From positions 1,255,297 to 1,319,296 of the forward strand of contig NZ_CP011280.1 of the NCBI RefSeq assembly GCF_000973085.1: a DNA stretch of 64,000 nt, given 5' to 3'. Position numbers and translations under genes: made by a program. Of the stretch, positions 1 through 64,000 are shown in pieces; the first letter of the stretch is position 1; every line of letters begins with the position of its first letter. The notes below the pieces were generated by a model. That model was not told the origin of the DNA and did no database searches. It saw nothing but the letters and a program-made list of their open reading frames with translations. The stretch is from Sneathia vaginalis. Its GTDB lineage: Bacteria > Fusobacteriota > Fusobacteriia > Fusobacteriales > Leptotrichiaceae.

Positions 1-465
1 ATCAAAGGTAATGTAACTATTAGTGCTGATGGTAAATTTGGTGCTGATAATACTAATGGTGTTAACAAGTTAGAAGGTAATGCTAATACTAATGGTACTG
101 CTACTATTAAAGGTCAAAACAGTATTGTTAATGGTGAAGTTACTTTAAATGCTAACTCTAATGTTTCTGCTGGTAAAGGTAAGAAGACTACTGCAAGTAT
201 AGATGCTAATGGTAAGGGGCACGCTAATATTAATGTTCAAGTTGGAAATGTTTCAGCAACAGCTAATGTAAGTGCTCAAGGAAGTGTATCTGCTTCTACA
301 AACAAACCAGTTAAAACAAATGTAACTGCTAATGTTTCTAAACCTAAAGTAACTATATCTAAACCTAAGGTTAATAATGTTAAACCTAAAAAATTAAAAG
401 ATAAGGTTGATATGAAAGAAATTCGTAGAAATGTACTATCTAGATTTAGAAGAAGACATAGATAA
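1..465 (+). CDS. C-terminal part of a repetitive Asn/Gly/Ala/Val-rich protein (5' end outside window)
   Basis: An open frame runs from base 1 to a TAA at 463-465, giving 154 residues with no start in the window. The sequence is low complexity: short beta-prone stretches built from Asn, Gly, Ala, Thr, Val and Ser, with many NVSA/NVTA-like segments. A Lys-Pro-Lys-Val rich section and a strongly basic tail with several Arg and a His follow. Codon use is very uniform (GGT, GCT, AAT, ACT), as expected of an internally duplicated gene. There is no autotransporter barrel, LPXTG or terminal Phe that would mark a known surface-anchoring route. I do not recognise the family. A large repetitive surface or secreted protein is possible, but this is inference. 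The gene is closed by a terminator at 471-503. Confidence 0.75.
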   Translation: MKGNVTISADGKFGADNTNGVNKLEGNANTNGTATIKGQNSIVNGEVTLNANSNVSAGKGKKTTASIDANGKGHANINVQVGNVSATANVSAQGSVSASTNKPVKTNVTANVSKPKVTISKPKVNNVKPKKLKDKVDMKEIRRNVLSRFRRRHR

Positions 466-470
466 TTTTG

Positions 471-503
471 AACTACAAGGATTCAATTCCTTGTAGTTTT
501 TTT
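471..503 (+). terminator. Intrinsic terminator of the repetitive-protein gene
   Basis: A 9-bp stem (ACTACAAGG/CCTTGTAGT) around an 8-nt loop is followed by seven T, starting six bases after the stop codon. Confidence 0.9.
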
Positions 504-605
504 ATACAAAAAACTTTTTCAAAAAAGTTGTTCTAACTTGTATTTATATGGAATATATAAGGTGTTTCTAATCGTATTCTAAGAATTGGGTGTTATACTT
601 AGGGT

Positions 606-680
606 ATAAAAAGTAGTGATATTAATAATAATGTTTTTTTCAATCCGTGTGCCTTAGTTAAAACTAAAGCACTTTTTTTT
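606..680 (+). ncRNA. Possible small RNA between the repetitive gene and tsaD
   Basis: A terminator at 649-680 has no open reading frame in front of it. An extended -10 (TG-T-TATACT, 591-599) lies about 50 bases upstream of the hairpin, although no good -35 is visible. Together these would give a ~75-nt transcript. This is inferred only from signal spacing; no known RNA family is recognised. Confidence 0.25.
649..680 (+). terminator. Intrinsic terminator upstream of the tsaD promoter
   Basis: The hairpin GTGC-C-TTAGT / ACTAA-A-GCAC contains one mismatch and is followed by eight T. It lies just before the tsaD promoter and insulates it from upstream transcription. Confidence 0.75.
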
Positions 681-681
681 G

Positions 682-710
682 TTGAAAATTAAGAGTAAAT
701 AGGGTATAAT
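682..710 (+). promoter_or_regulatory. Sigma-70-type promoter of tsaD
   Basis: The -35 TTGAAA (682-687) and the perfect -10 TATAAT (705-710) are 17 bases apart. The -10 ends 31 bases before the tsaD start codon. Confidence 0.85.
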
Positions 711-741
711 TTTGGTATATAAACAATGAAATGAGAAGATT

Positions 742-1746
742 ATGAAGATATTAGGAATAGAAAGTTCTTGTGATGAAACTTCTATAGCTATTGTTGAAGA
801 CGGAAATAAAGTATACAGTAACATTATAGCTACTCAAATACCTATCCATAAATTGTATGGAGGCGTTGTTCCTGAAATAGCTTCAAGACATCACATAGAG
901 AATATAACATACGTATTTTATCAATGCTTAGAAAAAGCAAATATGACTATGGATGACATAGACTATATAGCTGTGACTAACAAACCAGGTTTAATTGGTT
1001 CTTTACTTGTAGGTTTACTTTTTGCCGAAGGTTTAAGCTATAAGTATAATAAGCCTTTAATACCTGTAAACCACTTAGAAGGTCATATCTATTCAACATT
1101 TATTGAAAATACGGTTAAATTACCAGCAATAACTGTTGCCGCATCTGGTGGTCATACATGTATATATCTTATGGACGAAGATCATAATTTAAAATTAATG
1201 GGTGAAACATTAGACGATGCTATAGGTGAAGCATACGACAAAGTTGCAAGAATAATAGGTCTTTTCTATCCTGGTGGACCAGAAATAGAAAAAGCTGCTA
1301 AGAATGCAGAAGCCACATTAGATATACCTATACCAAATATCCCTAATTATGATTTAAGTTTTAGTGGTATTAAAACTTTTGTTACAAATTATGTAAATCA
1401 ATGTAAAATGAAAAATATTGAAATAAATGTAGGTAACATTGCAAAATCTTTCCAAGTAACAGCAATAGAACACTTAAGAAGAAAAATAGTTAAAGCTGTT
1501 AAAGATACAAATTCCAAAACTTTAGCAATTGCTGGAGGAGTTTCTGCAAATAAATACTTAAGAGAAGTACTTTATTCTTGTGAAGACTTATCAAATGTTG
1601 ATATATCTTTCCCTGTAAAAATGGAATACTGTACTGACAATGGTGCAATGATAGCAACTGCTGCATACTATATGTTAAAACACAATAAGGTTAAATTTGA
1701 AAAGAACTTAGATGCTACATCTACAAAAGAATTTCATAGATCTTAG
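742..1746 (+). CDS. tsaD: tRNA N6-threonylcarbamoyltransferase TsaD
   Basis: TsaD transfers the threonylcarbamoyl group from threonylcarbamoyl-AMP to A37 of ANN-decoding tRNAs, in a cytoplasmic complex with TsaB and TsaE. The 334-residue length is normal. The N-terminus has the Kae1/ASKHA phosphate-loop region (IESSCDETS). The metal-binding pair in NHLEGH is H111 and H115, exactly as in E. coli numbering. A late DNG motif is present (YCTDNGAM). The start is the ATG 31 bases after a strong promoter. The stop codon overlaps the AGGAGG ribosome binding site of the next gene, so the two are translated from one message. tsaB and tsaE are not in this window. Confidence 0.97.
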   Translation: MKILGIESSCDETSIAIVEDGNKVYSNIIATQIPIHKLYGGVVPEIASRHHIENITYVFYQCLEKANMTMDDIDYIAVTNKPGLIGSLLVGLLFAEGLSYKYNKPLIPVNHLEGHIYSTFIENTVKLPAITVAASGGHTCIYLMDEDHNLKLMGETLDDAIGEAYDKVARIIGLFYPGGPEIEKAAKNAEATLDIPIPNIPNYDLSFSGIKTFVTNYVNQCKMKNIEINVGNIAKSFQVTAIEHLRRKIVKAVKDTNSKTLAIAGGVSANKYLREVLYSCEDLSNVDISFPVKMEYCTDNGAMIATAAYYMLKHNKVKFEKNLDATSTKEFHRS

Positions 1747-1754
1747 GAGGAACG

Positions 1755-2513
1755 ATGAGAACAAGTAGAAATTATCCCAGTACAAAATTAATTCCCAATA
1801 TACCAGTAAGAGTTAGAAGAAAACCTGGTTATCTAAAAAGACTTTATCTTAATTACAACAAGAAAATTGAAAATCTTAATGAACAATTTTGTAAATTTAA
1901 ATATGATAAAGGCCTAGATAAGTATTTTGATAAGGCTCCATTACCTGACAGATACTATACAAATCAAGTTGTGCTAATACCTAAAAATATCACAACACTT
2001 TATACTTACTGGGAAGTAAGAGAAGATACCTTCAAACACTTGAAGGATAATTTTGAAGTTTTTGATGGTGCAACTATACAACTATACAAGAATGGAACAC
2101 TATTTAGAAAGATAGAAAACTTATCAAGATTTGGATCTTACTACATTCTTAACGTAGAAGCTGATAAAAAATATCAAGCTGTTTTAGGATTTGAAAATAA
2201 ATATGGACATTTCTTTGAAGTTGCTACTTCAACATTTGTAATTTCTCCTAGTGGAAGAGTATCTAATAGAATTGCAACTATTTGGGGTATACCTTCATTT
2301 GTAAACGGTAAGATAAGACTAGCTAAGTATTCTAGAGAATTCTTACCTGATGAAGATAGATTTAAACGTGAAATTTTAAATACTGATAATTTATACTTAG
2401 ACATCTACGGTTACGAAAGATTAATAAGTCTTGGTTCTTCTTTAGTGAAGAAAATAGGAGTAATAGGATCGTCAAATAAGCACATTGGAAGTACTAATAA
2501 TTTATTTAAATAA
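1755..2513 (+). CDS. DUF4912 domain protein
   Basis: This 252-residue protein has no signal peptide or membrane segment. The centre carries the DUF4912 signature, with a tyrosine-tryptophan strand (TYTYWEVRED) at about residues 88-97 and a following beta-rich section typical of the family. The N-terminal ~70 residues are basic and probably unstructured. DUF4912 proteins occur in fusobacteria and some Firmicutes and have no settled function. The gene starts 8 bases after tsaD behind a perfect AGGAGG, so it is co-transcribed. A terminator-like hairpin begins 6 bases after the stop. Confidence 0.85.
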   Translation: MRTSRNYPSTKLIPNIPVRVRRKPGYLKRLYLNYNKKIENLNEQFCKFKYDKGLDKYFDKAPLPDRYYTNQVVLIPKNITTLYTYWEVREDTFKHLKDNFEVFDGATIQLYKNGTLFRKIENLSRFGSYYILNVEADKKYQAVLGFENKYGHFFEVATSTFVISPSGRVSNRIATIWGIPSFVNGKIRLAKYSREFLPDEDRFKREILNTDNLYLDIYGYERLISLGSSLVKKIGVIGSSNKHIGSTNNLFK

Positions 2514-2518
2514 CATTT

Positions 2519-2548
2519 AAGAAGATGTTTATTACATCTTCTTTTTTT
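2519..2548 (+). terminator. Terminator or attenuator behind the DUF4912 gene
   Basis: A perfect 9-bp stem (AAGAAGATG/CATCTTCTT) with a 7-nt loop ends in a run of T. The ribosome binding site and ATG of the next gene follow within 16 bases, leaving no room for a promoter after the hairpin. It therefore probably lets part of the transcription through. Confidence 0.8.
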
Positions 2549-2563
2549 GAAAGGAGTAAAATA

Positions 2564-3226
2564 ATGAAAAAAATATATCTTTTACTAAATATATTTTTTG
2601 CACTAAATTCATTCTCAATTAATTGTAAATTACTAAATGAATTAGCACTTAATAAGGCTAATAAGGTCAACAAGAAATTTACACTAGATAAGCTAACTGC
2701 GTATAAGTTGGAAAAGATTGATGAAATGCTATCTGATGTACTAAAAACTTCTGAACAATTAGTCCCTAAACAATGTTGGTACATTGATATTAAAGGAATA
2801 AAAAAAGAAGAATTCCCTCTTGCAAAAAATGCCATAAAAGTCAGCGTATTAGCTAATTCAACCATCAATCCTAATTTAAATGTATTTATTCAAAAAGACC
2901 AAGAAGCATTTAATGATATTGTTTCTTTGGTAAAAGAATATGGAATAAAGAACGTTTATCCCTACTCTAATGAAAAAGACCTAATTAAAGACATATTAAA
3001 AATTAAAGGTTCTAATTCTTCCCTTTTCCATAGAAGAATCTTGCTTCTAACAAGTTCTAAAAATATGAGGGTAGAATATTCAAAATTAATAGATGCCCTA
3101 GAAGATAATAAAGAAGACATGGTTATTGATAACTTTGCCTACCTGTATAACGATACACAAGAAAAATATGAATTTTCTACTAAACAGGATATACTAAATT
3201 CGTACAATCAAATACATTGTAAATAA
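2564..3226 (+). CDS. Small secreted protein of unknown function
   Basis: I chose the ATG at 2564 because it has an AAGGAG site 7-8 bases upstream and starts a clear signal peptide (two Lys, then a ~16-residue hydrophobic core). The frame is open further upstream, but that region is the terminator hairpin at 2519-2548. The product is 220 residues. After the signal peptide it is Lys/Asn-rich and mostly helical, with three cysteines, one of them near the last residue. No catalytic motif or known domain is seen. It is followed after 16 bases by nadN, so an envelope role is likely, but the function is unknown. Confidence 0.75.
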   Translation: MKKIYLLLNIFFALNSFSINCKLLNELALNKANKVNKKFTLDKLTAYKLEKIDEMLSDVLKTSEQLVPKQCWYIDIKGIKKEEFPLAKNAIKVSVLANSTINPNLNVFIQKDQEAFNDIVSLVKEYGIKNVYPYSNEKDLIKDILKIKGSNSSLFHRRILLLTSSKNMRVEYSKLIDALEDNKEDMVIDNFAYLYNDTQEKYEFSTKQDILNSYNQIHCK

Positions 3227-3242
3227 TTTTATTGGAGGTTTT

Positions 3243-5057
3243 ATGAACAAGACGCTTTTATTAATGCCACTTTTAGCATTAACAACATCTTATTCAATTG
3301 CCAATACTAAGTCAACAAATAAGCATTATCCACTAAACCTTAGTATTGTTCACATTAACGATCATCACTCTCATTTAGAGCCAAATGATTTAAAATTTGT
3401 AATAAATGGTAAACCCACTGCAGTTAAAATTGGTGGATACCCTGAAGTAGTTAATGAAATAAACAAAATGAGAAAAAATTCTTCAAGAAAACCACTTGTT
3501 TTACATGCTGGTGATGCAATCACAGGTACACTTTACTTCACATTATTCCGTGGATCTGCTGATGCTGAAATGATGAATTTAACTAAATTTGATTATTTCA
3601 CATTAGGAAACCATGAATTTGATGCTGGTAATGAAGGATTAAAAAAATTCCTAGACTATTTAAAAATACCTGTTATCTCATCTAATGTAATACCTGATAA
3701 GAAGAGTATCTTAAAAGGTTACTGGAAGCCTTATGCTATTAAAAATATACGTGATGAAAAGGTTGGGATTATAGGGTTAGATGTAGTTAAAAAGACTAAA
3801 GAATCATCAAGTCCAGGTCCTGATATTAAATTTACAGATGAAATCGAAACTGCACAAAAATATGCAAATATATTAAAAAGAAAAGGTGTAAATAAGATAA
3901 TACTTCTATCTCACGCTGGAGCACCTAAAAACTTTGAAATTGCTCAAAAAGTAACTGGAATAGATATTATCGTAACTGGTGATACACACTGGCTATTTGG
4001 TAATGATGATATGAGAAAGTTTGGACTACCTGTTATGTCTGAATACCCTACTAAATTTACAAGCCCTAATGGAGAACCTGTTTATGTTGTAGAAGGTTGG
4101 GAATATTCAAAACTTATTGGTAAACTTGATGTTAAATTTACTAAAGATGGTATAGTTAAACAAATTAAAGGTTCACCTGTAATACCTTATCACCTAGATT
4201 CAACTTTTGAAAGAAAAGATAAAAATGGTAAAAAATATATACCTACTGGTGAAGAACGTGAAGAAATACTAAGAGAACTTGCTAAGAGTAAGTACTTTAC
4301 TATTGCAAAAGCAGACAAAAAAGCAGCAGTTGTCTTAAGTAAATATATGAAAGAAAAAAAATTATTAGGTGACAAAACTATAGGTAATATTACTGGAAAT
4401 ATTATGCCTGGTGGTTCAGATAACAGAATACCTAATACAGCAAATCCTAAAGGTTCAGTTGCAGCAAGATTTGTTGCTGAAACTATGTTAACTCAAATGA
4501 GAAGCTTTGGTAAACAATCTCACATAGATATGACTATCCAAAATGCTGGTGGTGTAAGATCGAATATAGAGCCTAAGAATTGGACATATAATGATGCATA
4601 CAACCTATTACCATTCAGTAACACTCTATACCTTTTAAAAATGTCTGGTGCAGAAGTTAAACAAGTTATAGAAGACGCATTAGAATTTGCACTTTGTGGT
4701 GGTTCTACTGGTGCTTTCCCTTATTCTGCAGGTATGCGTTATGAAGCAAACCAATACAAGGATAAAGACGGTAAGAGAATCGTTAAAATGGAAGTTAAAA
4801 ATGAACAAACTGGTGAATGGGAACCTATAAATGAAGAAAAAATGTACACTGTAGGAACTAACGCATATATAGCTAAAGGTAAAGACGGATACAAAACATT
4901 TGGTAAAATTGATAAAGAACGTGGTGGTGAAGATACATTCTTACCAGATGCAGAAAGCTTTATTAAATTCTTACAACTTAACAAATCATTCAAAACATAT
5001 GAAGATTCAAACGTAATCTTCCACTTTGATAAGAACAATGAAGTTAAGAAACAATAA
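3243..5057 (+). CDS. nadN: NAD nucleotidase / 5'-nucleotidase (UshA-NadN family)
   Basis: This is a secreted or periplasmic two-domain metallophosphatase that hydrolyses NAD to NMN plus AMP and nucleotides to nucleosides, allowing pyridine scavenging. The 604 residues start with a signal peptide (~20 residues). The metallophosphoesterase motifs are in order: the D-x-H motif within HINDHHSHLE, GDAITGT, GNHEFDAG, SHAG and GDTHW. The C-terminal nucleotide-binding domain has NAGGVRSN and the STGAFPYSAG segment. The NDHHSHLE version and the LHAGDAITGTLYFTLF stretch match my memory of Haemophilus NadN closely, more so than UshA. The ribosome binding site is TTGGAGG. It shares a message with the small secreted protein upstream. 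Confidence 0.93.
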   Translation: MNKTLLLMPLLALTTSYSIANTKSTNKHYPLNLSIVHINDHHSHLEPNDLKFVINGKPTAVKIGGYPEVVNEINKMRKNSSRKPLVLHAGDAITGTLYFTLFRGSADAEMMNLTKFDYFTLGNHEFDAGNEGLKKFLDYLKIPVISSNVIPDKKSILKGYWKPYAIKNIRDEKVGIIGLDVVKKTKESSSPGPDIKFTDEIETAQKYANILKRKGVNKIILLSHAGAPKNFEIAQKVTGIDIIVTGDTHWLFGNDDMRKFGLPVMSEYPTKFTSPNGEPVYVVEGWEYSKLIGKLDVKFTKDGIVKQIKGSPVIPYHLDSTFERKDKNGKKYIPTGEEREEILRELAKSKYFTIAKADKKAAVVLSKYMKEKKLLGDKTIGNITGNIMPGGSDNRIPNTANPKGSVAARFVAETMLTQMRSFGKQSHIDMTIQNAGGVRSNIEPKNWTYNDAYNLLPFSNTLYLLKMSGAEVKQVIEDALEFALCGGSTGAFPYSAGMRYEANQYKDKDGKRIVKMEVKNEQTGEWEPINEEKMYTVGTNAYIAKGKDGYKTFGKIDKERGGEDTFLPDAESFIKFLQLNKSFKTYEDSNVIFHFDKNNEVKKQ

Positions 5058-5064
5058 TATACAA

Positions 5065-5090
5065 AATGCACCTTGAGGGTGCATTTTTTT
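5065..5090 (+). terminator. Intrinsic terminator of nadN
   Basis: The stem ATGCACC/GGGTGCAT has a TTGA loop and is followed by seven T, 7 bases after the nadN stop. Confidence 0.9.
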
Positions 5091-5100
5091 ACTTTAATAT

Positions 5101-5226
5101 TTCACATTTGGGGTATAGGTAGTGAGACACCTTCTTTAACATTTCACCTTTGGGATGTAGGTAGTGAGACACCTTCTTTAACATTTCACCTTTGGGATAT
5201 AGGCAGTGAGACACCTTCTTTAAAGT
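5101..5226. repeat. Three tandem copies of a 42-bp repeat
   Basis: Copies begin at 5101, 5143 and 5185 with an exact 42-base period and few differences, for example TTCACATTTGGGGTATAGG against TTCACCTTTGGGATGTAGG. Each contains the small dyad GTGAGACAC. The minus strand stays open through all three copies in one frame, giving a 14-residue unit LKKVSHYLYPKGEM, with an AAAGGTGAAATG start-like motif per unit. The + strand has stops in each copy. The array lies between the nadN terminator and the next promoter. Confidence 0.9.
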
Positions 5227-5276
5227 ACTTTTAGTATATCATATATTATGTGCTTCTACAATATCACCAAACCACC

Positions 5277-5305
5277 TTTATTTTTCCACCTAAGCATGGT
5301 ATAAT
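5277..5305 (+). promoter_or_regulatory. Promoter of the HAD-cheY-lrgAB-mnmA-sppA operon
   Basis: An extended -10, TG-G-TATAAT (TATAAT at 5300-5305), is clear. The -35 at 17 bases (TTTATT) is weak, which fits an extended -10 promoter. The -10 ends 29 bases before the chosen start at 5335. Confidence 0.65.
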
Positions 5306-5334
5306 TTACAAATAAAAAAGAAATGGGTGATAAA

Positions 5335-6144
5335 ATGTTTAAAGCTGTTGTTACTGATTTGGATGGCACACTGCTTGATAAAAATCATTTTCTTAGTCCT
5401 TATACTAAAGATGTTTTAAACAGATTCTTACAAAAAGGGTATAAGCTGTACATAGCGACTGGACGTGTAGAAAAAGGTGCAAGACTAATATCTGACCAAT
5501 TAGATTATAGTTTGCCATTGATAACAACTAATGGAGCAAGAATTATAGATGAAAAAGGGAATGAAATTTTCTCAGTTACGTTAAATAAAAAGTGTAAAGA
5601 CTTTATCTTAAACTTAGATTACAAAAAGTTTGGAGACGAAGTCTTTATTAATGGATATTCTGGTACAGAATGGTATGTAGTTTCTAATGAGTATAAAGAG
5701 TTTTACTCAAAAAAAAGGGTTGATAAAACCTTTGGTGCTACCGTATTATCTGTAGAAGATTTTAGAAAAAAAGAATTCAATAAGCTATTCTTTATAGGTA
5801 AATTTGAAAATTTAAAGAAAATACGTACAGTCTTACAAGAAAATATAGGGGGAGAAGCTAATATAGACTTTGTAAGTCAAAATTCTTTAGAAATATTTAA
5901 TTTATCTGCAAACAAGGCAAAGGCAAGTCTAGAGTTAATAAGAAAAGATGGTATTAATCCTGATGAAGTTTTAGCATTTGGTGATGGTTTAAATGACTAT
6001 ATCATGTTAAAGCAGTATCCTAATAGCTTTGTTATGGGTAATGCACTAGATGAATTAAAAGAATTGCTTAAAGATAAAGAAGTACTTGAAGACAGTGATA
6101 CTAATGCTGTTGCAAGAAAAATAGAAGAGGTCTTTAAAATATGA
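5335..6144 (+). CDS. Cof-type HAD-IIB sugar/nucleotide phosphatase
   Basis: This is a cytoplasmic haloacid-dehalogenase phosphatase with a Cof-type cap. The catalytic DLDGT is at the N-terminus (nucleophile Asp plus general-acid Asp), followed by TTNGA (motif II), the conserved Lys in ANKAKAS, and GDGLNDYIML (motifs III/IV) near the C-terminus. The length of 269 residues is typical. I chose the ATG at 5335 because GGGTGA lies 5-6 bases before it; an in-frame ATG at 5323 would add four residues and has no good ribosome binding site. The substrate cannot be told from sequence. It overlaps the next gene by four bases (ATGA). Confidence 0.9.
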   Translation: MFKAVVTDLDGTLLDKNHFLSPYTKDVLNRFLQKGYKLYIATGRVEKGARLISDQLDYSLPLITTNGARIIDEKGNEIFSVTLNKKCKDFILNLDYKKFGDEVFINGYSGTEWYVVSNEYKEFYSKKRVDKTFGATVLSVEDFRKKEFNKLFFIGKFENLKKIRTVLQENIGGEANIDFVSQNSLEIFNLSANKAKASLELIRKDGINPDEVLAFGDGLNDYIMLKQYPNSFVMGNALDELKELLKDKEVLEDSDTNAVARKIEEVFKI

Positions 6145-6509
6145 AAGTAGCTTTAGTAGTTGACGACAGTCAATATTTTAGACAAATTATTAAAAACATA
6201 TTGGAAGAGTATAATTTTAAGGTTATAGAAGCAGAAAATGGCCTTGTAGGTTATGAAAAATATGTTGAGTATAAGCCAACACTAGTTACAATGGATATTA
6301 ATATGCCCATACTAGATGGCTTTGGATGTATAAAGAAGATATTAGACTTCGATAAGAATGCAAAGATAATAATTTGTAGTTCTATGATGTTTTTAAATGT
6401 TTACATTGCAGAAGGTTTAGAAAGTGGTGCAAAGGCATGCCTATGTAAACCATTTACTACTTCTGAATTAATAAACGCAGTAGATACAGTTTTGATGGGG
6501 GATGATTAG
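6141..6509 (+). CDS. Single-domain CheY-like response regulator
   Basis: The 122 residues make one receiver domain with no output domain. The acidic pair D8/D9, phospho-acceptor D52 in MDINMPILDG, S80/S81 at the Thr/Ser switch position and K103 in CKPF are all in place. Such proteins work by protein contact or as phosphate sinks. No histidine kinase, flagellar or chemotaxis gene is in this window, so its partner is unknown. Translational coupling to the phosphatase upstream (ATGA overlap) and the short gap to lrgA suggest one operon. Confidence 0.93.
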   Translation: MKVALVVDDSQYFRQIIKNILEEYNFKVIEAENGLVGYEKYVEYKPTLVTMDINMPILDGFGCIKKILDFDKNAKIIICSSMMFLNVYIAEGLESGAKACLCKPFTTSELINAVDTVLMGDD

Positions 6510-6514
6510 AAAAA

Positions 6515-6877
6515 ATGAATGTGTATAAGGAGATAATGTATATTTTAATTTTCTCGCTTATAGGGGAACTATTTTCAAAAGGTTTAAAACTTCCTATTCC
6601 TGGAAGTGTTATAGGAATGCTAATACTATTTGCATTTTTAGAATTTAATATACTTAAGATGAAAAAGATAGAAAAAGTTGGAGAATTTTTATTAGAAAAT
6701 TTAGGAATATTGTTTGTGCCAGCAGGTGTTGGAATAATGGTTAAATTTAATTTTATAAAAGAAATATGGTTAAGTTTCTTTGTTATCGCAATATTTACTA
6801 CTATATTTTCACTTATTATCACAGTTAAAATAGTGGAAATTGTTAAACAAAAATTTGAAGGAGATGAAGATGCTTAA
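6515..6877 (+). CDS. lrgA: LrgA/CidA family holin-like membrane protein
   Basis: This is a small membrane protein of 120 residues with four predicted hydrophobic segments (about residues 5-20, 29-45, 61-78 and 86-108). The family hallmark segment LKLPIPGSVIGMLILF is present. LrgA/CidA proteins act with LrgB in murein hydrolase export, programmed lysis or pyruvate/osmolyte transport, depending on the species. I kept the ATG at 6515. An ATG at 6536 has AAGGAG before it, but at a rather short 3-base spacing. The end overlaps lrgB by 8 bases. Confidence 0.9.
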   Translation: MNVYKEIMYILIFSLIGELFSKGLKLPIPGSVIGMLILFAFLEFNILKMKKIEKVGEFLLENLGILFVPAGVGIMVKFNFIKEIWLSFFVIAIFTTIFSLIITVKIVEIVKQKFEGDEDA

Positions 6878-7568
6878 TATATTAATAAACAACCAAATGT
6901 TCGGTATTATGCTTACTATACTAGTCTATGTACTAGCTGTAAAGCTATTCACTAAAACAAATTCATCATTATTAAATCCAATTTTAATTTCAATACTTTT
7001 GATAATAGGGATATTAAAAGTATTTAAAATACCTTATGATACATACAACATAGGGGGTTCAATATTTACAACATTAATAACACCAGCAACAGTTGCTCTT
7101 GCTATTCCATTACATAAGAACTTGCACTTATTGAAAAAACATTTTGTTTCTATACTTACAGGGATTATTGTAGGGAATACTATCAATTGTATAGTTGTTG
7201 GATATGTTTGTAAGTTATTTGCGTATAAACCAGAGATTATAGCTTCATTTATGCCAAAATCTGTTACTACAGCCATTGCTGTAGGTTTAGCAGAAAATGT
7301 CCATGGGATTATACCTATAACAGTAATATTAGTAATAGTTACAGGTATTACTGGTGCAACATTAGGACCTAGCTTGTATAAGATGCTAAATGTTGATGAT
7401 AAAGTTGCAATAGGTGTAAGTCTTGGTTCTGCAGCACATGCTGTTGGTACAAGTAAGGCTATAGAGATGGATAAAGAAATAGGTGCTATGGCTGGTCTTT
7501 CTATAGGTCTTACAGGTCTATATGTCATACTAGTAGCTCCTTTAATATTAAGAGTAATATTATCATGA
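6870..7568 (+). CDS. lrgB: LrgB family membrane protein
   Basis: This 232-residue multi-spanning membrane protein is the partner of LrgA. The family-conserved segments FMPKSVTTAIAVGLA and LGSAAHAVGTSKA are plain. I start it at the ATG at 6870 because GAAGGAG stands 6-7 bases before it; the frame is open further up to a TTG at 6840. It overlaps lrgA by 8 bases and mnmA by 4 (ATGA), so all three are translationally coupled. Confidence 0.92.
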   Translation: MLNILINNQMFGIMLTILVYVLAVKLFTKTNSSLLNPILISILLIIGILKVFKIPYDTYNIGGSIFTTLITPATVALAIPLHKNLHLLKKHFVSILTGIIVGNTINCIVVGYVCKLFAYKPEIIASFMPKSVTTAIAVGLAENVHGIIPITVILVIVTGITGATLGPSLYKMLNVDDKVAIGVSLGSAAHAVGTSKAIEMDKEIGAMAGLSIGLTGLYVILVAPLILRVILS

Positions 7569-8602
7569 AAAAAGTTATTGTAGGTATGAGCGGTGGCATA
7601 GATAGTTCTGTCGCTGCTTTATTATTAAAACAACAAGGTTACGAGGTTATAGGTGTAAGTATTAAACATTTATCTGATGAATTCAGTACAAGTAAGAACA
7701 AAACATGTTGCTCATTAGATGATATTAATGACGCTAGAATTGTCTGTTATTCATTAGGTATACCGCATTATGTAATTAATGTAGAAAAAGAATTTGAAAA
7801 AGAAGTAATTAAAACTTTCATAGAAGATTACAAAAAAGGTATAACACCTAATCCTTGTGTAATCTGTAATGAAAAGATAAAGATAAGAAAATTACTTGAT
7901 TTAGCCAATGAGCTTAATTTTGATTATGTTGCAACAGGTCATTATGCTGTAAAAACTGAAGATGGTTTCTTAGAATATGTAGACTATATCAAAGATCAAA
8001 GCTATATGCTTTATAGATTAACAAAAAAAGACTTATCAATGATGCTATTCCCACTTGCTAGTATGAATAAAAAAGATGTAAGACAAATAGCAAAGGAAAA
8101 TGGCATAATCACACACGATAAAAAAGATAGTACTGGTATATGTTTTGCACAAGATGGATATATACCTTTTTTAGAAAAGAATTTACATCCCAAACCTGGA
8201 AACTTTGTTTCAGAAACTGGAGAAATTCTTGGACAACATAAGGGATATCAACTATATACCATAGGTCAAAGAAGACATTTAGGTATTAAGCTACCTTATC
8301 CCATATTCATTCTAGAAATTAGAGCAGATAAGAATGAGATAGTATTGGGTAATTATGATAAGCTTATGACAGATACAGTTAAAATTTCTAACTATATCTT
8401 CCATGAAAAACTTGAAAATGTAGTCGGTAAACGGCTTTTTGCAAAACCAAGATTCTCTTCTAAAGGATTTTATGGAAAATTAATATTACACGATAATGAT
8501 ATATATTTTAAATATGAAGAAAAAAATGCACAAAATGCAAAAGGACAACATTTAGTCATATTTTACAATATGAAACTTATAGGAGGAGGCGTTATAGAAT
8601 GA
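7565..8602 (+). CDS. mnmA: tRNA-specific 2-thiouridylase MnmA
   Basis: MnmA activates U34 of tRNA-Lys, -Glu and -Gln with ATP and inserts sulfur. The 345-residue protein has the PP-loop GMSGGIDSS at residues 7-15, the first catalytic cysteine in PNPCVIC (C98) and the second in STGICFA (C193). The central NHG/PUA-like C-terminal beta domain follows. The length is a little short for the family (about 360). The ATG overlaps the lrgB stop, and the end overlaps the sppA ATG by four bases, so the tRNA modification gene sits inside a membrane-protein operon. Confidence 0.95.
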   Translation: MKKVIVGMSGGIDSSVAALLLKQQGYEVIGVSIKHLSDEFSTSKNKTCCSLDDINDARIVCYSLGIPHYVINVEKEFEKEVIKTFIEDYKKGITPNPCVICNEKIKIRKLLDLANELNFDYVATGHYAVKTEDGFLEYVDYIKDQSYMLYRLTKKDLSMMLFPLASMNKKDVRQIAKENGIITHDKKDSTGICFAQDGYIPFLEKNLHPKPGNFVSETGEILGQHKGYQLYTIGQRRHLGIKLPYPIFILEIRADKNEIVLGNYDKLMTDTVKISNYIFHEKLENVVGKRLFAKPRFSSKGFYGKLILHDNDIYFKYEEKNAQNAKGQHLVIFYNMKLIGGGVIE

Positions 8603-10326
8603 TAAAAAATATACTTAAATATCTCTTGAAATTTATATATTTCAACTTAAAAATACTTTATGTAATATTAATAATCCCAATTATTGTCATCATATGTGTG
8701 TCATTTTCAAAAGATAGTAGTAAGATTAGTAAGTCATATAGCTATGTTACTCTATCTCTTAATGACATTTCTGATGATAAATACAATAATACAGGTTTTT
8801 TTAAGGATAAAACATATACATTTAGTAATGTAATAGAAAAAGTAGATAAGTTACGATTAAACAAAAATCTTAAAGGAATAATATTAAATCTTGATAATAT
8901 TGATATTACTCCCTCACAAACAGAAGAATTAGGTAAGATACTTGATAAGTATCCTATGTCAAAAAAGAAAATATATGCTTATGGTTCAAATATTAATAAG
9001 AATAATTACAAGCTAGCTAGTTATGCTGATGAGATAATAATGCCTAACACATTGAATGCTAGATTGTCTATAAACGGATATTACGCAAATAGCCTATACT
9101 TCAAAGATATTTTTGATAAGTTCGGTGTTAATGTACAAGCTATTCATGTTGGAACACATAAATCATATGGTGAAAACTTTTATTCAAATAAAATGTCTAG
9201 TGAATTAAAAGAAGATAGTACAAGAATACTAGATAATAGATTAGATAAATTTGTTAGCACTGTTTCTAAAAATAGAAAAATTGATGAGAATATTTTAAGT
9301 AAAAACATATTAGAAGGTAAATATGATTTAATCAGTCCATATACTGCAAAAGATTATGGCTTAATTGATAATATACAAGATTTTGATGACTTCTTAGACA
9401 GTATACAGTCAAATGATGATAATACAATTAGTATCACTGACATATTAAAAGAAAAAAGTACTTACAAGTCACAAAATATTATAGCCATACTACCTCTAGA
9501 AGGTCCAATATCAAGTGGTGAAAACAGTATTAATTTCAGTATATATGAAGATAGTGTAAGAAACAAATTAGATCAAATTTCTAATAACAAAAATATTAAG
9601 GCTGTAATATTACGTATTAATTCTCCTGGTGGAGATGCACTTGAAGCTGAAATGATACACAAGCTTATTACAAAATTCTCTAAAAAATACAATATACCTA
9701 TTTTCGCTTCTTTATCTGATGTTGCTGCATCTGGTGGATATTATATAGCAACTAGTGCTAAAAAAATATATGCTAATGAGGCAACTATAACAGGTTCTAT
9801 AGGAGTTGTAAGTTTAATGCCTAAGTTTACAAATACTTTAAATAAATTTAGTGTTAATAATGAGGTAATATCTAAAGGTAAATTTACTGGTATATTTAAT
9901 CCTTACTACAAGTTGACTGATGAAGATAAAAACCACATATTAGATACTTTAAATGATGTATATGCTGAATTTAAGCATAGAGTAAGTACAGCTAGAAATA
10001 TTACGGATGATAAGCTTGAACCTATAGCTGGTGGTCGTATATGGCTAGGTGATGAAGCTAAAAAGTTAGGTCTTGTTGATGGTATAGCAAGTTTAGATGA
10101 GGTTATTGATATAGTGGCTAAGGATTGTAATTTGAGCGAATATAGCCTTTTAGAAGTAAACTCAGTATTAGATATAGATTCAATATCTAAATATATACAA
10201 TCATACATATTTAAAAATTCAGCTATACAAGTTTATGATGAGGCGTATAAGAAACTATTGTTCCTAAATGAAAATAGTTGTAAGGCTCTATTCTTTGATG
10301 ATGAAATGAGTAAAATAGAATTTTAG
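8599..10326 (+). CDS. sppA: Signal peptide peptidase SppA, 67-kDa type
   Basis: This 575-residue membrane-bound serine protease of the S49 family degrades cleaved signal peptides. One membrane anchor lies at about residues 15-37. There are two tandem S49 domains, as in E. coli SppA. The general-base lysine is K188 in THKSYGENF of the first domain, and the nucleophile is S378 in DVAASGGYYIA of the second. The NSPGGD motif is at 341-346. It overlaps mnmA by four bases and ends the operon. A bidirectional terminator shared with hup follows. Confidence 0.95.
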   Translation: MIKNILKYLLKFIYFNLKILYVILIIPIIVIICVSFSKDSSKISKSYSYVTLSLNDISDDKYNNTGFFKDKTYTFSNVIEKVDKLRLNKNLKGIILNLDNIDITPSQTEELGKILDKYPMSKKKIYAYGSNINKNNYKLASYADEIIMPNTLNARLSINGYYANSLYFKDIFDKFGVNVQAIHVGTHKSYGENFYSNKMSSELKEDSTRILDNRLDKFVSTVSKNRKIDENILSKNILEGKYDLISPYTAKDYGLIDNIQDFDDFLDSIQSNDDNTISITDILKEKSTYKSQNIIAILPLEGPISSGENSINFSIYEDSVRNKLDQISNNKNIKAVILRINSPGGDALEAEMIHKLITKFSKKYNIPIFASLSDVAASGGYYIATSAKKIYANEATITGSIGVVSLMPKFTNTLNKFSVNNEVISKGKFTGIFNPYYKLTDEDKNHILDTLNDVYAEFKHRVSTARNITDDKLEPIAGGRIWLGDEAKKLGLVDGIASLDEVIDIVAKDCNLSEYSLLEVNSVLDIDSISKYIQSYIFKNSAIQVYDEAYKKLLFLNENSCKALFFDDEMSKIEF

Positions 10327-10330
10327 TTTT

Positions 10331-10361
10331 AAAAAAAACAGAGTATTTACTCTGTTTTTTT
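10331..10361. terminator. Bidirectional terminator between sppA and hup
   Basis: The hairpin ACAGAGTA-TT-TACTCTGT is flanked by eight A on one side and seven T on the other. It can stop transcription from sppA (+) and from hup (-). Confidence 0.92.
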
Positions 10362-10632
10362 ACTTAACTACTTCTGCTAATTTCTTACCAGTTTTGAATT
10401 TAACAACTTTTTTAGCACCAATTTTAATTTTTGCTCCAGTTGCAGGGTTAACTCCATTTCTTTCTGGCATTTCTTTTACATAGAAAGTTCCCCATCCAAT
10501 AAATTGAACTTCTTTACCTTCTACTAAGCTTGCTTCTACTAAATCAAGAAAATCATTAATTAATTCTTCTGATTTCTTCTTAGTTTCTCCAATTTTTCCT
10601 GCATATGCAGTAACGAATTCTTTCTTGTTCAT
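10360..10632 (-). CDS. hup: HU-family DNA-binding protein
   Basis: This 90-residue histone-like protein bends DNA and compacts the nucleoid. The alpha-helical N-terminus (NKKEFV) and the beta-arm core GWGTFYVKEMPERNGVNPAT, with the conserved NPATG tip that inserts into DNA, are typical of HU. It is monocistronic with its own promoter (10663-10691) and a bidirectional terminator. The start ATG has AGGAG about 8 bases upstream. Confidence 0.95.
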   Translation of the reverse strand: MNKKEFVTAYAGKIGETKKKSEELINDFLDLVEASLVEGKEVQFIGWGTFYVKEMPERNGVNPATGAKIKIGAKKVVKFKTGKKLAEVVK

Positions 10633-10662
10633 GGATAAAACTCCTTTCTTTTCATTATAGAT

Positions 10663-10691
10663 ATTTTACCCTATTTTTTATAAAAAGGCAA
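10663..10691 (-). promoter_or_regulatory. Promoter of hup
   Basis: Read on the minus strand, TTGCCT and TAAAAT are separated by exactly 17 bases, about 30 bases before the hup start. Confidence 0.75.
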
Positions 10692-10772
10692 TTATTTATT
10701 GAATTTTTTTTAAATTTCTCTTAATTTTTATAAATTTTCCTTAAGCTAAAAGTGTTGTGCGTATTTACAAGT

Positions 10773-10808
10773 CTAAAAAAAGCTGGACTTATTTAATCCA
10801 GCTTTCCT
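10773..10808 (-). terminator. Intrinsic terminator of rpmB
   Basis: On the minus strand, AAAGCTGGA/TCCAGCTTT forms a stem with a 9-nt loop followed by a T-run, about 30 bases after the rpmB stop. Confidence 0.9.
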
Positions 10809-10836
10809 TTAATAGAAACAGAGTCAATAAGCTAGA

Positions 10837-11103
10837 TTACTCTGCTTCTGAAAATAAGACTTTAGATAATCTAGAACTTAGATTTTCCTTATTCTTCATT
10901 AATATTTTTCTAACTTGATCAGAATTTTTACCTTTTAAAGTCTTCATAGCTTTTGTGCAAACTCTAACTTTAACTTCTTTACCATTAATAACTAAAGTCA
11001 TTACTTGTAAATTTGGTCTCCAAATTCTCTTTGTTGCTCTATGTGAGTGGCTGACTAAGTTACCATGACTTGTTTTCTTTCCAAAAACTTCACAAACTTG
11101 CAT
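10837..11103 (-). CDS. rpmB: Ribosomal protein bL28
   Basis: This is an 88-residue large-subunit protein. The L28 signature (VSHSHRATKRIWRPNLQ) and the following beta-strand VCTKAMKTLKGK are clear. The protein is longer than most bacterial L28 (about 62-78), with an extra ~20 Ser/Lys-rich C-terminal residues. The gene stands alone, with an AGGAGGTG site, a strong promoter and its own terminator. Confidence 0.96.
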   Translation of the reverse strand: MQVCEVFGKKTSHGNLVSHSHRATKRIWRPNLQVMTLVINGKEVKVRVCTKAMKTLKGKNSDQVRKILMKNKENLSSRLSKVLFSEAE

Positions 11104-11135
11104 TTTGCACCTCCTAATAATATTACTAGATTTTT

Positions 11136-11164
11136 ATTATACCATATTAATTACTTTATTACAA
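11136..11164 (-). promoter_or_regulatory. Promoter of rpmB
   Basis: On the minus strand, TTGTAA, 17 bases, then TATAAT preceded by TG (extended -10). It lies 33 bases before the rpmB start. Confidence 0.85.
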
Positions 11165-11181
11165 GCAAATTAACTTACCTA

Positions 11182-11212
11182 TGCATTGTAACATATCACA
11201 TGATAAAATGCA
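11182..11212. repeat. Nested inverted repeat between tetR and the rpmB promoter
   Basis: Outer arms TGCATT/AATGCA and inner arms TATCA/TGATA around CA form a nested dyad directly after the tetR stop. No T-run follows on either strand, so it is not a standard terminator. It could be a weak terminator of the long minus-strand operon or an operator for the TetR protein. The sequence cannot decide between them. Confidence 0.5.
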
Positions 11213-11220
11213 ATATTTAA

Positions 11221-11811
11221 TTATTTTAATTCATTTTTATACATAATATAGTCAAATAATTGAAAGAATGTATCTATTTCCTTATCATCCTTACTTGCTT
11301 TTAATTTAAGCATAGTTCCTTCCATTTGGTTAATAAGTATCTTAGAATATATTTCTGGTTTAATATGCTTGTATCTAGGGTTAGAATTATACATCATTTG
11401 TAAAAAGATCATAAGTCTAACCTCTAGTTTACCATAGCCATCATTTATTCTTTCTCTTACATCATTATTAATATCAGACATTTCTATAGCAAGATTACCC
11501 AATAAACTACCACCATGGCAGTCATTGTCTAAAACATTGCTAAAGTATTTAAAGAAAAAACTTCTAAGCTTTACCATAGATAAATCATCTACAATTTCAT
11601 CAAAGACACTAATAAGGTTTTTAATATGCAAGTCTATTACTTGATTTAATAAGTCTTCTTTATTCTTAAAATAGTAATAAAATGATCCCTTAGGTATATT
11701 ACATACCTTAAGTATTTCACTTATACCTGTATTAACATAACCTTGGTAGTAGAATAATCTAGTGCTCTTTAATATTACTTCGTTTTTTTTCTTTAAAACA
11801 TTACGGTCCAT
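11221..11811 (-). CDS. TetR/AcrR family transcriptional regulator
   Basis: The 196-residue protein has an N-terminal helix-turn-helix domain: TRLFYYQGY, then TGISEILKVCNIPKGSFYYYF, a very typical TetR recognition helix, at about residues 17-50. The C-terminal helical ligand domain is not assignable to a ligand. It is the last gene of the gltS-brnQ-tetR end of the long minus-strand operon, 11 bases after brnQ, so control of transport or of its own operon is possible but unproven. Confidence 0.9.
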   Translation of the reverse strand: MDRNVLKKKNEVILKSTRLFYYQGYVNTGISEILKVCNIPKGSFYYYFKNKEDLLNQVIDLHIKNLISVFDEIVDDLSMVKLRSFFFKYFSNVLDNDCHGGSLLGNLAIEMSDINNDVRERINDGYGKLEVRLMIFLQMMYNSNPRYKHIKPEIYSKILINQMEGTMLKLKASKDDKEIDTFFQLFDYIMYKNELK

Positions 11812-11822
11812 ATTACCTCACT

Positions 11823-12962
11823 TTATATAAAGTTTTTTAATTGGTAGATTATAGCTAATATAAGTACTAAATATGTACTAATACGTATAATCTTATTTGT
11901 TATTATCTTACCTTTAAACACATTTAAAATTAAAATTATTATTAAAACTGGATAAAATACACAAAGTACTGGTACAGATAAATTAATTATATCATCTACT
12001 CCTAATTGTGCTATTAAGAATGACACAAATGTTATTATTATTGCTATTCTATTATATCCAAGCTTATTTTTACTTAATTCATTAAAGAAGTTACTTACTG
12101 ATGATATTAGTCCTATAGCTGTTGTAACACATGCAAGTATTATTATTATAATCAAGGCATATATACCTAATTTACCTAATAACTTATTTGTAATATTCAT
12201 TATTAATTCAGATCTTGAAAGATTTAGCCCATCTGCTACAGGTATTCTATTACCTAAATAAACTAATCCTGCATAAACTACTGTCAAACAAATTGCAGCA
12301 ACTATACTTGCTTTAACTGAAATACCCATACGATTTTTTTCGTTTTTAACAGTATCATAAATTAATTTTGCAAATACTATTGATGCTACAGCATCTAGTG
12401 TATTGTATCCTTCTAAGAATGAGTATATAAACGGCATACTAACTTCTGTGCTTCTTGCATCTACCTTAGGACCTACTATTCCTACTATTATTAATATTAC
12501 TAACATAATTATTAGTAATGGTGTTAAATATCTTCCTATTATTTCTACAACTTTTGATTTGTTAATTGAACATAATAAGCATATTGCAAAAAATACAAAT
12601 GTAATAATTAGCTTATTTGCATTAGGAAATACTGGTAATACTCCCATTTCATAGCTTGTAGCTGCTAATCTTGGCATAGCAATTATAGGCCCGATTAATA
12701 GAAATGATACAAACAAATATATCTTAAAGAAGACTTCTCCCATAGGTTCAAATATTTTATGATAATCCCCTTCATTTCTAATTACTACTAATAATCCTAA
12801 CAATGGTAAACCTACACCTGTCAAAACAAATCCTAGTACCGAAAGTGGAAATGCTCCACCTACCCTTATTCCTATATAACTTGGTAATAGTGTATTACCT
12901 GCTCCAAAAAACATAGCGAATAATCCGAATCCTAATATAATGCTCTTTTTTATATCTCTCAT
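11823..12962 (-). CDS. brnQ: Branched-chain amino acid:cation symporter, BrnQ/LIVCS family
   Basis: This 379-residue inner-membrane carrier has about 12 hydrophobic segments. The N-terminus FGLFAMFFGAGNTLLP is the LIVCS hallmark that lines the sodium/substrate site. The family imports Leu, Ile and Val with Na+ (or H+). The length is slightly short (usual 430-440), with the reduction near the C-terminus. It has an AGGAG site 7 bases before ATG and starts 10 bases after gltS. A sodium-coupled uptake gene fits the sodium-type ATP synthase in the same window. Confidence 0.93.
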   Translation of the reverse strand: MRDIKKSIILGFGLFAMFFGAGNTLLPSYIGIRVGGAFPLSVLGFVLTGVGLPLLGLLVVIRNEGDYHKIFEPMGEVFFKIYLFVSFLLIGPIIAMPRLAATSYEMGVLPVFPNANKLIITFVFFAICLLCSINKSKVVEIIGRYLTPLLIIMLVILIIVGIVGPKVDARSTEVSMPFIYSFLEGYNTLDAVASIVFAKLIYDTVKNEKNRMGISVKASIVAAICLTVVYAGLVYLGNRIPVADGLNLSRSELIMNITNKLLGKLGIYALIIIIILACVTTAIGLISSVSNFFNELSKNKLGYNRIAIIITFVSFLIAQLGVDDIINLSVPVLCVFYPVLIIILILNVFKGKIITNKIIRISTYLVLILAIIYQLKNFI

Positions 12963-12972
12963 AAATAAACTC

Positions 12973-14181
12973 CTAACTAAATCTTGAAATAAATAAAGTA
13001 ATTATTCCTACATTGAAGAAATCTATAAACAATGCCCCAACTATAGGAACGGTAAAGAAGGCAAGTTTTGAATATTGATACTTTTCACAAATTGTTTCCA
13101 TATTAGTTATACCATTAGGTGTTGCACCTAATCCGAATCCACAGTGACCTGCAACTATAACTGCAGCATCATAATTTGCCCCCATTACATTAAATGTAAT
13201 ATATCTTGTGTATATTGCTGTTATCAATGTTTGAACTACTAGTAAAACTATAACTGGTATTGCTATACCTAGTAATTCCCATAGTCTAAGTGACATCAGG
13301 GCCATTGATAAAAATAAGTTTAGTGATACATTTTCAACTATCTTTATTTCCTCCATAGGAGAATTTACGAATGCGTCAAATATATCTGTAACATTTCTAA
13401 TAATTGCTGCTACTATCATAGGTCCTAAATAGTATGGTAGCTTTTTTAAACCTATGTACTTGAAGAACATATTAAATAATGTACCTATTGCCATTGCAAG
13501 TAATATTGTAAAAAATGCCCTAGCAAATTTTTCACCATTTAATATACTTTCTTTTTGATCAAAGAAAGTTTCATCATGTTCAACATTTTCAGTACCATCT
13601 ATTGGTGAGTATTTTTCCAATAATGAATGTTTTTCTATTAAACCACGTGCTATTGGTCCTCCTATCATAGAACCTGCTACTAATCCAAATGTAGCTGCTG
13701 CTATTGCAACTGTTTTTGCTACTGGATCTTGTATAGACTGTGATATTGCAGCTGCTGTACCATGACCACCTGTTAAGGCTGTTGATCCTGCCATAAGTGC
13801 TATACTCTTAGATAAGCCTAAATTGGTAGCTAATACCACTGAAACTATATTTTGTATAACTATTAACCCGACGGCTACTATTAAAAATACTAATACTTGT
13901 ACTCCACCTTTTTTTAACACCTTTAAACTAGCGTTGAATCCTACACTAGTAAAGAACATTGTCATAAAGAAGTTTTGCAGTATATCATCAAACTTAAACT
14001 GTAGTATATTCAGTTCTTTAAGTATAAGTGTTAATATTGCAAATAGTAACCCTCCAACTACTGGTGAAGGTATACAAAATTTATCCAAGAATTTTATCTT
14101 TTTTCTACATTTACGCCCTATTAAAAGCAAAATTATCGCCAACCCTATAGATTGTATCATATCAAGATGTATCGTTACCAT
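12973..14181 (-). CDS. gltS: Sodium/glutamate symporter GltS
   Basis: This 402-residue membrane protein takes up glutamate with Na+. It has two homologous halves. The IPSPVVGGL motif near residue 38 and the later MGANYDAAVIVAGHCGFGLGATPNG segment contain the conserved re-entrant-loop glycines of GltS. The start codon lies 3 bases after the acpS stop, with GAGGAG overlapping the acpS end, so translation is coupled. Confidence 0.95.
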   Translation of the reverse strand: MVTIHLDMIQSIGLAIILLLIGRKCRKKIKFLDKFCIPSPVVGGLLFAILTLILKELNILQFKFDDILQNFFMTMFFTSVGFNASLKVLKKGGVQVLVFLIVAVGLIVIQNIVSVVLATNLGLSKSIALMAGSTALTGGHGTAAAISQSIQDPVAKTVAIAAATFGLVAGSMIGGPIARGLIEKHSLLEKYSPIDGTENVEHDETFFDQKESILNGEKFARAFFTILLAMAIGTLFNMFFKYIGLKKLPYYLGPMIVAAIIRNVTDIFDAFVNSPMEEIKIVENVSLNLFLSMALMSLRLWELLGIAIPVIVLLVVQTLITAIYTRYITFNVMGANYDAAVIVAGHCGFGLGATPNGITNMETICEKYQYSKLAFFTVPIVGALFIDFFNVGIITLFISRFS

Positions 14182-14184
14182 ATA

Positions 14185-14520
14185 TCACTCCTCTTCAATT
14201 ATTACCATCGCTACTGCATAATGTTTCTCATGAGAAATACTTACATCTATTTTTTTATCTTTAAAGTTTATTGTAGGCTTACCTAATGCATCATTAGTTA
14301 TTTCTATATCTAAAAACGAATACTTAGTAAATCCTTGCCCTAGTGCTTTTACTAAGGCTTCCTTAGCTGCAAATCTTCCTGCATAATTTTCATATTTATT
14401 TTTTCTTTTTTCGCAATAACTGATTTCATTTGCTGTAAAAACTTTTTCTCTAAAACCTTTGGTTGTTTCTATTGCTTTTTTTATTCTCTCAACCTCTACT
14501 ATGTCTATTCCAAGTCCCAT
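14185..14520 (-). CDS. acpS: Holo-[acyl-carrier-protein] synthase
   Basis: AcpS attaches 4'-phosphopantetheine from CoA to acyl carrier protein. The 111-residue sequence has GIDIVEVERI at the start (Mg2+-binding Asp at residue 6) and RFAAKEALVKALG (Glu metal ligand and Lys). The length is typical. The first 16 bases overlap the end of tatD. The small overlaps on both sides put it firmly in the operon. Confidence 0.95.
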   Translation of the reverse strand: MGLGIDIVEVERIKKAIETTKGFREKVFTANEISYCEKRKNKYENYAGRFAAKEALVKALGQGFTKYSFLDIEITNDALGKPTINFKDKKIDVSISHEKHYAVAMVIIEEE

Positions 14521-15284
14521 ATATTCTCCATATTATATGCTATTATAGCATTTTTTGTAGTAATATCAACTACTTCTTCATAAGAAATATTTTTTATTCT
14601 TGCAACTTCTAGTGCAACATAACTAACCATTGTCGGCTTATTTCTCTTGCCTCTAAATGGTGTAGGTGTTAAATAAGGACTATCAGTTTCTAAAATCAAC
14701 TTTTCTATAGGTAATTTTTCAACTAGTTCTTTTGTCTTCCTATTGTTTTTAAAGGTTAATGTACCACCTACATTTACGTAATATCTATCAAGTATAGGAA
14801 GAACTGCTTCATATGAACCTGGATAACAGTGTAATAATCCACCAACATCCTTGTACTCACTTAATATATTTATTGTATCATTCAGTGCATCTCTTGTGTG
14901 TATGATTATAGGCTTATTAACCCTTCTAATCATTTCAATTTGTTCTCTAAATCCTTCTATTTGGACTTCTTTAGGGTCTTTCATCCAATAATAGTCTAGG
15001 CCTATTTCACCTATACCTACTACCTTCTTATTCTCTTTTGCTATCTTTTCTAATGTAGCTAATTTTTCTTTATTCATCGTACTAATATCTGTTGGGTGAA
15101 ATCCTATACTTGCATATATATTTTTATGATTATTAGCCATTTTAACGGCTTCTAAGGAACTGTTGTAATCCCATCCAGAACATACGATAAATTCCATTTC
15201 TTTTTCTACTTCTTTTATTATCTCATCTACATCATCTTTGTACATTTCGTCATTAAGATGACAATGTGCATCAACCAACTTCAT
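14505..15284 (-). CDS. tatD: TatD family metal-dependent DNase
   Basis: This is a 259-residue TIM-barrel hydrolase of the amidohydrolase superfamily. The metal ligands are visible: HCH in VDAHCHL near the N-terminus, the Glu in GEIGLDYY, His in HTRDA, His in LHCYPG and Asp in LETDSPYLTP. TatD-type proteins act as 3'-5' exonucleases on DNA/RNA or as D-aminoacyl-tRNA deacylases. The latter is notable because dtd is two genes upstream in the same operon. Confidence 0.93.
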   Translation of the reverse strand: MKLVDAHCHLNDEMYKDDVDEIIKEVEKEMEFIVCSGWDYNSSLEAVKMANNHKNIYASIGFHPTDISTMNKEKLATLEKIAKENKKVVGIGEIGLDYYWMKDPKEVQIEGFREQIEMIRRVNKPIIIHTRDALNDTINILSEYKDVGGLLHCYPGSYEAVLPILDRYYVNVGGTLTFKNNRKTKELVEKLPIEKLILETDSPYLTPTPFRGKRNKPTMVSYVALEVARIKNISYEEVVDITTKNAIIAYNMENIWDLE

Positions 15285-15287
15285 ATA

Positions 15288-15914
15288 TTACCTTCTTCTT
15301 GCAGCACTTACTCTTACACCATATCTAAAGTATTGATTCCAATATGGTTCTTCAATACTTGAGATAATAACGCCTTTTGAAGATGATGCATTAATAAATA
15401 AAGAGTTACCTAAGTATACAGCCGTATGATTTACACTATTTCTTGGTCTAAAGAATAGTATATCTCCTGGCTTTAAGTTTTCACGACTAACTATATTACC
15501 CATTCTAACTTGATCTACACTTACTCTAGGTAATTCATAGCCGTTAAATACTGCCCTATACACTCTTCTTGTTAGTGCAGAACAGTCTATACCGTCTTTT
15601 GAATCTCCACCCCATCTATAGCGTGTACCTCTCCAATTATTATACGCATTCATCAAACTGTCATATAGGATAATGTTGTCAATTTGTTCGTATGCATTAC
15701 TTAACTTATCCTTTAATTCTTTTGTTTTAAGACGAATAAGTGCTTCATCATGCACATATTCTTCATCGAAATTTTCTGGTTCTTCACCATTATTCCTACT
15801 TGCTCTTTCTATCATTTCATCTATATTTCTATGACGATACTTACTACCATACGCTATCTTTGGTAGTGATGTTAGTAGCATTATCAAAAATATACATAAT
15901 TTACGTCTCTTCAT
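15288..15914 (-). CDS. Secreted NlpC/P60 cell-wall hydrolase
   Basis: The 208-residue protein has a signal peptide (MKRRKLC plus hydrophobic core, probably cut around residue 23). A coiled linker of ~75 residues and an NlpC/P60 papain-like domain follow. The catalytic Cys is in GIDCSALTRRVY, the His in NHTAVYLG, and the third polar position follows in the strand LFINASS. Family members cut gamma-D-Glu-meso-DAP bonds in peptidoglycan. There is no SH3 or LysM domain. It lies between dtd and tatD with an AGGAG site. Confidence 0.9.
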   Translation of the reverse strand: MKRRKLCIFLIMLLTSLPKIAYGSKYRHRNIDEMIERASRNNGEEPENFDEEYVHDEALIRLKTKELKDKLSNAYEQIDNIILYDSLMNAYNNWRGTRYRWGGDSKDGIDCSALTRRVYRAVFNGYELPRVSVDQVRMGNIVSRENLKPGDILFFRPRNSVNHTAVYLGNSLFINASSSKGVIISSIEEPYWNQYFRYGVRVSAARRR

Positions 15915-15923
15915 TTTTTTCTC

Positions 15924-16361
15924 CTAAAAGTCTAGTACCACATTAACAGGTCCAAGGTTTATTGATGTGATATCCATATTTGTTCTAAATTCTCCACTAA
16001 CAACCTTTTTATAGTTTTCTTTTAAGGTTCCCAAAAACATATCATATATTTCTTTTGCTTCTTCTTTATTTGCACTTTCATCAAAACTTAATGTAGTCCC
16101 TTTTTTTGCTGTAGCATAAAGACTAAAGTTTGATATTAGCATTATACTTCCGTCAATATCTTGTATATTTTTTTTTAATTTGCCTTCTTCATTTTCAAAA
16201 AATCTTAACTTCAAAAGTTTTGATACTGCTTTTTCTATTTTGCTCTTGTCTTCATTTTTCTTTACGCCTAAATAAACAAGTAAGCCTTTTTCAATTTCTC
16301 TTTTTTCACTATTATTTATCACTACACTTGTTCTACCCACACGTTGTATTACCAATCTCAT
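15924..16361 (-). CDS. dtd: D-aminoacyl-tRNA deacylase Dtd, with altered signature residues
   Basis: The length (145 residues) and overall fold markers fit Dtd: MRLVIQRVGRTSVVI start, GLLVYLGV, LRFF and an E-F-x-x-x-M-x-I-x-x-x-N C-terminal pattern. Dtd removes D-amino acids mischarged on tRNA. The normally near-invariant SQFTL motif is SNFSL here (N78 and S80 in place of Q78 and T80 of E. coli). The GPVT motif is GPVN (N140), and the KGxRPSF segment is KGTTLSF. The fold is surely Dtd, but activity or specificity may differ. The ATG overlaps the der stop by four bases. Confidence 0.88.
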   Translation of the reverse strand: MRLVIQRVGRTSVVINNSEKREIEKGLLVYLGVKKNEDKSKIEKAVSKLLKLRFFENEEGKLKKNIQDIDGSIMLISNFSLYATAKKGTTLSFDESANKEEAKEIYDMFLGTLKENYKKVVSGEFRTNMDITSINLGPVNVVLDF

Positions 16362-17683
16362 TTATATTTATTCTCACTTTTCTTATTAATCACTATTTCT
16401 ATAGGACAACCTTCAAATCCAAAATATTCCCTAAATTTCTTTTCTATATATCTCTTATATGAAAAGTGTACTAATTCAGGATTATTTGAGAAGAATACAA
16501 ATTTTGGAGGTGCCACACTAACTTGTGTTACATAATTAATTTTTACTGCTCTTCCTTTTCTTGTTGGAACAGGATTTTGAGTAATTATATCAGATAATAC
16601 TTGATTTAGTATACCAGTTGTTATCTTTTTATGATATTCTTCATTTAAAGTTTTAACTAATTTTAAAACTTCAAATATTCTCTTACCTGTTAATGCTGAC
16701 ATAGTTATTACAGGTACATAGTTAATAAATGCCATCTCATTTTTTACTTTTTCAGTAAATTCTTTTACTGAATTATTATCTTTTTCTACTAAGTCCCACT
16801 TATTAATAGCTATTATCATAGGTTTTTTTGCTTCATATATTAAGCTTGCTACCTTTTTATCTTGTTCTGTTATAAACTCATGAGCATCAAGTAAAAGCAC
16901 ACAGACATCTGCTCTATCTATTGCTTTTATTGCACGAAGTACACTGTAATACTCTATACTATCTTCTAATTTTGATTTTTTTCTTATACCTGCTGTATCT
17001 ATTATTGTATAATTTTCACCCATATAGTTAAAATTAGTATCTATTGAATCTCTTGTAGTTCCTGCAATATCACTAACTATACTTCTTTCTTGATTTAATA
17101 GCTTATTAACAAATGAAGACTTACCTGCATTAGGTCTACCTAATACAGAGATTTTAAGACCTTGTTCTATAGATGCATTAGATAAATCTGAGAATTTTGA
17201 TACAACTAAGTCTAGCATATCTCCCAAATTAACCTTATGTTCTGCAGATATTCCTATTACATCTTCAAATCCTAGTGCATAAAATTCTAATATATTTTCT
17301 TCTTCCTTTTGAAAATTGTCTATCTTATTAACTGCTACTATTACATTCTTATCTTTTTTTCTTAATATATTTGCAACTTCTTCATCTAATGCTGTAATAC
17401 CAGCCTTACCATCTACTAAAAAGATAACTACATTAGCTTGGTCTATTGCAACCCATGCTTGGTCTTTAATCTTTTGCATGATAAAGTCATTATTATGTGG
17501 TTCTAAACCACCTGTATCAACTAATACAAATTCATTTCCTACCCATTCAATATTTCTATATAATCTATCCCTTGTAACACCTGGTTCATTGTTTACAATC
17601 GACACTCTATCGCCAACTAATTTGTTAAATAACGTCGATTTACCAACATTAGGTCTACCAACTATTGCTACAATATTTTTCAT
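16358..17683 (-). CDS. der: Ribosome-assembly GTPase Der (EngA)
   Basis: The 441-residue protein has two tandem GTPase domains and a C-terminal KH-like domain, an arrangement found only in Der. G1 motifs are GRPNVGKST near residue 8 and GRPNAGKSS near residue 182. G3 motifs are DTGG and DTAG, and G4 motifs are NKID and NKWD. It is needed for 50S subunit maturation. It is flanked by yigZ upstream (9-base gap) and dtd downstream (4-base overlap). Confidence 0.97.
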   Translation of the reverse strand: MKNIVAIVGRPNVGKSTLFNKLVGDRVSIVNNEPGVTRDRLYRNIEWVGNEFVLVDTGGLEPHNNDFIMQKIKDQAWVAIDQANVVIFLVDGKAGITALDEEVANILRKKDKNVIVAVNKIDNFQKEEENILEFYALGFEDVIGISAEHKVNLGDMLDLVVSKFSDLSNASIEQGLKISVLGRPNAGKSSFVNKLLNQERSIVSDIAGTTRDSIDTNFNYMGENYTIIDTAGIRKKSKLEDSIEYYSVLRAIKAIDRADVCVLLLDAHEFITEQDKKVASLIYEAKKPMIIAINKWDLVEKDNNSVKEFTEKVKNEMAFINYVPVITMSALTGKRIFEVLKLVKTLNEEYHKKITTGILNQVLSDIITQNPVPTRKGRAVKINYVTQVSVAPPKFVFFSNNPELVHFSYKRYIEKKFREYFGFEGCPIEIVINKKSENKYK

Positions 17684-17692
17684 ATTACCCCC

Positions 17693-18271
17693 TTACACAT
17701 CTATTATTTCTACATCTTTTAAACTCTTAAAAATATCCATGCTATCTTTTGGTATTAGAATTTTCATATTAATTCTATCTAAAAAACTTTGTTCTAATAC
17801 CTCTATATTATTATCCTTTATGTACTTATCAATTAATCCTTTTTTTGCATAATCAAATGATATTATTATTTTCCTTTTTTCTACATAAGTTATTAGGTTA
17901 CACTGATCTATTAATTCTTTTGCAACTCTAGCATAATTTCTAATTAATCCACCTGCCCCTAACTTTATGCCACCAAAGTATCTAACAGCTACCATAGCTA
18001 CATTGTATACATCTCTTCGTTCTAATATATCTGCCATGGGTTTACCTGCTGTACCTTGTGGTTCTCCATCATCATTATACTTAAAATACTCTTGAGCATT
18101 TTCTATTACTCTATATACTGGTACATTATGTGTAGCATCTTTATGTTCATTTCTTATCTTATCTATATATTTATTAGCTTCTTCTACACTATTAACTGGT
18201 TTTATGTAGCCTATAAACCGAGATTTCTTTTCAATAAACTCTATAATCTCCTCTTTTTCTATATTCTTCAT
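17693..18271 (-). CDS. yigZ: IMPACT/YigZ family protein
   Basis: The 192-residue protein has the UPF0029 N-terminal domain with the signature YNDDGEPQGTAGKPM and VRYFGGIKLGAGGLIRNY (about residues 64-120), followed by a ferredoxin-like C-terminal domain. The bacterial family is linked to translation or ribosome-associated regulation, but its biochemical role is unsettled. The start ATG overlaps the end of the protease gene upstream by four bases. Confidence 0.93.
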   Translation of the reverse strand: MKNIEKEEIIEFIEKKSRFIGYIKPVNSVEEANKYIDKIRNEHKDATHNVPVYRVIENAQEYFKYNDDGEPQGTAGKPMADILERRDVYNVAMVAVRYFGGIKLGAGGLIRNYARVAKELIDQCNLITYVEKRKIIISFDYAKKGLIDKYIKDNNIEVLEQSFLDRINMKILIPKDSMDIFKSLKDVEIIDV

Positions 18272-18957
18272 ATTATTAACCTTATTATCAAATGATAGAT
18301 ATAGTCAAAAGTTCCAATATGCATAAGAAATAGTATTATCCCTAATGATAATATTGGATTATATTCTATCATATCATAAATTCTTTTTAAATCATTAGGT
18401 AAAAATAGTCTTAAAATTCTACTACCATCTAGTGGAGGTATAGGTAGAATATTAAAAGCAATTAACCCTATGTTTATAACCACCAACATATACACAAATT
18501 CATTATTTATCCCAAACCATTTAACGGCTAATATCCCCATAAACGCTAAGACTAAATTTGCAAACATTCCTGCTATACTTACAAAAAATACTCCTACTTT
18601 TCTTGGTCTTAATTTGTAATAACTAATAGGTACTGGTTTAGCACTACCTATTACTATAGGGGAATGAACAAGTATTAGTATAAAGGGTAACAACAGACCA
18701 TAAAGGTCTATATGCTTTAAAGGATTTAATGTTAATCTACCCTCTCTTTTAGCTGTATCATCACCGAATAATAGAGCCACACAACCATGTGATAATTCAT
18801 GTGCAATTACAGATATTAGAAAAGCTAAAACTTGCATAGAGACAATATATATATTGTTTCTAAATAGAAAAATAGCAAAGAGTAATAATACAACAACATA
18901 TTTTGCATAAGGATATTTCAGGTCATAGTATTCTATCATATATTTTAATTTTCTCAT
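18268..18957 (-). CDS. Site-2 protease-like M50 metallopeptidase
   Basis: This 229-residue integral membrane protein has about five hydrophobic segments. The zinc motif HELSH (HExxH) lies near residue 53, and the third ligand Asp is in PIPPLDGSR near residue 175. The family loop LTLNPLKHIDLYG is present. This is the short 'slow' branch of M50, without PDZ or CBS domains, and its substrates are mostly unknown. It is adjacent to ddl (immediately next to its stop) and yigZ (4-base overlap). Confidence 0.9.
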   Translation of the reverse strand: MRKLKYMIEYYDLKYPYAKYVVVLLLFAIFLFRNNIYIVSMQVLAFLISVIAHELSHGCVALLFGDDTAKREGRLTLNPLKHIDLYGLLLPFILILVHSPIVIGSAKPVPISYYKLRPRKVGVFFVSIAGMFANLVLAFMGILAVKWFGINNEFVYMLVVINIGLIAFNILPIPPLDGSRILRLFLPNDLKRIYDMIEYNPILSLGIILFLMHIGTFDYIYHLIIRLII

Positions 18958-19851
18958 TTATTCACCTAAACTTGCTCTTATTAACAACTCAAGTGTTTCC
19001 CTATAACCTATTCCAACTGATGCTAAACTTTTTGGTAATAGACTTGTAGCTGTCATCCCTGGTAATGTATTAACTTCCATGAAATACGCCTTATCATCAC
19101 GCACTAAAAAGTCTACCCTTGAATATCCCTTACACTTTGCTGCATAGTATGCTTTTTCTGTAAATTCTTTTAATTCTTTTTCTAAATTATCACTAAATTT
19201 TGTGACATATTCTCTTGCACCACCATCACTATACTTTGATGTATAATCAAAATATGTTCCTTTTAGTGCCTCTATTTTTATAGGAGGATAAGCAACACCG
19301 TCTATTATAGGGACAGACACTTCATCTCCCTCTATTACTTCTTCCATTATTGCTTCATCATCCATAGTAAATATGTCTTTTAATGCTTCATCTAATTCTT
19401 GTTGGTTGGATATAAAGTGAACACCTATACTTGAACCACCACTATTAGGTTTAACTATTAGCTTTTCGTATTCCTTTGGATATGTAAACTCTTCTCCTTT
19501 TCTAATAGTCCACCACTTAGCAGTTCTAATACCATATGTACTTAACACTCTTTTTGCAATATCTTTATCCATGCATATACCACTTGCTAAAACTCCAGGC
19601 CCTGTGTATCTAATATTCATTGCTTCTAATATTGCTTGCACTCTTCCATCTTCTCCAAATTTACCATGTAGTGCAATAAAGGCTAAGTCAACATTCATAT
19701 CCTTAATTTTAAATATATCTTCTGTTTTATCTATTTTTAATTCACAAATATCATATTTATCTTTATCCAAACTTTTCATTATTTGCTCTGCAGTTTTTAT
19801 TGATATTTCTCTTTCAGTTGATATACCAGCGTAAATAATGCAAATTCTCAT
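18958..19851 (-). CDS. ddl: D-alanine--D-alanine ligase
   Basis: This cytoplasmic ATP-grasp enzyme joins two D-Ala for peptidoglycan precursors. The 297 residues include the GKFGEDG segment, the ATP-binding LIVKPNSGGSSIGV and the C-terminal EVNTLPGMT, with Asn and Glu as Mg2+ ligands. Length and motifs fit the Ddl family. The conserved N-terminal G-G-x-S-x-E is G-I-S-T-E here (YAGISTERE). It overlaps the STAS gene by four bases. Confidence 0.95.
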   Translation of the reverse strand: MRICIIYAGISTEREISIKTAEQIMKSLDKDKYDICELKIDKTEDIFKIKDMNVDLAFIALHGKFGEDGRVQAILEAMNIRYTGPGVLASGICMDKDIAKRVLSTYGIRTAKWWTIRKGEEFTYPKEYEKLIVKPNSGGSSIGVHFISNQQELDEALKDIFTMDDEAIMEEVIEGDEVSVPIIDGVAYPPIKIEALKGTYFDYTSKYSDGGAREYVTKFSDNLEKELKEFTEKAYYAAKCKGYSRVDFLVRDDKAYFMEVNTLPGMTATSLLPKSLASVGIGYRETLELLIRASLGE

Positions 19852-20312
19852 TTTTCAACTCCTTTTCTCATTAGCTCTACAACCCTAGAAAATTCTTTTC
19901 TATTTTCTTCATTTAAATTCATTAAAATTTCATGTAGTTCTAATATATGTTTTGCTAGTTTCTTGTTGTCTATCTTCTCTACATTAACTTCTTTACCACT
20001 TATCTTTAAAGTCTTATCCACTACTATTAAAAACTTTAATATTCCTGTTCTTCTAAGACAAGTTAGTACTTCTTCTGTAGGTTTTAATATTGTAATAAAT
20101 TCATCATTTTTCTTTTTAAATAGCATTGTATACTTTGCTATTAACCCTAAAAATGTACTATCTACATAGGTAGTTTCACTTAAATCTAATATTGGTGTCT
20201 TATTCATTTTATCCATAAGATCAGCTATAGCCTGACTATTCTTCATAGTTGCCTTGCCATATATTTTTAATATATCTACATCTTGTACTTTTGCTACTTC
20301 AATTTTATCCAT
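19848..20312 (-). CDS. STAS-domain protein (anti-sigma-factor antagonist-like)
   Basis: The 154-residue protein has a STAS domain over the first ~105 residues. The loop LSETTYVDSTFLGLIAKY holds the serine that is phosphorylated in SpoIIAA-type proteins. A ~45-residue helical extension at the C-terminus is not part of the usual domain. No kinase/anti-sigma factor or sigma factor lies nearby, so the partner is unknown. It is tightly placed in the operon, 2 bases after hslO and overlapping ddl. Confidence 0.85.
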   Translation of the reverse strand: MDKIEVAKVQDVDILKIYGKATMKNSQAIADLMDKMNKTPILDLSETTYVDSTFLGLIAKYTMLFKKKNDEFITILKPTEEVLTCLRRTGILKFLIVVDKTLKISGKEVNVEKIDNKKLAKHILELHEILMNLNEENRKEFSRVVELMRKGVEK

Positions 20313-20314
20313 AA

Positions 20315-21181
20315 TTAATCAACTTCTTTAAATCTATATGCCGCATTACAAAAATTACATACTGTTTCTATATACCCATCTTTTTGTATAATATCTTGTA
20401 TTTCTTTTTTAGTATAAACTCTTTTTATTACATCTAAACAGTATTCCCTTGAACAATCACATTTAAAGCTTAATTCTCTTTCTTCAAGTACCTTATACTC
20501 CTCTATATCCTCGCATATTAATTTTAATACCTTTTCCAAACTAAAATCATGTGCTAATAGTTCTTGTATTCCATAAATTTCTTTTATTCTCTTAACATAT
20601 TTATCAAATACTTCATCACTACAATCTGGTAGAGCTTGTATGAATATTGCACCAGTTTTCAATATGCTATTACCCTCAGTGTACTTTATACCTGTTTTGA
20701 TAATAGTTTTTAATTGTTCTGATTTGATATAGTATTCGCTTAGTGCATCTTCTATGTTCTTTGTATCATCTATATCTATCTCTGTATAATATGGACTCTT
20801 TAAACCTAAATCTGTTTCAAATCTTAGTACACCTTTACCTATTCTGTATATCTTCTTAAACTCATCTAAGTCTTTGCACTCATTTAGTTTTTCAATTTTA
20901 TCTGCATCTACCTCATTACTAGATATGACACGTCCATCTATTCTTGCTCTTGCGTGTGCCTTACCTAAAAGTCCATCAGCTTTCAATACAAGTGATATCT
21001 TACCTTCCTTTGACTTAATATTACTTGATAATATTGAAATAATATTAAGTAAGGCTAGTTCTGATGTGCATAGTATGCCATCATATTCACTATTTTCTAC
21101 TGCCTCTTTTGATATTTCTGTAGTATCTGCTATGGCAAATCTTACGTTTTTACTTATTCCTATTAAAATATTAGATTTCAT
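20315..21181 (-). CDS. hslO: Redox-regulated chaperone Hsp33
   Basis: The 288-residue cytoplasmic holdase is switched on when its zinc centre is oxidised. The zinc cysteines are C241 and C243 (CDC) and C275 and C278 (CNFC), the standard CxC...CxxC arrangement. The central family segment GLLGKAHARARIDG (about residues 70-83) is present. The start has TAGGT about 5 bases before ATG, and the gap to the lipoprotein gene is only two bases. Confidence 0.96.
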   Translation of the reverse strand: MKSNILIGISKNVRFAIADTTEISKEAVENSEYDGILCTSELALLNIISILSSNIKSKEGKISLVLKADGLLGKAHARARIDGRVISSNEVDADKIEKLNECKDLDEFKKIYRIGKGVLRFETDLGLKSPYYTEIDIDDTKNIEDALSEYYIKSEQLKTIIKTGIKYTEGNSILKTGAIFIQALPDCSDEVFDKYVKRIKEIYGIQELLAHDFSLEKVLKLICEDIEEYKVLEERELSFKCDCSREYCLDVIKRVYTKKEIQDIIQKDGYIETVCNFCNAAYRFKEVD

Positions 21182-21183
21182 TT

Positions 21184-21732
21184 TTACCTACCTATATTTG
21201 ATATATTAGCTATTGAAGAATAATATCCCCCAAATATATTGTCTATATTTTTTGATGTAACATCAACTTTGTATTTTCTACCTTTTCTTACTAGAACATA
21301 TTGATCTACAACCTTATTCTTTTTAAAGTTCCCACTAGATAAGACACTTAGAATTTCTTTTTCAATATTTACATCTTTTTGCCCATTAAATGTTTTTTGT
21401 AATGAACTTTGAAATACTTTTAGTAATAGATCTTGTACATCTATATTCACTATTTCAACATTTACAATTATACTCTTATCTTGCTGTTTTACTGAATTTA
21501 AAACTTTAAACTCTAAATTAGAATACAATGTATTAAAGAACATTTTTTGCATATCATTGCTAAAATTATGTTCTAGATTCTTAACAAAGTCTGGATTGTT
21601 TGATAATTCCATAGCTTTATCAACCTTTTTTTCCTTTACATCAGTTAAAAATGTTTCAACTGTTTTTTCTGGTGTTAAACCACACCCTATTGTTGTTAAT
21701 AAGATTAATATTAAAAATATTAATTTTTTCAT
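21184..21732 (-). CDS. Small lipoprotein with DUF4878-like fold
   Basis: This 182-residue protein has a lipoprotein signal ending in a lipobox (LTTIGC, Cys17). The mature part resembles the NTF2-like DUF4878/DUF5105 lipoproteins (PEKTVETFLTDVKEKKVDKAMELS is the usual first helix pair), but no ligand or enzyme activity is suggested. It directly follows bamA. Two competing hairpins overlap its ribosome binding site (21741-21773). An outer-membrane accessory role is possible from context only. Confidence 0.85.
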   Translation of the reverse strand: MKKLIFLILILLTTIGCGLTPEKTVETFLTDVKEKKVDKAMELSNNPDFVKNLEHNFSNDMQKMFFNTLYSNLEFKVLNSVKQQDKSIIVNVEIVNIDVQDLLLKVFQSSLQKTFNGQKDVNIEKEILSVLSSGNFKKNKVVDQYVLVRKGRKYKVDVTSKNIDNIFGGYYSSIANISNIGR

Positions 21733-21740
21733 TTACTTCT

Positions 21741-21773
21741 CCTTATGTGTATAAGGACTAGCTATGCTAGTCC
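21741..21773 (-). promoter_or_regulatory. Two overlapping RNA hairpins before the lipoprotein gene
   Basis: Read on the minus strand, hairpin 1 is GGACTAGC-ATA-GCTAGTCC and hairpin 2 is CCTTAT-ACAC-ATAAGG. They share the central CC, and hairpin 2 contains the AAGG of the AAGGAG ribosome binding site. No T-run follows hairpin 1. A translational on/off control or an RNA-processing site between bamA and the lipoprotein is suggested. Confidence 0.55.
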
Positions 21774-21778
21774 CTATA

Positions 21779-24415
21779 TTAAAATGTTTGACCAAATCCA
21801 AATGAGAATTTTCCACCTAAATCAAAGCCTTTTTTAGGTTCTTTCTTTTCACCATCATCATGCTTTATTAATGGCCATGCATAATCTAATCTGATTACAC
21901 CTAAAGGTGTTGTTAATCTTGCACCTATACCTATATCTGCCTTAACATGTTCTTTAGTGAACATTTCTTTAAAGCCTTCATATTTTCTAAGCCCTGCGTA
22001 TCTTCCTTCATTTTCTTTATAGAATACTGCACCTTGTTTATCAGATAACGAATTATTATGTATACCAACTTCAGCAAATGCTACTAATTGAACATAGTCA
22101 TTTATGTATGTTCTATTTTCTATAGTTGCAGTAGCTAAAATACTTGCTAATTTATCTGGATATCCTCTTAATATTGTTCCATCTGATGTATGGAATAGCA
22201 TATTTTCAGGAGTTCCCTTACTTGCATAACCTAATGTCACTCTATATGCCATTGAGTTCTTATCTTTAAATACTTTATGATAAGCTCTTGCATCTAAGTT
22301 TAAGATATAGAATGGTCTTGGTTTTAATCTATTTTCTGGATTAATATGTTTTTCATCTAGGCTAGGTAATTTACCTTCAAAATATTTTGCATTATATTTT
22401 TCTAAAGCCTTATCATACTTTTCAGTAGCAGCTTTCTTTGCACCTGCATCTGTACCACTTTCAGCTGCTTTTTTAGCATCATATGCTGCTTTTAATTCAT
22501 CACCTAAAGTATCTAATTCTGTCTTTTTAGCTGAGGGTTGAATAATAGATGGTTTTCCCCCTGTTGCTGAACGTTCAGTAATTGCTACTGGTGTTGCTGG
22601 TGCTTGTGCATTACCACTTGCAGTACCACCTGTAGTAGTATTTTCATTTCCAATTCCTAAAGCTTTTAATGCATCTTTATAATCAGTATAAGCTTTCTTT
22701 AAGTTAACTGTTCTTAAATTATATAAGTATTCATTCTTTAAGCTCTTTTCTCTAAAGATGTATCCTAATTCTGCTGTACCTGTGATGTATAGACCGTTTT
22801 TAGGTATGTACATATCGTCTCTTGTATCGTATGAAAGACCTAATGTTACTGATCCTAATGTGTAGTCAACTAATAATTGAGGGTTACCTTTCTTATCTTC
22901 TTTAGTAATACCTTCACCGTTATATGTCTTTATTCCAAATAATCTAGGTTTTACTGTTGCAAAAATGTTGTGTTTAAATCCTTTTCCTAATGTTAAGCTT
23001 CCACCATATATGTATGATCCTGAAGGATTTAGTACATTAACTATTTGGTATGGAACATCATTTTCAATTTTTTTATCTACAAATACAAATTGTCCATCCT
23101 TAGTTAATTCTTTATGTTTTTCTTTTGTTCTCTTGAAGAATACGTTTGCACCTAATTGTAATCTATCAGTTCCTTTTATCCATGGGTCAAAGAATGATGC
23201 ATTTAAATCATAGTTTCCTCTTGTACCAAAGTTTGCTGATATTGATACATCTTGTTGTCTACCTAAGAAGTTCTTATCTGATAATGTAAGTCCTCCTGTA
23301 AATCCTTCTTTTGTTTCATAAGCAACTTGTCCATTAATTGAAGTTGTTGGTCTTTCTTCAACTAGGAATGTTAAAATCTTGTTATTTGGATTATTAGGAT
23401 CACTAGTTATTCTTGGTTCTATTGAACTATATAGCCCAGTTCTGTAGAATTCTTTAATTGTTGAACCAATTTTAGCATCTGTAATTAATTCACCCTTCTT
23501 TATATTTGTCATTCTTTCAAAGATATATGGTTTTGTCTTTAAAACTACTTTGTTCTTAGATATTCTAACATTATCTTCAAATTCTATCTTTTTCTTGTAT
23601 AATATGTCTGATACTTTACCTTCAGAAACTAGTATAGTTACACGTCCATCTGGTGTTGCAGTAGCTTTTTCTATTCTTGCTGCTACTAATCCATTTTGTT
23701 TGTATAATTGTAGTATTGGACTTACTTCTGGTTGTAATGCTAATATATTTAGTACTTTACCTTCCTTTATACCTGCAAATTCTTTTACTTGTTCATTGTT
23801 AAATACTGTTACACCTTCTAAGTCTACACTTTTAACAATAGGATTTTCTTTTACAGTTAATGTAATATCAACTGTCTTATTCTTTGCATTTCTAGTAACA
23901 GTAGGTACTACACTTTCAAAATATCCTGTATTTACTATTGCTTGTGCTAATTCACTTACAGTTATTGGAGTGAAGTAATCACCTACTCTTAATCTTGATG
24001 CGTTTAAAATGTTATTAATATTAACATGTTTTAAATTTGCAACTTTAACACTATTAACTTTAAAGTCTGTTCTTCTTGATGCTGCTTCTACCATTTGTTG
24101 TTGTTGTAATGCATCCATTGCATGTTCTTTTTCTTCTACTTCTATTACTAAATCTACTGTGTCATTCCCCTTGTGTTCTATAGGTTTAATCTTTATACCA
24201 TCTAGTAGATTAGTACTTGCAAGTGATTTGTGAATTTCACCTAATGTCATATTAGTGTATTCACTACCTTGTCTAACTGGTAAATTTTGAAGTATAAATT
24301 CCTTTGGCAATTCTTTTAAATTCTTTACTTCAATATTATTGACCTTTGTTGCCAATGAAGTTGTTGAAACTAATACAGCTCCTAATAATGAGGCTACTTT
24401 AATCTTGTTCTTCAT
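21779..24415 (-). CDS. bamA: Outer membrane protein assembly factor BamA
   Basis: BamA folds and inserts beta-barrel proteins into the outer membrane. The 878 residues have a signal peptide (about 1-22), a series of POTRA domains to about residue 365, and a C-terminal 16-stranded barrel ending in FSFGFGQTF with terminal Phe. The barrel motif family (LRGYPD, strand-6 RGYP equivalent) is present. Between about residues 590 and 685 the barrel carries an Ala/Lys/Thr-rich insertion with a probable coiled coil, presumably an external loop. It starts 11 bases after the TamB-like gene, with AAAGGACA before ATG. Confidence 0.95.
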   Translation of the reverse strand: MKNKIKVASLLGAVLVSTTSLATKVNNIEVKNLKELPKEFILQNLPVRQGSEYTNMTLGEIHKSLASTNLLDGIKIKPIEHKGNDTVDLVIEVEEKEHAMDALQQQQMVEAASRRTDFKVNSVKVANLKHVNINNILNASRLRVGDYFTPITVSELAQAIVNTGYFESVVPTVTRNAKNKTVDITLTVKENPIVKSVDLEGVTVFNNEQVKEFAGIKEGKVLNILALQPEVSPILQLYKQNGLVAARIEKATATPDGRVTILVSEGKVSDILYKKKIEFEDNVRISKNKVVLKTKPYIFERMTNIKKGELITDAKIGSTIKEFYRTGLYSSIEPRITSDPNNPNNKILTFLVEERPTTSINGQVAYETKEGFTGGLTLSDKNFLGRQQDVSISANFGTRGNYDLNASFFDPWIKGTDRLQLGANVFFKRTKEKHKELTKDGQFVFVDKKIENDVPYQIVNVLNPSGSYIYGGSLTLGKGFKHNIFATVKPRLFGIKTYNGEGITKEDKKGNPQLLVDYTLGSVTLGLSYDTRDDMYIPKNGLYITGTAELGYIFREKSLKNEYLYNLRTVNLKKAYTDYKDALKALGIGNENTTTGGTASGNAQAPATPVAITERSATGGKPSIIQPSAKKTELDTLGDELKAAYDAKKAAESGTDAGAKKAATEKYDKALEKYNAKYFEGKLPSLDEKHINPENRLKPRPFYILNLDARAYHKVFKDKNSMAYRVTLGYASKGTPENMLFHTSDGTILRGYPDKLASILATATIENRTYINDYVQLVAFAEVGIHNNSLSDKQGAVFYKENEGRYAGLRKYEGFKEMFTKEHVKADIGIGARLTTPLGVIRLDYAWPLIKHDDGEKKEPKKGFDLGGKFSFGFGQTF

Positions 24416-24426
24416 ACTTGTCCTTT

Positions 24427-27400
24427 CTATTTTTTAATTTGCTTTTTATCTTGTATCAACTTTTCACGCTTTTCGAATCTATTATTTATCTTTTCAAAAA
24501 ACTCACCTAGATTATTAAATTTATTTGAATAATTTACTCCAGTATAGAAATTAATATTGTTGTTAGCTCTATCATTTCTATCTAAATCATTAGATTTTAT
24601 ACCTACATTTGCTCCCAATCCGTCTCCTAGATTATATGACATATTTACATCATATTTGAAGTTATTTTTATTAGTATTAAATGGTATGCTAAACTTAGTA
24701 TTCCAATATATGTTCTTTTTCTTTGCTATCTTACCTTGTAGGTGTAGGTTAAGTGCTGCTGTTTCTCCTAAGTTTCTAAATCCTATCTTGTCCTTATTTC
24801 CAATGTTTGTTCCTATATCGAACTTAGTTAATCCTATCTTTCTTCCTATCTTATTTGTAAATTTAGATATGAATTGATTAACTGCTGTTTCTGCAGCAAT
24901 ATTAACTACATTAGAACTTACGTTACCTATAGAATGCTTATCAAATTTTATACCCTTAAATGCTAATAGTGATAGTATTTCGCTTCTAGACTTATTCGTT
25001 TGTGATCTAAAGTCTATCTTCAAATTACTTAAGTTAGAATTTGCAATAATTTCTACTGTTTCACCATTAATTACTGTCACTGCTCTAAGATTTATTAATG
25101 GATCTATACCTTCATCTCTATCATCCATAGTTACATCTAGAACTTCTACAGAAAATTCACTGTTATTCAATGTGAACTTACCGTCTGAAGTATTAAATGA
25201 TCCTATTATTGTTGGAATACCATTTGCAATAGTTAGTGTTGCACTTCCTTGTATTTCTCCATAAATATCTTTTAATACAAGATATGATGGTACATCTACT
25301 ATTACTGGTTCATCCATATCGATATTTATATTAACAACATATCTTCTTAATATATTATTGAGTATAATATTCAATTTTTTGGTTAAGATATTTTCATCTT
25401 TCTTAGTTTTTTTACTATTAAACTTATTAACAAATGATAAGTCTTCAATTTTAGCACTATTTATCTGTACATTACCATCTAATTGTTCACCTTTTAGTGA
25501 TAAGTTTGCAGATGTAACAATATCGTTTCCGCTTATAGGGAGTCTTACATGATCTACTAACATATCTAGATTCATTCTACCTATGCTGATATTGTCTAAT
25601 CCTGATACATTGTCTGGAATATCTGGAATTGTAAATTCACCTTTAACTTCGGCTGTTCCTCCATTAATATTACCATTAAATTCATTTACATATACATCTT
25701 TACCTGTCATGTTAATATTAACATTTAGATTATTAATATCAACTTCTCCAGTTTTAATTCCAAAGTTCTTTATATCTATATCACCTTTAGCTACACCTTT
25801 TCTTGCACTAAAGTTAACATTTGCAATACCCGTTGCATTTGAAATGTTAGGGTAAATGTTTAAGAATTCCAAATTAAAGTTTTGTGCTACTATGTTGAAT
25901 GTATAGTCTAATGGTTTGAATTTAGCAAATCCTTCAATTAATATTGGATTGTTTTGGTATTCCAAATATCCTTGGTTTATATTAAGACCATCTTTATTTA
26001 TTTGTCCGTCTAATATTAAGTTAGTTATATTATGTCCATCCACTGTTAACTGCTTAGATTCTAGTACTAAGTCAGCAAATATGTTGTCTACATTTCCTTT
26101 AACTATTGTATTTACTTTCAACTTACCTGAATAATCTTTTCCTAAGTCACTTAAGTCAAATATCTTATCTTTTAAGTTATAGTCTATATTTAGATTATCC
26201 AATGCAACAACAAATGATGTGTTATATATTTTCTTTCCACTTGAATTTACTACATTAAATTTATCTACATGTAATATTCCAGTCTTTAATATATTGTTCA
26301 TATTACCTTTTTCATAATATGCACTCAAGTCTATGTCTGGTAACTTCATATTCTTGTACTTAACATCAGATAATTTACCGTCTATACTCATGAATATATC
26401 ATCTTTTTTACCAGCTATTTGTATATTTGTCTTTAATTTAGAACTAAAGCCATCTATCTTCAATATATCATTTAATTGTTGGTCTATATCTAATTTGATA
26501 TCAATATAGCCTTTCTTTGTATCATATATACCACTAATATCATTGCCATTAAGTTTAAAGTTTAGTGATAATATATTTCCTTTTAATGTTGCTAGTCCAT
26601 CTAAGTATCCTATTAATTTATCCTTTATTACAACTGTTGATGGTTCTATCTTGAACACTGCATTTATATTATCTAATCTTCCACTTGCCTCTACCTTTAA
26701 AGTTGTTACATCTAAGTTAATATCTGGTATATCATATATTGAATATATCATAAATTTATTTACATCTAATTGTGAATGTACTTCTTTAGTCTTTAAGTCG
26801 TATATAATATTACCTTTTACAAACTCATTATTAATATCTTTAATTAATAGATTCTTACCGTCATAAGTAATATCAGCACCTAGTTCTTTTAATCTATGAT
26901 ATTTAAACCATGCTTCATTCATATTAAGTCTAGCTTTAATATCACGTGCTTTATCATCTAGTATATGATTTGCATATCCCTTTAAATTAACATCATATGC
27001 ATCTACTATGTATGCCATATGTTTTGAATTTATATCATAACTTACAGATATATCTTTTTTTACACCACTAAGTTTTGCTGATACACTAATAGGTACATCC
27101 TTATTTAATCTATCATTGTCTATATTAAACATTTGCATTAAGTCTAATGCTTGTAAATTACCTTGTATATTGTAATCATGTCTTAAATTGCTAAATGTTG
27201 TAGTACCTGATATAGCTACATTACCCATAGGTAACATAATCTTTGCATTACTTACAGCTTTTTGATTATCTATATTAGATGAAGACACAATAGATACATT
27301 TTTACCTTTAAATGTACCTGATGCATTAACTACCAAATTAGCATTAAACTTATTTGTTGTTAAGTCATATACAGCATTTTTTAAACTAGGTAATGCTTTA

Positions 27401-28911
27401 ATATTAATATCTTTTTTATTACTATATGGTATATATTGTTTAGCATTCAAATTAGCAATTAATTTTTTGTCTTTTAGCTCAACCTTACCGTATAGTTGAT
27501 TACTGTCTAAGGTTATATATCCCTTAGTCATAGGTTCTAAATTAATATCCCCTTTAATATCATCAAGTTTTACTTCTTTTATATTACTTTTAACTAGATA
27601 CTTACCAAATATATTATTCTTATCCATATCATATTTAGAATTTATTTCTAAATCTATGTCTACTGGTTTTTTAATAACTTTTGACTTATATGATATATTG
27701 TATAACTTATCTTTTTCGTTCTTGTCAACTAAAAGCTTTATATCCCTTATATCAACATCTTTAACATTTAATTGATTAGATTTTAAGTCTACCTTTATAT
27801 CCTTTATATTAACCTTGTCTTTTACATTAAGTTTTGTACTAATTGTTCCTTTAATAGCACCTTTAATACCAAGATTTAATTTTTTGACTGACTTGTACTT
27901 ATTAATCTTATCAAAAGATAAATTATTTGTTTTAAGAACAATACCTAAATCACTAGTATTGTTAGTATAGGCAATTAAAAATCCTAATTTATCATTATTA
28001 TCTAATACTATATTACCATTTACTTTAACTGTTTTACCATCCATTTTTACTTTTGCTTTAGCATTAGTAATTTCTTCGTCATAGTCCTTGTATCTTCCAC
28101 TAGATATTCCAACATCTAGATCGCCGAATAAGCTTGTCTTATTCCTATAATCAACTAACTTTATACTTCCATCTAGCTTACCTTTTTTGATATCCAAAAT
28201 ATCTAAAGTAGCAAATTGGTATAAGGCATCGTCTATATCTAGATTCTTAAATTTGAACTCTTGTGTAGATACTGTGTCTAACTTAGACTTATTATCAAAT
28301 GAAAATAGGCTTAATATTTTCATTGTTAAATTAGGCTTGTTGGTTAATCTCATACCTAACTCTTCTTTTTGTCCAGTTACACTTCCTACAGATTTACCAC
28401 TTACATTTATGTCATATTCTGACTCTAGTAAATTATCTATAGTTCCAAAAACATCTGTTACCTTCTTAGTAATTGCTTTTTTAAATGTCATGTTATTGTA
28501 TAACACATCTATATTTTTTATTCTTACTCTAGAAAAATATGATGTTCTAGATACTTTTTCTGAGCTTCTTAAAATCTTATTAAGATTTAATGAACCATCC
28601 TTGTATTGTGTTATCTTTAGATTACCACCTGAAAAACTAACTCTACTTAATCTTGATGGTAAAAATGGATTAAAATACAAAGATCCGCTCTTTATGTTTC
28701 CCACTTCTTCGTTGTTCAAGTCCCGAATATTTATATCTTTCATTTGTATGCATAAGCCCTTAGCCCTTATATCCCTTACAGTAATATTAGTTCCAACTAT
28801 ATCCTTAAAGAATGTTTTTGACACAGAGTTTATGTTAATAAACGTTAAACTAAACAGTGACACTATGCAAAAAAAGAAAAGTATTAAAGTTGTTTTTCTT
28901 ATTTTCTTCAT
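24427..28911 (-). CDS. tamB: TamB-like translocation/assembly protein (AsmA/TamB family)
   Basis: The 1494-residue protein has one N-terminal membrane anchor (about residues 5-27) followed by a long run of repeating beta-strands, as in the bridge-like lipid-transfer proteins TamB/AsmA/YhdP. The C-terminal ~320 residues match the TamB (DUF490) domain, including the GSATLTIANGIPTIIGSF strand and SRSEILSLLAFKG. I use the ATG at 28911; an upstream in-frame TTG at 28920 is less likely. The neighbouring gene is bamA and no TamA is present, the usual state in bacteria where TamB works with BamA. It is the first gene of the long operon. Confidence 0.92.
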   Translation of the reverse strand: MKKIRKTTLILFFFCIVSLFSLTFININSVSKTFFKDIVGTNITVRDIRAKGLCIQMKDINIRDLNNEEVGNIKSGSLYFNPFLPSRLSRVSFSGGNLKITQYKDGSLNLNKILRSSEKVSRTSYFSRVRIKNIDVLYNNMTFKKAITKKVTDVFGTIDNLLESEYDINVSGKSVGSVTGQKEELGMRLTNKPNLTMKILSLFSFDNKSKLDTVSTQEFKFKNLDIDDALYQFATLDILDIKKGKLDGSIKLVDYRNKTSLFGDLDVGISSGRYKDYDEEITNAKAKVKMDGKTVKVNGNIVLDNNDKLGFLIAYTNNTSDLGIVLKTNNLSFDKINKYKSVKKLNLGIKGAIKGTISTKLNVKDKVNIKDIKVDLKSNQLNVKDVDIRDIKLLVDKNEKDKLYNISYKSKVIKKPVDIDLEINSKYDMDKNNIFGKYLVKSNIKEVKLDDIKGDINLEPMTKGYITLDSNQLYGKVELKDKKLIANLNAKQYIPYSNKKDINIKALPSLKNAVYDLTTNKFNANLVVNASGTFKGKNVSIVSSSNIDNQKAVSNAKIMLPMGNVAISGTTTFSNLRHDYNIQGNLQALDLMQMFNIDNDRLNKDVPISVSAKLSGVKKDISVSYDINSKHMAYIVDAYDVNLKGYANHILDDKARDIKARLNMNEAWFKYHRLKELGADITYDGKNLLIKDINNEFVKGNIIYDLKTKEVHSQLDVNKFMIYSIYDIPDINLDVTTLKVEASGRLDNINAVFKIEPSTVVIKDKLIGYLDGLATLKGNILSLNFKLNGNDISGIYDTKKGYIDIKLDIDQQLNDILKIDGFSSKLKTNIQIAGKKDDIFMSIDGKLSDVKYKNMKLPDIDLSAYYEKGNMNNILKTGILHVDKFNVVNSSGKKIYNTSFVVALDNLNIDYNLKDKIFDLSDLGKDYSGKLKVNTIVKGNVDNIFADLVLESKQLTVDGHNITNLILDGQINKDGLNINQGYLEYQNNPILIEGFAKFKPLDYTFNIVAQNFNLEFLNIYPNISNATGIANVNFSARKGVAKGDIDIKNFGIKTGEVDINNLNVNINMTGKDVYVNEFNGNINGGTAEVKGEFTIPDIPDNVSGLDNISIGRMNLDMLVDHVRLPISGNDIVTSANLSLKGEQLDGNVQINSAKIEDLSFVNKFNSKKTKKDENILTKKLNIILNNILRRYVVNINIDMDEPVIVDVPSYLVLKDIYGEIQGSATLTIANGIPTIIGSFNTSDGKFTLNNSEFSVEVLDVTMDDRDEGIDPLINLRAVTVINGETVEIIANSNLSNLKIDFRSQTNKSRSEILSLLAFKGIKFDKHSIGNVSSNVVNIAAETAVNQFISKFTNKIGRKIGLTKFDIGTNIGNKDKIGFRNLGETAALNLHLQGKIAKKKNIYWNTKFSIPFNTNKNNFKYDVNMSYNLGDGLGANVGIKSNDLDRNDRANNNINFYTGVNYSNKFNNLGEFFEKINNRFEKREKLIQDKKQIKK

Positions 28912-28944
28912 AGTTCCCAACTCTTTTACTTAGTATTATACTAT

Positions 28945-28973
28945 ATTTTACTATAATTTAGTTCATATTTCAA
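28945..28973 (-). promoter_or_regulatory. Promoter of the tamB-bamA...tetR operon
   Basis: On the minus strand, TTGAAA, 17 bases, then TAAAAT. A second -10 (TATAAT, 28935-28940) lies 4 bases further downstream but without a matching -35. Confidence 0.75.
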
Positions 28974-29008
28974 GAAAATTTACACCCCCAAGATTTTATT
29001 AGAAGTTT

Positions 29009-29041
29009 TAAAAAAATGAACCCATTTTGATTGTGAGTTCA
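29009..29041 (-). terminator. Intrinsic terminator behind mutT
   Basis: On the minus strand the stem TGAACTC/GGGTTCA (one G-T pair) has a 12-nt loop and is followed by seven T. It closes the TPR-ttcA-mutT unit and precedes the tamB promoter. Confidence 0.75.
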
Positions 29042-29047
29042 CGTTTT

Positions 29048-29093
29048 TTCTTTGGTAGTTTCTTTGGTAGTTTTTGTTATTTCTTTGGTAGTT
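29048..29093. repeat. Three copies of a 13-bp direct repeat
   Basis: TTCTTTGGTAGTT occurs at 29048, 29060 and 29081, just after the mutT stop. The first two overlap by one base. The role is unknown. Confidence 0.8.
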
Positions 29094-29102
29094 ATTTTTA
29101 CC

Positions 29103-29561
29103 TTAATCCACCTCTACCTTATTTAACAACAATTTATCACCACTATACTCTGCTTTTGTCATAAAATATGAATAATCATTATTTACTATTTTTTCTATTA
29201 AGTATGCATCTGTTTCCCAAAGGTTCAATTTCTTTATATCACTCTTTTTTATCCAGTGTAATTCACCTTCATCACAGTCTATCAAACTACCTTTAAAATC
29301 CCTAGTTGAAAATACATGTATATATGTTACATCATTATTAAAGATAAATGTCATATGTCCTCTAGGAATTAGATTGTATACATCTAATCCCGTTTCTTCT
29401 TTAACTTCTCTTACTACGCAGTCATATGGACTCTCATTTTTCTCAACATGACCACCGACACCTATCCATTTTCCTTCGTTTATATCATTTTCTTTCTTGT
29501 TTCTATATAGCATTAATACTTCATCATCTTTTTCTATATAGCAAACTGTACAAATTGTCAT
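29103..29561 (-). CDS. NUDIX hydrolase, MutT type
   Basis: The 152-residue protein has a complete Nudix box at residues 37-59 (G-x5-E-x7-REVKEETGL), which binds Mg2+ and cleaves nucleoside diphosphate-X bonds. The N-terminal strand and the tail resemble 8-oxo-dGTP/dGTP diphosphatases of the MutT/YtkD group. Substrate cannot be fixed from the motif alone. It follows ttcA after 17 bases and is the last gene of its unit. Confidence 0.88.
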   Translation of the reverse strand: MTICTVCYIEKDDEVLMLYRNKKENDINEGKWIGVGGHVEKNESPYDCVVREVKEETGLDVYNLIPRGHMTFIFNNDVTYIHVFSTRDFKGSLIDCDEGELHWIKKSDIKKLNLWETDAYLIEKIVNNDYSYFMTKAEYSGDKLLLNKVEVD

Positions 29562-29578
29562 ATTTTACCTTCTTATCA

Positions 29579-30391
29579 CTATTTTTTAGTATACCCATAC
29601 ACATAATCAAGATTTATATTCTTCATTGCACTAAATATTCTCTTCTTTATTCCTGGATTCTTTTCCTCTAAATCCTTTAGTAATCTTTTTATCTCTTTTC
29701 TTTTACTAGTCACCTTATTTTGTTCAACACGGCAACCACAGCTCATTGCTCTAATATTATTACTCTTTGTAAAGTTAATTATGTCCTCTTCATGTACATA
29801 AACCATAGGTCTAATCAATGATAAATTACCACTTTCAGACTGTACCTTAGGTAGCATTGTTTTTACTGTACCTGCAAAGAACATATTAATTAAAGTTGTT
29901 TCAACAACATCGTCAAAATGATGACCAAGTGCTATCTTATTATATCCCATTTTTTCTAATTCTTTGTATAGAATACCTCTTCTCATTTTCGCACATAAAA
30001 AACAAGGGCTATCTGGTGCCATCTTATTACTTACTTGCCAGATATTTGTATCTATTATCTCACAATCTATACCCATGTTTTTTAGATTTTCCTTAAATTG
30101 TTTTAAGTCTTCTTCTTCAAACCCTGGATTTAGATTTATTGCACAAAATTCAAACTTTTTTGATTTATCTTTTTTTAATTCTTGAAATAGTTTTGCCATA
30201 AGCAAGCTATCTTTACCTCCAGATATTGCTAAAGCAATTTTGTCACCATCTTCTATTAAGTTAAAATCATGTATTGCCTTAATGAATCTAGACCATATTA
30301 CCTTCCTATATTTTGTTCTTATGCTTTCTTCTATTTCTTCTACACTTTTAATTTCTCCACTTATATCTAACGATAAGCTTAATTTTACCAT
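29579..30391 (-). CDS. ttcA: TtcA-type tRNA 2-thiolation protein (PP-loop)
   Basis: The 270-residue protein inserts sulfur at C32 of certain tRNAs using ATP and an iron-sulfur cluster. The PP-loop SGGKDS is at about residues 57-62. The first cysteine pair is PCFLC (C130, C133) and the third cluster ligand region is CGC near residue 218. The conserved ALGHHFDD is also present. I chose the ATG at 30391, six residues after GAGGTG on the message; a GTG at 30397 lies inside that ribosome binding site. A related TtcA-like sulfurtransferase of other specificity is possible. Confidence 0.88.
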   Translation of the reverse strand: MVKLSLSLDISGEIKSVEEIEESIRTKYRKVIWSRFIKAIHDFNLIEDGDKIALAISGGKDSLLMAKLFQELKKDKSKKFEFCAINLNPGFEEEDLKQFKENLKNMGIDCEIIDTNIWQVSNKMAPDSPCFLCAKMRRGILYKELEKMGYNKIALGHHFDDVVETTLINMFFAGTVKTMLPKVQSESGNLSLIRPMVYVHEEDIINFTKSNNIRAMSCGCRVEQNKVTSKRKEIKRLLKDLEEKNPGIKKRIFSAMKNINLDYVYGYTKK

Positions 30392-30406
30392 ATACACCTC
30401 ATTACT

Positions 30407-30432
30407 AAAAATGATGGAGTAACTCCATCATT
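30407..30432 (-). terminator. Terminator overlapping the stop codon of the TPR gene
   Basis: On the minus strand ATGATGGAG-TTA-CTCCATCAT is followed by five T. The hairpin begins within the last codon and stop of the TPR gene and ends about 15 bases before the ttcA ribosome binding site, so ttcA expression may depend on read-through. Confidence 0.85.
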
Positions 30433-30970
30433 TATTAAATCTACTCTTTACATAATCTAATTTTTCTTTTAAATCCTTGTCTGATGGATCTAAATTATAT
30501 GCTGCTAAGTATTCCTTATACGCCTTCTCATGTCTGCCCATGTGTTCGTATTTTCTTCCAAAATCCACATGTGCTGTTATTATATCAAAGTCTAAGAATA
30601 TTGCTCTGTCATAATAGCTACAAGCATCTAATATTCTTCCTTGTCTTGAACAAATATTTCCTAAAAGGAATAGTACAAATGGTTCTTTTGAACTTAGTTC
30701 AAGCGATCTTTCAAGGCAAACCTTAGCTAAATCTAAAGTATCATTTTCGTAGTATAAATAACCTAGAAAAGCCATTATTTCATGATCTTCTGGTTTTTCT
30801 TCTGATAACTTCTCAAATATTTCTATCGCTTCATTATTGCGTTTATATGCATGATAAATACTTGCTAGTTGCTTTTGAGATTCTATATCATTTTTACTCT
30901 TAAGTTCTTTAATACTATCTTCTATATCTTCATTATATCTAAATTCTCTAAATATTAAAGTTTTAAGCAT
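30428..30970 (-). CDS. Tetratricopeptide-repeat protein
   Basis: The 180-residue all-helical protein has about four TPR units from residue 30 onward (for example ALGYLYYENDTLDLAKVCLERSL-type spacing of A/G and Y/F residues, and HVDFGRKYEHMG near the C-terminus). It has no signal peptide, so it should be cytosolic and act as a protein-interaction scaffold. The partner is unknown. I prefer the ATG at 30970 because GGAGAG precedes it by 5-6 bases. The ATG at 30982 has no ribosome binding site and would leave a leader of only ~10 bases after the strong promoter at 31000-31028. Confidence 0.8.
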   Translation of the reverse strand: MLKTLIFREFRYNEDIEDSIKELKSKNDIESQKQLASIYHAYKRNNEAIEIFEKLSEEKPEDHEIMAFLGYLYYENDTLDLAKVCLERSLELSSKEPFVLFLLGNICSRQGRILDACSYYDRAIFLDFDIITAHVDFGRKYEHMGRHEKAYKEYLAAYNLDPSDKDLKEKLDYVKSRFNK

Positions 30971-30999
30971 TTCTCTCTCCATTTTTGTTTTATAGAAAA

Positions 31000-31028
31000 A
31001 TTATATCATAAAATATTTTTTAGTGCAA
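31000..31028 (-). promoter_or_regulatory. Promoter of the TPR gene
   Basis: On the minus strand TTGCAC, 17 bases, then TATAAT. The -35 starts one base after the stop codon of the DUF2207 gene. Confidence 0.85.
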
Positions 31029-31029
31029 A

Positions 31030-32763
31030 CTACCAACTAGATCCTCCACCTCCAGAGAATCCACCACCTGAAAATCCTCCACTACCACTTGAAAAACTTC
31101 CACCAGAATAGTTTGAATTTTCTACTTTTGGCATAGAATTAATATATATATCATTATTAATACTACTAAAGTTATATATATATCCATAATATATACCTGA
31201 ATAGATATAGTCTTCATCAAAGTTATTAGTTCTTATTGCATCATCTATCTTAGATATGAATTTAGAACGTATATTTAATGCTATCGCATAAGGTAGCATC
31301 TTATTCGCATAGGCTATTAATTCTTTTTCACTATCAAAATTCTTAAATATATTCTTTTCAGTTAAATTAAAATACATTAGAAATCCTTTAATATTTCTAA
31401 GTATGTCTTTACCTTCTTTTGTAAATATCATCAATGATGAACAAGTGAAGATATTTAACAATAGAAGAGCTATAGGAAGTAATGTTGAAACATTAAATTC
31501 TAAAAGAGATATATTAATTACAAAGGTAATTATTGCTATTACTATGGTTAAAACCATAGGTAAATATACAAAACTTCCTACATTTGTCTTATATATCCCC
31601 GTAACATATCCATTAAGTTCAAGATTAGTCTTCATTAATACTTCTTTATTCTTAAGTAAATCATCTTTTGATCTAAATAGATTTAAAGCTGCCTTCTTTT
31701 CTTCTGGTGGTAATATTGGTAAGATTTTTTCTAATACTTCTGGTTCAACAAAACTATATTTCTTTTCATTTTCGTCTTCCCACTTTAGCTTATATTTTTC
31801 TTTTTCTTTTACCTTCTCACCTTTTTTTAAAATATATTCAACATCTTCATATCTATCAGTGGCTATTATCATCTTCTTAGTTAAGAAACTATAGAAAACA
31901 ACTGTTAATAGGTTGTAGAGTACAGGTTTTATTGATATATTCTTCTTATACACCATATATGCTAAAGATGGACTAATCTTTTCATCTATCTTATACACAG
32001 GTTCTATAGGTCTATTATCTTTAAACTTTTTCTTTAATATACCTACTATTATGAATAAAATTAAAAGAACAAAAGAAATAGCTAGATTATATGTAAGGCT
32101 TGTATAGGCATTTATTATATTAAATATTCTATCCTTCATTGTATAGCTATATATTTTTTTATCTAAATTTAATTTAAATGTAAGCCCTTCATATGGTTTT
32201 AATTTATATTTTGTCCTTATTGTATTCTTATCTATTGTATAGTTATTAGTCTGACTTCTTAGAGGCCCTGTAAATACATACAAATCCTTTATTGCATTAT
32301 TATCAACATTCAATGTTATATTAGCTTTTTCTATATCCATATCCCAGTACTGTCCTATGACATTAAGGAATATTTGAGAAGTCTTATCATCTGTTCTTAT
32401 GATATTGTATATATTATAGCTATTAGTTATTAATGTAGGCTTATCTTCTGGAAGATATACATCTTTATCCCCTAATCTATATGAATTTAACTTTGTTCCT
32501 CTTTCTAACATTACAGGTAAATTAGATTCAAAATCCTTTATACCAACCTTACTATTTAGGCTAAAAATATTACCTACATTGTCTTTTACTATATATCTTA
32601 TTAGACCATGCGTTAATTTACCTTCAGGGTTATATAGTATATTTTCCTTTATATTAATACTTTTATCCTTATTAACACTAACTATCACATCGTATTTCTC
32701 TATTTTTTCACCGTAACAAATTAAGGTCAAAAAAAGCACAAAAATACTAATTATTTTCTTCAT
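31030..32763 (-). CDS. DUF2207 membrane protein
   Basis: The 577-residue protein has a signal peptide (about residues 1-18) and an extracytoplasmic beta-rich N-terminal DUF2207 domain (KYDVIVSVNKDKSINIKE, GLIRYI). One transmembrane helix lies around 225-243, and a pair lies around 395-440. It ends in the Gly/Ser tail FSGGGFSGGGGSSW, which is the family trademark. No enzyme function is known for the family. The first 17 bases overlap the end of engB, marking it as the last gene of the ftsK-to-DUF2207 run. Confidence 0.9.
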   Translation of the reverse strand: MKKIISIFVLFLTLICYGEKIEKYDVIVSVNKDKSINIKENILYNPEGKLTHGLIRYIVKDNVGNIFSLNSKVGIKDFESNLPVMLERGTKLNSYRLGDKDVYLPEDKPTLITNSYNIYNIIRTDDKTSQIFLNVIGQYWDMDIEKANITLNVDNNAIKDLYVFTGPLRSQTNNYTIDKNTIRTKYKLKPYEGLTFKLNLDKKIYSYTMKDRIFNIINAYTSLTYNLAISFVLLILFIIVGILKKKFKDNRPIEPVYKIDEKISPSLAYMVYKKNISIKPVLYNLLTVVFYSFLTKKMIIATDRYEDVEYILKKGEKVKEKEKYKLKWEDENEKKYSFVEPEVLEKILPILPPEEKKAALNLFRSKDDLLKNKEVLMKTNLELNGYVTGIYKTNVGSFVYLPMVLTIVIAIITFVINISLLEFNVSTLLPIALLLLNIFTCSSLMIFTKEGKDILRNIKGFLMYFNLTEKNIFKNFDSEKELIAYANKMLPYAIALNIRSKFISKIDDAIRTNNFDEDYIYSGIYYGYIYNFSSINNDIYINSMPKVENSNYSGGSFSSGSGGFSGGGFSGGGGSSW

Positions 32764-33343
32764 TTTCCTTTATCCTTTCTTCAATGAAAGTAAGTAACTC
32801 ATCTGTCCCCTTATTTGATAGTGATGAGTGGAAAAATACATCTTCATTATTAAATACTAACTTCTTCTTTATTTCTTTTAATTGTCTAAATCTTTCATTA
32901 TTTGATACTTTATCATTTTTTGTAAAGATAATGTAATATTCTTGATTATAGTGTTCTAACCACTTTAACATATCTATGTCTTCACTAGATGGTATTCTTC
33001 TAATATCCAAAAGTAGAAAAATTATTTTCTTTCTATCACAAGATAAATATGATTCTATAATATTCCCCCAATTTTTTTTGACATTGGCTGGAACTTTTGC
33101 AAATCCATAACCTGGTAAATCAACAAAATATATATTATTGTTTATCAAAAAAAAATTAACAAGTTGTGTTCTACCAGGAGTCTTACTTGTTCTTGCAAGA
33201 TTTTTTCTATTAGTTAATCTATTTATTAAAGAAGATTTCCCTACGTTTGATTTGCCTATAAAGGCAAATTCTACCGTCTTACTTTCTGGATAATCTTGTT
33301 TTCTTGTTGCTGATTTTATATACTTTGCATCAGTTACATTCAT
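32747..33343 (-). CDS. engB: Ribosome biogenesis GTPase EngB (YsxC/YihA)
   Basis: The 198-residue single-domain GTPase is needed for 50S assembly. G1 is GKSNVGKSS (about residues 30-38), the G2 Thr is in TSKTPGRTQ, G3 is DLPGYGFA and G4 is TKND. All are in the standard EngB spacing. It overlaps coaE by 14 bases and DUF2207 by 17, so it is translationally coupled at both ends. Confidence 0.96.
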   Translation of the reverse strand: MNVTDAKYIKSATRKQDYPESKTVEFAFIGKSNVGKSSLINRLTNRKNLARTSKTPGRTQLVNFFLINNNIYFVDLPGYGFAKVPANVKKNWGNIIESYLSCDRKKIIFLLLDIRRIPSSEDIDMLKWLEHYNQEYYIIFTKNDKVSNNERFRQLKEIKKKLVFNNEDVFFHSSLSNKGTDELLTFIEERIKENEENN

Positions 33344-33914
33344 TTTTTATCCTTTCTACCATCTCTTTTATATCTTTTTCAAGACTTTCTATACTATGCG
33401 TATTTTCTATCACATACTTAGATAATTTTTTCTTTTCCTCTATATCAATTTGCGATAAAAGCATATCTTTTGCTTTAATTTCTGTTGTACAGTCTCTTTT
33501 CATTATTCTTTTTATTTGTTCTTTTCTACTTACGTATATTAGAATTATTTCATCAAAATACTTTTCTAAATTTAGTTCATATAGCAAAGGAACTTCTATA
33601 AAGGTAAGACCTTCTTTTTGTTTAGATATGATATCAATCATGCAAGCTATTATTCTTTTATGCATAATCTTATTTAAAGCTTTCCTTTTCTTTTCATCAG
33701 AGAAGATAAGGGAAGCTAATTTTTTCCTATCTATATTATTATCACAAAAAACATCTTTAGATATTTTTTCTTTTATTTCTTCCTTAACTTCATCCTTATT
33801 TAATAGGTCATGCGATATATCATCAACATTAAAAACCTTAAAGTTAAGCTTTTTTAAAACACTTAAAACTGTTGTTTTACCACAACAAATCCCACCTGTT
33901 ATTCCTATAACCAT
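33330..33914 (-). CDS. coaE: Dephospho-CoA kinase
   Basis: CoaE makes coenzyme A from dephospho-CoA and ATP. The 194-residue protein begins with the P-loop ITGGICCGKTT (most CoaE have GIGSGKS; the two Cys are unusual but keep GK-T). The DDISHDLL segment has the conserved catalytic Asp. The start is the ATG at 33914. The GTG at 33923 is part of the AGGTGA ribosome binding site, which lies within the last codons of the TnpA-like gene upstream. The stop overlaps engB. Confidence 0.94.
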   Translation of the reverse strand: MVIGITGGICCGKTTVLSVLKKLNFKVFNVDDISHDLLNKDEVKEEIKEKISKDVFCDNNIDRKKLASLIFSDEKKRKALNKIMHKRIIACMIDIISKQKEGLTFIEVPLLYELNLEKYFDEIILIYVSRKEQIKRIMKRDCTTEIKAKDMLLSQIDIEEKKKLSKYVIENTHSIESLEKDIKEMVERIKNECN

Positions 33915-33915
33915 A

Positions 33916-34353
33916 TTATTCACCTATACAATTTTCAGTATGTTCATGATGTATTTCGTCACATTTAATATATTCTTCAATGTAGTGTAAAACTATATCA
34001 TTTGAGCTTACTCCTGTTGTTATTAAGAAATAGTTAGCTTCCCACATGGCAGTACCACTTAGTTTATCTCTAACTTCTGGATAATAGTTCTTTATTTTTC
34101 TACTTGATGCACTCTTGTATGCGTTTATGAATTTATATAAATTTGTAGTAGGATATGCTTCAAATTTAAAGTGCATATGTGTTGCTTCAAAGTGTATTCC
34201 AGTTAAATTAACCTGATATGATACACTAATGTTTTTAAATATCTCTACCCCAAAATTCACTATATCTTCATTAAATATTGGTGTCTTATTCTTTGTTACT
34301 AATACAAGTTCATAGTGTAATGAAAATGCAGAATGATTGTATTCCTTAAACAT
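33916..34353 (-). CDS. IS200/IS605-family TnpA (Y1 HUH) protein embedded in a housekeeping operon
   Basis: The 145-residue protein is of TnpA type: LHYELVLVTKNK near the N-terminus, the HUH pair H59/H61 (ATHMHF), the FINAYKSASSRKI helix, AMWEANYFLITTG, and the nucleophile-region tyrosine Y124 in HYIEEY. Normal TnpA has Gln four residues after this Tyr as a metal ligand (YIExQ); here it is Tyr128. The Asp usually before H-x-H is Thr. The gene starts 11 bases after apt, and its stop lies one base before the coaE ATG, whose ribosome binding site is inside this gene. No IS left or right end fits in these gaps. I infer a domesticated or immobile TnpA. Confidence 0.88.
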   Translation of the reverse strand: MFKEYNHSAFSLHYELVLVTKNKTPIFNEDIVNFGVEIFKNISVSYQVNLTGIHFEATHMHFKFEAYPTTNLYKFINAYKSASSRKIKNYYPEVRDKLSGTAMWEANYFLITTGVSSNDIVLHYIEEYIKCDEIHHEHTENCIGE

Positions 34354-34364
34354 TTATTCACCTT

Positions 34365-34895
34365 CTAATATTTTAATATTGAGTAAACCTTGTTATTATG
34401 TAGTTTTTCTCTACCATTTAAGTCTTTTAATTCTATTAAAAATGCTAATTCATATATATTTGCTTTTGCACTTTCAACTAATTTTACCATTGCTTCAGCT
34501 GTACCACCTGTTGCAAGTAAATCATCTACTATTAATACATTTGATCCTTCTGTTATTGCATCCTTATGTATTTCTATAGTATTTTTACCATATTCTAATT
34601 CATATGAAGCTTTTATTGTTTCTGCTGGTAACTTACCTAATTTTCTAGCTGGAACAAATCCTGCACCTATTTCATAGGCAATAACTGCACCAAAAATGAA
34701 ACCTCTTGCATCTGCTCCTAACACATAGTCTATTCCCTTATTCTTGTATCTATTTATGAAGTCGTCTATAATTAGCTTTAACCCTTGTTTATCCTTAAGT
34801 GCTGTTGTAATGTCTCTAAAAAGTATTCCCTCTTCTGGAAAATTAGGTATGGTTCTAATCATACTGCTTAATTTTTCATTTTCTAACTTAGTCAT
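34365..34895 (-). CDS. apt: Adenine phosphoribosyltransferase
   Basis: Apt salvages adenine to AMP with PRPP in the cytosol. The 176-residue protein has the N-terminal IPNFPEEGILFRDIT, the GADARGFIFG base-recognition region, and the PRPP motif VLIVDDLLATGGTA (about residues 121-134). Length is typical. It overlaps the CorC-like gene by 8 bases and is followed by the TnpA-like gene. Confidence 0.96.
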   Translation of the reverse strand: MTKLENEKLSSMIRTIPNFPEEGILFRDITTALKDKQGLKLIIDDFINRYKNKGIDYVLGADARGFIFGAVIAYEIGAGFVPARKLGKLPAETIKASYELEYGKNTIEIHKDAITEGSNVLIVDDLLATGGTAEAMVKLVESAKANIYELAFLIELKDLNGREKLHNNKVYSILKY

Positions 34896-35697
34896 CTTTT
34901 TCTCCCTCTTCGTCTAAAAGTATTATTCTTACCTTGACGATTCTTTTATTTTCTACACTCATAACTTTTATTATATATTTATCCAGTGTTACTTGATCAT
35001 TTTCCTTAGCAACTTGCCCTAACTTATATTGCACAAACCCTGATATTGTTTCATATTCTTCAGATAAAGGAATAGATATATTAATTTCTTCATCAATTTC
35101 ATCAACTGTTGTTTCACCTAATACATCATATATATTATCTGATATCTTAACTATACTATCTGCTTCAACATCATATTCATCACGTATATCTCCAACAAAT
35201 TCTTCTAGTATGTCTTCTATTGTAACTATACCTGATGTACCACCATATTCATCTATGATTATAGCCATATGGTTTTGTTTGATTCTAAAATCTTCAAATA
35301 ATTTTGAGATGTTCATTGTTTCTGGAACATACATGGCCTTTCTCATATATTTTTCAATCTTTTGCTTATTATCAACATTTATTATATCTTTTAAATACAA
35401 AATCCCTCGAATATCATCTATGCTTTCTTTATATACTGGTATTCTAGAGAAGCCTTGTTCTATTATTTCGTCTATATTCTCCTCCAATGTTTGGTCTTTA
35501 TCCAAAGCATAAATTGATGTTCTAGGTGTCATTATTTCTTTAACTGTTGATGAGCTCAATTCCACATTACTTTCTTCAGTTTTCTCTTCTTTCTCTTCTA
35601 ATATACTGACAGTCTTCTCCTGTTTTATCCGTGTAACTATTAAGTATATGTTTAATATAACGGATATTGCTAATATGAGGCCTATCCCTATTTCCAT
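34888..35697 (-). CDS. CorC/HlyC-type CBS-domain protein with a single membrane anchor
   Basis: The 269-residue protein has one N-terminal transmembrane helix (about residues 3-21) and a Glu-rich linker. Two CBS domains follow, starting at VKEIMTPRTSIYAL (about residue 52), and then a C-terminal CorC/HlyC domain (about 190-265). Full family members carry a four-helix DUF21/CNNM domain, which is missing here, so the protein stands between soluble CorC and membrane CNNM types. Magnesium/cobalt homeostasis is the family role; the exact one is unclear. It is followed directly by apt with an 8-base overlap. Confidence 0.87.
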   Translation of the reverse strand: MEIGIGLILAISVILNIYLIVTRIKQEKTVSILEEKEEKTEESNVELSSSTVKEIMTPRTSIYALDKDQTLEENIDEIIEQGFSRIPVYKESIDDIRGILYLKDIINVDNKQKIEKYMRKAMYVPETMNISKLFEDFRIKQNHMAIIIDEYGGTSGIVTIEDILEEFVGDIRDEYDVEADSIVKISDNIYDVLGETTVDEIDEEINISIPLSEEYETISGFVQYKLGQVAKENDQVTLDKYIIKVMSVENKRIVKVRIILLDEEGEKDD

Positions 35698-35698
35698 T

Positions 35699-36367
35699 TT
35701 ATTCTCCTTTTTTGTTTATATCTATATGTCTACGCCAGAAATTTAATTCTTGAAGTTTTGCTGATATATCCACAGAAATTACTGCGATTTCTCTTGGTAA
35801 TTCTATTTTAAACGCAGTTAAATTTAATATGCCCTTTATACCACTTTTTACAAGTTGTTTTGCAACTGCTTGTGCTTCTTCCTTATTAACAGCTAGTATT
35901 GCTTGATTTATATTGTATTTTCTTATATATTCATCCATTTCATCTGAACCTTTTACAATTATATCAAGACCTTCTGTTTTTTGTCCTATTTTTTCTTTGT
36001 CCTTATCAAAAACTTCTACTATTTCAAACCCTTTACCTAGTACTACACTATTAGATACTAACATAGATCCCATCTTACCATAACCTACTAGTATCAATTT
36101 ATTCTTCTTGTCTATCCCTAAAATATGTTCAAGTATTTCTATTAGCTTTGCGACATCGTATCCTCTGCCTCTTACACCAAATTCGCCAAATGTTGATAAG
36201 TCTTTCCTAACTTGTGCTGCTGTACTATCCATTTTTATAGCAAGATCTAAAGAATTAATTTTCTTTTCATACTTACTTACTTCATACAAAATAGTTAAAT
36301 ATTCTGTTATTCTTGTTACCATGCGACTTGAAATATCTTTCGATGTAAAATCAACTTTCTTTTCCAT
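35699..36367 (-). CDS. rex: Redox-sensing transcriptional repressor Rex
   Basis: Rex represses fermentation and respiration genes and leaves DNA when NADH binds. The 222-residue protein has an N-terminal winged helix (STAAQVRKDLSTFGEFGVRGRGY, split here as motif AAQVRKDL then GRGY) and a Rossmann NAD(H) domain with GYGKMGSML. It ends in the domain-swapped helix FWRRH. I chose the ATG at 36367 since GGAG is 9 bases before it; the ATG at 36376 touches that site. The first codons overlap the fmt end by 17 bases. Confidence 0.94.
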   Translation of the reverse strand: MEKKVDFTSKDISSRMVTRITEYLTILYEVSKYEKKINSLDLAIKMDSTAAQVRKDLSTFGEFGVRGRGYDVAKLIEILEHILGIDKKNKLILVGYGKMGSMLVSNSVVLGKGFEIVEVFDKDKEKIGQKTEGLDIIVKGSDEMDEYIRKYNINQAILAVNKEEAQAVAKQLVKSGIKGILNLTAFKIELPREIAVISVDISAKLQELNFWRRHIDINKKGE

Positions 36368-37292
36368 AAAAAACATCTCCTAGTAAAACTTTTCTACCAT
36401 TTACTATATCTGCACCTGATTGTATTTTTTTACCTTCAAATTTTACACTTTTTAATCTTACAGCCCCATTCAAGCATTTTACAATAGGACCTTTTTTAGT
36501 TATTTCAACTACTTGTCCCATTTTACCTTCATATTCTTTGTCTATTTTTTCAACCTCATATACTTTTATATGTTCACTACCCTTTAATATATATGCTGTT
36601 GGTGTTGGATTAAATGCTCTTACCTTGTTGTATATTTGTTCTTTTGTTAAATTGAAATCTAAAAGGCAATCAGATTTTTTAATTAAACTAACAACTACAG
36701 CCTTTGCATCATCTTGTTTAGTTCTTGTAATTGTACCTGACAAAATCTTTTTAATTGTTTTGTCTAATAAGCCATAAGACATATTAGATAATTTTTCAGT
36801 TAATGTAGCTAAATTATCTTTTTCATCTATATCAACTTCTTCTACTTCTAATATATCTCCTGTATCTAATCCTTCATCTATTAACATTATTGTTAACCCT
36901 GTCTTTTTATCACCATTTAAAAGTGCATGATGTATTGGTGATGATCCTCTATATTTTGGCAGAATTGATGAATGGACATTTATTATACCATATTTTGGTA
37001 AATCTATTAATCTTTTTGGTATAATTTTACCATAAGCTGCGACTACTATCAATTCTGGGTCAAAACTTTTTATATATTCATAAGTTTCATCATTTTTCAA
37101 ACTTTTTGGTTGTAAATATTCTATATTATGCTCTATTGCAAATTCTTTTACTGGCGAATAATTTATCTTATTCCCCCTAGAATTTATCTTATCTTCTTTA
37201 GTAACGACAAGACGCAAATCTGTATTTTCATATAGATATCTTAAAGATTCCAAACTAAATTCTGGTGTCCCCATAAATATTGTTCTTATCAC
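36351..37292 (-). CDS. fmt: Methionyl-tRNA formyltransferase
   Basis: Fmt formylates the initiator Met-tRNA with 10-formyl-THF. The 313-residue enzyme has FMGTPEFS at the start and the active-site segment NVHSSILPKYRGSSPIHHALLNG in two parts (Asn, His and the later Asp in DEGLDTGDIL). A C-terminal OB-like domain follows. It stands directly after def, the usual pairing that adds and removes the formyl group. Confidence 0.96.
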   Translation of the reverse strand: MIRTIFMGTPEFSLESLRYLYENTDLRLVVTKEDKINSRGNKINYSPVKEFAIEHNIEYLQPKSLKNDETYEYIKSFDPELIVVAAYGKIIPKRLIDLPKYGIINVHSSILPKYRGSSPIHHALLNGDKKTGLTIMLIDEGLDTGDILEVEEVDIDEKDNLATLTEKLSNMSYGLLDKTIKKILSGTITRTKQDDAKAVVVSLIKKSDCLLDFNLTKEQIYNKVRAFNPTPTAYILKGSEHIKVYEVEKIDKEYEGKMGQVVEITKKGPIVKCLNGAVRLKSVKFEGKKIQSGADIVNGRKVLLGDVFYGKES

Positions 37293-37304
37293 TACTATCC
37301 CTCC

Positions 37305-37811
37305 TTAGAATTCTCTTGGTTTTGAATGTCTTTTTATATTTTCCAATCTCTTTCTTATTAGACTCTTGTTTATTGGTGACAAACGGTCTATAAACATCAT
37401 ACCATTTATATGGTCTGTTTCATGTTGGAAAGCTTTTGCCCATAATCCTTCCATAACTTCTTCAACAACATTACCATTTTCATCTAAATATCTAACCTTT
37501 ATCTTATTAGGTCTTGCAACTCTTTTAAATATACCTGGTATAGATAAACATCCTTCTTCCATTTCAACATTGTCGTCTAATACTTCTAAGATTTCTGGAT
37601 TTATACATTTTTTTACTATTTCATCTATTTCCAATACAAAGTATCTTCTATCTATATCAACTTGATTAGATGCTAAACCTACACCATTTGCAAGTCTCAT
37701 AGTTTCAACCATTTCATCTAAAGTTTTTCTTAATTCATCATTAATCTCTTCTTTTTCTAATGGTGTTGACTTTGTTCTTAAAATTTTTGCTTCATAAACT
37801 TGTATATTCAC
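37305..37811 (-). CDS. def: Peptide deformylase
   Basis: The 168-residue metalloenzyme removes the N-formyl group from nascent proteins. All three motifs are present: GVGLASNQVD (motif 1; A-S instead of the common A-A before Q), EEGCLSIPG (motif 2 with the metal Cys) and QHETDHINGMMF (motif 3, HExxH). It precedes fmt in the same operon and follows priA after 12 bases, a common priA-def-fmt cluster. Confidence 0.96.
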   Translation of the reverse strand: MNIQVYEAKILRTKSTPLEKEEINDELRKTLDEMVETMRLANGVGLASNQVDIDRRYFVLEIDEIVKKCINPEILEVLDDNVEMEEGCLSIPGIFKRVARPNKIKVRYLDENGNVVEEVMEGLWAKAFQHETDHINGMMFIDRLSPINKSLIRKRLENIKRHSKPREF

Positions 37812-37823
37812 TTCTTTTCCTTT

Positions 37824-39743
37824 CTATAGCATATTATTTGGATCTACATCTACTAATATCCTTGTAACTATCCTATTTCTATTTTCTATTAATTTTCTAA
37901 TAATTTTCTTTATTACCTTATCATTTTTTCTGTCATATAGTATGTTTATATTAACTCTATATCTTTTACTTGCCTTATATACCATACACTTTGCCACAGG
38001 ATATATTTTAGCATAAGTCCCTAGTTTATTCAAAATATATTGATAACAACTACTAGCTATTTTATTAAGTCTATTTTCATTTGTATCGGTAAATAATATT
38101 TTTATGTGTTTCTTATATGGTGGATAACCCAATTTTTCTCTTAGCTTCATTTGTTCTTCATATATTAGGTTATAGTCATTGGTGATTATAGAGTTTATTA
38201 GAATTGAATCTTTATCATATGTTTGAATGAAAACTTGTCCTTTTTTCCCTTCTCTACCTGATCTACCTGAAGCTTGTGCTATTAACTGATAACTTCTTTC
38301 ATATGCCCTATAATCTGGATACGATAACATTTGATCAGCATTTAGTATACCAACTAAAGTAACATTTGGAAAGTGAAATCCTTTTGCTAATATTTGAGTT
38401 CCTATTAGAATATCATACTTATTATTCAAAAAATCTTGGTAAGCTTTATCTATTTTTGTTTTACTTGTCATAGAATCTGCATCCATTCTTAATATTCTAT
38501 CCTCATCAAAAATTTCTTTTAATCTTTCCTCTAACTTTTCTGTACCTGTACCTTTTTTTTCTAACTTCTCACTACCACAGTACTTACATCTTGTAATCAT
38601 CTTATATGTCTTACCACATTGATTGCACTTTAGAATGTTGTTTTTATAGTACGTTAGACTAAAAGTACATATATCACATTCCATATTTTTTTTACAGTCT
38701 CTACACTTTAAGATAATTGAATATGCCTTTCTATTAAGTAATAGTATTACCTGTTCTTTATTTTTTAATTTTTCATTAATTCTTTCTATTAATTCATCAG
38801 TTAAAAAATCTTTTTCCTCGCTAATATCTTTTACTATATACTCAGGTAATTTTGCTCCATTATATCTATTTTTTAATATATGCTCTTCTATGTCCTTATT
38901 TTTCACCTGATACATAGTTTCAAATGAAGGAGTTGCAGAACCTAATACTACTTTTGCATTTTCAAGTAATGCCCTTTTTATTGCAACATTTTTTACATGA
39001 TATCTTGGTGCTTCATCTTGTTTGTATGTACTTTCATGCTCTTCATCTATTATTATATACTTTAAATTAGAAAGATTACTAAATATTGCAGATCTAGCTC
39101 CTAAAATTACCCTTATTTTCTTTTCTTCTATGAGATTAAAGTACTTTATCTTTGCGTTCTTAGTTAATTTACTATGCCATAAGGCAATATTTTGACCAAG
39201 TGCCTTTTCCAAATTTTTCTTTAATTGACTTGTAAGTGTTATTTCTGGAACTAATAGTATGGCACTACCATCTTCTTTTAAAGCTTTTTGTATTAACTTA
39301 ATATATATTTGTGTCTTACCACTACCAGTTACACCATTTATTAGATGTACTGTCTTACTAGAATTAACTATATCCAAATATACTTTTTGTTGTTCATCAC
39401 TTAAATGTACTTCTTCTATTTTTGTGTTATTCTCTTTTATATCTTTATATTCTTTTTTTTCTGGTTTTTCTATTATACTAAGTAAATTACCATATGGTTC
39501 GATATAGTAGTTGTGTATAAATTGCATTAGCGAAAAAAGCTTTTCATCTAGTCTTTTATCTAGCACTTTTTCTATGTTCTTTATGCTAAACTCTTTTTTT
39601 AATACATTTACTTTCTCAACTACTATACCTTCCATTTTTTTGTTATTATAGTCAACTACACAGTATGTTCCAAGCTTTATTTCTTCATCACTTTGGTATG
39701 TGAATAGCATATTCATTTTTTTTAATTGAATATTATAGTACAT
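37824..39743 (-). CDS. priA: Primosomal protein N' (PriA helicase)
   Basis: PriA restarts stalled replication forks. The 639-residue protein has an N-terminal DNA-binding domain and Walker A GVTGSGKTQIY near residue 140. It also has the DEEH box (IIDEEHESTYKQ) and a zinc-binding insert with CxxC-type pairs (CRDCKKNMEC, CDIC, CNQCGKTY, CKYCGSEK). Helicase motif V/VI GRSGREGKKG is present. It is shorter than E. coli PriA (732), with a reduced N-terminal region. Confidence 0.95.
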   Translation of the reverse strand: MYYNIQLKKMNMLFTYQSDEEIKLGTYCVVDYNNKKMEGIVVEKVNVLKKEFSIKNIEKVLDKRLDEKLFSLMQFIHNYYIEPYGNLLSIIEKPEKKEYKDIKENNTKIEEVHLSDEQQKVYLDIVNSSKTVHLINGVTGSGKTQIYIKLIQKALKEDGSAILLVPEITLTSQLKKNLEKALGQNIALWHSKLTKNAKIKYFNLIEEKKIRVILGARSAIFSNLSNLKYIIIDEEHESTYKQDEAPRYHVKNVAIKRALLENAKVVLGSATPSFETMYQVKNKDIEEHILKNRYNGAKLPEYIVKDISEEKDFLTDELIERINEKLKNKEQVILLLNRKAYSIILKCRDCKKNMECDICTFSLTYYKNNILKCNQCGKTYKMITRCKYCGSEKLEKKGTGTEKLEERLKEIFDEDRILRMDADSMTSKTKIDKAYQDFLNNKYDILIGTQILAKGFHFPNVTLVGILNADQMLSYPDYRAYERSYQLIAQASGRSGREGKKGQVFIQTYDKDSILINSIITNDYNLIYEEQMKLREKLGYPPYKKHIKILFTDTNENRLNKIASSCYQYILNKLGTYAKIYPVAKCMVYKASKRYRVNINILYDRKNDKVIKKIIRKLIENRNRIVTRILVDVDPNNML

Positions 39744-39750
39744 AGTTCTC

Positions 39751-41769
39751 CTACTTTAATTCTATTATTATTGGTGTATTTTCATCTATCTTAGTACCTA
39801 ACTTAACGCTTTGACTTACTACTTTTCCATGACCTTTAAATTTTATATTTTTATATTTTTTATATGATGACAATGATATTATTTGTCTTAAGCTTAAACC
39901 ACTTAAGTCTGGCATCATCTTATTTTGAAGATCCAAATTAATCAATCCTAAATCACGAGGTTTACTTGTATTTTTAGCAACTACTATATTATCACTCTTA
40001 TTTCTTTCTTCTATATCTGGTATATATGAAGGTTCTATTCCTTTATATTTTATGAGCTTTTCTAATAAATCTCTTGCAGGAGGTAGGGCTACTGCCGCAC
40101 CATAATATGCTCCATGAGGTTCATTTATTGTTATTAACACAGAATATTTAGGTTTATCTGCTGGGAAAAATGCGAAGAATGATGAGAAATACTTTCCTTT
40201 TTCATATCCTCTAGGTCCTGCTTTTTGAGCAGTACCTGTTTTTCCACCTATTCTATAACCTGGTATTATTACACCTCTACCTGTACCTGATGTAACAACA
40301 TTTTCAAGAATTTCCCTTATTTGTGCTGAAGTTGCTTCTGATATTGGAGTGTATAGAACTTGTGTCTTATTCTGTAAAACTACATTTCCATTAACATCTA
40401 CTACCCTATCGACAATAAATGGTTTTAAAAGTTTTCCACCATTTATTGTAGCATTTAGTGTTGTTAACATTTGTAATTGAGTCATAGATATACCTTGTCC
40501 AAATGATACATTTGACTTTCTTACTTCAGTAAATGATTTTAATGAGAATAGTCTACCTGATGATTCAAATGAAGTATCTATACCTGTTTTTTGTGATAAA
40601 CCAAATTTATGTAAGTAATTATAGAAGATATTACTGTCCATAAGTTGACCTATCTTTACCATTGCAACGTTACCTGAGTGAGTTATTATCTTAGTTATTG
40701 TAAGATCTCCTCTTGTACTTGAATCGTGGTCATGTATTATTCTATCTTTAACTTTAACATACCCATCTGAGTGTATTATTGTATCTTTATTTATTAACTT
40801 TTGTTCCATAGCTATTGAAACTGTTATTGGCTTAAATATTGAACCTGGTTCAAATAGGTCTGTTATAGGTCTATTCTTTATTTCCGACTTATTTGTAGCC
40901 TTAGGATATGAATCCATAGCAATAATACGTCCTGTATCTGCTTCCATTAATATACCCATAGCAGATTCTGCACTACTATCTTCATATGCTTTTTCCAATA
41001 TTTCATCTAACCCATATTGCATAACACTGTCTATAGTTAAGTATACATTATTACCTGGTTTAGGTTCTTGTAATACCTTATCATCTATTAAAGATTGTAA
41101 TGTGTAATCCTTATATGTATCTGTTGCAGGTTTATATACCTTAACCTTACCTTGTACACCTCTTAAGTACTTATCATATGAGTTTTCAACTCCGTATACT
41201 GGCTTTCCTTCCTTATTTAAAAACCCTATAACTGACTCAAACTCATTACCTACAACTGTGTATCTTTCAGATTTTTGTTGATAAAATATCCATTTACCTA
41301 TAACTCTACCTTTTCCAGACTTTTTACTTTGTTTTTTATAGTCACTAATTTCCTTAACTAGTTTTTCTTTTAAGGTATAGTCTATTTCTATCTTGAAATC
41401 ATAAAAATGCTTTTTCTTAAGTTTAGTATCTCTTATTGCCTTTTCAACTTCTTCTTTTGATTTACCTACGTATTTTGATAATATATTTGATATATCAGAT
41501 ACAAACTTATCATCCAAATTCATAGGATCAAGAGTTATATCATATTTTTCAACGTCAAAGGCTAATTTATGATTATCATTTGAGTATATACTACCCCTTT
41601 TAGCATATATTTGTTCAACTTCAAATCTCTTTTCATCAATCTTTTTTCTACCACCATCTATTGCTGAACTTATTTGAAAGTAAACTAGTTTACATAAAAT
41701 TATTAATATCATAAAACAAACAACAAAACTGTAAAGTCCTATAGCACTTATTTTAATTTTAAATTTCAT
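39751..41769 (-). CDS. Division-type class B penicillin-binding protein with a PASTA domain
   Basis: This 672-residue transpeptidase cross-links septal murein (FtsI/SpoVD/PBP2x group). It has an N-terminal membrane anchor (about 9-32) and a dimerisation domain. The catalytic S310-x-x-K313 motif is in EPGSIFKP, with SGN at 365-367 and KTGT at 510-513. The last ~60 residues (from MPDLSGLSLRQ) form a PASTA domain, usual in Gram-positive PBP2x/SpoVD but not in proteobacterial FtsI. It stands between gatB and priA; the neighbourhood is not a classic dcw cluster. Confidence 0.92.
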   Translation of the reverse strand: MKFKIKISAIGLYSFVVCFMILIILCKLVYFQISSAIDGGRKKIDEKRFEVEQIYAKRGSIYSNDNHKLAFDVEKYDITLDPMNLDDKFVSDISNILSKYVGKSKEEVEKAIRDTKLKKKHFYDFKIEIDYTLKEKLVKEISDYKKQSKKSGKGRVIGKWIFYQQKSERYTVVGNEFESVIGFLNKEGKPVYGVENSYDKYLRGVQGKVKVYKPATDTYKDYTLQSLIDDKVLQEPKPGNNVYLTIDSVMQYGLDEILEKAYEDSSAESAMGILMEADTGRIIAMDSYPKATNKSEIKNRPITDLFEPGSIFKPITVSIAMEQKLINKDTIIHSDGYVKVKDRIIHDHDSSTRGDLTITKIITHSGNVAMVKIGQLMDSNIFYNYLHKFGLSQKTGIDTSFESSGRLFSLKSFTEVRKSNVSFGQGISMTQLQMLTTLNATINGGKLLKPFIVDRVVDVNGNVVLQNKTQVLYTPISEATSAQIREILENVVTSGTGRGVIIPGYRIGGKTGTAQKAGPRGYEKGKYFSSFFAFFPADKPKYSVLITINEPHGAYYGAAVALPPARDLLEKLIKYKGIEPSYIPDIEERNKSDNIVVAKNTSKPRDLGLINLDLQNKMMPDLSGLSLRQIISLSSYKKYKNIKFKGHGKVVSQSVKLGTKIDENTPIIIELK

Positions 41770-41777
41770 ATTTTTAC

Positions 41778-43205
41778 CTATTTACACTTTTCTAATATTA
41801 AATCTGTAACAAGTTTTGGATTTGCCTTACCTTTAGATAACTTCATAGCTTGACCCATTAAGTATTTCATTGCTCTATCCTTACCTGCTTTTAGATCTTC
41901 TACAGACTCCTTATTATTCTTTATTACTTCATCTACTAGGGCTTCTATAGCCTTCATATCTGTTATTTGAGCTAATCCTTCTTTTTCAACTATTTTCTTA
42001 GGTGTTAAATCTGATTGTATCATTTTTTCAAATATTTCTTTTGCAATCTTTGAGCTTATAGTCTTATCATTAATTAAGTTTATTAACTCTGCTAGTCTAT
42101 CTTCTCTTATTGTAAACTCATCTATATTGCAATTTTTTTCTTTTAGTACTCTTAATACTTCTGTTAGTATCCAGTTACATGATAGTCTTGGATCATTTGT
42201 TAATTTAACAACATTTTCAAAATAGTCTGCTAATTCTGGTTCATTTGTTAGAGGTATAGCTTCTAATTCTGGTATCTTGTACTCTCTCATAAATCTAACT
42301 AATTTTTCACCAGAAAACTCAGGCATAGTCTTTCTTATTCTTTCTAATCTTTCATCACTTATTACTACTGGTGGTAAGTCTGGTTCAGGGAAGTATCTAT
42401 AATCCATAGCATCTTCCTTTGATCTCATGGTTCTTGTAACTCCATTTTCTTCATCCCAAAGTCTTGTTTCTTGTACTACTCTTCCACCATTTTCTATTAC
42501 TTCTATTTGTCTACTTATTTCATAATCAATAGCCTTAGCAACTGCCTTAAATGAATTTAAATTTTTAGTTTCTGTTCTTGTTCCTAACTTCTTTTCTCCC
42601 ACTTTTCTTACAGAAACATTAGCATCACATCTTAATGATCCTAATTCCATACTTACATCACTAACTTTTGTGTATTTTATTCTTTCTTTTAGTGTAGTTA
42701 AATATGCATATGCTTCTTCAGAATTTTTTATACATGGTGTAGTTATTATTTCAAGTAAAGGCATAGAAGCTCTGTTAAAATTAAGTAAACTTTCTGTTGA
42801 TAAGTGTATACTCTTTGCTGTATCTTCTTCTATTTGTATTCTTTCTATTGTAATTTCTGATTCCTTACCACTATTAGTCTTTACTTTTAATTTACCATTT
42901 TCAGCATATGGTTTAAAAAATTGTGTTATTTGATAATTCTTTGGTGAATCAGGATAGAAATAGTTCTTTCTATCAAAGAAACTTAATTTATTTATTTCAC
43001 ACCCTAATGCAAGTGCTGCTTTTATTGCGTAATTTAAAACTTCATCATTTAATTTTGGTAGTGCACCTGGTTCACCAACACAAGTAGGTGTTATACAAGT
43101 ATTTGGTTCTTTTTCGTCATATTCTGCACTTGCACTACACCAAATCTTAGATTTAGTCTTTAATTGTACGTGTACTTCCAAACCTATTACTGATTCGTAA
43201 TTCAT
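41778..43205 (-). CDS. gatB: Asp-tRNA(Asn)/Glu-tRNA(Gln) amidotransferase subunit B
   Basis: GatB holds the kinase/transamidation site that turns Glu-tRNA(Gln) and Asp-tRNA(Asn) into Gln- and Asn-tRNA. The 475-residue protein starts with YESVIGLEVHVQLKTKSKIWC and has the PLLEIIT, DYRYFPEPDLPP and C-terminal YqeY-like tail. It overlaps gatA by one base. The full gatC-gatA-gatB set is present, so the cell probably lacks GlnRS and/or AsnRS activity for one of these tRNAs. Confidence 0.97.
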   Translation of the reverse strand: MNYESVIGLEVHVQLKTKSKIWCSASAEYDEKEPNTCITPTCVGEPGALPKLNDEVLNYAIKAALALGCEINKLSFFDRKNYFYPDSPKNYQITQFFKPYAENGKLKVKTNSGKESEITIERIQIEEDTAKSIHLSTESLLNFNRASMPLLEIITTPCIKNSEEAYAYLTTLKERIKYTKVSDVSMELGSLRCDANVSVRKVGEKKLGTRTETKNLNSFKAVAKAIDYEISRQIEVIENGGRVVQETRLWDEENGVTRTMRSKEDAMDYRYFPEPDLPPVVISDERLERIRKTMPEFSGEKLVRFMREYKIPELEAIPLTNEPELADYFENVVKLTNDPRLSCNWILTEVLRVLKEKNCNIDEFTIREDRLAELINLINDKTISSKIAKEIFEKMIQSDLTPKKIVEKEGLAQITDMKAIEALVDEVIKNNKESVEDLKAGKDRAMKYLMGQAMKLSKGKANPKLVTDLILEKCK

Positions 43206-44653
43206 TATTTTTCCTCCATTTCTGGATATTCTATTTGTCCTCTAATTTTTTCATATACATTTGATACATTTAGTATTAAATCTTCTTTGAAATAGTCTCC
43301 TATTAATTGCATACCTACAGGAAGTCCATTTTTCATACCAGTTGGAACTGAGATACTAGGTAACCCTGCCATACTTACACAAACTGTGTATATATCTGAT
43401 AAATACATAGTTAATGGATCTGATATCTTTTCACCTTTTTTAGTTGCTGTAACTGGTGAAGTTGGTGTTAAAATTAAGTCAACTTCTTTAAAGGCTTTTT
43501 CAAAATCTTCTTTTATTAGTCTTCTTATTTGTGAAGCTTTTTTGTAGTATGCATCATAGAATCCTGAACATAGTACATAATTTCCTATCATTATTCTTCT
43601 TTTTACTTCTTTACCAAAACCTTGTGTTCTTGTCTTTACATACATATCTTCAACTGATTCATTAGACTTTCTATCACAGTATCTAACTCCATCATATCTT
43701 GCAAGATTAGATGCAGCTTCTGCTGAAGAGATGATATAGTATGTAGAGATTGCATATTTTGTATGAGGTAAACTTATTTCTTTAAATTTAACTCCTTCTT
43801 TTTTTAATTGTTCTATCGCTGTATTTATGCTATCTAATACATCTTTATCTAGTGTTTTAGTATAATATTCCTTTGGTAAACCTATAACTAGGTCTTTTAG
43901 TTCTTTATCTAATAGCTTTGTATATTCTGGTACTGGTATATCAGAAGTTGTAGGATCTAATTCATCATATCCCGCTATTATTTCAAGTAACCCAGCTATA
44001 TCTTCTGTATTTCTTGCAAGTACTCCTATTTGGTCTAATGAAGATCCAAATGCCATTAATCCATATCTTGATACTCTACCATAAGTAGGTTTTAATCCAA
44101 CTACACCACATAAACTGGCTGGTTGACGCACACTACCACCTGTATCTGATCCTAATGCTATATATGCTTCTTTTGCAGCTACCATTGCTGCTGATCCACC
44201 ACTTGAACCACCTGGTATTCTTTCTAAATCAAAAGGATTAGAAACATTTTTTACACTTGAATTTTCTGTTGATGACCCCATAGCAAACTCATCCATATTA
44301 GCCTTACCAAAAGGTATTACCCCTGCTTTTTTCATTCTTTTAACTACTGTTGCATCGTATGTACCTACATAATCTTTTAATATCTTTGAAGCTGCTGTCG
44401 TTTTTTCCTTATATGATACTATATTATCCTTTAGAGCAACTGGCACTCCATAAAGTTTTGAATTAGGTTCTTTTTCATCTAATTCTTTTGCAAATTCTAA
44501 TGCACTATCTTTATTTAAACTTACATATGCTCCTATTTTATCGTCTACTCTATCAATTCTTTCAGATAATTCTTCTACTACTTCACTAGAAGTTAGCTTT
44601 TTCTCTTTTATCATTTTAGCTATTTCTGTTGCACAATAATCATATATTTTCAT
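43205..44653 (-). CDS. gatA: Asp-tRNA(Asn)/Glu-tRNA(Gln) amidotransferase subunit A
   Basis: This amidase-signature subunit (482 residues) releases ammonia from glutamine. The Ser-cisSer-Lys triad is visible: Lys in VALKDN, the Ser of GSSTENS-GGSSGGSAA and the nucleophile in GSDTGGSVRQPA. I chose the ATG at 44653, which has GGAGGTG five bases upstream, over a GTG at 44659 inside that site. It follows gatC after a short gap. Confidence 0.97.
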   Translation of the reverse strand: MKIYDYCATEIAKMIKEKKLTSSEVVEELSERIDRVDDKIGAYVSLNKDSALEFAKELDEKEPNSKLYGVPVALKDNIVSYKEKTTAASKILKDYVGTYDATVVKRMKKAGVIPFGKANMDEFAMGSSTENSSVKNVSNPFDLERIPGGSSGGSAAMVAAKEAYIALGSDTGGSVRQPASLCGVVGLKPTYGRVSRYGLMAFGSSLDQIGVLARNTEDIAGLLEIIAGYDELDPTTSDIPVPEYTKLLDKELKDLVIGLPKEYYTKTLDKDVLDSINTAIEQLKKEGVKFKEISLPHTKYAISTYYIISSAEAASNLARYDGVRYCDRKSNESVEDMYVKTRTQGFGKEVKRRIMIGNYVLCSGFYDAYYKKASQIRRLIKEDFEKAFKEVDLILTPTSPVTATKKGEKISDPLTMYLSDIYTVCVSMAGLPSISVPTGMKNGLPVGMQLIGDYFKEDLILNVSNVYEKIRGQIEYPEMEEK

Positions 44654-44666
44654 TCTCACACCTCCA

Positions 44667-44948
44667 TTAAACTATCTTTGGTAAAATTACAAATTCTTCA
44701 TCTTTCTTAGGTGCATTAGCTAAGAAATCTTCTTTTTTTTCTGTGTTGTTTACTATATCTTGTCTTGTTCTATCTTTAAGTTCAAGAACATTGTATAAAG
44801 GTTCTACCCCTGTTACATCTACTTCATTAATTTGCTTAATATAGTCAAAAATTTCATTTAATGATTTTTCCATATCAACTAATTCTTCTTCATTAAATTC
44901 TAATTTTGACAATTTAGCTATTTTTAATACTTCTTCTCTACTTAACAT
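44667..44948 (-). CDS. gatC: Asp-tRNA(Asn)/Glu-tRNA(Gln) amidotransferase subunit C
   Basis: The 93-residue GatC clamps GatA to GatB. The N-terminal LSREEVLKIAKLSKLEF and the C-terminal loop DVTGVEPLYNV ... TRQDIV are family hallmarks. The ATG at 44948 has GGAGA upstream; a TTG at 44960 is also in frame but is part of that site. Confidence 0.95.
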   Translation of the reverse strand: MLSREEVLKIAKLSKLEFNEEELVDMEKSLNEIFDYIKQINEVDVTGVEPLYNVLELKDRTRQDIVNNTEKKEDFLANAPKKDEEFVILPKIV

Positions 44949-44966
44949 ATATATCTCCAATCGTAC

Positions 44967-45656
44967 TTATAGCTTCTTTAAATATTCAATTTCATCTTTT
45001 GTTAATTTTCTGTACTTACCTACTTCTAAGTTTTTTAGAGTTAATTCTCCGACTTTAACTCTCTTTAAACTCTTAACAAAATATCCTAAAACTTCAAACA
45101 TCTTTCTTATTTGTCTATTTCTACCTTCGAATATTGCAATTCTAACTTCTGTCTTAGTTAATACTTTAACCTTAGCTGGTGCTGTTTTTACACCATCTAT
45201 TACCACTCCATGTGATAAAGCTTCTATGTGATCTTCTGTTATTTCTTTGTCTATAGTAGCGATATAGCTTTTGTATAATTTTTGTCTTGGATGCATTATC
45301 TTATTATACAAATCTCCATCGTTACTTATTATTATCAACCCTTCTGTTAAATAGTCTAATCTTCCATAAGTGAATAGTCTTTTATTTGAATTAATTAGTG
45401 AAACTGCTGTTACTCTTCCGAACTTATCTTCATTAGAACAAATTACTCTTTTGGGTTTGTTTAGGATATAGTACTCGTATTGGTCAAGTTTTACACGAAC
45501 TCTTTCACCATCTATTCTAACTACATCATTTTCTCTTACTTCGTCACCTTTTTTCGCAACATCCTTATTTATCGTTACTCTACCTATATCTATTAACTCA
45601 TCGGCTTTTCTTCTAGAACAAAAACCTGATAGAGCTATATATTTATTTATCCTCAA
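44967..45656 (-). CDS. rluB: 23S rRNA pseudouridine synthase RluB (RsuA family)
   Basis: The 229-residue protein has an N-terminal S4 RNA-binding domain (MRINKYIALSGFCSRRKADELI) and the RsuA-family catalytic domain with D101 in YGRLDYLTEGLII. RluB modifies U2605 of 23S rRNA; RsuA or RluE specificity cannot be excluded by motif alone. The scpB-rluB pairing is common in bacteria and supports RluB. It overlaps scpB by 14 bases. Confidence 0.92.
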   Translation of the reverse strand: MRINKYIALSGFCSRRKADELIDIGRVTINKDVAKKGDEVRENDVVRIDGERVRVKLDQYEYYILNKPKRVICSNEDKFGRVTAVSLINSNKRLFTYGRLDYLTEGLIIISNDGDLYNKIMHPRQKLYKSYIATIDKEITEDHIEALSHGVVIDGVKTAPAKVKVLTKTEVRIAIFEGRNRQIRKMFEVLGYFVKSLKRVKVGELTLKNLEVGKYRKLTKDEIEYLKKL

Positions 45657-46182
45657 TATTATCCTCCTTATACTCTTTCAACCATTGAGCTTTTTCCATG
45701 TTAAATAATTCTTCTTTTGATTCTATGCCAACATAGCCATAGAAATTTTCTGTAACCTCATAAAGTTTAGGATTCCCTAAACTCTTTTTTCTACCACTAG
45801 CATATATTAATTTCTTTTCAAGTAATGTTTGTATACTACCATCTACACTAACACCTTTAATGTCTTCTATTGCTGATTTAGTAATTGGACCTTTAAAGGC
45901 TATTATTGTAAGGGTTTCCATACTAGATTTTGACAACTTTTTTACTTTTACAGTAGGATTAAAGAAATCCTGTATTGCCTTACCACAGTTAGGATTGGTT
46001 ACAAATTTTACCATTTCTTCCTTTATTTCTAAATTAATACCTGTATTTTCTCTTTTTTCTTTTAAGTCTAATAGAAGGGTCTTTGTTTCTTCTACAGTCT
46101 TATTCAAAAAATCTGCTAATTCTTCTATAGGAACAGGTTTATCTGACAAGAAAATTATTGCCTCTATTTCATTTAAATCCAT
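45643..46182 (-). CDS. scpB: Segregation and condensation protein B
   Basis: The 179-residue winged-helix protein joins ScpA and Smc in chromosome segregation. The opening LNEIEAIIFLSDKPVPIEELADFL and the SMETLTIIAFKGPITKSAIEDIKGVS helix are typical. scpA is usually next to scpB but is not in this window. It starts one base before the mreB stop region and overlaps rluB. Confidence 0.95.
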   Translation of the reverse strand: MDLNEIEAIIFLSDKPVPIEELADFLNKTVEETKTLLLDLKEKRENTGINLEIKEEMVKFVTNPNCGKAIQDFFNPTVKVKKLSKSSMETLTIIAFKGPITKSAIEDIKGVSVDGSIQTLLEKKLIYASGRKKSLGNPKLYEVTENFYGYVGIESKEELFNMEKAQWLKEYKEDNIEDK

Positions 46183-46183
46183 T

Positions 46184-47242
46184 CTAATACTCCATATATT
46201 GTGGTACTATTATATTCCCATATTTATCAAAGTCGTCAAATATACGTGCCATACCATTAACCACTGTATGAATAGGGTCTTCTGAAATAGTAACTTTTAA
46301 TTTGAATTCTTCTTCTATTCTTTGTTTTAGTATGCGTATATTTGCACCTCCACCAGTTAAATATATACCTGTTTCATAAATATCTGCTGATATTTCTGGT
46401 TCTATTTCTTCTAATGCTATCTTTATCTTTTCTACTATTTTATCAATATTTTTCTTAATAGCTGCATCAACTTGGCTACCAACTATTACTAACTCTTGAG
46501 GTAGTCCGTTTGCTGTACCCATACCCTTTATTGTTATTTCTTCTTTATCTGTTGGTGCTGAAGTTGCTAGTATTTTTAATTTTTCAGCTGAAGTTTCTCC
46601 TATTATTATACTATATTGATCCTTTATGAACTCTATTATATCAGCATCAAAATCATCTCCAGCAATCTTTATTGATTCAGACTTTGATGCTCCACCTGAT
46701 GCAACAAAAGCTATTTCTGTTGTACCTGCACCAACATTTACTATTAAATGTCCTTTAGGTTCAAATATATCTATTCCTGCACCTATAGCTGCTACTATAG
46801 GTTCTTCTACTAAATATACTTCCTTTATACCTAAATCACTTACAACATTGAAAAATGATCTTTTTTCTACTTGTGTTACACCACTTGGAACACAGACTAT
46901 AGCCTTACCTTGTAGTACTGCATCTTTTCCTATTCTTTCTAAAAAATCACCTAACATTTTTACAGTCATTTCATAATTTGATATTACACCATTTTTTAAT
47001 GGACGAATTATTTCAATAAAATTAGGTCTTCTTCCAGCTATTCTCTTAGCATCATTCCCTATTTTATCAACTACTTCTGTTTTAATATTTCTTGAAACAT
47101 ATGTAGGTTCATCAACTAAAATACCATCATTTTTTACGTAAATTATTGTATTTGCAGTACCTAAGTCTATACCTATTTCTTTGTAAACTCTTGATTTAAA
47201 AACTGTGTTCTTAATCTTTTTTAATTGTTTTAATATCTTCAT
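46184..47242 (-). CDS. mreB: Rod-shape-determining actin homologue MreB
   Basis: The 352-residue protein has the actin-type phosphate 1 motif IGIDLGTANTIIYV, VGAGTTEIAFVASGG (phosphate 2) and ETGIYLTGGGANI (adenosine motif). It assembles along the membrane and guides side-wall synthesis. mreC and mreD are not adjacent here; mreB sits alone between ftsK and scpB. Confidence 0.96.
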   Translation of the reverse strand: MKILKQLKKIKNTVFKSRVYKEIGIDLGTANTIIYVKNDGILVDEPTYVSRNIKTEVVDKIGNDAKRIAGRRPNFIEIIRPLKNGVISNYEMTVKMLGDFLERIGKDAVLQGKAIVCVPSGVTQVEKRSFFNVVSDLGIKEVYLVEEPIVAAIGAGIDIFEPKGHLIVNVGAGTTEIAFVASGGASKSESIKIAGDDFDADIIEFIKDQYSIIIGETSAEKLKILATSAPTDKEEITIKGMGTANGLPQELVIVGSQVDAAIKKNIDKIVEKIKIALEEIEPEISADIYETGIYLTGGGANIRILKQRIEEEFKLKVTISEDPIHTVVNGMARIFDDFDKYGNIIVPQYMEY

Positions 47243-47254
47243 TTTATTCTCCCA

Positions 47255-49597
47255 CTATATTATTTTATATCCACTATCATCTAATACACCGTTATTTTTT
47301 AACTCTTCATTTATTCTTGATGCTCTATTAAATCCTATTTTCAATTCTCTTTGCAATAAAGATATTGAAATCTTATCTTCAGCTTTTTCTACTAGTTCCA
47401 AAGCCTTAGAGTAATATGGATCTTGATCTTCTTCATCTTCTGTAGGTGTTAATATATCCATATTGTATACAGCTTCTTTTTTAGATTTTAATACTGTAGT
47501 TAAGTTAACAACCTCATCGTCTGATATGTATGCTCCTTGTATTCTTTCTAATTTTGAGCTTCCACTTTCAAGTAAAAGCATATCTCCTCTACCCAATAGC
47601 TTTTCTGCACCAACTTGATCTAATATTGTTCTTGAATCTATTTGTGATCTTAGTGCAAATGATATTCTACTTGGTAAGTTTGCTTTTATCATACCAGTTA
47701 TTACATCTGTTGATGGTCTTTGAGTTGCTACTATCAAATGTATACCTACAGCTCTTGCTTTTTGAGCTATACGTGCTATTGAAGTTTCAACACTATTAGC
47801 TGAAACCATCATAAGGTCTGCTAATTCATCTATTATTATTACTATATATGGCATTTTATCATGCTTTACAAGCCTATTGTATGACTTAATATTTCTAATT
47901 CCTAATTCTGCTAATTTTTTGTATCTTAATTCCATTTCAGATACAGCCCATTTTAAAGCTATAGCCGCTTGTTCTGGATCTATTATTACTGGAACTAGCA
48001 AATGTGGTATACCATTATATGGCATTAATTCTACCATCTTAGGGTCTACAAGTATAAACTTAACTTCATCACTACTTTTCTTAGAAATCAATGTAGATAC
48101 TATTGTATTTATCGCAACACTCTTACCTGATCCTGTTTGACCTGCAATTAGTAAATGTGGCATTTTAGCAATATCTATTATCTTATCTCTACCAATAATA
48201 TCCTTACCTAGTACAACGCTTAATTCTCCCTGTTCTAGTGCCTTATCATGTATTAAATTTGAGAAATATACATTTTCCTTTATCTTATTAGGTGTTTCAA
48301 TACCTATTGTTGACTTACCTGGTATAGGTGCTTCAAATCTTACACTTTCTGCTTCTAAATACATAGATATTTCATCAGATAATTGTGTCACCTTATTAAC
48401 CCTAACACCTGTTGGTATGGTAATTTCATAACGAGTTATTGTAGGTCCAGTAGCATAATCAACTACCTTCGCATCAACACCAAATTCTTTTAAAACTTTT
48501 TCTAGTTTTTGTATATTTTCATTTATCTCTTGCTTCATTTTTAATTTTTCTTTTTCATCAACCTTTTTATACTCAAAAACTTCTTCTATTGATTTTTTTA
48601 AGTCCTCGTCGATTTTTTCTATTTTAACTTCTTTTTGTACAGGTTTTGGCTCTGTTTTTTCTTCTACTTCTGTCAATACTTCTGTTTCTTCTGCTACTAC
48701 TTCTTCTTCTTTTTCTTCTTTTTTTATACTATCTTCAGCTTGTTGTATTCTTTCCTTGTTCTTTATATATTCATCCCATTTTTTTTGTTGTTCTTCTAAT
48801 TCTTCTTTTGAATAATATTCAGTTTTATCAAAGTAATTTTCCTTAGGTTTTTTTGATATCTTCTTATCAAAGCTTTCATTAGATAAGGTTATTATTACAT
48901 TTTTTACCTTATTCTCTCTTTCTTTTGCTAATATTTCTTTTTCTTCTCTTTCTAACTTCTTTTTAACTTCTAATATTTGCTTTTTCTTTAAGTATTCTTC
49001 TGAATTAAAGTATTTATGTGTCTGAACTACTATACTAATCCCTAAGAATATTACTCTTGAGAAAGCTAAGAAAAGAAAAATAATAGAAAGAATTAAAAGT
49101 GATAATTTGTATACCACATTATTACTCAGGAAGTATAAGGGGATTGAACTTACAGCTCCAAGTAATCCTGCACCACCTTTAGAAAATCCAAATTCTAACA
49201 ATTTTTGTCCTGCTTTTATTAAACTTTGTTCTGAACTTACATCTATTTTACTAATAGTCATAAATGAAGAAAGTAATACTGAAAAGATAATATAGAAAAT
49301 CTTTTTAGATAGTGAAATTTCTTCTTCTACGATTATGCTAATTATTATTACTACTAAGGCCAGTATTAGAAAATAGTACATAGACCCAAATAATATATGG
49401 AAAAATCCATTTATTTTTAATAACACTGTATTAACTACACCTGAATTAAGTTGTAGAGAATTTCTTAAAAAGTCTGTTACTAGTAAGACTAAGACTAGTA
49501 TAGAACTTACAATTAATTCAAGTATATTTATCTTCTTTTTGTTTTCATTTGCTCTTATTCTTTTTTCGCTTATAGTTAAATTCTTTTTCTTCTTCAC
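47255..49597 (-). CDS. ftsK: DNA translocase FtsK/SpoIIIE
   Basis: The 780-residue protein clears DNA from the closing septum. About four membrane helices occupy residues ~25-200, and a Lys/Glu-rich linker runs to ~330. The motor domain has Walker A (AGQTGSGKS) and the DELADLMM Walker B. The C-terminal ~65 residues form a gamma winged helix that reads oriented DNA (SISLLQRELKIGFNRASR). I prefer the GTG at 49597 with AAGGA 7 bases upstream. Starts at 49621 (ATG) or 49627 (GTG) are open but lie almost on the predicted transcription start. Confidence 0.93.
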   Translation of the reverse strand: MKKKKNLTISEKRIRANENKKKINILELIVSSILVLVLLVTDFLRNSLQLNSGVVNTVLLKINGFFHILFGSMYYFLILALVVIIISIIVEEEISLSKKIFYIIFSVLLSSFMTISKIDVSSEQSLIKAGQKLLEFGFSKGGAGLLGAVSSIPLYFLSNNVVYKLSLLILSIIFLFLAFSRVIFLGISIVVQTHKYFNSEEYLKKKQILEVKKKLEREEKEILAKERENKVKNVIITLSNESFDKKISKKPKENYFDKTEYYSKEELEEQQKKWDEYIKNKERIQQAEDSIKKEEKEEEVVAEETEVLTEVEEKTEPKPVQKEVKIEKIDEDLKKSIEEVFEYKKVDEKEKLKMKQEINENIQKLEKVLKEFGVDAKVVDYATGPTITRYEITIPTGVRVNKVTQLSDEISMYLEAESVRFEAPIPGKSTIGIETPNKIKENVYFSNLIHDKALEQGELSVVLGKDIIGRDKIIDIAKMPHLLIAGQTGSGKSVAINTIVSTLISKKSSDEVKFILVDPKMVELMPYNGIPHLLVPVIIDPEQAAIALKWAVSEMELRYKKLAELGIRNIKSYNRLVKHDKMPYIVIIIDELADLMMVSANSVETSIARIAQKARAVGIHLIVATQRPSTDVITGMIKANLPSRISFALRSQIDSRTILDQVGAEKLLGRGDMLLLESGSSKLERIQGAYISDDEVVNLTTVLKSKKEAVYNMDILTPTEDEEDQDPYYSKALELVEKAEDKISISLLQRELKIGFNRASRINEELKNNGVLDDSGYKII

Positions 49598-49633
49598 TTT
49601 TCCGTCCTTCACACTACACATTTTCACTTGTAC

Positions 49634-49662
49634 ATTTTAACATAATTTTTACTTTTTTTAAA
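49634..49662 (-). promoter_or_regulatory. Promoter of the ftsK-mreB-...-DUF2207 operon
   Basis: On the minus strand, TTTAAA, 17 bases, then TAAAAT. The predicted transcript begins near 49627, which argues against the most upstream ftsK starts. Confidence 0.55.
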
Positions 49663-49716
49663 TGCTTATACTTTGCTTTTAATATTTTTATTTTCTTCGA
49701 TTTTATTTGATTTTAT

Positions 49717-49745
49717 TTGATTTTTTTTTAATAATCGATTATACT
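49717..49745 (+). promoter_or_regulatory. Promoter of ompA
   Basis: TTGATT (49717-49722), 17 bases, then TATACT (49740-49745). It implies a ~58-base leader before ompA. The T-rich TTTATTTGAT repeats just upstream may act as an UP-like element. Confidence 0.75.
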
Positions 49746-49810
49746 ATGAATATACGGCGAGAGCCTATATATATAGTAGTCAAAAAAATCTTTATAAGGA
49801 GGAAAAAAAC

Positions 49811-50884
49811 ATGAAGAAAATAGCACTTATGGCTTTAGCATTAACTACTGTCTCTGCATTTGGTTGGGAAGTTAATGTTAAAACTGGTTATGATTTCTAC
49901 AGAGGTGGAAAAAAAGTTACAACTAATACAGATAAAGATGACGTTTTAGGTAACGGATGGACACTTGGTGCAGAAGTTATACCTTTCAACAAAGGTGTAG
50001 TTGAACTTGGTGTTGGTACTGAATACAATTTTGGTACAACTAAAGATAGATTCAGTGAATATAACAATGGTGTAGAAAATAAACAAGCTCACCACTTTGC
50101 ACCTATTTACGCTTTAGCCAAAGTAAATCTATTTAGATCTGAAGACAATAATTCATCAGCTTATGCTTTAGCTAGATTTGGTGGTGTTGTTTACGGAACA
50201 AAAGATAATAGTAAAGATACATACACTAACCGTGGTGGAGTTTACTATGGTGCAGGTTTAGGATTTGACTATGGTCACTTCCTAGTTGAAGGTCTATACG
50301 ATGGTGCATACTTACCTAAGACTGATACAGCAACTGCTGAATTTATTAACAAAGCTGGTATAAGAGTTGGATTTAAATTTGGTGATTACAAGGTTGTAAA
50401 ACCTGTTGTAGTTGAAGAAGCTCCAGCACCTGCTCCAGTAGAAATTGTAGAACCTGTTGCTCCAAAGGTAGTTAGACCTACTAAAGTTGAAACTAAAACT
50501 AAATTTATACATGCTATGTGTGATGCAGAAGCTAAGAAATGTGTAATTCACGGATTTAAGATCGACGGAAGAAAACCTAACAAGAAGGAATCTAAAGACT
50601 TAGGAGAAGTTGTTAAATTATTAAACGACTTTGCTGATTCAGGAACTATTGATATAGTTGGACATACTGACTCAACTGGTTCTGATAAATATAACCAAAA
50701 ATTATCAGTAATAAGAGCACAAGAAGTTAATAAATTATTAACTCAATACGGATTAAAGAGCGAATACAAGATTAACTCTGTTTCAGGTAAAGGTGAAAAA
50801 GAACCTATGGCTACAAACAAGACTAGAGCTGGTAGAACTCTAAACAGACGTGTTGAATTATTATTTAGTGACATTGTTAGATAG
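49811..50884 (+). CDS. OmpA family outer membrane protein
   Basis: The 357-residue protein has a signal peptide (MKKIALMALALTTVSAFG) and an eight-stranded barrel to about residue 195. A Pro/Val/Glu-rich linker (APAPAPVEIVEPVAP) and a C-terminal OmpA_C peptidoglycan-binding domain (about 245-355) follow, with DIVGHTDSTGSDKYN and LNRRVEL. Two cysteines seven residues apart (MCDAEAKKC) in the domain start can form a disulfide, as in other fusobacterial OmpA. The ribosome binding site AAGGAGG is strong; the gene is monocistronic and probably highly expressed. Confidence 0.95.
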   Translation: MKKIALMALALTTVSAFGWEVNVKTGYDFYRGGKKVTTNTDKDDVLGNGWTLGAEVIPFNKGVVELGVGTEYNFGTTKDRFSEYNNGVENKQAHHFAPIYALAKVNLFRSEDNNSSAYALARFGGVVYGTKDNSKDTYTNRGGVYYGAGLGFDYGHFLVEGLYDGAYLPKTDTATAEFINKAGIRVGFKFGDYKVVKPVVVEEAPAPAPVEIVEPVAPKVVRPTKVETKTKFIHAMCDAEAKKCVIHGFKIDGRKPNKKESKDLGEVVKLLNDFADSGTIDIVGHTDSTGSDKYNQKLSVIRAQEVNKLLTQYGLKSEYKINSVSGKGEKEPMATNKTRAGRTLNRRVELLFSDIVR

Positions 50885-50892
50885 TTAAAGAG

Positions 50893-50917
50893 AAAAGTGC
50901 AGAAATGCACTTTTTTT
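50893..50917 (+). terminator. Intrinsic terminator of ompA
   Basis: AAAGTGCA-GAAA-TGCACTTT forms a stem with a stable GAAA tetraloop and a T-run. Confidence 0.93.
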
Positions 50918-50918
50918 C

Positions 50919-50947
50919 TTGCAATTTTTTAAAAAAAATGTTAATAT
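50919..50947 (+). promoter_or_regulatory. Promoter of rplS
   Basis: TTGCAA, 17 bases, then TAATAT, beginning right after the ompA terminator. The leader before rplS is about 70 bases. Confidence 0.7.
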
Positions 50948-51023
50948 TATCTGTAATACCGAAACGGTCCTCTAGATATTATTTATCATACGAACGTTTT
51001 ATAACGAAGGGAGTGTATATTTT

Positions 51024-51383
51024 TTGAAGGAAAGATTAATCGAACTTGTAGAAAAGAAATATCTTAAAGCTGATGTAACTAAAGAAATGTTCAAAGCTGG
51101 AGATACTATTGCAGTTTACTACAAAGTTATTGAAGGAAACAAAGAAAGAATCCAAGTATTCGAAGGAATAGTTATTAGAGTTTCTGGTACAGGAATAGCA
51201 AAAAATTTCACTGTAAGAAAAGTTTCTTCTGGTATAGGAGTTGAAAGAATAATACCTCTTAACTCACCATCTATCGAAAAGATAGAAGTTAAGAAGGTTG
51301 GTAAAGTAAGAAGATCAAGACTTTACTACTTAAGAAATCTTTCAGGTAAAGCTGCTCGTATTAAAGAAATTAGAAATAAATAA
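51024..51383 (+). CDS. rplS: Ribosomal protein bL19
   Basis: The 119-residue protein lies at the 30S-50S interface. Family sequence is clear: [28 protein letters not shown], then [19 protein letters not shown], and the basic tail [20 protein letters not shown]. The start must be TTG at 51024: no ATG or GTG stands in frame near it, L19 proteins begin at this point, and AAGGGAG lies 10 bases upstream. A promoter and terminator make it monocistronic, without the usual trmD/rimM neighbours. Confidence 0.95.
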
Positions 51384-51411
51384 AAATAGACACAATTGTG
51401 TCTATTTTTTT
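51383..51411. terminator. Palindromic bidirectional terminator behind rplS
   Basis: The perfect 20-base palindrome ATAGACACAATTGTGTCTAT is flanked by A and T runs, so it works on both strands. Before the IS insertion it would have lain next to the sdaA stop and served both genes. Confidence 0.92.
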
Positions 51412-51485
51412 AACATAACAGGCAAGAAGTCGCCCACCTCTGCAGGTTGTGTGATGAATTGCCCTATTTTTTTTAGAGAATAAAG

Positions 51486-51494
51486 TGATATAAT
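51486..51494 (+). promoter_or_regulatory. Extended -10 in the IS left end
   Basis: TG-A-TATAAT (TATAAT at 51489-51494) lies 36 bases before the tnpA remnant. No good -35 is visible. Confidence 0.5.
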
Positions 51495-51529
51495 CAAATC
51501 AGTAGATATATAAAAATAGGAGTAAAATA

Positions 51530-51622
51530 ATGATATTAGATAGTAATTCTCATTCAGTATTCTTACTGTATTATCACTTAGTTCTTATTGTAAAATATAG
51601 AAGAACAAGGACAAAGGATTAA
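51530..51622 (+). pseudogene. 5' remnant of tnpA (IS200/IS605 transposase)
   Basis: The first ~25 codons match the conserved TnpA start (SNSHSVF, then YYHLVLIVKYRR), with an AGGAG site in front. The frame then ends at TAA after 30 residues. All catalytic parts (HUH and Tyr) are missing, and tnpB begins 24 bases later, so an internal deletion removed most of tnpA. Confidence 0.88.
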
Positions 51623-51645
51623 ATAATTTTGAGGGATGTGGACTG

Positions 51646-52785
51646 ATGAAACAGCTAAAAGCATATAAATTTAGAATTTATCCAAGCGATGAACAAAAGA
51701 TATTTTTTAGTAAAACTTTTGGTTGTGTTCGCCTTGTATACAATCTTATGCTAAATGATAGAATTAAAGCATATGAAGAAAGTAAGGGTAATCCTGATAA
51801 AAAATTAAAATATCCTACTCCTGCAAAATACAAAAAAGAGTATGAATTTCTAAAAGAAGTTGATAGTCTTGCTCTCGCTAATGCTCAAATGAATTTAGAT
51901 AAAGCATATAAAAACTTTTTTAGAAATAAATCTGTTGGTTTCCCTAGATTCAAATCTAAGAAAAATCCTGTACAGAGCTATACAACTAATAATCAAAATG
52001 GAACTGTAAATATTTTTGAAAAATGGTTAAAACTTCCAAAATTAAAAGAATTAGTAAAAATAAAAGTGCATAGGAAAGTAAATGGTATAGTAAAATCTGC
52101 TACTATTTTGCGTAATGGAAGTGGTAAGTATTTTATCTCTTTGTTATGTGAAACAGATATTCAAGAAATGTCAAAAACTAATTCATCTGTAGGAATTGAT
52201 TTAGGTATAAAAGATATAGCTATTTTATCTACTGGAGAAAAAATAGAAAATCTTAAATTTAGAAAGCAATTAGAAAATAAATTAAAAAGAGAACAAAGAA
52301 AATTATCAAAAAGATTTTTAGTTGCTAAAAAAGAAAATAGAGAATTAAGCGAATCTAAAAACTATCAAAAACAAAGAATTAAAGTAGCCAAGATACATGA
52401 AAAAATTATGAATATGAGAACAGATTTCTTAAATAAGTTGAGTACATATATTATCAAAAACCACGATATTATTTGTATTGAAGACTTAAATACAAAAGGA
52501 CTACTTCATAATAATAAATTATCTAAATCTATTGCTGATGTATCTTGGGGTAATTTTGTAAATAAACTTGAGTATAAAGCGAAATGGTATGGTAAAGAGA
52601 TAATAAAAATAGATAGGCTATATCCATCAAGTCAAATATGCTCTGTATGTGGGCAACGTGATGGCAAGAAAACTCTTGATGTAAGAGAGTGGACTTGTAC
52701 AATTTGTCATGCTCATCACGACAGAGATATAAATGCAAGTAAAAATATATTGACAGAAGGTCTAAGAATAAGACAAGCAGTCTAA
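51646..52785 (+). CDS. tnpB: RNA-guided endonuclease TnpB
   Basis: The 379-residue protein is a full TnpB. An N-terminal OrfB helix-turn-helix domain (KAYKFRIYPSDEQKIFFSKTFGC) precedes the RuvC-like nuclease. The catalytic acids D185 (GIDLGIKD), E279 (CIEDLN) and D361 (DRDINASKN) are all present at nearly the positions known for ISDra2 TnpB (D191, E278, D361). A zinc ribbon (C332, C335, C351, C354) sits between the last two. TnpB with its omega RNA cuts DNA next to a TAM and helps the IS persist. The C-terminus is short (RIRQAV) but no known catalytic part is missing. Confidence 0.96.
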   Translation: MKQLKAYKFRIYPSDEQKIFFSKTFGCVRLVYNLMLNDRIKAYEESKGNPDKKLKYPTPAKYKKEYEFLKEVDSLALANAQMNLDKAYKNFFRNKSVGFPRFKSKKNPVQSYTTNNQNGTVNIFEKWLKLPKLKELVKIKVHRKVNGIVKSATILRNGSGKYFISLLCETDIQEMSKTNSSVGIDLGIKDIAILSTGEKIENLKFRKQLENKLKREQRKLSKRFLVAKKENRELSESKNYQKQRIKVAKIHEKIMNMRTDFLNKLSTYIIKNHDIICIEDLNTKGLLHNNKLSKSIADVSWGNFVNKLEYKAKWYGKEIIKIDRLYPSSQICSVCGQRDGKKTLDVREWTCTICHAHHDRDINASKNILTEGLRIRQAV

Positions 52786-52918
52786 AAGGAAGTATAAAGA
52801 ACCGTAGGAACTACGGGGATAGCTTGGTAAATATAGTTGGCTAACGAAAGCAACTACTTCCCAAGAAGAAGCTCCCACTTCAAAAATTACAAAGTAATTT
52901 TAAGTGGGAGAGGTTCAC
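52786..52918 (+). ncRNA. Putative omega RNA (reRNA) scaffold of TnpB
   Basis: The 3' end of tnpB and the region behind it hold several hairpins: CCGTAG-GAA-CTACGG, AGTTG...CAACT and the right-end stem TCCCACTT...AAGTGGGA, ending in GGTTCAC. This layout is that of known TnpB guide RNAs, which continue past the right end. The guide would be the flank from 52919 on, TCTAAAGGTACACCAGCTGG, which is antisense to the last codons of sdaA. Family recognition is from layout, not from a covariance search. Confidence 0.7.
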
Positions 52919-54168
52919 TCTAAAGGTACACCAGCTGGTAAACCTTCTTCTTGTTGCATTTTTAATAACTTTTCATAATACTTTGCTAAACCGCTAGTAG
53001 ATGTTTCCCTATAACCTTGACGCAAATCCTTACCTGTTTCTGCCATAGTCACTATTACATCATCAAAACTTATTATATGATCTGGATCTACTGACATTAC
53101 ATAATTTGCTGTATTAAGTGCCTTTACAGAAAATACTGCATTACGTTCTATACATGGTACTATTACATATCCTCCTATAGGATCACAAGTCATACCAAGT
53201 GCATGTTCCATTCCACTTTCTGCTGCATATTCTATTTGATTAGCATTACCACCCATAAAATATGTTGCCATAGCTGAAGCCATAGAACAAGCTGAACCTA
53301 TTTCTGCTTGACATCCACCTTCTGCTCCTGAAACTGTCGCATTTTTCTTTATTATCGATCCTACAAGACCTGCAATTGCTAGTCCACGTATTGCTCTTTT
53401 TCTATCTATATTAAATTCTTCGACCATAGCTACTAATACTGCTGGTATAACGCCACAGGCACCACAAGTAGGGGCTGTAACAACCTCTCCAGCACTAGCA
53501 TTTTCTTCAGATGATGCAAGTGCATATGCAAACATCTTCTTAGTTAATTTAAGTGATTCTGGTGCAATCATAGCTTTTTCATACATTTCCTTTGCTTTTC
53601 TTTTAAAACGTAATTTAGCAGGTAGTAAACCTTCTTTTTTTATACCTCTTTTTACACATCTATACATTGCATCATATATATCATCTAAATACTGTTCTAT
53701 ATCCTCATTCTCAAATACATATTCCCACATCTTTTTATTATTCTTTTTACACCAATTAACAATATCTGTCATATGTTCAAGCTTATATGGTTGTTCTACA
53801 CTACTTTGTTCTACAACACCATTCTTTATTTCTCTTATAGACCCACCACCTATAGAAAAGACTTCCATAGTGTCTAAAATATTGTCTTTTTCATCAAGTG
53901 CAACTAATTTCATATAGTTTGTATGATATGGATGGATAAAACTTGGATCCCAGAATACTGTTGTTGGTTTTGGCATAAATGTTTTTTCTATTATCCAATC
54001 TGTCATGTGTCCCTTACCAGTAGCTGCAAGACTTCCGTATAGATAAGCCTGATACTTTTTAGCATCTGGGCATCTTTTTTTAAATTCTTTTGCTGCTCTT
54101 TCAGGTCCCATGGTATGTGAAGATGAAGGACCACAACCAATCTTAAATACTTCTTTCAAACTTTCCAT
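52915..54168 (-). CDS. sdaA: L-serine dehydratase, iron-sulfur type, single chain
   Basis: The 417-residue enzyme turns L-serine into pyruvate and ammonia. The N-terminal GPSSSHTMGP serine-binding loop and a beta domain are followed by the alpha domain with Fe-S cysteines in TCGACG, GGCQAEIG and GMTCDP. Both domains are on one chain as in E. coli SdaA. I use the ATG at 54168 (AGGAGG 10 bases upstream); a GTG at 54174 is possible. The TGA stop uses three bases of the IS right end; the original end was probably GAT TAA, so the last residue changed from Asp to Glu. Confidence 0.95.
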   Translation of the reverse strand: MESLKEVFKIGCGPSSSHTMGPERAAKEFKKRCPDAKKYQAYLYGSLAATGKGHMTDWIIEKTFMPKPTTVFWDPSFIHPYHTNYMKLVALDEKDNILDTMEVFSIGGGSIREIKNGVVEQSSVEQPYKLEHMTDIVNWCKKNNKKMWEYVFENEDIEQYLDDIYDAMYRCVKRGIKKEGLLPAKLRFKRKAKEMYEKAMIAPESLKLTKKMFAYALASSEENASAGEVVTAPTCGACGVIPAVLVAMVEEFNIDRKRAIRGLAIAGLVGSIIKKNATVSGAEGGCQAEIGSACSMASAMATYFMGGNANQIEYAAESGMEHALGMTCDPIGGYVIVPCIERNAVFSVKALNTANYVMSVDPDHIISFDDVIVTMAETGKDLRQGYRETSTSGLAKYYEKLLKMQQEEGLPAGVPLE

Positions 54169-54235
54169 AAACACAGTTCCTCCTATGAAAATGATAACAT
54201 ATATTTAAAAATATTTTCAAGTGATAAAAATATAT

Positions 54236-54262
54236 TAAAAACGGCTAGATTTTACTCTAGCC
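54236..54262 (-). terminator. Intrinsic terminator upstream of sdaA
   Basis: On the minus strand GGCTAGA-GTAAAA-TCTAGCC is followed by G and five T. It ends the 54322 transcript and read-through from rbsK. Confidence 0.85.
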
Positions 54263-54322
54263 ACATAACAATTTTTTAGGGTTTAAAAGGGTGTGATATA
54301 AATATATCGCAGTTATATTTAC
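54236..54322 (-). ncRNA. Candidate ~85-nt small RNA or attenuated leader of sdaA
   Basis: A strong promoter (54329-54356) points at a hairpin terminator only ~65 bases away (54236-54262), with no open frame between. The transcript includes a second small hairpin GATATA-TT-TATATC. Either it is a free small RNA, or it is the leader of sdaA, whose start lies ~70 bases past the terminator with no other good promoter. No riboswitch class is recognised. Confidence 0.6.
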
Positions 54323-54328
54323 ATATAT

Positions 54329-54356
54329 ATTATACAACTTTTATAAATTTTGTCAA
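54329..54356 (-). promoter_or_regulatory. Strong promoter pointing at sdaA
   Basis: On the minus strand a perfect TTGACA, 16 bases, then a perfect TATAAT, just after the rbsK stop. It is the only promoter in the window with both consensus hexamers. Confidence 0.9.
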
Positions 54357-54372
54357 CTATTAATTTTTCATT

Positions 54373-55227
54373 TTATTTTATTAATGAAATTTTCTTAACT
54401 TGTGCCCCTGTATATTGAACAACAACGCTTGCAACCCTAGTTGCAAAATCTAATGATTTTTGTATATCCCCTTCATTATACATACTGAAGAATGCCCCCA
54501 TAAATGCATCTCCAGCTCCTGTCGTATCTACAGCATTCACTTTTTCTGCATCACATTCAATTTTTTCTTTTTTTGTAATATACTTTGAACCTTTTTTACC
54601 TAAAGTTAAAAGTATACTTTTTACACCAAGATCTAATAATTCCTCTATGCTCTTACCTAAAAATTTTAGTTCAATTTCATTTACAACTAAACAATCTAAT
54701 TGTTTTAGGTATTCATCAGGAATATGTCTTGCTGGTGCTAAATTTAATGCAACGTATTTACCTTTTTCCTTTGCTTTGTTTATGATATAGTAATTAGTTT
54801 GTTCTGGGATTTCATTTTGCAATAAGATGATATCATTTTTTTCTATTAAATCCATATTTTGTTCTACAACACTAGGGGTTAATAGGTTATTTGCCCCTGG
54901 GGTTATAACTATCATATTTTCTGAATCATCAGATACCATAACTATTGCTTTACCTGTACTTTCATCACATTCTTTTATACTACAATTACAAAAACCTAAA
55001 TCAGACAGATATTTTTTTACTTCTACACCATCACCATCAGTTCCAACACAAGCTAAAAAATCAACATTAGAACCTGTTAGTTTTGCACTAAATGCTTGAT
55101 TACAACCTTTTCCACCATATTGTTTTTTAAAGCTTTTTGCAGTTATTGTTTCAGATGGTTTAGGCATATTTTTTACATTGAAAATGTAGTCTATATTCAC
55201 ACTTCCAACTACTAGTATATTATTCAT
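54373..55227 (-). CDS. rbsK: Ribokinase (PfkB family sugar kinase)
   Basis: The 284-residue kinase phosphorylates ribose with ATP. The PfkB signature 1 (YGGKGCNQAFSAKLTGSNVDF region) and signature 2 with the catalytic Asp (VDTTGAGDAFMGAF) are clear. The N-terminal VVGSVNIDYIF with NMPKPSETI is the ribokinase pattern, though other pentose or nucleoside kinases cannot be excluded. It begins 2 bases after the atpC stop, so it is expressed with the ATP synthase. No ribose transporter is near. Confidence 0.88.
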   Translation of the reverse strand: MNNILVVGSVNIDYIFNVKNMPKPSETITAKSFKKQYGGKGCNQAFSAKLTGSNVDFLACVGTDGDGVEVKKYLSDLGFCNCSIKECDESTGKAIVMVSDDSENMIVITPGANNLLTPSVVEQNMDLIEKNDIILLQNEIPEQTNYYIINKAKEKGKYVALNLAPARHIPDEYLKQLDCLVVNEIELKFLGKSIEELLDLGVKSILLTLGKKGSKYITKKEKIECDAEKVNAVDTTGAGDAFMGAFFSMYNEGDIQKSLDFATRVASVVVQYTGAQVKKISLIK

Positions 55228-55229
55228 AA

Positions 55230-55622
55230 CTACCTTCTTAAACTATCTTGTATTCTCTTTTTAGTTCCTAGAATATCTCTATCTTCTTTAATTTTTTCTT
55301 CAGTTGCCTTCTTAATTGCTTGTTCTCTTTGTAAACGAACTGCACTTTCTTGTGATGCTTCTATAATATCTTCTGCTAAAACTGTAACTACGTTTTCTTT
55401 GATTTCTAAAAATCCTCCAGAGACGACATATAGTTTTTCATCTTCATCTTTTAAACGTATTAACATTTGCCCACTACCTAATGAAGTAACATAATCTATG
55501 TGGTTTGGCAAAATCCCTATATCTCCTCTTGCTCCTTTTACTTTAATAAAAGTAACATTAGAAAAAGTATATTTTTCACCTGTTGGACTAACTACCAAAA
55601 CTTCTAAAAGGTTATTATTCAT
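55230..55622 (-). CDS. atpC: F-type ATP synthase subunit epsilon
   Basis: The 130-residue subunit links the c-ring to the catalytic head and inhibits ATP hydrolysis. The beta-sandwich (GDIGILPNHIDYVTSLGSG, YVVSGGFLEI) and the two C-terminal helices are present. The ATG at 55622 has AAGGTGA upstream, inside the atpD end; a GTG at 55631 is part of it. The atpD stop and the atpC start region overlap. Confidence 0.95.
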   Translation of the reverse strand: MNNNLLEVLVVSPTGEKYTFSNVTFIKVKGARGDIGILPNHIDYVTSLGSGQMLIRLKDEDEKLYVVSGGFLEIKENVVTVLAEDIIEASQESAVRLQREQAIKKATEEKIKEDRDILGTKKRIQDSLRR

Positions 55623-55623
55623 T

Positions 55624-57893
<2,270 letters not shown>

Positions 57894-57902
57894 TTTTTAC
57901 CT

Positions 57903-59417
57903 CTAATGAACATAATCTTTCTTGAAATTAGTCATGAATTCTTCTATTTCTTCTTCTATTTCAGGTGTAATAGCTTTCTTTTCCTTTATATGTTTCAACA
58001 AATCAGTTGTATTTGCAGCTGATGCTAACATTTCTTCTTCAAAGTTTCTTACATCTTCTATATCAATATCATCTAATTTTCCATGTGTTGCTGCATAGAA
58101 TACTAATACTTGTTCTTCTACCTTATATGGACTGTATTGAGGTTGTTTTAGAATTTCCATTATTCTTTCCCCTCTATTTAATTGGTCTCTTGTTGCCTTA
58201 TCAAGATCTGAACCAAATTGAGCGAATGCTAATAGTTCGTTATATTGTGCTAATTCCAATTTTACTCTTGATGCTACTTGTTTCATAGCCTTTATTTGTG
58301 CTGATCCACCAACTCTTGAAACTGATAAACCTGCATTAATTGCTGGTCTAAATCCTGAATTGAATAAGTCAGTTTCCAAGAATATTTGTCCATCTGTAAT
58401 TGATATTACGTTTGTAGGGATATATGCAGATATATCTCCTGCTTGTGTTTCAATTATTGGAAGTGCTGTTATACTTCCTCCGCCTAATTCAGGAGATAAT
58501 TTTGCTGCTCTTTCCAACAATCTTGAGTGTAGATAGAAGACATCCCCTGGATAGGCTTCTCTTCCAGGCGGTCTTTTTAATAGTAGTGACATTTCTCTAT
58601 ATGCTACTGCATGTTTTGATAAATCATCATAAATGATTAAAACATGTTTACCATTATCCATGAAATATTCACCCATAGTTACTCCTGAATATGGAGCTAA
58701 ATATTGCATAGATGCTGGTTCAGAAGCTGTTGCCGCTACGATTATAGTCTTATCCATTACGCCTTTTTCTTCTAATTTTTTTGCAATATTTGCAACAGTA
58801 GATCTTTTTTGTCCTATTGCAACATATATACAATAAACATCTGTATCTTTTTGATTAATTATTGTATCAATAGCTATTGCTGTTTTACCAGTTTGTCTAT
58901 CTCCAATTATTAATTCTCTTTGTCCACGACCTATTGGAACCATTCCATCTATTGACTTTATACCTGTTTGTAATGGTTCACTAACTGGTGCCCTGTCAAT
59001 TATTCCAGAAGCAGTACGTTCTACATCCATATACTTTGTAGCTTCTATACTTCCTTTACCATCTATAGGATTACCTAATGAATCAACAACACGACCTAGT
59101 AAGACTTCTCCTACTGGTACTCTTGTAATATTTCCAGTTCCTTTAACTAAGTCACCTTCTTTTATACTACCGTTTGTCTTCAACATTACAGCACCTACAT
59201 TGTTTTCTTCAAGATTAAGTACCATTCCTATTGATCCATTAGAAAATTCTAGCAATTCTCCAGCCATCGAATCTTTTAAACCGTAAATATTTGCTATTCC
59301 ATCACCTATTTCAACAACAGTACCCACATTCTTTATATCTAAATTTTTCTTGTAACCTGATATTTCAGAACGTATAATCTTGCTTACTTCATCTGGTTTT
59401 ATACTCAAAGTATTCAC
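57903..59417 (-). CDS. atpA: F-type ATP synthase subunit alpha
   Basis: The 504-residue regulatory subunit carries a non-catalytic nucleotide site with Walker [12 protein letters not shown] (about residues 169-179). The [27 protein letters not shown] segment (in parts) and the C-terminal helical domain are standard. An AGGAGG site lies before the ATG at 59417, four bases after the atpH stop. Confidence 0.98.
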
Positions 59418-59420
59418 CTC

Positions 59421-59948
59421 CTAAAATCTTTTTCGTATTTCTTTTATTTGTGTAATAATAGATCCATCTATTACTTCATCACCTATTTTAATAATACCAC
59501 CTGCTATTATTTCAGGATCTATTGTTATATGAAGTAATACTTTTTTCTTTTTCATTATTTCTAATTTTCTTACTAGTTTTTCTTTTTGTTCTTGTGATAA
59601 TTCTTTAGCAAATATTCCTGTTACTATTAATTTATCATGATCTTCATAATATATATTTAAATATTCATCACGAATTTCTTTAATATTCCCTAGTCTTTTC
59701 TTTTCTATTAAATAGTTTAATACTTCAACTGGAACATCTTTAATATCTTGATATATTACATTTAGTATTTGCTTTTTCACATTATCATCTATTATTGGAT
59801 ATTCTAAGAATTTTCTAAATTCTATATCATCTTTAATGTGAGTTAAAAGAACTTCTAACATTTCTAAAACTGGAAAAATTTGTTCTTTTTTCTTTGCTAT
59901 TTCATATATAGCCTCAGCATAAACCTTTGCAACCTTTATATCACTCAT
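59421..59948 (-). CDS. atpH: F-type ATP synthase subunit delta
   Basis: The 175-residue stator subunit has the N-terminal helical bundle (VAKVYAEAIYEIAK) and the C-terminal IDPEIIAGGIIKIGDEVIDGS motif that binds the b subunits. I chose the ATG at 59948; the GTG at 59957 is inside the ribosome binding site. It starts within a few bases of the atpF stop. Confidence 0.95.
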   Translation of the reverse strand: MSDIKVAKVYAEAIYEIAKKKEQIFPVLEMLEVLLTHIKDDIEFRKFLEYPIIDDNVKKQILNVIYQDIKDVPVEVLNYLIEKKRLGNIKEIRDEYLNIYYEDHDKLIVTGIFAKELSQEQKEKLVRKLEIMKKKKVLLHITIDPEIIAGGIIKIGDEVIDGSIITQIKEIRKRF

Positions 59949-59949
59949 A

Positions 59950-60447
59950 TTATTCACCTATTTCATCAATAAAAGTATCTATGGTTTTATCTTGTAAAGT
60001 ATCATCCTTAGAAATGTTTTCTTTAATTATTTTTTCAGCTAATTCAACCGCAAGTTCTCCGATTTCATTTTGTAATTCACTCTTTGCTTTTTCCTTCATT
60101 TTTGCGATGTCTGCCTCAGCTTTCATAAGCATTCTTTCTCTTGTTTGACCAGCATTTGCTAATATTTGTTCTTTTCTTTCATCTGCTTGTCTTTCTGCTT
60201 TTATAATAATATCATTAGCTCTTCTTTTTGATTCTTTTCTTAATTTTTCAGATGCCTCTTTTTGATCTTCAAGACTTTCTCTTTCTTTCTTAACTTTTTC
60301 TAAATCCTTTAAAGCTAATTTCTTTCTTTCTTCAATAACTCCACCAATTTTTTTACCGAATAATTTCCAAAAAACATAAACTAGTATAAGAAAATTAATC
60401 ATTTGAATTACCATAGATAAGTCTATAGATATCAAGCTATTTTCCAT
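59950..60447 (-). CDS. atpF: F-type ATP synthase subunit b
   Basis: The 165-residue peripheral stalk subunit has one N-terminal membrane helix (about 9-28) and a long charged coiled-coil helix rich in Lys, Glu and Arg (about 35-145). Only one b-type gene is present, so the stalk is probably a homodimer. Confidence 0.95.
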   Translation of the reverse strand: MENSLISIDLSMVIQMINFLILVYVFWKLFGKKIGGVIEERKKLALKDLEKVKKERESLEDQKEASEKLRKESKRRANDIIIKAERQADERKEQILANAGQTRERMLMKAEADIAKMKEKAKSELQNEIGELAVELAEKIIKENISKDDTLQDKTIDTFIDEIGE

Positions 60448-60459
60448 GTTTTTTTACCA

Positions 60460-60699
60460 TTATCCTTTCAATAATATTAGTATTAATGCAACAAGTAATG
60501 CATATATACCTGTTGATTCAGTTATGGCACACCCTATAAATAATGTACTCATAATTTGGCTTTTTGCCTCTGGTTGTCTTGATATTGCTTCTACTGCATA
60601 TGCTGATGTTAGACCTTGTCCAAGACCTGCTCCTATACCACCACATGCAGCTATTCCAGCTCCTAACAGTGCAGCTGCTTTAACTATTTCAACTCCCAT
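60460..60699 (-). CDS. atpE: F-type ATP synthase subunit c, sodium-binding type
   Basis: The 79-residue hairpin of two membrane helices forms the rotor ring. The ion site has Q28 in GLGQG, E61, S62, T63 and Y66 in ITESTGIY, with the loop RQPEAK between. These are the residues that bind Na+ in Ilyobacter tartaricus subunit c (Q32, E65, S66, T67, Y70), with identical spacing. The enzyme is thus inferred to run on Na+ rather than H+. Confidence 0.96.
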   Translation of the reverse strand: MGVEIVKAAALLGAGIAACGGIGAGLGQGLTSAYAVEAISRQPEAKSQIMSTLFIGCAITESTGIYALLVALILILLKG

Positions 60700-60713
60700 T
60701 ATTTCTCCTCCTT

Positions 60714-61613
60714 TTAATCTTCGTCTCCTATTAATGCTTGTTCAACGTATACTGATGATAGTACTGTAAATACAAACGCTTGTAATATACCGATAAATAA
60801 GTCTAAATAAAGTTGTAATATCGCTGGCCAAATTACAGCTAATGAGAAACTACCTCTCATAAGGTGTAAAGTCAACGATGATAGAACATTATTAAAGCTT
60901 ATACCGTATAATAACCCAATAATTACAAGCCCTGCGAACATATTACCAAACAAACGCATTGATATGTTTATGGGCTTTGCTAATTCACCAATTATATTAA
61001 TTGGTAACATAATAAAGAATGGATGACACAATTCTTTAAATACACCTATTATACCTTGTCTTTTAATCCAACAAGTTACAAATAGTACAGTAACAATAAT
61101 AGCTAATCCTAAGGTTGTATTAATGTCTGCTGTCGCTGTTCTAAAGAACGGTTTTATCAACCAAGTATTTCCCTTTTTCTCCCACATAAATATGTATGGG
61201 AACAAGAAAACACTCAAATTGGAAAATAGTATAAAGGCAAACAAAGCTGAAAAGAAAGGTAAAAACTTTTCTTTATAATTCTTGTAATTTGCCAAAAATG
61301 TTGATTCTATAAAGTTATAATATTCTTCTAACAATAACTGTAATCCCTTAGGATTTTCTATACTAAGATTTCTAGAACCGAAGAATAAAATCACAATGAT
61401 TAATAACATTAATGCCCAGCTATTAACTATAGTTTGGTTAATTTGGAAGACATATCTACCTATTTTAACTATTCCAAAAACTCTAGGAGCTTCTATTAAA
61501 TCACTAGGTTTCAAAAATGAAATAGGGAAAATTGTAGAGAATATTCCAAGTATAAAGTTAATAATTAATGTGATAACTATAAAATACAGAATAACCTTAC
61601 CAGCTTTTTTCAA
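60714..61613 (-). CDS. atpB: F-type ATP synthase subunit a
   Basis: The 299-residue membrane stator forms the ion half-channels. The essential arginine is R220 in ISMRLFGNMFAG. About six membrane segments are seen. A loop from 143 to 160 is somewhat long. The ATG overlaps the AtpI-like gene by four bases. Confidence 0.96.
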   Translation of the reverse strand: MKKAGKVILYFIVITLIINFILGIFSTIFPISFLKPSDLIEAPRVFGIVKIGRYVFQINQTIVNSWALMLLIIVILFFGSRNLSIENPKGLQLLLEEYYNFIESTFLANYKNYKEKFLPFFSALFAFILFSNLSVFLFPYIFMWEKKGNTWLIKPFFRTATADINTTLGLAIIVTVLFVTCWIKRQGIIGVFKELCHPFFIMLPINIIGELAKPINISMRLFGNMFAGLVIIGLLYGISFNNVLSSLTLHLMRGSFSLAVIWPAILQLYLDLFIGILQAFVFTVLSSVYVEQALIGDED

Positions 61614-61996
61614 TTCTTATGCACCTTCTTTCTTAAAAAATTTAAAATATACATAAAATAGCATATTAACTTGAACGAGCATAAACCTAATGCACAAATC
61701 AACACAGAATATATATTAGAACAAAAAAAATATGTTAGATATAATGTGAGTGCATATAGTGCATATGCTAATAAAAATCTAAAATATGAGATGTAGCTTT
61801 TATAGCCCTTATAAACCAATAAATATACTGTAAATAATAAAATTGCATTAGACACAAGTGAACATAGAACACCTAATGAAAATGCAATATACAAAAATTT
61901 AATATTTAATAATAAGCCCAAAAAAAATGCTAATAGCCCCATTAAAAAGTTCATAGCAAATATTCTATTTATTTTTGATGGTATAACTTCTAGCAT
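61610..61996 (-). CDS. AtpI-like small membrane protein
   Basis: The 128-residue protein is almost wholly hydrophobic, with four membrane segments (about 13-30, 32-58, 66-90 and 92-118). Its place before atpB matches AtpI, which helps c-ring assembly or Mg2+ supply, but sequence similarity is not recognisable by eye. I chose the ATG at 61996 because AGGAG is 7 bases upstream; an ATG at 62041 would add 15 residues and lies at the predicted transcription start. Confidence 0.7.
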   Translation of the reverse strand: MLEVIPSKINRIFAMNFLMGLLAFFLGLLLNIKFLYIAFSLGVLCSLVSNAILLFTVYLLVYKGYKSYISYFRFLLAYALYALTLYLTYFFCSNIYSVLICALGLCSFKLICYFMYILNFLRKKVHKN

Positions 61997-62056
61997 TACT
62001 CTACTCCTATATCTTGATAAATAAATAATAACACTTTTCATTCAATTTTTCAACAT

Positions 62057-62062
62057 ATTATA
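62057..62062 (-). promoter_or_regulatory. Possible -10 of the atp operon
   Basis: TATAAT on the minus strand lies between the tRNA-Asn and the AtpI-like gene. The region where a -35 would be is only a T-tract, so the promoter is doubtful, and read-through from the rRNA operon may contribute. Confidence 0.35.
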
Positions 62063-62086
62063 TGCCTGAAAAAAAAACAAAAAAAA

Positions 62087-62163
62087 TGGCGTCCTCGGAT
62101 GGATTCGAACCAACGACCCTTTGGTTAACAGCCAAATGCTCTAACCTGCTGAGCTACGAAGAC
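62087..62163 (-). tRNA. tRNA-Asn (GUU)
   Basis: The 77-base gene folds into a full cloverleaf. The 7-bp acceptor stem is GTCTTCG/CGAGGAC, the D-arm GCTC...GAGC, and the anticodon stem TTTGG/CCAAA holds CT-GTT-AA. The T-loop is TTCGAAT, and CCA is encoded. The anticodon GTT reads Asn codons. The T-stem GTTGG/CCATC has one T-T mismatch at the second pair. A long T-tract follows the 3' end and may help termination. Confidence 0.95.
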
Positions 62164-62178
62164 ACACATTAAAACAAA

Positions 62179-62286
62179 ACTTGGCAGTTACCAATCTTCC
62201 CCATTACTGAGTATTGTAGGCGTTTACAGGCTTAACTTCTAGGTTCGGTATGTAACTAGGTGTACCTCTGTAGCTTACCACCAAGC
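62179..62286 (-). rRNA. rrf: 5S ribosomal RNA
   Basis: The sequence between tRNA-Asn and 23S has the 5S terminal stem CTTGG.../...CCAAG, the conserved CCGAACCTAGAAGTTAAGCC loop region and the ATACTCAGTAATGGGGAAG segment. Ends are approximate by a few bases. Confidence 0.93.
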
Positions 62287-62339
62287 TTTCTTAGGACAAT
62301 TAGAAATAAATAGTAGTAGTAAAAAAGAATTTTTTTCCT

Positions 62340-64000
<1,661 letters not shown>

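Follow-up and report, generated by a model that had tools for sequence, protein, structure and literature searches.

Most of what is known of domesticated Y1 transposases concerns the REP-linked RAYT/TnpAREP proteins. The Tyr motifs of the TnpA-Y1 proteins have been described as Y---Q (subclass 1.1), Y---Q--HH (subclass 1.2), Y---NP (class 2) and Y----Q (class 3) (Quentin et al. 2018). In IS608, the metal ligands are D61, H64, H66 and Q131 (PMC5934647), and Q131 is essential in vivo for transposition (PMC6006769).

The Y1 gene described here is located in a 64-kb stretch (the window, positions 1255297-1319296) of the single-contig genome of Sneathia vaginalis (G000, 1,330,224 bases). We conclude with high confidence that it is a domesticated, fixed host gene and no longer an IS. 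The features of the locus are as follows, in window positions.

33330-33914, minus strand: coaE, dephospho-CoA kinase
33916-34353, minus strand: domesticated Y1 HUH (TnpA-like) gene, 145 aa, ATG start, from the ORF, the Pfam/NCBIfam matches and the single-copy orthologues
33920-33925, minus strand: ribosome binding site of coaE, AGGTGA, within the final codons of the Y1 gene, from the sequence
34360-34366, minus strand: ribosome binding site of the Y1 gene, AGAAGGT, overlapping the apt stop codon (34365-34367), from the sequence
34365-34895, minus strand: apt, adenine phosphoribosyltransferase

The protein matches Y1_Tnp (PF01797, E=3.3e-26, Pfam) and IS200/IS605 transposase (E=1.8e-25, NCBIfam). 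The original prediction of a 145-residue Y1 protein with H59, H61 and Tyr124 between apt and coaE is exact to the base, and the 11-nt gap to apt, the stop codon (33916-33918) lying 1 nt ahead of the coaE ATG (33914), and the position of the coaE ribosome binding site are all confirmed. These gaps of 11 nt and 1 nt leave no space for IS hairpin ends between the gene and its neighbors, as had been claimed. An Rfam search of window positions 30000-54000 returned no matches, and no REP-like repeat family or palindromes are found near the gene or repeated within the 64-kb window. Three tandem 42-nt repeats are present at window positions 5092-5223, inside a probable coding region.

The protein belongs to a clade of nine orthologues, which were compared residue by residue with 76 other TnpAs. 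The segments that bear on this comparison are listed below.

34171-34179, minus strand: HUH motif H59-M-H61, conserved in 9/9 orthologues
34090-34134, minus strand: helix KFINAYKSASSRKIK, residues 74-88, the most conserved block that the clade has in common with IS TnpAs, presumed to bind hairpins or single-stranded DNA
33982-33984, minus strand: codon of the catalytic Tyr124, conserved in 9/9 orthologues
33970-33972, minus strand: Tyr128, at the position of the IS608 Gln metal ligand
33928-33963, minus strand: C-terminal tail C131-x4-H136-x-H138-x3-C142, a probable metal site from sequence comparison

The clade shares with the ISEfa4-like IS200 TnpA (subclass 1.1) an HUH and single-Tyr core of the same fold, the N-H-S-V/F start and the K-F-I-N-A-Y-K-S helix, and the two are 40-46% identical over residues 6-126. 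Unlike subclass 1.1 proteins, however, its members are encoded by single-copy operon genes that lack IS ends and an adjacent tnpB (absent in 9/9 carriers), contain W-E instead of W-[ST], and carry an additional Cys/His tail. Among the comparison TnpAs, 76/76 have the Gln located four residues past the Tyr (Y---Q), compared with 0/9 proteins of the clade, in which the Tyr motif reads Y-[IL]-x-x-[YMIK]-[IV]; the replacement of this Gln had been noted for the window protein (Tyr128) and proves to be universal in the clade. The loop residue Trp99, found in 70/76 comparison proteins, is lost in 9/9, and E105, H123 and K63 are new invariants of the clade. The Thr reported in place of the Asp before H-x-H is present in the window protein (Thr58), but it is not a trait of the clade, as Asp58 is kept in 7/9 orthologues and lost in 2/9, including that of the window. 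The tail pattern C-x4-H-x-[HC]-x3/4-C is found in 9/9 proteins of the clade versus 0/76 comparison TnpAs, and the invariance of C131, H136 and C142 in an otherwise variable tail suggests a metal site. On this pattern, the tail is reasonably likely to bind metal, which is probably zinc.

Similar to the TnpAREP/RAYT proteins (class 2; E. coli TnpAREP, PDB 4ER8), the clade is domesticated, single-copy, mainly vertically inherited and does not transpose itself, and it has a C-terminal extension and a W-E motif, whereas it lacks Y---NP, a REPtron arrangement and, as far as the 64-kb window is concerned, REP sequences. Because the clade is nested phylogenetically in the IS200 TnpAs, its domestication appears to be independent of that of TnpAREP/RAYT. 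Subclass 1.2 of Cyanobacteria and Bacteroidetes is a class 1 relative that likewise has a low copy number, no IS ends and a His-containing C-terminal addition. However, it occurs in other phyla and retains the Gln within Y---Q--HH, which the clade lacks, and the tail of the clade has the Cys/His pattern described above. Judged by sequence, the motifs of the clade match no published TnpA-Y1 subclass, and a literature search limited to open-licence papers found no paper describing it.

Among 33 genomes of the family, a single intact orthologue is present in each of nine genomes from four genera: two Sneathia-type genomes of the same genus (G000 and G028), one that is probably Caviibacter (G001), two of Oceanivirga (G019, O. 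miroungae, and G020) and four of Streptobacillus (G029-G032, of which G031 is S. notomytis). The identity to the window protein is 60-74% for the apt-coaE type and 47-50% for Streptobacillus, and in 98 genomes of the phylum the nine orthologues score approximately 250 bits against the profile versus at most 140 bits for all other proteins. Copies in genomes of the Leptotrichia type are approximately 34% identical and are true IS genes, given that most are multi-copy and adjoin tnpB. The search for multiple identical copies elsewhere found none, each of the nine carriers having one copy. A scan of contigs with the single protein as the query returned no matches; with the alignment, O. miroungae and S. 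notomytis were recovered, and the other matches listed are ordinary IS TnpAs of at most 48% identity. Plasmids, phages and viral contigs yielded only IS TnpAs, none of which is at least 60% identical.

The synteny check proposed for the Leptotrichiaceae places the gene at a conserved position in relatives. The order corC-apt-gene-coaE-engB is found in all five carriers outside Streptobacillus (three genera), whereas in the four Streptobacillus genomes the gene lies 1-2 nt after mreB in the rpsB-tsf-pyrH-frr-mreB operon. In Streptobacillus, as in the other relatives examined, coaE does not come after apt, and the apt-gene-coaE order is restricted to one branch. The gene has changed operon yet is present in all nine genomes, which indicates that it is selected for itself. 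A function guessed from the operon neighbors was rejected, because the two housekeeping operons are unrelated and apt and coaE are adjacent only in the genomes with the apt-gene-coaE order. In one Streptobacillus genome (G030), the Y1 gene is followed by a TPR gene orthologous to the TPR gene that lies a few genes downstream of apt-gene-coaE in the window, a hint that the operons were rearranged.

The nine proteins group as one clade (support 100/99, in 100% of the bootstrap trees) on a long stem of 1.5 changes per site within the IS200-type TnpAs of Firmicutes and Fusobacterium, in a tree built from few alignment columns and with long branches. In the PriA tree, a 100/99 branch sets the host genomes apart. 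The internal order agrees between the PriA and gene trees, apart from the two g1 sequences, whose placement is weakly supported; this agreement indicates vertical inheritance. The pairwise dN/dS is 0.06-0.13 within Streptobacillus, where dS is largely unsaturated; across deeper splits the ratio is unreliable owing to dS saturation. The mean dN of the gene in Streptobacillus (0.069) matches the value for mreB; within the apt-coaE group, its dN of 0.227 falls between those of apt/engB (0.18) and coaE (0.43). The gene therefore evolves under purifying selection.

The Pfam and NCBIfam labels, which name an IS200 transposase, would also fit a recent IS insertion or an IS relic lying by chance between apt and coaE. 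This explanation is essentially untenable and is refuted by the comparative data: five genomes from three genera carry the gene at the orthologous position, a fourth genus carries it in a second operon, it has no ends, and it is under purifying selection. The conserved position, the single-copy orthologues in 9/9 carriers, the single clade, the selection and the missing IS ends together establish it as a host gene, and the predicted immobile, co-opted status is strongly supported.

In the AlphaFold model, the core adopts the TnpA fold with pLDDT >90 and the Tyr helix spans residues 117-137, whereas the C-terminal end is poorly predicted (pLDDT <50 in places). The best PDB matches are the ISDra2 and IS608 TnpA-DNA complexes, and TnpAREP 4ER8 scores far lower. 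The binding of structured single strands is likely to be retained, and the invariance of H59, H61 and Y124 in 9/9 orthologues slightly favors the retention of Tyr catalysis. The loss of the Gln ligand could signify lost catalysis, and the protein might then be a catalytically dead binder of hairpins in single-stranded DNA or RNA, with a repressor or chaperone function. The absence of the Gln in 9/9 orthologues and of the Asp ligand in 2/9, with the window protein among them, is consistent with such a role, as is the stronger conservation of the DNA-binding helix than of any other block. However, the invariance of H59, H61 and Y124 despite divergence elsewhere is unexpected if catalysis is gone, and we regard a dead binder as rather unlikely.

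The original prediction also raised the possibility that the protein is a trans-acting helper of a tnpA-less IS element at 51414. This element is described as follows.

51412-52918, plus strand: IS200/IS605-type element with an internally deleted tnpA remnant and an intact tnpB

The tnpA remnant starts at 51530 (MILDSNSHSVFLLYYHLVLIVKYRR...) and tnpB spans 51646-52785, so that the element has no intact tnpA, as stated, but is not simply devoid of the gene; it is possibly a former autonomous relative. It is placed between rplS and sdaA, and its right end (GGTTCAC, 52912-52918) extends into the stop codon of sdaA, which is convergent. Among the carriers, IS200/IS605 elements occur only in the two genomes of the Sneathia type. 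The other copies in G000 are at C1:236220-237574 and C1:453002-454213, and those in G028 are at C3:66389, C1:20502 and C2:110290. In all of these copies tnpA is internally deleted, with differing deletions, and tnpB is intact, as if selection keeps tnpB alone. The tnpB copies (236k and 453k in G000, C1 and C2 in G028) differ by 3-5 bases within a genome and by 17-19 between genomes, which indicates copying or conversion after the split without an intact cognate tnpA remaining.

Such copying would fit a transposase supplied in trans that keeps moving tnpA-defective elements, either tnpB-intact IS copies or small hairpin-ended elements. However, in the remaining seven carriers (G001, G019, G020 and G029-G032) the Y1 gene encodes the sole Y1 protein and no TnpB domain is detected (Pfam, 33 genomes), which indicates that helping IS elements is not a conserved role. 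Additionally, the two closest-paired copies carry tnpA remnants of a different TnpA subfamily, the clade has lost the Gln that IS608 needs for transposition, and no repeated hairpins are found in the window. The helper role is thus very unlikely as an explanation of the gene, although it may be a side role in the two Sneathia-type genomes.

We consider it probable, as a whole explanation, that the gene encodes a domesticated IS200-type Y1 protein that binds, and maybe processes, host single-stranded DNA hairpins. A single capture of an ISEfa4-like tnpA, of the IS200 type of Firmicutes and Fusobacterium, took place no later than in the common ancestor of Streptobacillus, Oceanivirga, Caviibacter and Sneathia; the distribution, the tree and the selection show that the IS ends were then lost and that the gene was passed on vertically as a single-copy gene in housekeeping operons. 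The small dimeric protein most likely grips folded single-stranded DNA by the helix of residues 74-88, and, to judge from the conserved H59, H61 and Y124 and the fold, Tyr124 in the HUH site could attack a phosphate. The Tyr-bearing helix has been rebuilt, with the IS608-type Gln gone and the Cys/His tail, a probable zinc site, after it, and these changes suggest that full excision and insertion are probably not catalysed. More likely, the protein acts by binding single-stranded hairpins of the host, perhaps with nicking and resealing, and our best guess for its cellular role is hairpin processing tied to replication or repair. The originally suggested role in DNA repair or repeat handling may apply.

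The clade appears to represent an independent capture directly from the IS200 branch, with no REPs detected in the window. The carriers are a branch of animal-associated bacteria with genomes of 1.2-1.8 Mb that are mostly rid of IS200/IS605 elements and yet keep the gene at an mreB-level constraint. The gene offers a simple case for what a Y1 protein does for the cell, with clear residues to consider (Y124, the lost Gln and the Cys/His tail). It is a tentative and unlikely proposition that the clade constitutes a new functional HUH class, in which the Gln metal site has been replaced by a site dependent on the Cys/His (zinc) tail of the Tyr helix for the nicking and resealing of single-stranded DNA. 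If true, these bacteria would possess a single-strand DNA nicking and resealing enzyme dedicated to the cell and retained through genome reduction.
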